In this document: positions 1-38,210 of the stretch, in pieces
Position numbering within the stretch: the first letter of the stretch is position 1
Layout of the letters: every line of letters begins with the position of its first letter
From: Myxococcota bacterium
GTDB lineage: Bacteria; Myxococcota_A; Polyangia; Polyangiales; JANWZI01
Length of the DNA: 38,210 nt
Assembly: GCA_025054695.1 (NCBI GenBank)
Contig: JANWZI010000033.1
Span: forward strand, 1-38,210
Direction: 5' to 3'
Notes under the pieces: generated by a model
Seen by the model: only the letters and a program-made list of their open reading frames with translations
What the model was told of the DNA's origin: nothing
The model's database searches: none
Translations under genes and position numbers: made by a program

Positions 1-90
1 GCCGATCGCGGACCGGATCATCGAAGCCGTCTGCGTACGCGCGCGCTGCACGCGCTGCACGGGGGCGCGGGCAGTGGGGAGGAAGCGCGC
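1..90. other. Window edge, no supported gene
   Basis: The frame of the following gene stays open to the window edge, but the GTG at 91 has a good GGGGAGGAA ribosome binding site at 76-84, so the gene is taken to start there. Another forward frame could be the end of an upstream gene, but too little of it is visible to call. Confidence 0.3.
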
Positions 91-1977
91 GTGCGACTCG
101 AGGACGTGCTGGCGCGGTTTCGGCAAGGTCTCGACGAGCGACTGCTCGAGGCGCTCTTCGCCCCCGAGCCCCACGCGGCCGTGCTCTGCGCGCAGGAGCT
201 CCCGCTGACGATGGCCGATTGCGACGCGCTGCTCGCCGCCGCAGCGCGCGAACGGGCCATCGTGCCGTACGTGCCTCCCGACGACGGGAGGGCACTTCAG
301 CGCGCGTTGCAGTCCGGTCGCGTGGGGCGACGCGACGCGCGCGCCGTCGTCGAGGCGTTGCGTCGCGGCATGCTCGGCGTGCCGCGTTCCTTGACGAACG
401 ACGAGCGCGGCCGCGCGATGCTTCGTCTGCTCGAAGCGTGCCCGGGCGCGCTCGCCTCTCGCGAATCGCAGGTCCGCGCTTGGCACGTCGGCCCCACCGA
501 ACCGATGGCTCGTTGCCTCGGGCAGGAGATGAATCGACTCGGCGAGGGCGCGGTCGCGGCCGCGCGCGACTGGCTCGGCATGCCGGAGTCGGCGGCCCGC
601 GCGTTTCTCGCGTGGGCGGGACCCGCGCAGGGCCCCGCGGCGAGCATATCGGAGCCGACGTCGAGCGGGGCTGGGGTCGCAAGTGGGGGCACGAGCGCCT
701 CGAGCGTGCCCTACGGTCCGGCCTCCGCCGCAGCGAGACCCGGTCCAACGCTGGGCGACGTCCCGGCGATGCTCGCGGAAGCCCGCGCGCACTTCCAGGC
801 GGGGCGCTTCCCTCAGGCCGCGAGCGCCTACGAACGGGTGAGTCTGCTCGACCCAGGCAACGCCCGCGCCCACGCGGGGCTTGGATCGGCGCGCCTGCGA
901 CTGGGCAACGCGCCGGGTGCCATTACGGCCTTTCGCTCGGCCCTCGCGATCGAGCCGCGCAATGCGGCCTTCCACGCGATGCTGGGCGACGCGCTCGCGC
1001 ACGCGGGCGACCGGGCGGGCGCCGAGCGGGCCTACCGCCAGGCGCTCGCTCTACAGCCGGACCATCCGCAAGCGGTCCAGGGACTGATGCGTCTCGGTGT
1101 TTCACCGGCGGCCTCGAGCGCGGCGCCGTCGACGTCAGCGGTTGCTGCCCCGGCGCCGCCCGCGCGAGGTACCGATCCATCCGCGGCCGCCCGTGCGGAG
1201 GGTCGCGTGCATTTCCAGGCCGGTCGCTTTCGCGAGGCCGCCGCGGCCTATGAGCGCGCCGTCGCGATCGATCCGAACAACGCCGCCGCGTTCGCGGGCC
1301 TCGGGGCCTCGCGACTTCGACTGCAGGAGTGGCCCGCCGCGCGAGGTGCTTACGAGATGGCCGTGCGTCTCCAGCCCGACAACGCGTCGCACTGGGCCGC
1401 GCTGGCTCGCGCGCAGGCCGAGACGGGGGATCGGCAAGCCGCCATCGCATCGCTGCAGCGCGCGCTTCGCATCGACCCGAACCACGCACAGGCGCGCGAA
1501 GGACTACGACGACTGGGCGCGACTCCGACTCCGACGCCGTCCAGTCCTGCTCCCGTGGCGTCGACTCCAGCGATGTCGGCCGGCGTGCCGCCCGCGGCAC
1601 CCTTCGCCGGCCCCGCGCCGCCTCCGCCATCCGGGCCGGTCGGGCCTGCGGCGCCCACGCTGCCCGAAGTGCCCACGCGGGATCAGATCGTCCAGGCTCT
1701 CCGTCCGTTACAAGGTCCTCTCGAGAGCTGCGCGCCCGCGTTCCGCGGCCGGGTCACCTTTCGGATCGGCGTTGCCGGTGCCACGGGAGACGTCGTCGAG
1801 GCGAGTATGGACGGTGGGCCCGAGGGGCCGGAAGCCGAGTGCATGCTCGGTCTGGTGCGCGGCGTGCGCTTTCCCCGATTCGCGCGCGCCACGCTCGCGA
1901 TCGCGTACCCGTTCGCTCTGGCCGGCCCCGCGGCGCCGCCCGAGAGTGGCGAGAGCGCCGATGCGGGCAGTCCCTGA
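91..1977 (+). CDS. TPR-repeat protein with AgmX/PglI-like C-terminal domain
   Basis: This 628-aa protein has a helical N-terminal region (about 1-170). Two blocks of tetratricopeptide repeats follow at about 223-335 and 366-475, with repeated signatures such as HFQAGRF and ALAIEP/AVAIDP. Ala/Ser/Pro-rich linkers separate the blocks. The C-terminal domain (about 527-610) has the two spaced cysteines (near 547 and 584) and the beta pattern RVTFRIGVAG typical of the AgmX/PglI tail found in many Myxococcota gliding and envelope proteins. TPRs mediate protein-protein contacts; the partner is unknown. There is no signal peptide, so it probably acts in the cytoplasm or as part of a larger assembly. 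The GTG start is set by a strong Shine-Dalgarno sequence. The two hydrolase genes downstream may be co-transcribed (29-base gap). Confidence 0.75.
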   Translation: MRLEDVLARFRQGLDERLLEALFAPEPHAAVLCAQELPLTMADCDALLAAAARERAIVPYVPPDDGRALQRALQSGRVGRRDARAVVEALRRGMLGVPRSLTNDERGRAMLRLLEACPGALASRESQVRAWHVGPTEPMARCLGQEMNRLGEGAVAAARDWLGMPESAARAFLAWAGPAQGPAASISEPTSSGAGVASGGTSASSVPYGPASAAARPGPTLGDVPAMLAEARAHFQAGRFPQAASAYERVSLLDPGNARAHAGLGSARLRLGNAPGAITAFRSALAIEPRNAAFHAMLGDALAHAGDRAGAERAYRQALALQPDHPQAVQGLMRLGVSPAASSAAPSTSAVAAPAPPARGTDPSAAARAEGRVHFQAGRFREAAAAYERAVAIDPNNAAAFAGLGASRLRLQEWPAARGAYEMAVRLQPDNASHWAALARAQAETGDRQAAIASLQRALRIDPNHAQAREGLRRLGATPTPTPSSPAPVASTPAMSAGVPPAAPFAGPAPPPPSGPVGPAAPTLPEVPTRDQIVQALRPLQGPLESCAPAFRGRVTFRIGVAGATGDVVEASMDGGPEGPEAECMLGLVRGVRFPRFARATLAIAYPFALAGPAAPPESGESADAGSP

Positions 1978-2006
1978 TCGGAGCGGGACGCGGTCGTGAC
2001 GGGCTC

Positions 2007-2930
2007 GTGAGCACGGGCCGGCACGAGGCGTCGCGCGGCGCCGCGCCGCTGCTGCGCGCGCCGTTCAAGACGCGGACCGACGACGGCTGGACGCTGCGCG
2101 GGGAGCGCATCGAACCGCTCGCACCGCGTGCGGTCGCCGTGGTCGCCCATGCGATGATGGCCGACCGCCGCACGCTTGACCGGCCGCCCGGCGATGGCCT
2201 CGTGACCGAGATCGCGCGCGCGGGCGCGCTCGTACTGTGCGTCGATCTGCGTGGCCACGGCGAGAGCGGACCGCGAGCCGAGGAGGGTGCCCGGTACCGC
2301 TACGACGACTTCGTCGAACGCGACCTGCCCGCGCTGCTCCTGGCCGGACGCGAGATCGCGTGCGCGCGCGGTCTGCCGCTTGCACTCGTTGGGCACAGCC
2401 TGTCGGCGCACGCGGGGCTCATCGCGGCGGGCCTGTGGCCGCGGCACGCACCCGATCGCATCGCCGCCATCGCCGGTACGATGTGGCTGCCGCGGTTCGC
2501 CCCCGATCTCGGACATCGGATCGCCGAGGGCGCGTTGCTCGGAGCCTGGTGGCTCGCGAGCTTGCCGCGGAGACGGTTCGCGGCGCGCCGGCTGAGACTG
2601 GGCTCCGCCGACGAACCGCTTTCGTACGTCCAAGGGTTCGTGCGGGCGTGGTGGCGCGACGCACTATGCAGTGCGGACGGCGCGCGCGATTATCTGGCCG
2701 CCCTCGGTCGCGTCCGCGTCCCCGTGCTCGCGGTGGCTTCCGAAGGTGACCGACTGCTCGCTCCGCCGGCCAAGGTGCGGCGATTCTGCGCGACGATTCC
2801 CCACCTGCACATGCGCGTGGTGCGCCGCGACGAGATCGACCCGCCCCCCGGCCACATGGAGCTGGTCACCGACGCGCGTTGCCGTCCGCTGTGGCGAGAG
2901 ATCGCGCGCTTCGTGGTCGAGGGGACATGA
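2007..2930 (+). CDS. Alpha/beta hydrolase (serine hydrolase fold)
   Basis: The 307-aa product has the alpha/beta hydrolase layout. An oxyanion-loop strand (VVAHAMMADRRT) is followed by LRGHGES, the nucleophile elbow GHSLSAH (Ser near 132), a likely acid in ASEGDRLL (Asp near 247) and a likely catalytic His in PPGHMEL (near 282). No signal peptide is visible. The substrate cannot be told from sequence. The GTG at 2007 is the start that avoids overlap with the upstream TPR gene, but its ribosome binding site is weak, so the exact start is uncertain. The stop overlaps the start of the next hydrolase (ATGA), implying translational coupling. Confidence 0.75.
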   Translation: MSTGRHEASRGAAPLLRAPFKTRTDDGWTLRGERIEPLAPRAVAVVAHAMMADRRTLDRPPGDGLVTEIARAGALVLCVDLRGHGESGPRAEEGARYRYDDFVERDLPALLLAGREIACARGLPLALVGHSLSAHAGLIAAGLWPRHAPDRIAAIAGTMWLPRFAPDLGHRIAEGALLGAWWLASLPRRRFAARRLRLGSADEPLSYVQGFVRAWWRDALCSADGARDYLAALGRVRVPVLAVASEGDRLLAPPAKVRRFCATIPHLHMRVVRRDEIDPPPGHMELVTDARCRPLWREIARFVVEGT

Positions 2931-3835
2931 ATCCGCCGCCGCATCCGACGTCGCCCGCGCCTGGCCGCCGGCGGCGGCGCCGTGTCATCGTCGTGCTCGC
3001 GGTGCTTCTGTCGCTTGTGGCGACCGGCTGGATCGCGAGCGTGCTTTCGGTGCAGCGGCGGTTCGTCTTTCCCCGCTGGGCGACACGGCCCGAGCCGCAC
3101 GCGGGCGAGGGCATCGCGGATCTGGAGCGTCTCTGGCTCGACCTGGAGCAGGGCGGCCGCGTCGAGGCGTGGTTGCTGCGCGCGCCCGGCGCACACGCCG
3201 AGGACCCCCGGCCGGCCGTGATCTTCGCCCACGGCAACGCGGAGCTCATCGAGCACTGGCCCGAGACGCTCGAGCCGTATCGGAGCGAGCTCGGCATGCA
3301 CGTGTTGTTGCCCGAATATCGCGGCTACGGGCGTTCGGCTGGCACGCCGAGCGAGCAGGGCATCGTCGACGATTTCGAGCGCTGGGTGCAGCACCTCGCG
3401 CAGCGACCGGACGTCGATGCGAGCCGGCTCGTCTATCACGGCCGCTCGCTCGGCGGTGGTGTGGTCACGTCCCTCGCCACGCGCCGTCCGCCGCGCGCGC
3501 TCGTGCTGCAATCGACCTTTACCTCGGTCTCCGACATGGCGCGCCGCTGGTGGCTGCCGCGCGCACTCGTGCTCGACCCGTTCGACAACGAGCGAGGCCT
3601 GGCCACGCTCGACGCGCCCGTCCTCGTGATGCACGGCCGCCGCGACACCCTCGTGCCCCCTTCGCACGCCGAGCGGCTTGTGCGCGCTGCGCGCCGCGCG
3701 CGCCTCGTCTGGTACGACGCGGGCCACAACGACTGTCCCCCGGACTGGACGCCGTGGTTCGCCGAGATCCGCTCGTTCCTCGCCCAGGCGGGGGTGCTGA
3801 CCGTGTCCTCGACGCGCCGGGACGTGGAGCCCTAA
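2927..3835 (+). CDS. Membrane-anchored alpha/beta hydrolase (BEM46/YfhR-like)
   Basis: This 302-aa protein begins with an Arg-rich cytoplasmic stretch (14-19) and one hydrophobic segment (about 20-42), then an alpha/beta hydrolase domain. Visible motifs are FAHGNAE (oxyanion region), EYRGYGRS followed by GTPSE, the nucleophile elbow GRSLGGG (Ser near 174), the acid in GRRDTLVPP and the His in AGHNDCP. This order and the HGN/RGYGRS pattern fit the BEM46/YfhR subgroup of membrane-associated hydrolases, whose natural substrates are mostly unknown. The ATG overlaps the upstream stop by four bases and is preceded by GAGGGG, which supports this start. The domain would face the periplasm if the N terminus stays inside. 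Confidence 0.8.
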   Translation: MNPPPHPTSPAPGRRRRRRVIVVLAVLLSLVATGWIASVLSVQRRFVFPRWATRPEPHAGEGIADLERLWLDLEQGGRVEAWLLRAPGAHAEDPRPAVIFAHGNAELIEHWPETLEPYRSELGMHVLLPEYRGYGRSAGTPSEQGIVDDFERWVQHLAQRPDVDASRLVYHGRSLGGGVVTSLATRRPPRALVLQSTFTSVSDMARRWWLPRALVLDPFDNERGLATLDAPVLVMHGRRDTLVPPSHAERLVRAARRARLVWYDAGHNDCPPDWTPWFAEIRSFLAQAGVLTVSSTRRDVEP

Positions 3836-3864
3836 CGGGGGCTGTGGACGGTGGGGCGCGCTGT

Positions 3865-3930
3865 GACTCGGTCTCGGCTTCGGCCTCCGACACGGAGCCG
3901 GGCTCGGAGACGGACGCGTCTGCTCGGAGC
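3865..3930. repeat. Intergenic hexamer tract 1 (CTCGGN family)
   Basis: A stretch between two convergent genes reads as degenerate six-base units (CTCGGT, CTCGGC, TTCGGC, CTCGGA and variants). There is no clear stem-loop and no coding evidence. It is one of five similar intergenic tracts in the window, all directly downstream of gene ends. Confidence 0.6.
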
Positions 3931-3990
3931 GTGCGGTTCCAAACAGCGCCGCGACGGCGCATGACGCGCCGAGCGGGTCCGCAGTCGCGC

Positions 3991-4614
3991 TCAGCGCGCG
4001 TAGCGCACGCGATGGTTCTGCGCGGAGCCGGGCACGGCGAGACCCAGATCGACGTACTGCACCTCCGGCAGGTCGCCGGCCGCTTCGCGCACCGCCTCGG
4101 TCACCAGAATCTCGCCGGCCTTGGCCACGTCCTCGCCGAGCTTGCTCGCGGCGTTGACCTCCGATCCCCACACGTCAGTGTCGCCCACGCGCAGCACGCG
4201 CCCGTAGCCGATGCCCACGCACAGCAGCAGTTGCTCCTCCGGCGAGCGCCGTTCGCTCGTGCGCTGGCAGACGCGCTGCATCTCGACGGCGCAGCGGACG
4301 GCGCTCGCGGCCTTGCGGAACAGCACCATCAGCGAGTCGGCCTCCATCTTGAGCACGATTCCGTCGTGGTCGGCGGCCACCGGCAACAGCAGCTTGCGCT
4401 TTTCGTGGATGATCTGGAGGAAGTGGATGATCCCGAATGCGGCCGCCTGTCGCGAGAAGCCCGCCAGATCGGTGACGAGGACCGCCCACGTTTCGCCGAA
4501 CAGATCCCAGATGCGCTGATCGATCCGGCGCACGTCGGCGCCGGGAACCGCGCGCGCCTCGATGAGGCTCCAAAGCCGCTGTTCGCTGCCTTTAACGCGC
4601 TCGTCGACGTGCAT
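3991..4614 (-). CDS. Single-domain class III adenylate/guanylate cyclase
   Basis: The 207-aa product is nearly all one class III nucleotide cyclase catalytic domain. The first metal-binding Asp lies in VTDLAGFS (Asp49). The second sits in KMEADSL (Asp93) with the base-contacting Lys89 at the usual spacing. GIGYGRVLRVG and the segment TDVWGSEVNAASKL match the end of the domain. The Asp before VWG fits ATP rather than GTP preference. The transition-state Asn is present, but the Arg expected four residues later is Lys. There is no membrane segment or sensor domain; only about 40 residues precede the catalytic core, so regulation must come from partners. The gene is convergent with the hydrolases and divergent from the FG-GAP gene (65 bases between starts). 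Confidence 0.85.
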   Translation of the reverse strand: MHVDERVKGSEQRLWSLIEARAVPGADVRRIDQRIWDLFGETWAVLVTDLAGFSRQAAAFGIIHFLQIIHEKRKLLLPVAADHDGIVLKMEADSLMVLFRKAASAVRCAVEMQRVCQRTSERRSPEEQLLLCVGIGYGRVLRVGDTDVWGSEVNAASKLGEDVAKAGEILVTEAVREAAGDLPEVQYVDLGLAVPGSAQNHRVRYAR

Positions 4615-4679
4615 CGGCGCGGGAAGATAGCAGCTCGCGGGCCGAAGCGAGCCGGACGTGCGATGCTACGGGCGGTGCC

Positions 4680-6239
4680 GTGAAGCCCGTGCTCGCCGCG
4701 CTCCGGTCGCTGGGGATCCTGCTCGCCGTCTGGGGCACGCTCGCCGCGATCGGCTGGCTCGCGGGCGCGCTTCCGCCCGCGCGCGGCGGACGTCAGGTGA
4801 CGCCTGCGAACGTCGCTCCGGCCGACTCGCGCGCGCAGCGGGCGGTCCGGGAGTCGCGGCCTGCGCGTCGGGAGGACGTGGGCGCATCGGAGAGTGCAGC
4901 GACGCGCGTCGAAACGGCACCGAGCGCCGTGGAGCCACGCCCCACTCCCGGGCCCCACGGCGAGCGCACCGAATCGCCGACGCCCGCTGCCGTCCCTCCC
5001 GAACCGGACGAGCCATCCGGCTCGCGCGAGGCGCCGGTCGAGCGTCTCGCTCGGTGGAGCGCATGCGCCGAACGCGGTACGGCGGTCGTGCTCGCGCTCG
5101 GGTCGGTCATCGGGGACGCCCGGCCGGAAATCCTCGTCGGATGCGAGGGGCGGCTCGAGGTGCTGGTGCTCGAGACGACTTTGCGCGGCCCGCAAGGCGG
5201 AGCTCCGATTCGCGTCGCGACGTTCCACGCCGGCCCACGCGACGGTTCCGCTCGATTGCTGCCCGGTCGGCCCGCCGTGGGAGACGTCGACGGGGACGGT
5301 CTGGCGGATCTCGTCGTTGCCTTCGCCGAGGTCGGGCCGGACTCCGGGCAGCTCTCTCCTTCGCCCTCGCCGCCGTCCAGGCGCTGGTCTGGCACCCCGT
5401 CGCGTGGTGGGCTGTGGCTTCTGCGTCGCGCCGAGTCGGGCGCGTTCGAAGAGCCTCGTGCCCTGGCGCTCGCGGGTTTCATCGCCGCGCACGTGGCACC
5501 GATGGACTCCCGCGGCGGGCTCGACGTCGTTGCGCTCGGTACGAGCTCGCCGCGGCTGCGCCGCCAGGCCGAGCTGACGGTGCTGACGGGTGGTGCGAGC
5601 CCGGTGCGTGTGGCGACCGTGCGCGGCAGTCACGATACGGCCGACGTGGCGCTCGTCGATCTGGACCGCGACGGTCGTCGGGATCTCGTCCTCGCGCTGC
5701 GCGACGAATCGGCCGTGCGGTTGCACACGGCGACCGAGGCGGGGTTTGCGTCGAGCGCGCACGCGGTGGCCCTGGCCGGCGCCCGTCGCCTTTTGCCCGC
5801 AGACGTGGACGGCGACGGGGTCGAAGAGGTGCTCGCGTTGGGCGAGTCGGGTCTCGCGGTCGTGCGCTGGAGCGCGGGCGCGCTCGAGGCCGCCGCACTA
5901 CCCCTCGATGAAACGGAGGTGCGCGACGTCGCCCTCGGCGACGTCGACGGCGACGGGCGCGTCGATCTCGTCGCAGCGGTTGCCGACGCCCTCGTCGTGC
6001 GTCGTCCCGTGCGTGGGGAGGCGCAAAGGACCGAACGCCACGACGCGCTCTCCGGCGTCGTTGCGGTCGCGCTCGGCGATCTCGACGCCGACGCCCGGCT
6101 CGACGCGGTGCTGCTCGTCGATTCGGGCCGGGATCTTGTCTTCGTGCCGTCCATCGGAACGCCGCGAGCGGTCGAGCTCGCATCGTCGTCGAGCCCGCTT
6201 CCCGTCGCTCCCCTCTCGCTCGAGATTGCGCTGCGCTGA
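4680..6239 (+). CDS. FG-GAP/VCBS repeat protein, N-terminally anchored
   Basis: A 519-aa exported protein. It opens with a hydrophobic signal-anchor segment (about 8-32), then a Pro/Glu/Arg-rich linker to about 115, then a beta-propeller-like series of FG-GAP (integrin alpha-type) repeats. At least five Asp-rich calcium-binding loops are visible: GDVDGDGLADLV, VDLDRDGRRDLV, ADVDGDGVEEVL, GDVDGDGRVDLV and a degenerate GDLDADARLDAV. Such proteins bind calcium and usually take part in surface adhesion or extracellular binding; the ligand is unknown. The start is GTG, chosen because it gives the hydrophobic N terminus. No lipobox cysteine is visible, so it is either anchored by the N-terminal helix or secreted. 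Confidence 0.8.
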   Translation: MKPVLAALRSLGILLAVWGTLAAIGWLAGALPPARGGRQVTPANVAPADSRAQRAVRESRPARREDVGASESAATRVETAPSAVEPRPTPGPHGERTESPTPAAVPPEPDEPSGSREAPVERLARWSACAERGTAVVLALGSVIGDARPEILVGCEGRLEVLVLETTLRGPQGGAPIRVATFHAGPRDGSARLLPGRPAVGDVDGDGLADLVVAFAEVGPDSGQLSPSPSPPSRRWSGTPSRGGLWLLRRAESGAFEEPRALALAGFIAAHVAPMDSRGGLDVVALGTSSPRLRRQAELTVLTGGASPVRVATVRGSHDTADVALVDLDRDGRRDLVLALRDESAVRLHTATEAGFASSAHAVALAGARRLLPADVDGDGVEEVLALGESGLAVVRWSAGALEAAALPLDETEVRDVALGDVDGDGRVDLVAAVADALVVRRPVRGEAQRTERHDALSGVVAVALGDLDADARLDAVLLVDSGRDLVFVPSIGTPRAVELASSSSPLPVAPLSLEIALR

Positions 6240-6290
6240 CCGTGACCCTCGCTCGGGTCGCCGGCACCGAGGGCAATCGCAGCTGGGTTC

Positions 6291-6337
6291 GCATTCGAGA
6301 TCGAGCCCGATCCCGAGCCCGACTCCGCGCGAGAGTC
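6291..6337. repeat. Intergenic hexamer tract 2 (GAGCCC/GATCCC family)
   Basis: A short period-6 run (GAGATC, GAGCCC, GATCCC, GAGCCC, GACTCC) lies between the convergent FG-GAP and ettA genes. It is the complement-strand version of the other tracts. Confidence 0.5.
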
Positions 6338-6363
6338 CACGACGGCGTCCCGAGACGCGGCGA

Positions 6364-8040
<1,677 letters not shown>

Positions 8041-8216
8041 GCGTCGGGCTCTTGTGACACGAAGCGTGCCGCGCCGCCAATCCGATGAGCGTGCCGTCGA
8101 GGCCACCGCGGAGCCCGTCGTGCGGCGCCGCAACGACCGGGGCGTGCACGCGGTGGCCGGCGCTCGTCGCTGGTGCTACACGAAATTGGCGCTTCGACTT
8201 CTTGGAGGCATTTCTC

Positions 8217-9446
8217 ATGGACACGACAGGTTCCTTCGAAAAACTTCTCGTGATCGCGTCGGTGGCCGCCTGGCTCGGCTGTGGCGACGACGACGACGAA
8301 CGGCGCCGCGATGCCGGCCCCCCGGCCGATGCGGCGCCTGCCGACGCGACGCCGGGTGAGGATGCGACGGGCTCCGATGGTCCGTCCACCGATGGCGGGG
8401 CATGCAATGTTCCGATCGAGGAGTTTCCGCGGAGGCTCGCCGCGGTAGCCTGTCAGTACTTCGAGCGCTGCCTCGGAGCTCCGGTCGTGGAGGTGTTCGT
8501 CGGCCCGCAGTGCACCGAGCACTTCCTCGGACTCATCCGGAACGACACCTTCGGCCTGATCGACGAGGCCGTCGCCGCAGGCCGGATTCGGTACGATGCC
8601 AGCCGTGCCTGTGCCTGCCTCGACGCATTCTCGCGCTTTTCCTGCGACAGCGAGTTCGGCGATGCCCCTCCACCCGAGTGCGTCGCGGCTCTGGAAGGGA
8701 CGGTCGCCGTCGGTGGTGCGTGCAGCATCCACGAGGAGTGTCAGGCCGGAGCGTTCTGCAGGTTGACCGACTCCTGTCCGGGCACGTGCACGATGCGCGC
8801 GGCCGAGAACCAGCCGTGCGGCGACGACATGCTGTGCGCCTTCGGGCTGAGCTGCCAGGGATCCGTCACGGGAGGAGAGTCGCGGTGCCGGATGGCGGCG
8901 CGTGCCGGAGAGCCCTGTGGCGATTCCGATGGCCGCGAGTGCGGTGGGTTCCTCGAGTGCCAGCGCACTTCGCCGGAAGGGAGCGGTACGTGCCAACCGG
9001 CGACGACGTTCACCGCGACCGAAGGCATGCCGTGCGACATCGAGGACGGTGTTCTTTGCGCCGAGGGACTCTCGTGCGCCTTCATGCGCAGCACGACTGG
9101 AGCGCCGGAGCTCCGATGCGTTCGTCGCGAGGTGGGCTCGGACGGAAGCTGCGTGGTGTCGGTGCCGGACGTCTGCGGGAGCGACCGTTACTGCAACGTA
9201 TCGGGAATGAGCTTCAGCGGTACTTGCGCGCCGCTGCCTACCGCGGGTCAGCCATGCACGCCGTTCGGGCGCTGCGCTCCGGGGCACGCCTGCGTCTTCG
9301 GCGAGGGTGGCGGCGGCGGGCCGGGTTCGGGCACGTGTCGGCGCCTGCAGGACAACGGCGGCGCCTGCACCGCGAGCCGGGAGTGCTACTCGTCGCGGTG
9401 CGAGGATGGCCGGTGCGAGGGCCCGGTGTACTGCACGGGGCGCTGA
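8217..9446 (+). CDS. Cysteine-rich secreted protein, tandem paralogue 1
   Basis: A 409-aa exported protein. A hydrophobic N-terminal stretch ends in WLGC, a non-ideal lipobox, followed by an Asp-rich linker (GCGDDDDERRRDAG). From about residue 62 a helical cysteine-containing domain is followed by many evenly spaced Cys-containing loops of the type GGACSIHEEC and SCPGTCTM, resembling the Dickkopf N-terminal cysteine-rich modules common in Myxococcota. It ends in CEGPVYCTGR. The same order and several blocks recur in the next gene (SCPGTCT, CRRLQDNGGAC, CEGPxxCTGR), so the two arose by duplication. Start ATG has GGAGG at 8204-8208. Function is unknown; a disulphide-stabilised surface protein is likely. 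Confidence 0.8.
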   Translation: MDTTGSFEKLLVIASVAAWLGCGDDDDERRRDAGPPADAAPADATPGEDATGSDGPSTDGGACNVPIEEFPRRLAAVACQYFERCLGAPVVEVFVGPQCTEHFLGLIRNDTFGLIDEAVAAGRIRYDASRACACLDAFSRFSCDSEFGDAPPPECVAALEGTVAVGGACSIHEECQAGAFCRLTDSCPGTCTMRAAENQPCGDDMLCAFGLSCQGSVTGGESRCRMAARAGEPCGDSDGRECGGFLECQRTSPEGSGTCQPATTFTATEGMPCDIEDGVLCAEGLSCAFMRSTTGAPELRCVRREVGSDGSCVVSVPDVCGSDRYCNVSGMSFSGTCAPLPTAGQPCTPFGRCAPGHACVFGEGGGGGPGSGTCRRLQDNGGACTASRECYSSRCEDGRCEGPVYCTGR

Positions 9447-9465
9447 CAACGGCTCTGAGTAGCTT

Positions 9466-9628
9466 GGAGTCGGTCGCGGGCTTGGGCTCTGACTCGGAGT
9501 CCGCTTCCGAATCGGGCGCTGGCTCGGAATGGAATCGGACTCGGCCTCGGGTCGGGCTCGGACTCTGACGCTGACTCCGGCTCGGATTCTGACTCTGATT
9601 CGGTCTCGGACTCGAAATACGGCTCGGC
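9466..9628. repeat. Intergenic hexamer tract 3 (CTCGGA/CTCTGA family)
   Basis: This is the longest intergenic tract, built of degenerate six-base units such as GACTCG, GGCTCG and TTCTGA with occasional phase shifts. It starts about 20 bases after the stop of the first cysteine-rich gene and fills much of the 378-base gap before the second. The rest of the gap (9629-9824) shows no gene or clear hairpin. It presumably holds the leader of the next gene, whose ribosome binding site is weak. On the minus strand the tract would read Ser-Glu repeats, but no start signal or conserved frame supports coding. Confidence 0.7.
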
Positions 9629-9824
9629 CACACCAAGCAATCCGACCGCCGCCGTCAGGCTTGGGCACGGGCTCAGGCTAGCGGTTGCGTGCCGATCGAG
9701 ACTTTCTACAGCGGAATCGAGTTGGCGGACCGGGGTCGGGCAACGCAGACGTGAGCGGTTTGCAATGCCCCCGTGGCACGCCCTCGGGCTTGACCCGCGT
9801 CACCGCACGTGACACGAGTCTCTC

Positions 9825-10949
9825 ATGATGACTTCGTTTCACTGGGCTCGACGCTCCTCGATTTGCTTCGTAGCAATGGCCTCGTTGTGCAGCATCGCCG
9901 CCTGCGGAGGCGGTGACGGCGGCCGAAGCGGGGGGAACGTGCCCCTCGAGCAGGTGCCTGCGCGCCTCGCCGAAGCCGCCTGCAGCATTCTGCGCAATTG
10001 CCTGAGCCCCCCCGTGGCGGACTTCTTCCTTCAAGGCAGGGACTGCGAGGCGTTCCTCGGCCGACAGTTCAGCAACCAGGACTATTCGCGCCTCGACGAA
10101 GCCATCGCGGCCGGGACGGTCGTCTACGACGGCACGAAGGTCGAGGGATGTCTGGACGCACTCGAGGCGCTCGGATGCAACATCGAGGGCGACCTGCTGC
10201 CCGCGGCCTGCGAAGAGGCCTTTCGCGGAACGGTCCCCGTTGGGATGCCGTGCAGCATGGACTTCGAGTGCGTCGGCGACGCGGTGTGCGTCATGAGGGA
10301 TTCGTGTCCGGGCACGTGCACCGCGCGGGTGGCTGCCGGCGGTGACTGCTCGTCGGGTCTGCCGTGTGCGGTTGGACTTGTGTGTCAAGACGACGGGCGC
10401 TGCGGCGCGCCCGCGGGACCTGGCGAGCCGTGCGGCGGGATGTCGGGCCGCGAGTGCAGGTTTGGGCTAGCGTGCGCCGGGCAGGAGGGGGACATGCCCG
10501 GGCGTTGCGAGGCGCTATCGGCGCGACTGACGGCCACCGAGGGAATGTCTTGCAACTTCGACGAGGGACCGCTGTGCCGCGCGGGGCTGTCCTGCGCGCT
10601 GATGGGTTTCGGCGGCATGGCGCCCACGATGCAGTGCGTCCGTCCCGTCGCGGCCGGAGGGGCCTGTTACGTCGCGGTGCCCGAGATGTGCCCCGAAGGG
10701 CAGTATTGCAACGTCAATTTGATGGGCGGATCCTTCATGGGCACGTGCATGCCGCTGCCGGGTGACGGTCAGCCGTGCGGCATGGGCGTCACCGGGGAGC
10801 GGTGCGCGGACGGGTTTGCGTGCGACGAGGGCGACGTCTGCCGTCGATTGCAGGACAACGGCGGTGCGTGCTCGAGCAACTCGCTCTGTTACAGTGACCG
10901 ATGCGTCTCGGGGCGATGCGAGGGCCCAGAGTTCTGCACGGGACGCTGA
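9825..10949 (+). CDS. Cysteine-rich lipoprotein, tandem paralogue 2
   Basis: A 374-aa paralogue of the preceding gene, with a clearer lipoprotein signal: hydrophobic h-region, then lipobox SIAAC (Cys near 27) and a Gly-rich tether. The N-terminal domain parallels its neighbour (VPLEQVPARLAEAAC versus VPIEEFPRRLAAVAC). Shared blocks follow: SCPGTCT, GEPCG, TATEGM, CRRLQDNGGAC, and the terminal CEGPEFCTGR. Regular Cys pairs suggest many disulphides and a periplasmic or surface location. Two adjacent ATG codons open the gene (9825, 9828). It is followed by another hexamer tract and then the cas operon on the same strand, but the 400-base gap argues against co-transcription. Function unknown. Confidence 0.82.
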   Translation: MMTSFHWARRSSICFVAMASLCSIAACGGGDGGRSGGNVPLEQVPARLAEAACSILRNCLSPPVADFFLQGRDCEAFLGRQFSNQDYSRLDEAIAAGTVVYDGTKVEGCLDALEALGCNIEGDLLPAACEEAFRGTVPVGMPCSMDFECVGDAVCVMRDSCPGTCTARVAAGGDCSSGLPCAVGLVCQDDGRCGAPAGPGEPCGGMSGRECRFGLACAGQEGDMPGRCEALSARLTATEGMSCNFDEGPLCRAGLSCALMGFGGMAPTMQCVRPVAAGGACYVAVPEMCPEGQYCNVNLMGGSFMGTCMPLPGDGQPCGMGVTGERCADGFACDEGDVCRRLQDNGGACSSNSLCYSDRCVSGRCEGPEFCTGR

Positions 10950-11049
10950 ACATGGGCAGTCGTACGAGCCGGTCGCGGAAGGAGCACTGCGTCTCGCTCG
11001 GCCCGCCGCCTCACACCAGCCTTCGGGTTGATTGATGGCGGTGCAAACC

Positions 11050-11141
11050 CCGCTTCGGGCTCGGGCTCCGACTCGCCCTCGGGCTCAGACACGGACACGG
11101 ATTCGGACTCGGTCTCGGACTCGGACCCAGTCTCGAGCTCG
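11050..11141. repeat. Intergenic hexamer tract 4 (GGACTC/GGNCTC), nearly perfect period 6
   Basis: The cleanest intergenic tract: about 15 consecutive six-base units such as GGGCTC, GGACAC, GGATTC, GGACTC and GGTCTC. It lies in the 400-base gap (10950-11349) between the second cysteine-rich lipoprotein and csb1. Read in one forward frame it gives Gly/Ser/Asp repeats, the same residues as the coded repeat of the DruH-like protein. Nothing else is evident in 10950-11049. Confidence 0.7.
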
Positions 11142-11349
11142 CAACATCCCTCGGCAACGTCGACCCAGGCGACCGCCGCTGTCGGACTGAAATTCCAGGG
11201 CTCGCCTCGGAGGAGAGCGGGGACCGAGGCCTCGTCGGCCCCGAATGCAGCGGCTCAGCCGACGCATACCGGAATCATTACGCTTTCGGGCGTCTCGCCG
11301 CGCGTGACGGGGCTTGTCGAACGGACGCGGATCGGATAGGGGTGCCAAC
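11142..11349 (+). promoter_or_regulatory. Presumed leader/promoter region of the cas operon
   Basis: This gene-free segment ends in AGGGGT (11337-11342), a ribosome binding site seven bases before the csb1 ATG. No convincing -35/-10 pair stands out in this GC-rich sequence. There are no CRISPR repeats here. The promoter assignment rests on position only. Confidence 0.3.
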
Positions 11350-17344
<5,995 letters not shown>

Positions 17345-17349
17345 GCGCC

Positions 17350-18306
17350 ATGAACACCCTGGAGCTCAAAGGCATCGACGGCCGACAGCTGTTGGGGTTT
17401 TTGAGCGGCCTCGGGTGTTTGTCGTTGGCGGATGCGTATGCGCGGAAACAGGGCCACGAGGCGCCGAGGCTCGCGTTTCGCAGGGACTACACGGGGGTGT
17501 TGTACACCACGGTCAACGATCAAGAGCTGCCCGGGGTGCTCCACACCGAGCTGAAGAGCTTCCGGCAACACCTCGAGGAAGAATTCGCGGAGATCAAGCG
17601 TCCTGGGGACTTGAAGAGGGACGTCTACGACAAAATCGCCCGTCCAAGCAGCAGTCGGGTCGTTCTGGACTTGCTCGCGGGGCTGGCCTGCGTCGTGGAA
17701 GAGGAACCCGTCGAGTCGACGTTGTGTGCCGCGAACGGGGCGAGTCAGCAGAACCTGGTCGAGTTGATGCGTGACATTCTCAAGCTCGTCGACCAGGACC
17801 ACAGCAAAGAGGACCACAGCAAAGCGGAGCACATCAAGAAGGCCCTCTTCGAGCCGTGGACGTATTCCTACCGGCTTCCGAAGACGGGGGAAGGCAGGCA
17901 GATACGCGACTGCCTCGGCCTCGGAAACAGAAATCCCACGTTGCGCCTCGATCCGTTGGACCTGCGTCTGTACGCGCTGCGTTTCTCCGATCCGAGCGAG
18001 GTGGACGACTTCTCGACGGAGCTGGGCGGACAGGCCCTCGCGATTCCGGCGTTCGCGTTGTTGCCCGTGGTCCCGAGTCAACAGCCCGTTACCGTCTCGG
18101 CGTCGCGCTCCAAAGGACGTCAAACCTTCGGTTGGGTGCTTTGGGAGGAGCCCGCGACGTTGAACACCGTGCGGTCGTTGCTGTGGGCGGGGGCTGGGTT
18201 CACTACGGCGCAAAAGCGGCTACGGGGGGTCTTTGCAGGGTTTTCCGTCGATCGAATCACGGTTGCGCAAGGCGCGTACGCCTTCACGCCGTCGCGCGGT
18301 ATTTGA
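17350..18306 (+). CDS. csb3: Csb3-like type I-G CRISPR protein (candidate Cas8-like subunit)
   Basis: A 318-aa protein encoded five bases after cas3. The N terminus (LKGIDGRQLLGFLSGLGCLSL, then a segment with PRLAF) has the 'LGFLAALG' pattern seen in the short type I-G accessory/large-subunit families (Csb3, also annotated as 'Cas3-extension'). Longer I-G systems use Csx17 at this place. Its expected role is that of a compact Cas8: target recognition and Cas3 recruitment within Cascade; this is inferred from position and the motif. An in-frame 15-base tandem duplication gives DHSKE-DHSKA at residues 150-159. The name is less certain than for the other three cas genes. A short CGGACTCCG motif follows the stop. 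Confidence 0.7.
   Translation: MNTLELKGIDGRQLLGFLSGLGCLSLADAYARKQGHEAPRLAFRRDYTGVLYTTVNDQELPGVLHTELKSFRQHLEEEFAEIKRPGDLKRDVYDKIARPSSSRVVLDLLAGLACVVEEEPVESTLCAANGASQQNLVELMRDILKLVDQDHSKEDHSKAEHIKKALFEPWTYSYRLPKTGEGRQIRDCLGLGNRNPTLRLDPLDLRLYALRFSDPSEVDDFSTELGGQALAIPAFALLPVVPSQQPVTVSASRSKGRQTFGWVLWEEPATLNTVRSLLWAGAGFTTAQKRLRGVFAGFSVDRITVAQGAYAFTPSRGI
17797..17826 (+). repeat. 15-base in-frame tandem duplication within csb3
   Basis: Two copies of a 15-base unit (17797-17811 and 17812-17826) differ by one base near the 3' end and encode DHSKE and DHSKA. Unit edges fall exactly on codon boundaries. Confidence 0.85.
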
Positions 18307-18456
18307 TCGGACTCCGAACCGCTGGATCGTGTAGGGAGGGGCGTCGAAGACCGTCTCACGAACGCGGTGCGGCTGTGGTCGCGCTGCGTCCAAAGAGGCG
18401 GGTGACCGGAGGGCGCGGAAGGCTTGCCCCACGGGCGCGTAGGCATCGGGTGGCTG

Positions 18457-19260
18457 CTACTCTGACCCCGCGACGCAGCAATCGAACAGGGCGATGAAGC
18501 AGCTCCGGTGCTCCGCCACGCCGACGAAGCGCGCCCTGGGATGCACGATGGCTGCGTAGTGACCGGAGCTGTGCCGCCATCCCCAGACGGCGTCGGGGCC
18601 GTCGCGGAAGCCCGGGCCGGCGGCGATTTCGTTCACGGTCCAGCGATGCTGCGGGAAGCCGCAGGCCATCGCGCGGTCCCACGGCCAGCTTCCGTCGGAG
18701 CCGACGTGCCCGCACGAGCCCGAGGCGCCGACGTCGCGCGCGTGTCGGCGGGCGGCGCACAAGAGCCGTTCGTCGATGGCGACGGAGGGAAGGCCACGAC
18801 TGCGGCGCTCGTCGTTGAGCGCGTCGAACAGACTGCGTTCCATGGGGGTCAGCTCCACGCCCGGGCCCGCATCGACGCCCGCGTCGGGCGGCTCGCGGGG
18901 CGTGGGAGGCGGGGGCTCGGGGGGGCGTGCTCCCGCGTCGGTGGGCGGAGTCGGCGGGGAGGGGTCGATGCGCGCGTCGGGCCGCGCCGTTCCTCCGTCG
19001 CGCGGCAACGGCGCGACGGGGGGAGCATCCGGCTCGGGGGGTGCGACGGCGGCGTCCGACGGCGTACGCGGTGCCGAGACGACGATGACGGGGTCGCACG
19101 CCGGCACGAGCGCTGCGACGGCCATCCAGGTCAACAGGCACCTCTTGGCGCTTCGTAGACGGGCACGATCGGGAGCGCGGTCGCGGTCCGCGCGGGGGGT
19201 GGACAGGAGCCCCGGCGTGTCCCGGCGGCGCAGAGCCGTCGCACGGCTGCGAGGCGTCAT
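18457..19260 (-). CDS. CAP-domain (SCP-like) lipoprotein, copy 2
   Basis: A 267-aa exported protein. The likely lipobox is LVPAC (Cys near 55 from the ATG at 19260); the long Arg-rich region before it means the true start may lie further in, but no better start with a ribosome binding site is visible. A Pro/Asp/Ala-rich linker (about 60-135) leads to a CAP domain: ERSLFDALNDERRSRGL, the first His region HARDVGASGSCGH, NEIAAGP, and SSGHYAAIVHPRARFVGVA near the C terminus. Bacterial CAP proteins are secreted; their substrates are mostly unknown. It follows the other CAP gene by 32 bases on the same strand, so both are probably one transcript. The ending is convergent with csb3. Confidence 0.8.
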   Translation of the reverse strand: MTPRSRATALRRRDTPGLLSTPRADRDRAPDRARLRSAKRCLLTWMAVAALVPACDPVIVVSAPRTPSDAAVAPPEPDAPPVAPLPRDGGTARPDARIDPSPPTPPTDAGARPPEPPPPTPREPPDAGVDAGPGVELTPMERSLFDALNDERRSRGLPSVAIDERLLCAARRHARDVGASGSCGHVGSDGSWPWDRAMACGFPQHRWTVNEIAAGPGFRDGPDAVWGWRHSSGHYAAIVHPRARFVGVAEHRSCFIALFDCCVAGSE

Positions 19261-19292
19261 GGGGCCGACGGGGCGACGCACGTGGCCCTCGC

Positions 19293-20216
19293 TCAATCCG
19301 TGAAGTTCTGCGTCCAGTACGGCGAGCCGCCGCACGGCCAATATCCAATGCCGATGCGCCGGTACGCACGCCCCAAAATATTGGAGCGGTGTCCGGGGCT
19401 GCTCATCCAGGCGGCGTGCACCTCGGCGGGCGTGCGCTGCCCCCAAGCGATGTTCTCGCCCGCCGCTCCGTATCGGGCCCCTTGTTCTTCGATGCGATCG
19501 GTGAACGAGCGCCCGTCGAGCGACGTATGGCTGAAGTAGTCACGGTCGCACATGTCCTTGCTGTGCAGTCGCGCGGCCCGCGTGAGCGCGTCGTCGCAAA
19601 CGAGCGCCGGCAACCCGGCCGAGGCGCGCGCCTCGTTCGTCAGACGCAGCTCTTCGGTCTCGGTCGCCCCGCCGCAGCCGGCGAGCGGATCGGTCGGATC
19701 GGCGCCCCCGCCCGCCGGCGGGCTCGACGGCGGTGGGCTCGGCGGCGGCCTTGAGCCCCCGGGACCGGGGCGGTCGCCGCGACCCCCGCAGTAGTACCCG
19801 ATCTGATCGTCGACCCATCCGCAGCCTTGCGCGCCACACTCGCGGATCTTCACGACCCCGTCGTCGCACCAGCGCGCGATCGTCCCGACGCATTCGCCGA
19901 GGTAGTCGAGCGAGCCACAGGGGCCACCAGCGCCGAGGTCGTCACCGCGAGGGTCCGGGGCAGAGCCGCCTCCCGGCCCACTTGGCGGGGAAGCCTCGGG
20001 CGGCGCCTCCGGATCGTCCGATCCGCCCGACGGAGGAGCCGAAGGGGGCGCGGAGGGCGGCGGGCCGCCGTCCAGCAGGCGGATGCGCGGCCCCGATTCC
20101 TCGCCGTCTTCGCCCTTGCGGGAGGTCGAAACGACGAGCGCGCTGTCGCAGCCCGCCATCTCGAGCAAGACGGTCAGCACCCACGCGGTCACGATGGGCC
20201 TTCGGTCGCATCGCAC
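19293..20216 (-). CDS. CAP-domain (SCP-like) lipoprotein, copy 1
   Basis: A 307-aa protein. The GTG at 20216 gives an Arg-rich n-region, a hydrophobic stretch and the lipobox EMAGC, so it is preferred; the GTG at 20192 is the alternative and has a modest GAAGG upstream. A long Pro/Ser/Gly linker is interrupted by a small Cys-containing module (CGSLDYLGECVGTIARWCDD to GYYCGG), then a second proline stretch. A canonical CAP domain ends the protein: LRLTNEARASAGLP, LHSKDMCDRDYFSH, GENIAWGQ and AAWMSSPGHRSNILG, with both His and both Glu positions present. It is a closer match to the bacterial YkwD type than its neighbour. Probably an outer-membrane or surface lipoprotein; function unknown. Confidence 0.83.
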   Translation of the reverse strand: MRCDRRPIVTAWVLTVLLEMAGCDSALVVSTSRKGEDGEESGPRIRLLDGGPPPSAPPSAPPSGGSDDPEAPPEASPPSGPGGGSAPDPRGDDLGAGGPCGSLDYLGECVGTIARWCDDGVVKIRECGAQGCGWVDDQIGYYCGGRGDRPGPGGSRPPPSPPPSSPPAGGGADPTDPLAGCGGATETEELRLTNEARASAGLPALVCDDALTRAARLHSKDMCDRDYFSHTSLDGRSFTDRIEEQGARYGAAGENIAWGQRTPAEVHAAWMSSPGHRSNILGRAYRRIGIGYWPCGGSPYWTQNFTD

Positions 20217-20422
20217 ATGCCATATGGATGTATTTGAAATAACGCACGAATTCGTCTTGGCTGGGAGCCCGGAGCGCTCCGCGATCCGTCCCAGAACGCT
20301 CGCGGCTCCCGCGCTTGTCCCCGGCGTGCACCCACGGTGCGGTGCGCGTGGCCGAGCCGGGCACGAGGCGCGTGCTTCGGTCGCGGCCACCTCAAGCGTC
20401 GGGGCTGCTACGCTGAGGCCAG
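20217..20422. promoter_or_regulatory. Divergent intergenic region with an AT-rich island
   Basis: Between the CAP operon (minus) and aminopeptidase P (plus). Bases about 20220-20254 (ATATGGATG, TATTTGAAATAA) are strikingly AT-rich for this window, as expected for a promoter. TTGAAA at 20234 could be a forward -35, but no matching -10 is clear, so direction is unresolved. Confidence 0.35.
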
Positions 20423-21790
20423 GTGCAGCACCTGCTCGAGCGCGTCGATACGGCGGCGCTGCGCGCGCGTCGGCTGCGGCTGATGCGAGCGGCGGGCGGG
20501 CGCGCCGTGCTGTTCGCCGGTGCGGCGCCCCCCCGCAACTACCCGGCCAACACGTATCCGTTTCGCGCCTCGAGTCATTTCCTGTACGTCGTCGGCGTGC
20601 CGATCGAGCGGGCGGCGGTGCTTCTCGAGGGGGAACGCTTCACGCTGTATCTGCCTGATGCGCCGGCGGACGATGCCCTGTGGCACGGGCCGCCGATTCC
20701 GCGCGGCCTGCTCGCCGAGCGGCTCGATTGCGAGGTGCGTTCCCTGGACGAGCTGCCGGCCGCACTGCAACGCGGCGAGGTCGCGACCGTGCCCGCGCTC
20801 GACGCCGAGACGCGCGCGCTGCAATCGCGGTGGCTGGGAAGGCCCGTCGAGCTCGGGCGGATCGACCGCGTCGACGAGCGCTTCGTCGACGCGCTCATCG
20901 ACGCACGGCTGCGCCACGATGAAGCCGCCGTCGCCCAGCTCCGCCTCGCCGTCGAGGCGACCGCCGCGGCCCATCGCGCGGGCCGGGAGGCGGCTCGCGT
21001 GGGCGCGCGCGAATGGGAAGTGCGCGCGGCGATGGAGGCGGAGTTGCTCGCGCGCCATTGCACGACGGCCTACCCGCCCATCGTGACCGTGCACGGCGAC
21101 GTGCTGCACGAGCGGCACCACCATCGGGTGCTGCGCGAGACGGACCTGCTGCTCGCCGACGTGGGTGCGGAGACGGCCGGCGGCTGGGCGGCGGACGTGA
21201 CGCGCACGTGGCCCGTCGGCGGCCGCTTCAGCCCGACGCAGCGCGATTTCTATGCGCTCGTGCTCGCGGCCAACGAGGCGGCGATCGCGGCCGTCCGACC
21301 CGGCGTGCGCTTCCGCGACGTCCACCTCGTCGCGTCTCGGGTGCTCGCGGCCGGCCTGGTCGAGCTCGGCGTGCTGCGCGGCGATCCCGACGAACTGGTC
21401 GCCGACGGCGTCCACGCGCTGCTGTTCCCGCACGGCGTCGGCCATTTGCTCGGCCTCGACGTGCACGACATGGAGGACCTGGGGGATCGCGCCGGCTATG
21501 CGCCGGGCCGCACGCGCTCGACGCAGTTCGGTCTGTGTTACCTGCGCCTCGATCGCGATCTGGAGCCCGGCATGTGCGTCACGATCGAGCCCGGCCTGTA
21601 CCGGGTCGAAGCCATTCTGCACGACCCGCGCCTCGAGCCGCTCGCGCGCGACCGACTCGACCGCGACCGGCTCGCGCGATTCGCGGACGTGCGCGGCATC
21701 CGCATCGAGGACGACGTGCTCGTCACCGCCCACGGCGCCGAGGTCCTCTCCGCCGCGATTCCCAAAGCGCCCGAGGCGGTGCAGCGCTGA
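20423..21790 (+). CDS. pepP: Xaa-Pro aminopeptidase (M24B, aminopeptidase P family)
   Basis: The 455-aa product is a pita-bread metallopeptidase that removes N-terminal residues preceding proline. The N-terminal creatinase-like domain (1-170) includes FRASSHFLYVVG, the usual aminopeptidase P signature. The M24 domain holds all five metal ligands: Asp in LLADVGAE (near 246), Asp in AADVTRTW (near 258), His in GVGHLLGLDVHD (near 340), Glu in TIEPGLY and Glu in IRIEDDV. Length agrees with E. coli PepP. It starts with GTG and has only a weak ribosome binding site. Cytoplasmic, no signal peptide. The peptide deformylase gene follows after 50 bases; both act on N termini of proteins or peptides. 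Confidence 0.92.
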   Translation: MQHLLERVDTAALRARRLRLMRAAGGRAVLFAGAAPPRNYPANTYPFRASSHFLYVVGVPIERAAVLLEGERFTLYLPDAPADDALWHGPPIPRGLLAERLDCEVRSLDELPAALQRGEVATVPALDAETRALQSRWLGRPVELGRIDRVDERFVDALIDARLRHDEAAVAQLRLAVEATAAAHRAGREAARVGAREWEVRAAMEAELLARHCTTAYPPIVTVHGDVLHERHHHRVLRETDLLLADVGAETAGGWAADVTRTWPVGGRFSPTQRDFYALVLAANEAAIAAVRPGVRFRDVHLVASRVLAAGLVELGVLRGDPDELVADGVHALLFPHGVGHLLGLDVHDMEDLGDRAGYAPGRTRSTQFGLCYLRLDRDLEPGMCVTIEPGLYRVEAILHDPRLEPLARDRLDRDRLARFADVRGIRIEDDVLVTAHGAEVLSAAIPKAPEAVQR

Positions 21791-21840
21791 ACGCTCTGCG
21801 CGAGGTTTTGAGTCGACCCACGTTCGAGATCGAGGCTCCC

Positions 21841-22416
21841 ATGGCACTCCTCAAAATCGCCCACATCGGTCACCCCGTCCTGCGCGAACGCGCGCGCGAA
21901 GTCGGCCTCGAGGAGCTGCGCAGCCCCGAGATGCAACGCTTCATCGACGACCTCGTCGAGACGATGCGCGACGCCTCGGGGGCGGGCCTCGCAGCCAATC
22001 AGGTCCATCGACCCGTCCGCATCTGCGCCATCGAGGTCGAGAGTAACCCCCGCTATCCGTACAAGCCGCGCATCCCGCTCACGATTCTCGTCAATCCGGT
22101 CCTCGAGCCGCTCACCGACGAGACCTTCGACAACTTCGAAGGCTGCCTGTCGGTGCCCAACCTGCGGGGTCTGGTGCCGCGCCACGCGCGCCTGCGCGTG
22201 CGCGCGCTCGACCGCCACGGCGCGCCTCTCGACTTCGAAGTCGCGGGCATTTCCGCCGGCACGTTCCAGCACGAGTGCGATCACCTCGACGGCATCCTCT
22301 TCGTCGACCGCGTCCGCGACACCCGGTCGCTGTGCACCTGGGCGGAATTCGATCGCTTCCACCGCGAGCGGTTCGTCGAGCGCGTCCGCGAGATCGTCGC
22401 GCGCTACGGGAGCTGA
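21841..22416 (+). CDS. def: Peptide deformylase
   Basis: A 191-aa peptide deformylase, which removes the formyl group from the initiator methionine of new proteins. All three family motifs are present: GAGLAANQV (about 47-55; consensus GxGLAAxQ), EGCLSVP (Cys102 is a metal ligand) and HECDHLDG (His144, Glu145, His148). The segment between motifs 1 and 2 (about 57-85) is somewhat charged and proline-containing (NPRYPYKPRIPL), as in many Myxococcota copies. The ATG at 21841 is preceded by GAGG. It ends 25 bases before the convergent end of the DUF1998 helicase gene. A housekeeping gene, not part of the defence systems on either side. Confidence 0.96.
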   Translation: MALLKIAHIGHPVLRERAREVGLEELRSPEMQRFIDDLVETMRDASGAGLAANQVHRPVRICAIEVESNPRYPYKPRIPLTILVNPVLEPLTDETFDNFEGCLSVPNLRGLVPRHARLRVRALDRHGAPLDFEVAGISAGTFQHECDHLDGILFVDRVRDTRSLCTWAEFDRFHRERFVERVREIVARYGS

Positions 22417-22441
22417 GGGCGTCGTCCGTCGGGCGAGCCTC

Positions 22442-25400
22442 TCAGGTCGTCGACTCGGCTACGAGGTGGGCGCGGAGGTAGTCGGCGACCGGCCCGCGTG
22501 CGAGCTCGTGGTGGACGAACTGGTTGCGGTAGCTGCGCAGGCAGCCATAACAGCTCGTCTCGGGCGCACAACCACATCTCCCGTCGATCCGCCGCAACGC
22601 GGCGCGCAAGCAGGCCTCGAGGACGTGCCACTGCTCCAGCTGCGCGACGAGGCCGGCTCCTCCCGGCACGTCGTCGTACAAGACGATCGGGGGAATGGGG
22701 GCCGCGTCGTTTCCGTGCGCGACCACGACGTCGAGATCGGTCTCGGGAACGTCGAGCACCTCGGCCGCGCCTCCGAGGAGGGCGTAACCGAGCGAGAGCG
22801 CAAACGAAACGGGCCGTACGCCGGATGGCACCGCGCCCGCGAATTGCAAGCGGAGCACGTGCGTGACGAACTCGTGGCCGAGCGCCCTGCGCCGCAGCTC
22901 TCCCGAGCACGTTCGGCCCCAGGCCGTTTGGTGCTCGGTGTCTTCCCCATGCTCCCGTCCGCACGCTTCACAGAGCCGCAGATCCAGGCCGCGTTCGCTC
23001 TGGCTGAGCACGACGAGTCGGCCGGGCGATGCGGGGGTCACGTGGACCCATGGGCAATCGGCCGGCAGGCCGACCTCCCGCTGGATGGCCTCCGCATCGA
23101 CGTGGGCGGCGAAGTAGGGGCGCGTCGCCGAGGCGCGCCGCGGCCGCTGCCGCCCCGCAGGACCCCTCACGCGGCCGACGAAACCGAACCGCGGCTCGAC
23201 GAAACGACCGAGCGGCCGGGTACACCCGCAGGGGAGACTCACGTGTCCACCCCCCTGGCGCCGCACGGTGTCGGGGTCACGCACGAGCACCAGGACGTGA
23301 TGCTGGTAGCATCGCGCATAGCCCGACACCGGCAAGCTTCGCCTGGGGAGGGTCTTCACGGCGAGCGACTCGATCAACCATTTGTTCGCGACGAGCTGCG
23401 CACCGGGGCGATACTCGGCGATCCCGATGCGCAAATCGCGTTCGAGCTCGAGCTCCCCGGTCGATGCGGCGCCCGGTACGAGCTTCAATCCGACGACGTC
23501 CACCGGAAAGCCGTACTTCGGAATGACGGCCTTGCGCGACAGGAAGGCCAACGTGTCTTCCTTTTCGAACGCTCGGAGTCGACGTTTGGCCCAACCGGCT
23601 TCTTCGAATTTTTCCCCGGAAGCGGACTCCACTTTGTACTTCAGCAGCTGCCCGTAGTCGTACGCGAGCTCCGCTTCGGTGTCGTCGAGCCGGCTGCCGT
23701 CTCCGAGCACGCGGTCGACCCAGCTGCCATCGAGGAGCCCGACGGGGGCATGCAACGGTTCGGGAAGAATCTCGCGGAGGACGCGCTCGAAGTCCCGTTG
23801 GTACCGGCGCACGTGCTCGCGAAGATCGACGCGCAGCCTCGGTGTATCGAGGGTCTCGAACGTACGCAGCACGGTTCCGAAGCGGTCGGGATGGCTTCGA
23901 AACCAGTGCGCCAGGACGACGGCGAACACGTGGCGCAGGGCGATGACGTCGTTTTGCAGTGCGATGGTGGGCGGACGGGTGCGACCGAGGACGAGGCGCC
24001 ACGGATCGGCGAAATGCACGACGTCGTGGGGGCGGCGCGAGCAATACGTGACGGCGAGACCGGGACGGCCCGGGCGGCGGCCGCAGCGACCGACGCGCTG
24101 CGCATAGTTGAACGGCTCGGGCGGGACGTTGCGCAAAAACACCACGCTGAGCTGTCCGAGGTCGACGCCGACCTCGAAGGTCGTCGAGCTGCTCAGAAGT
24201 TGGATGTCCCCCGCGCGAAAGTCGCTCTGAATGCTCGCCGCATGGGCACGCTTCAACTGGGCCGTGTGCTCCTCGACGCGGTACAGCGCCGCGGCGGGTC
24301 GGTCGTACAGGCCGCGATAGTGCGCGAGATCGCGTGTCGCGTCGAGACCCGCGCGCAGCTCGCCCGGACAGCCGTAACGCGTGCAGACGCCGAGAAAGGA
24401 CCGACCGTCGGGCGGCGCCGAGGGGTCGGTGTCGGAAGCCGTCCGCGCCGGCAGGTGCACGTCGCGCAGGCAGGTACCGTGGCGACGTCGGCAGGTGTCA
24501 CAAAGAACCGCGTCGGCGTCGGCACCGTCGAGCACGAGACGCCACCAGTTCGGGTTGAGGCGCATGCCATGGCTCGCCGACACGAGGAGTCCATCGCGCC
24601 GCAATCTGCGATCGAGGTCGACGAGCCAGTCCCAGAGGGCTCGCAGCGTGCGCCGGCAGGTCTCGATCGCGTCGGACTTGTCGAGATGGGGTGCGAGCCG
24701 TCGCAACAGCCTCCGGAGCAGGTCGACGCGGCGGCCGCGCTCGGCGGCCCAGCGTACCTCTCCCTCGATTCGGCGGGCGACTTCGGCGGAGGTGACGTAG
24801 GTCTGGGGCGCGCGGTGCTCCAAAGCGGCCCATTCGAGCACCTGGCCACGCGCCCCGCAGCGCAGCTCCACGGCGCGGTCGATGCGCAGCGTGGCGAGCA
24901 GCTGCTCCGTGAGGGCCTGCGCATCGCGCTCGGACAGCCCCCACGGCTGCTCGAGAAAGACCGGCGGTACACCCACGGCGGCCGGCCAGCGAAGAAACGA
25001 CCGCAGAAGGCCCATTCCTTCGAGGGACAGGGTGTGGTCTTCGGTGAGCCACTCGCGGTATACGACGCGAAAAGCCTCCCGCAGGCACTCGATTTCCGAC
25101 GTGGATGGTGCGACGAAGCCGACGTCGGCCAGCCGTGGGGCACTGGCCCGCGCGAGGTCCGACAGGGACAGCGGTGTGGCGTCGTGCTCCTGCGCACTGC
25201 GAACCGTGTCGAGCAGCAGGGCTCGTTCGGCGAGATCACGGCTCGAGGCATCGAGGTAGCTCGCGAACTGCGCCGCACCCTGGCGGCCGTCCGTGAACGC
25301 GAGGATCGAGCGTGCCTCCGGAGGCAGTGCGTCCCACAGCGCCGTTGCGATGACGACGCTGGGGCCCTCGCTTCCGTGGACGACCTCCGCGACGGGATCC

Positions 25401-27196
25401 GGGCCCTGGTAGCCGCAGCGGACGCAGCGTGCGACACGATCCTCGTGGGTTCTCGACACCGCGACCTCACCGACCCGCAGCGGCTGCGCCGCCTCCGCGC
25501 AAGCGCAAGCGAGCGGCTCGCCATCGCACACGAGGCGGGCACAGCGCAGGCAGACGGTGTGGGGGCTGACCGCGTCCTCGTCGAGGTCTTCTTCGAGTGG
25601 TACGTAAAACCGAACCCCGGTGGCCCGTGAATCCGGATCGCGGACTGCCTCGGCGAGGCGACCGTCGCGCGCCGCTCCGACGAGGTAGTGCTGGCCACAT
25701 TCTCGGCACAGGGCGAGCTCGAAGCGGGCGCCTTCGCAGGAGGCCGGGCCCAGCATGACGCGCGGTGCGGGAAGGTACGAGACGAAGGCTCCTTCGAGGC
25801 CACGAACGAAGACGTGATAGCGAACGGACAGGGAAGGGAGGATTCCGAGCGGATCCTTGCACTCCGTCAGCAACTTCAACAGGAGCGCCGTTGCGTCGAC
25901 CCGATCGATGTCGGTCTCCCGCTCGGGAAACACGGCGGCCGCGAGGTCGGCGAGCTCCCGAGGCCCCTCTTCGAGACTGCGATGCACGACCAGGGCGCGC
26001 GCATCGCGAGCCAACAACGCGGACACGACGGCCTCGAGGGACCCATGCCTCCGTGGCCCCACGTCGAGCGACGCGGCACGTCGCAGCACTTCGTCGCGAG
26101 CCGTCGGGTCGCCCTCGAGGGCGCGGACCATCGCGTCATAGTCCCGCGCGCTCAGCGACCAGGCCGCCGAGGGCGTTCGAAGGGGCTCGCGTTCCGCCAA
26201 AACGACATCCTCGGTGCCGAACGGCTCGCCACACAGTTTCGAGGCGAACTGCGCGACCGCCGTCCGATCGTCCGGCCCGCCGGCCAGGCTCGCGCTCGTG
26301 AGGACGCACCGCAGCGGTCGCGCGAGACCACCCGCGCGCAAGCGCTGCTTGAGCCGTGCGATCAAGAGTGCGAGCTCGGCCGCGCGTGTGCCCTTGTACA
26401 CGTGCGCCTCGTCGAGCACGAGCCACCTCCAGCGCCGCGCCGCGTCGCCGTCGAAGAAAGGACTGTCGCTCGGGCGCAGCAGCATGTACTCGAGCATGCT
26501 GTAGTTGGTCATGAGGATGTGCGGTGGCGATTGGCGCATCTCTTTGCGGGTCGTGATCTCGCCGTGGACGACGCGGCCGTCCTCCTCGAGCGCGTATGCG
26601 TCGATGTGGATGCCCTTGGACGACTCGTTGGCTTCGGCGTCCGTCTCCGGAGTACTGCCCGTGTATTCGCCGTACGTGAAGCGGAACGCCGACCCGGCTT
26701 CCACGAACGCTCTCGCGAGCGTTCCCAGACGCGTCCGCTGATCATGGACGAGCGCGTTCATCGGATACACGATCACCGCGCGGACGCCCGGATCGAGGCG
26801 GCCCTCGCGATGCTCCCGATAGAGGTCCATCAGGATGGGAAGCAGAAATGCCTCGGTCTTGCCGCTCCCGGTTCCCGTCGCGACGACGACGTTGCGGCCC
26901 GCGTGTGAGGCGCGAATCGCGCGCTCCTGGTGGGCGTACAGCGGCCGCTCCGCTCCGAGGGCGCGCACGAACGGCTCTTCGATCGGCTCCCCGAGCAGCT
27001 CTCGCAGCAGGGCGTCGGGCATCGCGCCCAGCCGGTATCGAGGAATCGCCTCGACGATGGGGCCACGCACCAGGCGGAACGCTTCGAGGCTCTCGTGGAA
27101 CGCCTCCCGTAGGGGGCGGTCGCGGAACGCGAAGCGACTTCGCAGATACGCGCGGTAGGCGGCTTCCAGAGCACGAGCCACGTGTCGGGCGTTCAT
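22442..27196 (-). CDS. Large DEAH helicase with C-terminal DUF1998 (DruE-like)
   Basis: The 1584-aa product has an SF2 helicase core with YAHQERAI (Q motif), Walker A ATGTGSGKTE (about 106-115), VIVYPMNALVHDQ, LVLDEAHVYKG (DEAH 262-265) and LTSASLAG. Helicase domain 2 ends in FNYAQRVGRCGRRPG (about 1030-1045). Between the halves lie Cys-pair knuckles that look like zinc ribbons: LCRECGQ (about 499), CLRCARLVC with CAC (about 550), RCVRCGYQG (about 589) and LCDTCRRRHGTC (about 899). The C terminus is a DUF1998 module: LYDDVPGGAGL, CGCAPETSCYGCLRSYRNQF and HHEL. This plan is that of the Druantia protein DruE and other defence helicases such as DpdJ. Start ATG has GAGGTG just upstream and lies 25 bases after the stop of the preceding gene. 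Confidence 0.85.
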   Translation of the reverse strand: MNARHVARALEAAYRAYLRSRFAFRDRPLREAFHESLEAFRLVRGPIVEAIPRYRLGAMPDALLRELLGEPIEEPFVRALGAERPLYAHQERAIRASHAGRNVVVATGTGSGKTEAFLLPILMDLYREHREGRLDPGVRAVIVYPMNALVHDQRTRLGTLARAFVEAGSAFRFTYGEYTGSTPETDAEANESSKGIHIDAYALEEDGRVVHGEITTRKEMRQSPPHILMTNYSMLEYMLLRPSDSPFFDGDAARRWRWLVLDEAHVYKGTRAAELALLIARLKQRLRAGGLARPLRCVLTSASLAGGPDDRTAVAQFASKLCGEPFGTEDVVLAEREPLRTPSAAWSLSARDYDAMVRALEGDPTARDEVLRRAASLDVGPRRHGSLEAVVSALLARDARALVVHRSLEEGPRELADLAAAVFPERETDIDRVDATALLLKLLTECKDPLGILPSLSVRYHVFVRGLEGAFVSYLPAPRVMLGPASCEGARFELALCRECGQHYLVGAARDGRLAEAVRDPDSRATGVRFYVPLEEDLDEDAVSPHTVCLRCARLVCDGEPLACACAEAAQPLRVGEVAVSRTHEDRVARCVRCGYQGPDPVAEVVHGSEGPSVVIATALWDALPPEARSILAFTDGRQGAAQFASYLDASSRDLAERALLLDTVRSAQEHDATPLSLSDLARASAPRLADVGFVAPSTSEIECLREAFRVVYREWLTEDHTLSLEGMGLLRSFLRWPAAVGVPPVFLEQPWGLSERDAQALTEQLLATLRIDRAVELRCGARGQVLEWAALEHRAPQTYVTSAEVARRIEGEVRWAAERGRRVDLLRRLLRRLAPHLDKSDAIETCRRTLRALWDWLVDLDRRLRRDGLLVSASHGMRLNPNWWRLVLDGADADAVLCDTCRRRHGTCLRDVHLPARTASDTDPSAPPDGRSFLGVCTRYGCPGELRAGLDATRDLAHYRGLYDRPAAALYRVEEHTAQLKRAHAASIQSDFRAGDIQLLSSSTTFEVGVDLGQLSVVFLRNVPPEPFNYAQRVGRCGRRPGRPGLAVTYCSRRPHDVVHFADPWRLVLGRTRPPTIALQNDVIALRHVFAVVLAHWFRSHPDRFGTVLRTFETLDTPRLRVDLREHVRRYQRDFERVLREILPEPLHAPVGLLDGSWVDRVLGDGSRLDDTEAELAYDYGQLLKYKVESASGEKFEEAGWAKRRLRAFEKEDTLAFLSRKAVIPKYGFPVDVVGLKLVPGAASTGELELERDLRIGIAEYRPGAQLVANKWLIESLAVKTLPRRSLPVSGYARCYQHHVLVLVRDPDTVRRQGGGHVSLPCGCTRPLGRFVEPRFGFVGRVRGPAGRQRPRRASATRPYFAAHVDAEAIQREVGLPADCPWVHVTPASPGRLVVLSQSERGLDLRLCEACGREHGEDTEHQTAWGRTCSGELRRRALGHEFVTHVLRLQFAGAVPSGVRPVSFALSLGYALLGGAAEVLDVPETDLDVVVAHGNDAAPIPPIVLYDDVPGGAGLVAQLEQWHVLEACLRAALRRIDGRCGCAPETSCYGCLRSYRNQFVHHELARGPVADYLRAHLVAESTT

Positions 27197-27221
27197 GAGT
27201 CACCTCGTGTCGGGAACGGAG

Positions 27222-30200
27222 TCAGGGGGTTTTCTCATGGGCGGCGCAAAGCGTCTGCAGGCGGGCTCGCAGCGGGTCGACGACGTGCGGCCGGCGCTGG
27301 ACGGCGCTCGAGGCGCGTGCGCGCCAGACGGCTGTAAGAGCGATGGGGGTTCCTCGCCGGGACGCCCATTCCATCAAGCAGCTCAATGCAATCAAGGCGA
27401 CGTCGATGGCTTCGTCGGCCGCCTTGCGCCGCCGTGCGTAGAGGAGCTTGCGCACCGGTTGCAAAAAGCGCCGCACCACGGGGCCTCCTTGGCGGGCGAG
27501 TCGGGTCAACAAGCGCACCAGCTCCGCCCGTCGCGGCGGACTGGGCGCTCGCGAGGTCGACGGGACCGAGGCACCGTCCCTCACGTCGGCCACGTCGTCG
27601 CGTGCCTCGTCACGACCGTCCGGGGCGTGGCTCGGCTCGGACTCCGCCATCGGTTCATCGGGCTCCTCCCACGCGTCGTCATCCCACGGGTCCAAACGGG
27701 AGACGCACTTTGAGCCCGAGTCGGAGTCCGACTCCGAGTCCGGCTCCGAGCCCAAGTCCGAGTCCGAGCCCGAGGCCGAGGTCGGGCCCGAGTCCGAGTC
27801 CGAGTCCGAGACCGAGTCCGAGTCCGAGTCCGAGACCGAGCCCGAGACCGAGTCCGAGACCGAGTCCGAGATCGGGCCCGAGTCCGAGACCGAGTCCGAG
27901 CCCGAGCCCGAGTCGGAGTCGGGGTCCGACGCGAGAACCGTGGTTGGGTCACGAGGCGCCCCGTGCAGGTTGGGCTCGCCAGGGTCGCCGGCGCGTGCCT
28001 GGGTGGCGAGATCGTCGACGAGTTCGGAGGGTCGCTCCGGGGCAACAGAGCAGGCTTCCGAAGCCAGGCAAGAAACGTCCACGTGCGCGACGGCCCCCTC
28101 GACTTCCGTGCCAGGCCCTCCCTCGTCCGGACGAAGCTGCACGAGGAGACCAACGCGCGCGCCGGAACCGTCCGGCAGCCGAGAACGATCGAAGTCCCCA
28201 AGCGGAATGCGTACCGTGCCGTCTTCGAAGGGCACTTTGAACCAACGCGTCGTGTCTTGGTCGAGGCGGACTGCGATGCCGGATCTGCGCCACCCTCTCG
28301 GCACACGGATCTCGAGGAAGACGTCGCGCTCGGCTCGAAAGTCATCTGGCCGTAACTCGAGTGGCTTCGACGTCCAGGCGTTCTCGGCGCCGCGGTGATC
28401 TCGAACGAGGCGCCACCACAGCCGCGGAAGCGCGAAGCAGACCTGCACCCGTTCGGGCAAACCCACGTGGGTCGCGCGGTCAGGGTTCGTCGGGGCGAAT
28501 GCAACGACGAACACGTCGCAGTGCCAGTGCGGACGAACACGAAGCCGCGTGCCCTTCTCGTCGGGCTCGGCCGAGACGCCTTCGGGGCACTCGACGCACC
28601 GCAACTGCGGCCCGTGCTCGACGACGATGCAGACCTCCTGGTGCCCGTCGGGGCCCGGGATCACGGGTACGGAGTCGGGCTCGAAACGGATCGCGTACAG
28701 ACCGGGCGCGTACCGGAACGACGTGCTGTCGACGAGATTCCACCGCTCGTCGTACGCGCGCACGAAGTAGCGACCGGCCTCGCGTTTCCGAACGAAGGAG
28801 GGCAGCTTCAGTCCGGACGGCGAAGACTGGACGTCCACCTTGACCTTGCGCCGACCTCGGCCCGGTCCTTCCTCGCCCACGACGAGCATGACGACCCGGC
28901 GCGAGCTCGACGCGTTGTCGCCCGTAAATCGGACGACGGGGAGGGTCGGCCCGATGAACAGCGGCTCACCGGACGGATGGGCGTCGTCGAGTCGCTCTCC
29001 GTCGAGGAGCAGCGAGGGCCCCTCGAGGTCCACGGGGTACGCGGTGCCGGTCTCGTCGGTGAAGCGGATCGGCGCCGAGGGGTCCGCAATCGTAACGTGA
29101 TAGGCGATCCACTGAGGGTCGGCCGTAGGATCCCACTCGTCGTTGCGAATCGCTCCCGACGAAATGTCCGGCCGCATGGAACACGGCACGACGAGAAGCC
29201 ATCTCTCGCCGGGACGTGGGCGCCGCTTGAGGGCCGTGCCACGGTTCCCCTCCGCGAGAAGGCGGAATGCGAGGATGCTCGTGGGCCCAAGAAGCCCCAA
29301 CTCCCGTCGGGTCCCGGTGAGGTCCTCTTCGAGTCGAATCGGGAGGTCGAAGGAGCGGACAGGATAGGTCCACGGCGCGTCGCCGTCCGGGGTGAGCGGC
29401 TCATCGTCCTGGAAAACGCGCGGTTGCACCTCTTCTCCGTAAGCCTCGGTTCCCTCGAGGACGACCACGAGGACCCACTGGCCGGAGATCCAGAGCACCT
29501 CGAGTCTGGCGACGAACCGCGGCGATGCCTGGCGTTTGCCGAGATCCCCGCCGTCGGACGTGAGTGCCGCGTCCGGCTCGGAGCGAGGACGCCCGCCTCG
29601 CTTTTCGGGAGGCACCTTCCGCCGATGTGCGTCGACGCCGTGCGCTCTGGGCGCGGGTACGCTGATGGACGCCGATTCGTCGTTGGTTCCGGAGTCGGCC
29701 GGGGGCCGGATTCCGACGTCGCCGGCGTCGCTCACGTGGTTGTCGGCCGACGTGGGCTCGTCACCGCTTGCGGCGGAATCGGTATTGCTTGGAACCACGG
29801 GCTCCACGGGTAACTCCTCGCCGTTTTCGGAGCCCGGCCCATCTCGGAGCTGGATGCTGACGATCTCCGCACTCCGTGCAGCGTCCGTTCCGCTTTCCGC
29901 GATGGCTTTCTCTCGAAGCTCGGCGCTCCCCGTCTCCGGGTCGGCTGCCTCGCCTCGTGCTGCCGCGGCCTGTTCGGCTGGCTCCGCGCTCGAGGGCATG
30001 CGTTGCAAGGCGCTCGGCCCATCTGCCGCCGAGCTGCGGCGAGTGTCCGTCGGCGCGGAGATCCGTTGCGTCGACGGTGCCGCGTCGTCGTTGGAGTCCG
30101 CGGCCCAAGCAGGCTCCAAGCCCCGGCCCGAGCTCGACTCCGAGCCGGACCCCGAAAGCGAGCTCGAGACGCACTCGGGGATCCGCGCATGCGGCCCCCT

Positions 30201-30392
30201 CTCTGCGCTGGACCTGGAGCTCGAGCGGGGATGCAATGCGCGGCGGAGCCACTCGACCACTGCGGTCGGCAGCTTGGCCAGTCCCCGTACGAATTCGGCA
30301 AGCCACCGAGCCGCAAGGACCCACGACGCTCTACCGCCTTTCGTGCTTCTCATGGCACGTGCTTCGACATCGATCCGCGGTGCGCGATTCAT
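27222..30392 (-). CDS. Ser/Asp-rich multidomain protein, candidate DruH-like partner of the helicase
   Basis: A 1056-aa protein I cannot assign to a named domain. It has a basic/amphipathic N-terminal helix (about 20-50), then a disordered acidic Ser/Ala/Glu-rich region to about 290. A folded beta-rich core (about 290-775) has Ig-like strands such as GRYFVRAYDERW, PGLYAIRFEPDS and WHCDVFVVAF. A Ser-Asp repeat tract follows (about 821-894), then a basic helical tail (RRAELVRLLTRLARQ, KLLYARRRKAADEA; about 950-1056). It is the first gene of a two-gene operon with the DUF1998 helicase, matching the druH-druE order of Druantia type III; that identity is inferred from layout and size. The ATG at 30392 has a very strong ribosome binding site. 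The frame stays open upstream to about 30737. Confidence 0.7.
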   Translation of the reverse strand: MNRAPRIDVEARAMRSTKGGRASWVLAARWLAEFVRGLAKLPTAVVEWLRRALHPRSSSRSSAERGPHARIPECVSSSLSGSGSESSSGRGLEPAWAADSNDDAAPSTQRISAPTDTRRSSAADGPSALQRMPSSAEPAEQAAAARGEAADPETGSAELREKAIAESGTDAARSAEIVSIQLRDGPGSENGEELPVEPVVPSNTDSAASGDEPTSADNHVSDAGDVGIRPPADSGTNDESASISVPAPRAHGVDAHRRKVPPEKRGGRPRSEPDAALTSDGGDLGKRQASPRFVARLEVLWISGQWVLVVVLEGTEAYGEEVQPRVFQDDEPLTPDGDAPWTYPVRSFDLPIRLEEDLTGTRRELGLLGPTSILAFRLLAEGNRGTALKRRPRPGERWLLVVPCSMRPDISSGAIRNDEWDPTADPQWIAYHVTIADPSAPIRFTDETGTAYPVDLEGPSLLLDGERLDDAHPSGEPLFIGPTLPVVRFTGDNASSSRRVVMLVVGEEGPGRGRRKVKVDVQSSPSGLKLPSFVRKREAGRYFVRAYDERWNLVDSTSFRYAPGLYAIRFEPDSVPVIPGPDGHQEVCIVVEHGPQLRCVECPEGVSAEPDEKGTRLRVRPHWHCDVFVVAFAPTNPDRATHVGLPERVQVCFALPRLWWRLVRDHRGAENAWTSKPLELRPDDFRAERDVFLEIRVPRGWRRSGIAVRLDQDTTRWFKVPFEDGTVRIPLGDFDRSRLPDGSGARVGLLVQLRPDEGGPGTEVEGAVAHVDVSCLASEACSVAPERPSELVDDLATQARAGDPGEPNLHGAPRDPTTVLASDPDSDSGSGSDSVSDSGPISDSVSDSVSGSVSDSDSDSVSDSDSDSGPTSASGSDSDLGSEPDSESDSDSGSKCVSRLDPWDDDAWEEPDEPMAESEPSHAPDGRDEARDDVADVRDGASVPSTSRAPSPPRRAELVRLLTRLARQGGPVVRRFLQPVRKLLYARRRKAADEAIDVALIALSCLMEWASRRGTPIALTAVWRARASSAVQRRPHVVDPLRARLQTLCAAHEKTP
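27711..27930 (-). repeat. Coding hexamer array giving a Ser-Asp repeat
   Basis: About 36 six-base units (plus strand GAGTCC, GAGACC, GAGCCC; coding strand GGACTC and variants) lie inside the DruH-like gene and encode alternating Ser, Asp and Gly. The hexamer composition is the same as in the intergenic tracts. Because the unit is six bases, copy-number change would alter length without a frameshift. Confidence 0.85.
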
Positions 30393-30399
30393 GACCCGT

Positions 30400-30408
30400 C
30401 CTCCTCCC
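30400..30408 (-). promoter_or_regulatory. Strong ribosome binding site of the DruH-like gene
   Basis: The minus strand reads GGGAGGAGG seven bases before the ATG at 30392. It fixes the start, although the frame is open for another 115 codons upstream. Confidence 0.7.
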
Positions 30409-30995
30409 GGTGCTCCCCGATGCATCTCCGTCCCTTGGCCCGACGGCGTCAGTCCGGCGATGACCGCTTCGATTCTCTCCAACGCGCGACTCCGCGCGCG
30501 TCTGACGGTGCCGAACGCATCGGCCGACGTCCCAGACGCCCCGGGCGACCTTGAGCGTGAGTCCGACGTGGCTCTCGCGGCCGGCCCCACGCCGCGCGAC
30601 CTTCGATTCACTGCCTCCACTGCGCAATTCCTTCCGCGACCCGTCCGGTTCTTCGAGACGGCCTGTCGCTTTTGGACATGCACGCGTTGTGCCGCAAGGC
30701 TCCCTTCGTCGCGACCCTTGGCTGGGCCGCGTTTCATCGCGCGATTTCACCTCGTCGGGGTGCGCGCGCCGTCTCGCCGTCCATGAACGAGTTGCATTGC
30801 TTCGCAATGAATGTCGTCGCGACAAGCGCCCAAGCCACACCGATGTGTCCACGCGTACGCAGTCGTCGCCCTCGATCCGTTCTCAACCGCGAGACGGTGC
30901 GCGATGGAACGCGACGGAGCGTCATGAAGTTCTCATTCGCACTGCAGCTGCAGTGGCACCTCCGTCGCTGCAGGTGCGATCCACGGCTCTCGTCT

Positions 30996-31013
30996 CTCCG
31001 TCTCCCGACGGAG
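30996..31013 (-). terminator. Candidate hairpin downstream of the GMC oxidoreductase gene
   Basis: A perfect seven-base inverted repeat (CTCCGTC / GACGGAG) with a four-base loop lies 68 bases beyond the stop of the GMC gene. There is no T-run, so it is only a weak candidate terminator. Confidence 0.3.
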
Positions 31014-31080
31014 TGCGCTCGCTCCTGCAGCGAGGCGGGCACTGCAGAGGCAAGCCCGGACCTACAGCGGCCGCCCGGCT

Positions 31081-32604
31081 TTACAGCCGCCCGAGCATCC
31101 GCCACGCAATCCGCGTCGCGACCGCCATGATCCCGAGCTGCGGGTTGACCCCGAGGCTCGTCGGCATCACCGAGCCGCAGGCGACGTAGAGGCCCTCGAC
31201 GTCCCAGACTTTGCCGTCCGGGTCGACGACTGCGTGCGTCGGGCTCGTGCCCATCTGCGCGCTTCCCAGGGGATGCTGCGACGCGCACTCCCATCGACGC
31301 GCCGGGATGCGGTGCAGCTCGAGCCGGCCGAACGCATCGGCGTCGACGCCCGGCAGCCCGAGCACGGGCAGGAACACCTTGCGTGCGCCCGCGGCGAAAA
31401 ACGCGCGCGCCATGGTGTCGAGAAGCAAGGGAACCCGCGCGCGGTCACGGGCGGACATGCGATACGTTGCAATCGGTCCCCGTCCGAACGGATGGTACAA
31501 ACGTCCGACGGGATCGTCGTGAATGAGCCCGCCGAAGACGGCGACGCGCTCGACGTCCGGCACGTGCCGCGCGTGCGCGGGGCCGATGCCGGGCAGCGCC
31601 GCCGCGACGATGCCGGGTGGCACGAACAGGCTCGTCAGGGTGATTCCCTCGTGCTCGAGTCCGTCGGAATAGGCGCTTTGCAGTGCGCCCTGCCATCCCC
31701 GCACGGGCTCGTCGAACAGTCCGAACACGCGAAAGGCCGGATGCAGCGTCATGTAGCGGCCGAGCGCGCCCCCGCGCCGGCCCAGCCCGCTGCGGTACAA
31801 AATGCCCGGGGTACACCAGGCACCGGCCGCGAGCACCACGCGTGCGGCGCGTACGACGAGCAGATCACCGGGCCGGCCGCAGGGACCATTGAGCAGACGG
31901 CCGCGCACGCCGCGTACGCGCGTGCCCTCGAAGTCGACGCGCTCGACGCGACAGTGGGAATGGACACGCACGCCGTGGGCGAGCGCCGCGGGCAAGTAGC
32001 TGACGTCCACGCTCGTCTTCGCGGCGTGCGGACAGCCGAAGTTGCAGCGGCCGCACCCGCGGCAGCCCACCGTATTGCGCCGCATCGGATGCATCGGCAG
32101 TCCGATGCGCGCCGCGCCTTCGGCAAAAAGCACGGTCGATCGGGAGCGCATCGAGGCGGGTACCTCCTCGACCGACAGGCGCCGCTCGACGTGCTCGAAG
32201 ACGGGTTCCATGCCATGCGGCGCGTACCCGCTCAGGCCGAGCTCCCGGCTCCAGTGCGCGAGGACGGATTCGGGAATGCGAAAGCAGACCCCGCCCGTGA
32301 GCAAGGAGCTGCCGCCCACGGCGCGCCCCATCATCACGTTGACGGAGGGCGAGCCGCCGAGGCCGAAGGCGACGGTGAGCGAGCCGTCGCGCCAGACGTG
32401 CCGGAGCGACTCGCTCGGTCGCCATCGGGCGTATTCGTCGGGGCGGACGAATGGCCCCTCTTCAAGCACGACGACGTCGGTACCGGCTTCGGCCAGCTCG
32501 GTCGCCACCACCATGCCCGCCGCACCGGAGCCGACGACGACCGTGTGGCAGTCGATGCGCAGCGGTCCCGTGCGCTCGCGCTCGGAGTGCACCGCGCCGG
32601 TCAT
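31081..32604 (-). CDS. GMC-family FAD-dependent oxidoreductase with a cysteine cluster
   Basis: The 507-aa product begins with the FAD-binding Rossmann motif VVVGSGAAGMVVATELAEAG (about 23-42). The second GMC signature region is GRAVGGSSLLTGG, and the C-terminal domain has HPLGSAQMG and VNPQLGIMAVA, including the His and Asn of the active site. GMC enzymes oxidise alcohols, sterols or sugars; long-chain alcohol or sterol-like substrates are plausible but not shown. A mid-protein cluster, VGCRGCGRCNFGCPH, carries four cysteines in a ferredoxin-like spacing, as in a subgroup of bacterial GMC enzymes. No signal peptide is visible. The ATG overlaps the stop of the small upstream gene (ATGA), so the two are translated together and probably work as one complex. 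Confidence 0.88.
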   Translation of the reverse strand: MTGAVHSERERTGPLRIDCHTVVVGSGAAGMVVATELAEAGTDVVVLEEGPFVRPDEYARWRPSESLRHVWRDGSLTVAFGLGGSPSVNVMMGRAVGGSSLLTGGVCFRIPESVLAHWSRELGLSGYAPHGMEPVFEHVERRLSVEEVPASMRSRSTVLFAEGAARIGLPMHPMRRNTVGCRGCGRCNFGCPHAAKTSVDVSYLPAALAHGVRVHSHCRVERVDFEGTRVRGVRGRLLNGPCGRPGDLLVVRAARVVLAAGAWCTPGILYRSGLGRRGGALGRYMTLHPAFRVFGLFDEPVRGWQGALQSAYSDGLEHEGITLTSLFVPPGIVAAALPGIGPAHARHVPDVERVAVFGGLIHDDPVGRLYHPFGRGPIATYRMSARDRARVPLLLDTMARAFFAAGARKVFLPVLGLPGVDADAFGRLELHRIPARRWECASQHPLGSAQMGTSPTHAVVDPDGKVWDVEGLYVACGSVMPTSLGVNPQLGIMAVATRIAWRMLGRL

Positions 32605-33119
32605 GGGGCAGGCTCGGACGCGGGGTCGGGCGTCGTGGCCCCGGCGGTCGGGCCGTGGGTGTCGAGCAGGCACCGGCCGTCATGACCAGTGCGTCGAGCG
32701 GCTTCGGGATATTCGTACGCGACGAGGCAGATCAGCGCCTTCAGACCGTACAGCGCGAGCCCCAGCGGTGTCCGATCGAAACGCTCGAGGGCACGGACGC
32801 GGTCGGACAGCGGCAGCGCGCGCAAGGGAGGCAGGCGGCCGACGCAAGCAGGCGCCGCGACACCGACGACGAACAGCAACAGGCGCAGTCCGATGCGCGC
32901 CCGTGTGCCCGCGCGTCGGGCGAAGTCGTCGAGCTCGTCGACGATCCAGCGCATCCACGCGTCGGACGGTGGCGCCGTTCCATCCCACAGCAGCGCCTCC
33001 GCGAGTGCTCGCAGGGCGGCTCGTGCGCGTGCACCGAGGCCGGGCCCCGGCGCGACCGCGTCGCGAATCCGCACACGCTGGGGCTCGGCAGTAGACTCGC
33101 CCACGTCGCGCGCGCGCAT
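32601..33119 (-). CDS. Small partner of GMC oxidoreductase (gluconate 2-dehydrogenase subunit 3-like)
   Basis: A 172-aa mostly helical protein. The pattern ALRALAEALLWDG at the start, LPPLRALPLSDRVRALERF in the middle and ICLVAYEYPEAARRTGHDG near the end matches the small subunit family found next to GMC oxidoreductases (gluconate 2-dehydrogenase subunit 3-like). One central hydrophobic stretch (LRLLLFVVGVAAPACVG) may contact the membrane. In known systems this subunit assists export or electron transfer of the large subunit. The start at 33119 has no good ribosome binding site. It is divergent from the SRAP gene with only 63 bases between starts. Confidence 0.65.
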   Translation of the reverse strand: MRARDVGESTAEPQRVRIRDAVAPGPGLGARARAALRALAEALLWDGTAPPSDAWMRWIVDELDDFARRAGTRARIGLRLLLFVVGVAAPACVGRLPPLRALPLSDRVRALERFDRTPLGLALYGLKALICLVAYEYPEAARRTGHDGRCLLDTHGPTAGATTPDPASEPAP

Positions 33120-33182
33120 TATCGTGAGGGGCGCGCGCGACGTCGAGACACCGGTCGCGGCGCCGGACGAGGAGCAGCCACG

Positions 33183-33842
33183 GTGTGCGGCCGCTACACC
33201 ATCGCCATCGACGCGCGGCGGATCGCCGCCGAGCTCGGCCTCGAGTCGGTGCCCGTCATGCGCCCCCGGTGGAACGTCGCGCCGACCCAGGACGCCCCCG
33301 TCGTTCTGGACGCTTCCCCTCGCGAGCTGAGCCTGCTGCGCTGGGGCTTGCTGCCCCCCTGGGCTCGCGAGCCCACCGAGGGCTTCATCAACGCGCGCGC
33401 GGAAACCGTCGCCGAAAAACCAGCGTTTCGCACGGCCCTCCGAAGGCATCGCTGCCTCGTGCTCGCCGACGGCTTCTACGAGTGGCGACGCGACGGCCCG
33501 CGCAAGCGGCCGCATCACATCCGGCGGCCCGACGGCGGCCTGATGACCTTCGCGGGCCTGTGGTCGACGTGGCAGCCGCCCGGCGGCGGCCCACCGCTGC
33601 GGACCTTCGCCATCGTGACGACCGAAGCTTCGGCGACGGTGCGCGCCATCCACGAGCGTATGCCGCTCGTCCTCGAGCGCGACGAGCGCGCGGCGTGGCT
33701 GGATCGTTCGGCCTCGCTCGAGCAACTCCGCACGATGCTGGTGCCTCACGCGCCGGCGCTCGAGGCCGTCGAAGTCGGCACGCGCGTTAACTCGCCCGCC
33801 TTCGACGATCCGGCGTGCGTGCAACCGCTCGTCCGCGAGTGA
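33183..33842 (+). CDS. SRAP domain protein (YedK/HMCES abasic-site shield)
   Basis: A 219-aa SRAP protein, which crosslinks to abasic sites in single-stranded DNA to protect them during replication. GTG is the start, giving MCGRY, so the catalytic Cys2 is exposed after Met removal. Other family residues are visible: WNVAPTQ, WGLLPPWA, FINARAET, GFYEWRR (Glu near 100) and IHERMPL (His near 158). Length matches E. coli YedK (about 220 aa). GAGGAG lies upstream at a suitable distance. The gene is often SOS-linked, but no LexA box is obvious here. Neighbours show no functional link. Confidence 0.93.
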   Translation: MCGRYTIAIDARRIAAELGLESVPVMRPRWNVAPTQDAPVVLDASPRELSLLRWGLLPPWAREPTEGFINARAETVAEKPAFRTALRRHRCLVLADGFYEWRRDGPRKRPHHIRRPDGGLMTFAGLWSTWQPPGGGPPLRTFAIVTTEASATVRAIHERMPLVLERDERAAWLDRSASLEQLRTMLVPHAPALEAVEVGTRVNSPAFDDPACVQPLVRE

Positions 33843-33943
33843 ATCCGTGTGACCCCGACTATCTGCTCGCGCGTGGGTATGCGTTCGTGACGCGCGCAGC
33901 GCGCACGCGCCGCGCAAAGGTTGAGCCGCGTCCCCGCCTCGCT

Positions 33944-35014
33944 ATGATCCGCGGCGTGCTCTCCGCGGCGCCGCTCCTGCTCGCCGCATGGGCGGCCCGG
34001 GGCCAGACCCCAGCTCCTGCCGACGCCGCGCGCGCAGCGTCTGTGGAGCCCTCGACGCGGCGCGTGATCGTCGTCGTGCTGGCCACCGAGGGCGTCGACC
34101 CCGAGACTGCCGACGCGCTCAGCGAGCTCCTCATCGGCGAGATTGCCGCGCGCGGAGGCGTCTCGATCGTGGGTCGCGAGGAGCTGCTCGCTCGCCTCGG
34201 AAACGACGAGCGGCATGCGCTCGAGTGCGTCTCGACCGCGACGTGCCTGGGCCGTCTCGGCGTCGAGCTCGGCGTCGACGAGATCGTCGCCGGCACCGTT
34301 GCGCGACGTGACGCGCGATGGACCTTCAACGTCGACCGCGTCGACATCGCCTCCGGCACCCTCGTCGGTCGCGTCCGGCGTGCGGTCGACGGCGACGCAG
34401 GCGCGCTCGCCGAGGCCGTCCAGCGCTCGGTGCCCTCGCTCTACGAGCGCGTCGTGCGACCGGCCACGCTGATCGTCGAGGCCGACGTACGCGGTGCGAA
34501 CATCGTCGTCGGCGGCCGGATCGTCGGGCGATGGGACGGAGAGCCGATTCGCGTCACCGATCTGCCGCCCGGCCGGCACGAGGTGCGCGTGCGCGTTCGG
34601 GGAACGCCCGACTGGGTTCGCGTCGTCGACGTCGCCGAGGGGGCGACGGTCCAGTTGCAGGCCGCCGTGCGCCCTCCCTCTGCGCGCGCGCCGCGCACGC
34701 GCGGCATGTCGGTGCTCGTCTGGATCGGCGGCGCGACGGCGCTCGTCGGCGTGGGCACGGCCTTCGTGTTCGGCATGTCCTCCGGTGCGCGCCCGGACAT
34801 GGGGCGGACCCGCGCCCAGAACGTCGAGTTCGCCGAGGCCCGCCGCCGTGACGCGCTCGTCGCCAATGTCTCGCTGGGTGTGGCCGGGGCGGGGCTCGTC
34901 ACGGGCGTGGTCGGTCTGCTGCTGTTTGGCGGAGCCGAAGACGACCCGCGCGTCGAGGTCACCGCAGGCTGCGCGCCCGGCGACTGCGGCCTGCGATTCG
35001 GGGGGCGGTTCTGA
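33944..35014 (+). CDS. Exported PEGA-domain protein with two C-terminal membrane segments
   Basis: A 356-aa protein. The ATG at 33944 yields a signal peptide (MIRGVLSAAPLLLAAW, probable cut after ARG-Q). A CsgG/TolB-N-like alpha/beta domain spans about 38-170 (IGEIAARGGVSIVGREELLARLG, a pattern common in Myxococcota envelope proteins). One PEGA domain covers about 175-225 (VEADVRGANIVVGGRIVG, then LPPGRHEVRVRV). Two hydrophobic segments follow (about 251-275 and 305-325), then a short Cys-containing tail. PEGA domains are thought to bind surface polysaccharide. The stop overlaps the next start by one base, so it is coupled to the cysteine-rich lipoprotein. Confidence 0.75.
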   Translation: MIRGVLSAAPLLLAAWAARGQTPAPADAARAASVEPSTRRVIVVVLATEGVDPETADALSELLIGEIAARGGVSIVGREELLARLGNDERHALECVSTATCLGRLGVELGVDEIVAGTVARRDARWTFNVDRVDIASGTLVGRVRRAVDGDAGALAEAVQRSVPSLYERVVRPATLIVEADVRGANIVVGGRIVGRWDGEPIRVTDLPPGRHEVRVRVRGTPDWVRVVDVAEGATVQLQAAVRPPSARAPRTRGMSVLVWIGGATALVGVGTAFVFGMSSGARPDMGRTRAQNVEFAEARRRDALVANVSLGVAGAGLVTGVVGLLLFGGAEDDPRVEVTAGCAPGDCGLRFGGRF

Positions 35015-36159
35015 TGCGGCCGGCACGCTTCATCCGCGGCTTCGCGGTCGTGACGTGGCTCGGCATGCTCCTGGGGAGCGCCGCCGGATGCAGCGTGGAC
35101 GACGATTATCTCGACGATCTCTACGTCTGTTCCTCACCGTCGCAGTGCGGTCCCGGATGGACGTGTACGCGTGGGAGTCCGTATGCCCCCGATTTTTGCG
35201 CGCCCCGCGGGGACGCGGCCTCGTGCGAGGGCGTGAGCACGGGTGGCGACGACCCGGCGTGCCTCGACCGCTGCCTCATCGCACCGGACGGCACGCCGGG
35301 CGCCTGCGACGGGGACGGTTTTTCGTGCGTCCGTACGAGCTCCGAGCGGGACGAGGGCGTCTGTCACCCGCTGCGACCCTGCGCCAACAGCGCCGACTGC
35401 CCGCCCGGCGAAGTCTGTTTGCGGGAAGTGCTCGAGGCGTGGCCCGATGCCCAGGGCGACTTCAGCGCGCTGTATTGCGTGCCGGCACCGGACGAGGCCG
35501 GCCGCTGCCGCGAGGGAACCGCGCGCAATCCATTTCAGCGCGAGGGGACGGCCCCGATGTGCTGGCCGCGGTGTACCGTGGCCGATCCGCGCTGTCCGCC
35601 CGCGTTCGGCTGTCTGACGCAGCTCCACAACATCACCTCGCTCTTCGAATGCGCGGGCGATCCCGAGTGCATCGAGGAGCCGCTCTGCTCCCCGTTCACG
35701 CTCGGCCTGACGTGCCAGACCGACGCCAACTGTTTTTATGGTCGCTGCCTGGACACGGGAACCGCCCAGGGACGGATCTGCACGATGAGCTGCAACGAGG
35801 CGTCTCGTCGCGCAGGCGGGTGCGAGAACCTCGTCAATCCGTACAGTCTCGAGGGCATTCTGTTCCGCATGGAATGCGATCCGGCGGCGCCGAGCCCCGA
35901 CGGCAGCGGGTTGTGCGTCGTGCGCTACTGGATCAACTTCCCCAATTGCACGCGTGAACCGGGATCGGCCTATCCGTGCGCGTCGTCGCTCGAGTGTCGT
36001 ACGTTCCGGGTCCCGGCGAGCGGGGGCACGGTGGATCTGTGCACGCGGTCTTGTCTCACGGATGTGGATTGCAATCAAGACCGCGTGCCGGGTTACCCGC
36101 TCTACCAGTGTCGTGGACCCGTCGGCGCCCGGATCTGCCTGTTTCGCGATTCGGACTGA
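35014..36159 (+). CDS. Cysteine-rich lipoprotein
   Basis: A 381-aa lipoprotein: basic n-region, hydrophobic stretch and lipobox SAAGC (Cys near 26), followed by an Asp-rich tether. The mature part has many cysteines in short disulphide-type modules (SSPSQCGPGWTC, SADCPPGEVC, TDANCFYGRC, SSLECRTF, TDVDCNQD). These again recall Dickkopf-like Cys-rich repeats, but the block order differs from the pair at 8.2-10.9 kb and they are not close copies. It is translated with the PEGA gene and lies six bases before murI. Probably a surface or periplasmic protein; function unknown. Confidence 0.82.
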   Translation: MRPARFIRGFAVVTWLGMLLGSAAGCSVDDDYLDDLYVCSSPSQCGPGWTCTRGSPYAPDFCAPRGDAASCEGVSTGGDDPACLDRCLIAPDGTPGACDGDGFSCVRTSSERDEGVCHPLRPCANSADCPPGEVCLREVLEAWPDAQGDFSALYCVPAPDEAGRCREGTARNPFQREGTAPMCWPRCTVADPRCPPAFGCLTQLHNITSLFECAGDPECIEEPLCSPFTLGLTCQTDANCFYGRCLDTGTAQGRICTMSCNEASRRAGGCENLVNPYSLEGILFRMECDPAAPSPDGSGLCVVRYWINFPNCTREPGSAYPCASSLECRTFRVPASGGTVDLCTRSCLTDVDCNQDRVPGYPLYQCRGPVGARICLFRDSD

Positions 36160-36165
36160 GTCGTC

Positions 36166-36987
36166 GTGGATTCGGCGGCCGCCATCGGCGTCTTCGATTC
36201 GGGCTTGGGCGGTCTGACCGTCGCGCGTGCGATTCGGGAGGCGCTCCCGGCCGAGCGCCTTGTCTACCTGGGGGACACGGCGCGCGTGCCGTACGGCACG
36301 CGCAGCGCGCAGACCGTGATCCGCTACGCGCGCGGCTGCGGCAGCCTCCTCGCCCGCCACGGGATCAAGGCGCTCGTCGTGGCCTGCAACACCGTCAGCG
36401 CGGTCGCGCTTGACGTTCTGCGCGTCGAGCTGGACGTTCCCATCGTCGGCGTCGTCGAGCCAGGCGCGCGAGCCGCGGCTGCCGTGACGCGCTCGGGGCG
36501 CGTGGGCGTCCTCGCCACCGCGGGTACCGTCGCGTCCGGTGCCTACCCGCGCGCGCTCGCGGCCATCGACCCGCGCATCGAGGTGTTCGCGCGCGCCGCC
36601 CCGCTTCTCGTTCCGCTTTGCGAGGAGGGCTGGACGAGCGGGGAGGTGCCTCGGCTCGTCGCGCGTCGCTATCTCGAGCCTTTGGTCGCCTGCGGCATCG
36701 ACACGCTCGTGCTCGGCTGCACGCACTATCCGCTGTTGCGCGACACGCTCGAGCGCGAGCTGTGCGCGATCGTCGGCGCGCCGGTGCCGCTCGTCGATGG
36801 CTCGCGCGCGACGGCCGAGTCGCTCGCGCGGCTGCTCTCGGAGCGTTCGCTCGCCGCGCCTCCCGGAGGTTGCGGCAGCCTCGAGCTCTTCGTCACCGAC
36901 CTGCCGGATCGCTTCACCGAGGTGGCCGCTCGATTCCTCGGTCGTCCCGTCGAAGGTCTCCAGGTGCGGCAAGTCGATCTCGGTTGA
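36166..36987 (+). CDS. murI: Glutamate racemase
   Basis: A 273-aa glutamate racemase, which makes D-glutamate for peptidoglycan. Family motifs are present: IGVFDSGLGGLTV at the N terminus, YLGDTARVPYGTRS, and the two catalytic cysteines in VACNTVSA (near 73) and LGCTHYPLL (near 185). The length is typical. Start is GTG, six bases after the lipoprotein stop, so it is probably on the same transcript. The C-terminal part (FVTDLPDRFTEVAARFLG) matches the family end. Confidence 0.95.
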   Translation: MDSAAAIGVFDSGLGGLTVARAIREALPAERLVYLGDTARVPYGTRSAQTVIRYARGCGSLLARHGIKALVVACNTVSAVALDVLRVELDVPIVGVVEPGARAAAAVTRSGRVGVLATAGTVASGAYPRALAAIDPRIEVFARAAPLLVPLCEEGWTSGEVPRLVARRYLEPLVACGIDTLVLGCTHYPLLRDTLERELCAIVGAPVPLVDGSRATAESLARLLSERSLAAPPGGCGSLELFVTDLPDRFTEVAARFLGRPVEGLQVRQVDLG

Positions 36988-36990
36988 CCC

Positions 36991-37066
36991 CTCGCTTCGG
37001 TTCGAGTGCGAGGCCGCGTCCGACCCTGGGCTTGAGCTCGAGCCCGAATCGAGGTCCGTGTCTCGT
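36991..37066. repeat. Intergenic hexamer tract 5 (GAGCTC/GAGCCC/GAATCG family)
   Basis: The tract lies between convergent murI and the TPR lipoprotein gene. It is more degenerate than tracts 3 and 4 (GAGTGC, GAGCTC, GAGCCC, GAATCG, GAGGTC). Confidence 0.45.
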
Positions 37067-37069
37067 GGG

Positions 37070-37921
37070 TCAGGGAGCGGTCGCGGGTGCGGCGGCGAGC
37101 CGGGCTCGCAGGAATGCGACCGCCGGATCTCCTGGTCGCGCCGCCTCGACTTCGTCGAGCAGCGACTCGGCTTGCTCGCGCTCGCCACGCAACAGATGCA
37201 CGGCCGCGAGCCGCGTGCGCGCCTGGACGCCCACCTCGGGATCCCGTGTCGCGACGCGGAGATCCTCGACCGCCTCGTCGAGCCCTCCTTCGAGGGCCGA
37301 CAACATGCCGCGGACGAGCCGGGCGGTTCCCGCGTCGGGGGCCCGTTCCAGCACGCGCTGGGCGCGCTGGCGGGCCGCGTCGCGGCGGTCGAGGCGCATC
37401 TCGGCATACGCGAGCAGCCCCTCTGCCGACGGATCGTCGGTGATCTGCACGAGGCGCATCAGATGGGCGCGCGCCTCGACGAACCGGCCGCGTCGCACGA
37501 GCATCCGGGCGAGATTCCAGCGCGGCGGGACGAGGCCGGGGTCGATGGACAACGCGCGTTCGAACGCCTCCCGGGCCTCCTCGTCGTCGCCCCTGCGCTC
37601 GAGCACGAGCCCGAGATTGCCCCAGGCCTGCGCGAAGTCCTCGCGCAGCTCGATGGCCGCCCGCAGATGCCGCTCGGCCTCCACGAGCCGCCCGCGCTGC
37701 ATCGCGACGACGCCGAGGTTGGCGTGCGGCTCGCTGAAGCGCGGCTCGTATTCGAGCGCCAGACGAAATCGGGCTTCTGCGTCGTCGAGCCGGCCTTCGG
37801 CGAGCGCGCGCGCCCCCTCTGCGTTGTGCGTGACGGCTTCCCGAGGCAGAGCGCCCGCGCCGCAGCCACCGGCGAGCCACACGAGACACGCCGAACGGCA
37901 CACGACTGCGTTCCGCGACAT
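37070..37921 (-). CDS. TPR-repeat lipoprotein
   Basis: A 283-aa protein with a lipoprotein signal (basic start, hydrophobic stretch, lipobox LAGGC, Cys20). About six tetratricopeptide repeats fill the rest, with signatures EGARALAEGRLDDAEARF, HANLGVVAMQRGRLVEAE, WGNLGLVLERRGDDEEAR and WNLARMLVRRGRFVEAR. Such lipoproteins act as scaffolds for envelope complexes (PilF-like in layout, though not assignable to type IV pili here). The ATG at 37921 follows AAGGG; an adjacent GTG codon is the alternative. The stretch beyond it to the window end is poorly supported as a gene. Confidence 0.8.
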   Translation of the reverse strand: MSRNAVVCRSACLVWLAGGCGAGALPREAVTHNAEGARALAEGRLDDAEARFRLALEYEPRFSEPHANLGVVAMQRGRLVEAERHLRAAIELREDFAQAWGNLGLVLERRGDDEEAREAFERALSIDPGLVPPRWNLARMLVRRGRFVEARAHLMRLVQITDDPSAEGLLAYAEMRLDRRDAARQRAQRVLERAPDAGTARLVRGMLSALEGGLDEAVEDLRVATRDPEVGVQARTRLAAVHLLRGEREQAESLLDEVEAARPGDPAVAFLRARLAAAPATAP

Positions 37922-37930
37922 CACGACCCT

Positions 37931-38210
37931 TCATCGGGCGCAGCGCACGAGCGTTGCGCCGTCGCGTCCCGCAGCGCCGTCACGTGGATCGGCTGCGGGC
38001 ATTCCGCTACGCTCGGTGCGGGACGTCGTCGTGGGTCCGGTCGGCGCCGCGGAGAGGGTCGGAGCGGGGCCGGGGTCACCACCGGCGTCGACGCGACCTC
38101 GTCGGGTCGGCATGGCTCGCCGAGTTTGCGTCTCGGGCCGCGAGCGCGCCGAACGCCCGCGATGGGCGTCGATGCGACCGCGCATCGCGAGCCTGCTCGT
38201 CGCCCCGCTA
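37931..38210 (-). CDS. Possible C-terminal end of a truncated minus-strand gene
   Basis: An open frame runs off the window edge and stops at 37931, ten bases before the TPR lipoprotein start. It has strong third-position GC and encodes a low-complexity Pro/Ala/Gly/Thr-rich stretch ending in ATLVRCAR. No domain is visible, so this may be chance open frame. Confidence 0.3.
   Translation of the reverse strand, partial: SGATSRLAMRGRIDAHRGRSARSRPETQTRRAMPTRRGRVDAGGDPGPAPTLSAAPTGPTTTSRTERSGMPAADPRDGAAGRDGATLVRCAR

What the first reader, a model, noticed from the sequence alone, without database searches (positions are those of the whole stretch)
22442..30392. Two-gene DUF1998-helicase operon: candidate divergent Druantia type III with an acidic Ser-Asp-rich partner
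A DEAH helicase of 1584 aa ending in DUF1998 follows by 25 bases a 1056-aa protein of unknown fold. Known Druantia type III is exactly two genes, druH then druE. Here the partner has long disordered tracts flanking a beta-rich core and a basic helical tail, which I do not associate with described DruH proteins. It may be a divergent type or a new two-gene defence system.
Basis: partly seen in the sequence, partly recalled or inferred. Interest (0 to 1): 0.75.

Follow-up and report, generated by a model that had tools for sequence, protein, structure and literature searches.

The report
DruE-like helicase with Ig-chain partner
The window carries a two-gene, probably antiphage, operon: a DNA helicase related to the Druantia helicase DruE, paired with a previously unnamed protein built from immunoglobulin-like domains whose relatives end in borrowed parts such as ribosomal-protein, zinc-finger or sigma-factor domains; it is a new branch of a known defence kind rather than ordinary Druantia type III.

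Summary
In detail: 22442-27196(-) encodes a 1584-aa DEAH helicase ending in DUF1998/MZB, 25 bases after a 1056-aa gene (27222-30392).

The helicase matches PADLOC DruE profiles. In a tree its clade joins only a sister clade with a different partner (support 1.0), apart from DruE III, DruE I and ARMADA helicases. Like nearly all of its clade it stops about 36 residues after the last DUF1998 cysteines, so it has no C-terminal nuclease.

The partner has no DruH hit. It belongs to an unnamed family. Its core is directly upstream of the helicase in 53 of 55 clade loci (the other two are contig-edge fragments that look like partner C-termini), across at least a dozen phyla including archaea. The core is predicted as a chain of Ig-like domains (pLDDT 88). 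A remote DruH resemblance (HH probability 14-25%) beats shuffles but proves nothing.

Ends are swappable: N-terminal membrane helix, sigma-70 or coiled coil; C-terminal uS9-, eL13- or uS5-like domains or zinc fingers. The Ser-Asp tract is peculiar to this member.

Best reading: a defence pair in which the partner is sensor/adaptor and the helicase acts on phage DNA. It works like Druantia III but failed that membership test. Antiphage activity is untested.

The parts
22442..27196 (-). DruE-like / YprA-family SF2 DNA helicase, 1584 aa, ending in MZB (DUF1998); no C-terminal nuclease domain
26855..26875 (-). Walker A motif GTGSGKT (residues 108-114)
26402..26413 (-). DEAH box (residues 262-265)
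24077..24100 (-). helicase motif VI QRVGRCGR (residues 1033-1040)
22538..22789 (-). MZB / DUF1998 zinc-binding domain (residues 1470-1553)
27201..27206 (-). ribosome-binding site GAGGTG of the helicase gene
   Evidence: sequence read
27222..30392 (-). partner gene, 1056 aa, Ig-chain adaptor family
30400..30407 (-). ribosome-binding site GGAGGAGG of the partner gene
   Evidence: sequence read
30225..30326 (-). N-terminal amphipathic helical stretch (residues 23-56); in 17 of 26 relatives of the close family an N-terminal transmembrane helix stands here
29529..30224 (-). disordered linker ahead of the core (residues 57-288)
   Evidence: composition
29583..29612 (-). conserved short motif PPEKRGGRPR (residues 261-270), resembling an AT-hook; kept in about 18 relatives
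   Evidence: AT-hook likeness: own knowledge
28047..29528 (-). conserved all-beta core (residues 289-782), predicted chain of Ig-like domains
27708..27926 (-). Ser-Asp-rich acidic tract (residues 823-895), low complexity, specific to this member
27225..27536 (-). basic helical C-terminal module (residues 953-1056), weakly similar to the helical end module of L060, L064, L065 and L068

Best explanation
This is an intact two-gene antiphage (or anti-mobile-element) module of the YprA/DruE helicase superclade, of a lineage distinct from Druantia I-IV and ARMADA. The upstream protein is a sensor/adaptor: a chain of Ig-like domains between two flexible arms, with a membrane-associated N-terminus in most relatives and a nucleic-acid-binding module at the C-terminus. 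I propose that it recognises an infection (phage protein and/or phage nucleic acid) and recruits or licenses the DUF1998 helicase. The helicase then loads on single-stranded 3' ends in phage DNA and translocates, blocking circularisation or replication, with nucleolysis left to the partner or to host nucleases. Shown: gene pair, homology, intact motifs, strict and co-evolving association, all-beta core model, module swapping. Inferred: antiphage role, sensing, membrane recruitment, helicase polarity and effector step.
For: Helicase hits DruE HMMs and a solved DruE-size helicase (9tu7, 6e-67) far better than MrfA (6znp, 2e-16). Its clade's sister-group and separation from DruE III, DruE I and ARMADA. 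Core HMM in 53/55 clade loci directly upstream, 0/12 in the sister clade. Distances of core and helicase correlate r = 0.94 over 38 pairs, max of 2000 permutations 0.24; the partner diverges faster (mean identity 29% vs 51%), as reported for DruH versus DruE (PMC13192584). Core model pLDDT 87.6, Ig-chain matches. N-terminal TM helix in 17/26 close-family partners versus 17/96 neighbouring ORFs (Fisher 6e-6), with K/R mostly on the C-terminal side, i.e. core in the cytoplasm. C-terminal S9, L13e, S5_C domains and zinc fingers, N-terminal sigma-70. Patchy spread: 1 of 379 genomes of its own phylum, though flanking genes have 55-69% identical homologues in the order. Relatives' neighbourhoods hold CRISPR III, RM, Zorya, MADS and Gabija-type genes. 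Mechanism modelled on Druantia III (PMC13192584, PMC13316683).
Against: No phage assay exists for this lineage. No nuclease was recognised in either protein. The window's own neighbours have housekeeping-type domains, so there is no defence island here. The window member has only an amphipathic N-terminal stretch, no clear TM helix, and none of the recognised ribosomal or zinc modules. Defence genes near relatives were counted without a control set. Distance correlation partly reflects shared descent.
Confidence: 0.6

Rival explanations
1. It is Druantia type III (or the nuclease-less 'type III-like/III-B' branch already noted by Bell et al. 2025), and the partner is simply DruH diverged beyond recognition.
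For: Same order partner-then-helicase, similar sizes, DruE3 profile 5e-135. The core aligns with DruH over about 196 columns in DruH's Ig-like region; score 37.7 beats 60 column shuffles (max 22.8) and the reversed profile (17.4), probability up to 25% with better alignments. DruH is reported to contain three Ig-like domains (PMC13192584). Bell et al. mention a Druantia type III-like branch mostly without nuclease (PMC12458937).
Against: No DruH profile hit for the partner or relatives; tree places the helicase outside the DruE III clade, which already contains a nuclease-less DruE with a DruH-like partner (L151); DruH's helical N-terminal part and C-terminal region have no visible counterpart; HH probability is well below the usual threshold.
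Confidence: 0.2
2. The terminal modules are baits: copies of host ribosomal proteins and sigma factor that phage proteins normally attack, so that attack on the bait triggers the helicase (as with integrated decoys in plant NLRs).
For: uS9, uS5, eL13 and sigma-70 domains are all parts of host machinery and are swapped on a constant scaffold.
Against: The archaeal member (L046) carries a bacterial-type uS9 domain (1.2e-8 to bacterial S9; best archaeal hits about 4e-3), and bacteria carry an eL13 domain although eL13 is an archaeal/eukaryotic ribosomal protein (own knowledge; NCBIfam L13e 2.9e-16), so the 'bait' often does not match the host. Zinc fingers are not host baits. All these modules bind nucleic acids, which is a simpler common denominator.
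Confidence: 0.12
3. A DNA-repair or genome-maintenance pair of the MrfA/YprA type without a defence role.
For: YprA-family helicases include repair enzymes; the window's neighbours are housekeeping genes.
Against: Much closer to DruE than to MrfA, very patchy distribution (1 of 379 genomes of the phylum), defence genes around relatives, fast-evolving partner, no MrfB exonuclease.
Confidence: 0.08

Closest known systems
Druantia type III (DruH-DruE)
   Same: Two genes, partner first then DUF1998 helicase; DruE-type helicase; large partner with Ig-like domains that diverges faster than the helicase; weak profile similarity of the core to DruH's Ig-like region.
   Different: Helicase in a separate clade, without the C-terminal PLD region; partner not recognised by DruH profiles, no helical N-terminal part; instead membrane-anchor/linker arms and swappable nucleic-acid-binding end modules.
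'Druantia type III-like' branch / type III-B of Bell et al. 2025 (PMC12458937)
   Same: YprA-family helicases close to Druantia that mostly lack a nuclease.
   Different: The held text gives no description of a partner; L151, a nuclease-less DruE with a DruH-like partner in the window's phylum, is the more likely III-B and lies in another clade. Whether the present clade is included in their branch could not be checked (supplements not readable).
ARMADA (ArmABCD) / DISARM
   Same: YprA-family helicase with MZB/DUF1998.
   Different: No BrxHII-like helicase, no PglX-like methylase, no Vsr nuclease, helicase and DUF1998 not split.
MrfA (YprA) repair helicase
   Same: DEAH core and MZB domain.
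   Different: Twice the size (1584 versus 751 aa in 6znp), about 50 orders of magnitude weaker match than DruE, and a fixed Ig-chain partner.

Membership tests
Druantia type III | DruE helicase: SF2 DEAH core with MZB/DUF1998 | tested here: met
   PADLOC DruE3 5.2e-135, Pfam DEAD, Helicase_C and MZB above cut-offs, motifs intact
Druantia type III | DruH partner | tested here: not met
   No PADLOC hit at E 0.1 for the window partner, none to DruH in its aligned relatives; hhalign against DruH 14-25%; a DruH profile does recognise the DruH-like partner of L151
Druantia type III | C-terminal tandem PLD nuclease domains in DruE (type III-A) | tested here: not met
   36 residues after the last CxxC versus 418 in E. 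coli DruE
Druantia type III | helicase groups with DruE III in a tree | tested here: not met
   Clade of 42 helicases with support 1.0 excludes DruE III
Druantia type III | antiphage activity dependent on both genes | not testable with these tools
   needs plaque assays
Druantia types I/II/IV | druABCD, druMFG or druF+druL partner genes | tested here: not met
   The only operon partner hits no PADLOC family; the helicase lies apart from the DruA-linked DruE L124 in the tree
[quoted passage not shown]
   Neighbours are GMC oxidoreductase, M24 peptidase, CAP and SRAP proteins; ArmC lies elsewhere in the tree
YprA/DruE defence-branch helicases | SF2 core plus OB-CON-DUF1998 and extra CxxC zinc modules | tested here: met
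   MZB hit, six CxxC motifs, DruE and 9tu7 matches
YprA/DruE defence-branch helicases | BrxA-like helical insertion after RecA1 | not tested
   helicase (1584 aa) exceeds the structure-prediction limit; fragments were not modelled
Ig-chain partner family defined here | conserved all-beta core upstream of the helicase | tested here: met
   core HMM hits the window protein at 1.3e-115 (it is also in the training alignment); single-sequence phmmer from the window core reaches 1.3e-33 in L071

The most novel reading that the evidence does not exclude
A widespread, so far unnamed class of two-gene immune systems in which a membrane-tethered Ig-chain adaptor with interchangeable information-processing modules (uS9, uS5 and eL13 ribosomal-protein domains, zinc fingers, sigma-70) aims a nuclease-less DruE-like helicase at incoming phage nucleic acid, i.e. 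a modular receptor whose heads are borrowed from translation and transcription machinery.
Probability: 0.45. Interest if true: 0.78.

Novelty: new variant of a known kind. Interest (0 to 1): 0.6.

Why it matters
DruE-type helicases occur in several defence systems, but how they are aimed at phage DNA is unclear. Here is a large family in which the helicase is constant while the partner's ends are swapped for recognisable modules of known binding type (ribosomal-protein domains, zinc fingers, sigma factor) and the other end is often a membrane anchor. That makes the sensing question directly testable by module swaps. It would also show that ribosomal-protein folds have been recruited into prokaryotic immunity; I found no paper saying so in the held library.

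Tried and rejected
Druantia III membership (rejected: DruH profiles, tree, missing PLD region). Partner in plasmids: no match; in viral contigs: no match for one member's core. PDB sequence search with the core: nothing significant. Host-decoy reading of the ribosomal domains: tested with the archaeal member and weakened. A search with the full partner in its own genome gave 54 further hits, all confined to the Ser-Asp low-complexity stretch or its edges, not homologues; the search was repeated with the core only. A structure of the sister-clade partner (A3) was poor (pLDDT 54.5; helical N-terminal third, beta-rich rest) and only hints at a similar Ig-type build. Foldseek could not test DruH: 9tud was not among the 50 matches listed and the library stops at 8 April 2026. 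The contig-misbinning idea was checked: flanking genes have 55-69% identical homologues in the same order, so the operon sits in a contig of the right lineage.

Full report
OBSERVATION. Two adjacent minus-strand genes are present as described: partner 27222-30392 (1056 aa) and helicase 22442-27196 (1584 aa), 25 bases apart, each with a ribosome-binding site. The window is a whole contig (C188) of a 4.27-Mb, 261-contig genome (completeness 92.6%, contamination 1.1%). Neighbouring genes have housekeeping-type domains (M24 peptidase, CAP proteins, GMC oxidoreductase, SRAP) and the two tested have 55-69% identical homologues in other genomes of the order, while the operon's partner core is found in only one of 379 genomes of the phylum, this one. 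The pair was therefore probably acquired horizontally.

HELICASE. It carries DEAD, Helicase_C and MZB (DUF1998) domains with intact motifs. PADLOC's best profiles are DruE1 (3e-139) and DruE3 (5e-135); the best solved structures are a 2108-aa DEAD/DEAH helicase (9tu7, 6e-67; taken here to be DruE of Druantia III from its size and from the DruH entry 9tud) and a 1970-aa helicase (9wae), with MrfA far behind. A contig search found 80 relatives, many 38-45% identical over full length. A tree with E. coli DruE III, four further DruE III, a DruA-linked DruE, ArmC and others puts the window in a clade of 32 (support 0.67) that joins a second clade of 10 with support 1.0, to the exclusion of DruE III, DruE I-like and ARMADA helicases. 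Members end a median of 35 residues after the last CxxC, against 418 in DruE III and 480 in ArmC, so there is no C-terminal nuclease.

PARTNER FAMILY. No Pfam family covers the window's partner, nor any PADLOC family. phmmer with the core (about residues 286-785) finds the gene immediately upstream of the helicase in relatives from many phyla (e.g. 1.3e-33 in L071), and a core HMM finds it in 53 of 55 clade loci with at least 500 bases upstream. In the other two only a contig-edge fragment is visible, and both fragments look like partner C-termini (L072: helical module 1.5e-28; L086: L13e motif by eye). In the sister clade it is absent (0 of 12); there the upstream gene belongs to an unrelated family of about 1000 aa. 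Core and helicase distances are strongly correlated (r = 0.94 over 38 pairs) and the core is much more divergent (29% versus 51% mean identity). The loci include Acidobacteriota, Chloroflexota, Bacillota, Bacteroidota, Spirochaetota, Planctomycetota, Pseudomonadota, Bipolaricaulota, Latescibacterota, Verrucomicrobiota and a Methanophagales archaeon (from record titles).

FOLD. AlphaFold2 on 46 core sequences gives an all-beta model (pLDDT 87.6, pTM 0.85). Foldseek matches are chains of Ig-like domains (titin I-band, S-layer assembly domains, antibody and receptor ectodomains, phage Ig-domain and tail proteins), with low TM-scores as expected for flexible chains.

MODULAR ENDS. In the close family 17 of 26 partners with their own start carry an N-terminal transmembrane helix, mostly followed by a cluster of K/R, against 17 of 96 neighbouring ORFs (Fisher 6e-6); this orientation would put the core in the cytoplasm. 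Others, the window included, start with amphipathic helical stretches. Four partners carry sigma-70 regions 2-4 near the N-terminus (L088 residues 286-506, L105 233-453). Behind a disordered linker a short motif, KRGGRPR, recurs. After the core come different end modules: ribosomal S9 (4 members, 2.7e-14 Pfam, 3.8e-15 NCBIfam), L13e (3 + 7 members in Pfam, best 1.3e-9; NCBIfam 2.9e-16), S5 C-terminal domain (1 member, 3.3e-15), or CxxC-H-H zinc fingers in many others. The window's member has a Ser-Asp tract and a basic helical module that weakly resembles the end module of L060, L064, L065 and L068 (E 3.6e-6 among about 50 C-termini, but only 0.1 among 6008 ORFs).

RELATION TO DruH. E. coli DruH (L125) and six relatives were aligned. 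hhalign of the core against DruH gives probability 13.7%, P = 0.002, over 196 columns in the part of DruH reported as Ig-like; the score (37.7) exceeds 60 column shuffles (max 22.8) and the reversed profile (17.4), and better alignments raise the probability to 25%. This is a hint of common origin of one segment, not a demonstration. Conversely L151, a nuclease-less DruE of the window's phylum, has a DruH-like partner (5.4e-7) and groups with DruE III, so real DruH partners are recognisable at some distance.

HOW IT PROBABLY WORKS. By analogy with Druantia III, where DruH is thought to sense phage components and DruE loads on 3' single-stranded DNA (PMC13192584), or where DruH-DruE blocks phage DNA circularisation and replication (PMC13316683), the partner is taken as sensor/adaptor and the helicase as the DNA-acting arm. 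The end modules (ribosomal-protein folds, zinc fingers, sigma factor) share nucleic-acid binding, and the N-terminal anchor suggests action near the membrane. A host-decoy role is less likely, because an archaeal member carries a bacterial-type uS9 and bacteria carry eL13. Defence context is visible around relatives (type I RM next to L071, an HmaC-like ATPase next to L059, and Cmr4, type III RM, ZorA, MADS and GajB hits among the flanking ORFs scanned from 17 relatives' loci), though not in the window. Antiphage function, sensing and effector steps are inferred.

NOVELTY. Bell et al. (PMC12458937) already recognise a 'Druantia type III-like' branch of YprA helicases, mostly nuclease-less, so the helicase lineage may be partly on record. 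I found no description of the Ig-chain partner or its ribosomal and sigma modules in the held papers. Verdict: new variant of a known kind.

Noticed in passing
L094, L096, L099, L101, L102, L104, L107, L120, L148: Sister lineage of DruE-like helicases, mostly in gut and anaerobic Clostridia-type genomes, with a different upstream partner of about 1000 aa (alignment A3), no DruH profile match, predicted helical N-terminal third and beta-rich remainder.
   Followed up: partly
L151:1348-9524: In another genome of the window's phylum a nuclease-less DruE (1619 aa) overlaps by about 84 bases a 1135-aa DruH-like gene: a candidate Druantia III-B.
   Followed up: partly
L088:3608-7963, L091:4076-7963, L105:3893-7963, L106:3740-7963: Partner proteins fused at the N-terminus to sigma-70 regions 2-4 in four acidobacterial MAGs; four members of the same alignment match PADLOC MzaA (best 2.5e-63).
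   Followed up: partly
L103:2-3493: Partner core preceded by what looks by eye like an SMC/ABC-type ATPase half; LmuB (Lamassu) profiles match three members of the partner alignment (best 3.6e-9).
   Followed up: no
window 18457-20390: Two overlapping minus-strand ORFs each with a CAP (cysteine-rich secretory protein) domain, perhaps one gene in two frames or a tandem pair.
   Followed up: no
window 22466-25630 (+) and others: Very long antisense ORFs (for example 1054 aa opposite the helicase) that come from the 70% GC content; a reminder that ORF length is no evidence here.
   Followed up: no
own genome, 54 places: Ser-Asp-like low-complexity stretches are common throughout this genome's six frames, so the tract in the partner may be a lineage habit rather than a functional feature.
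   Followed up: no
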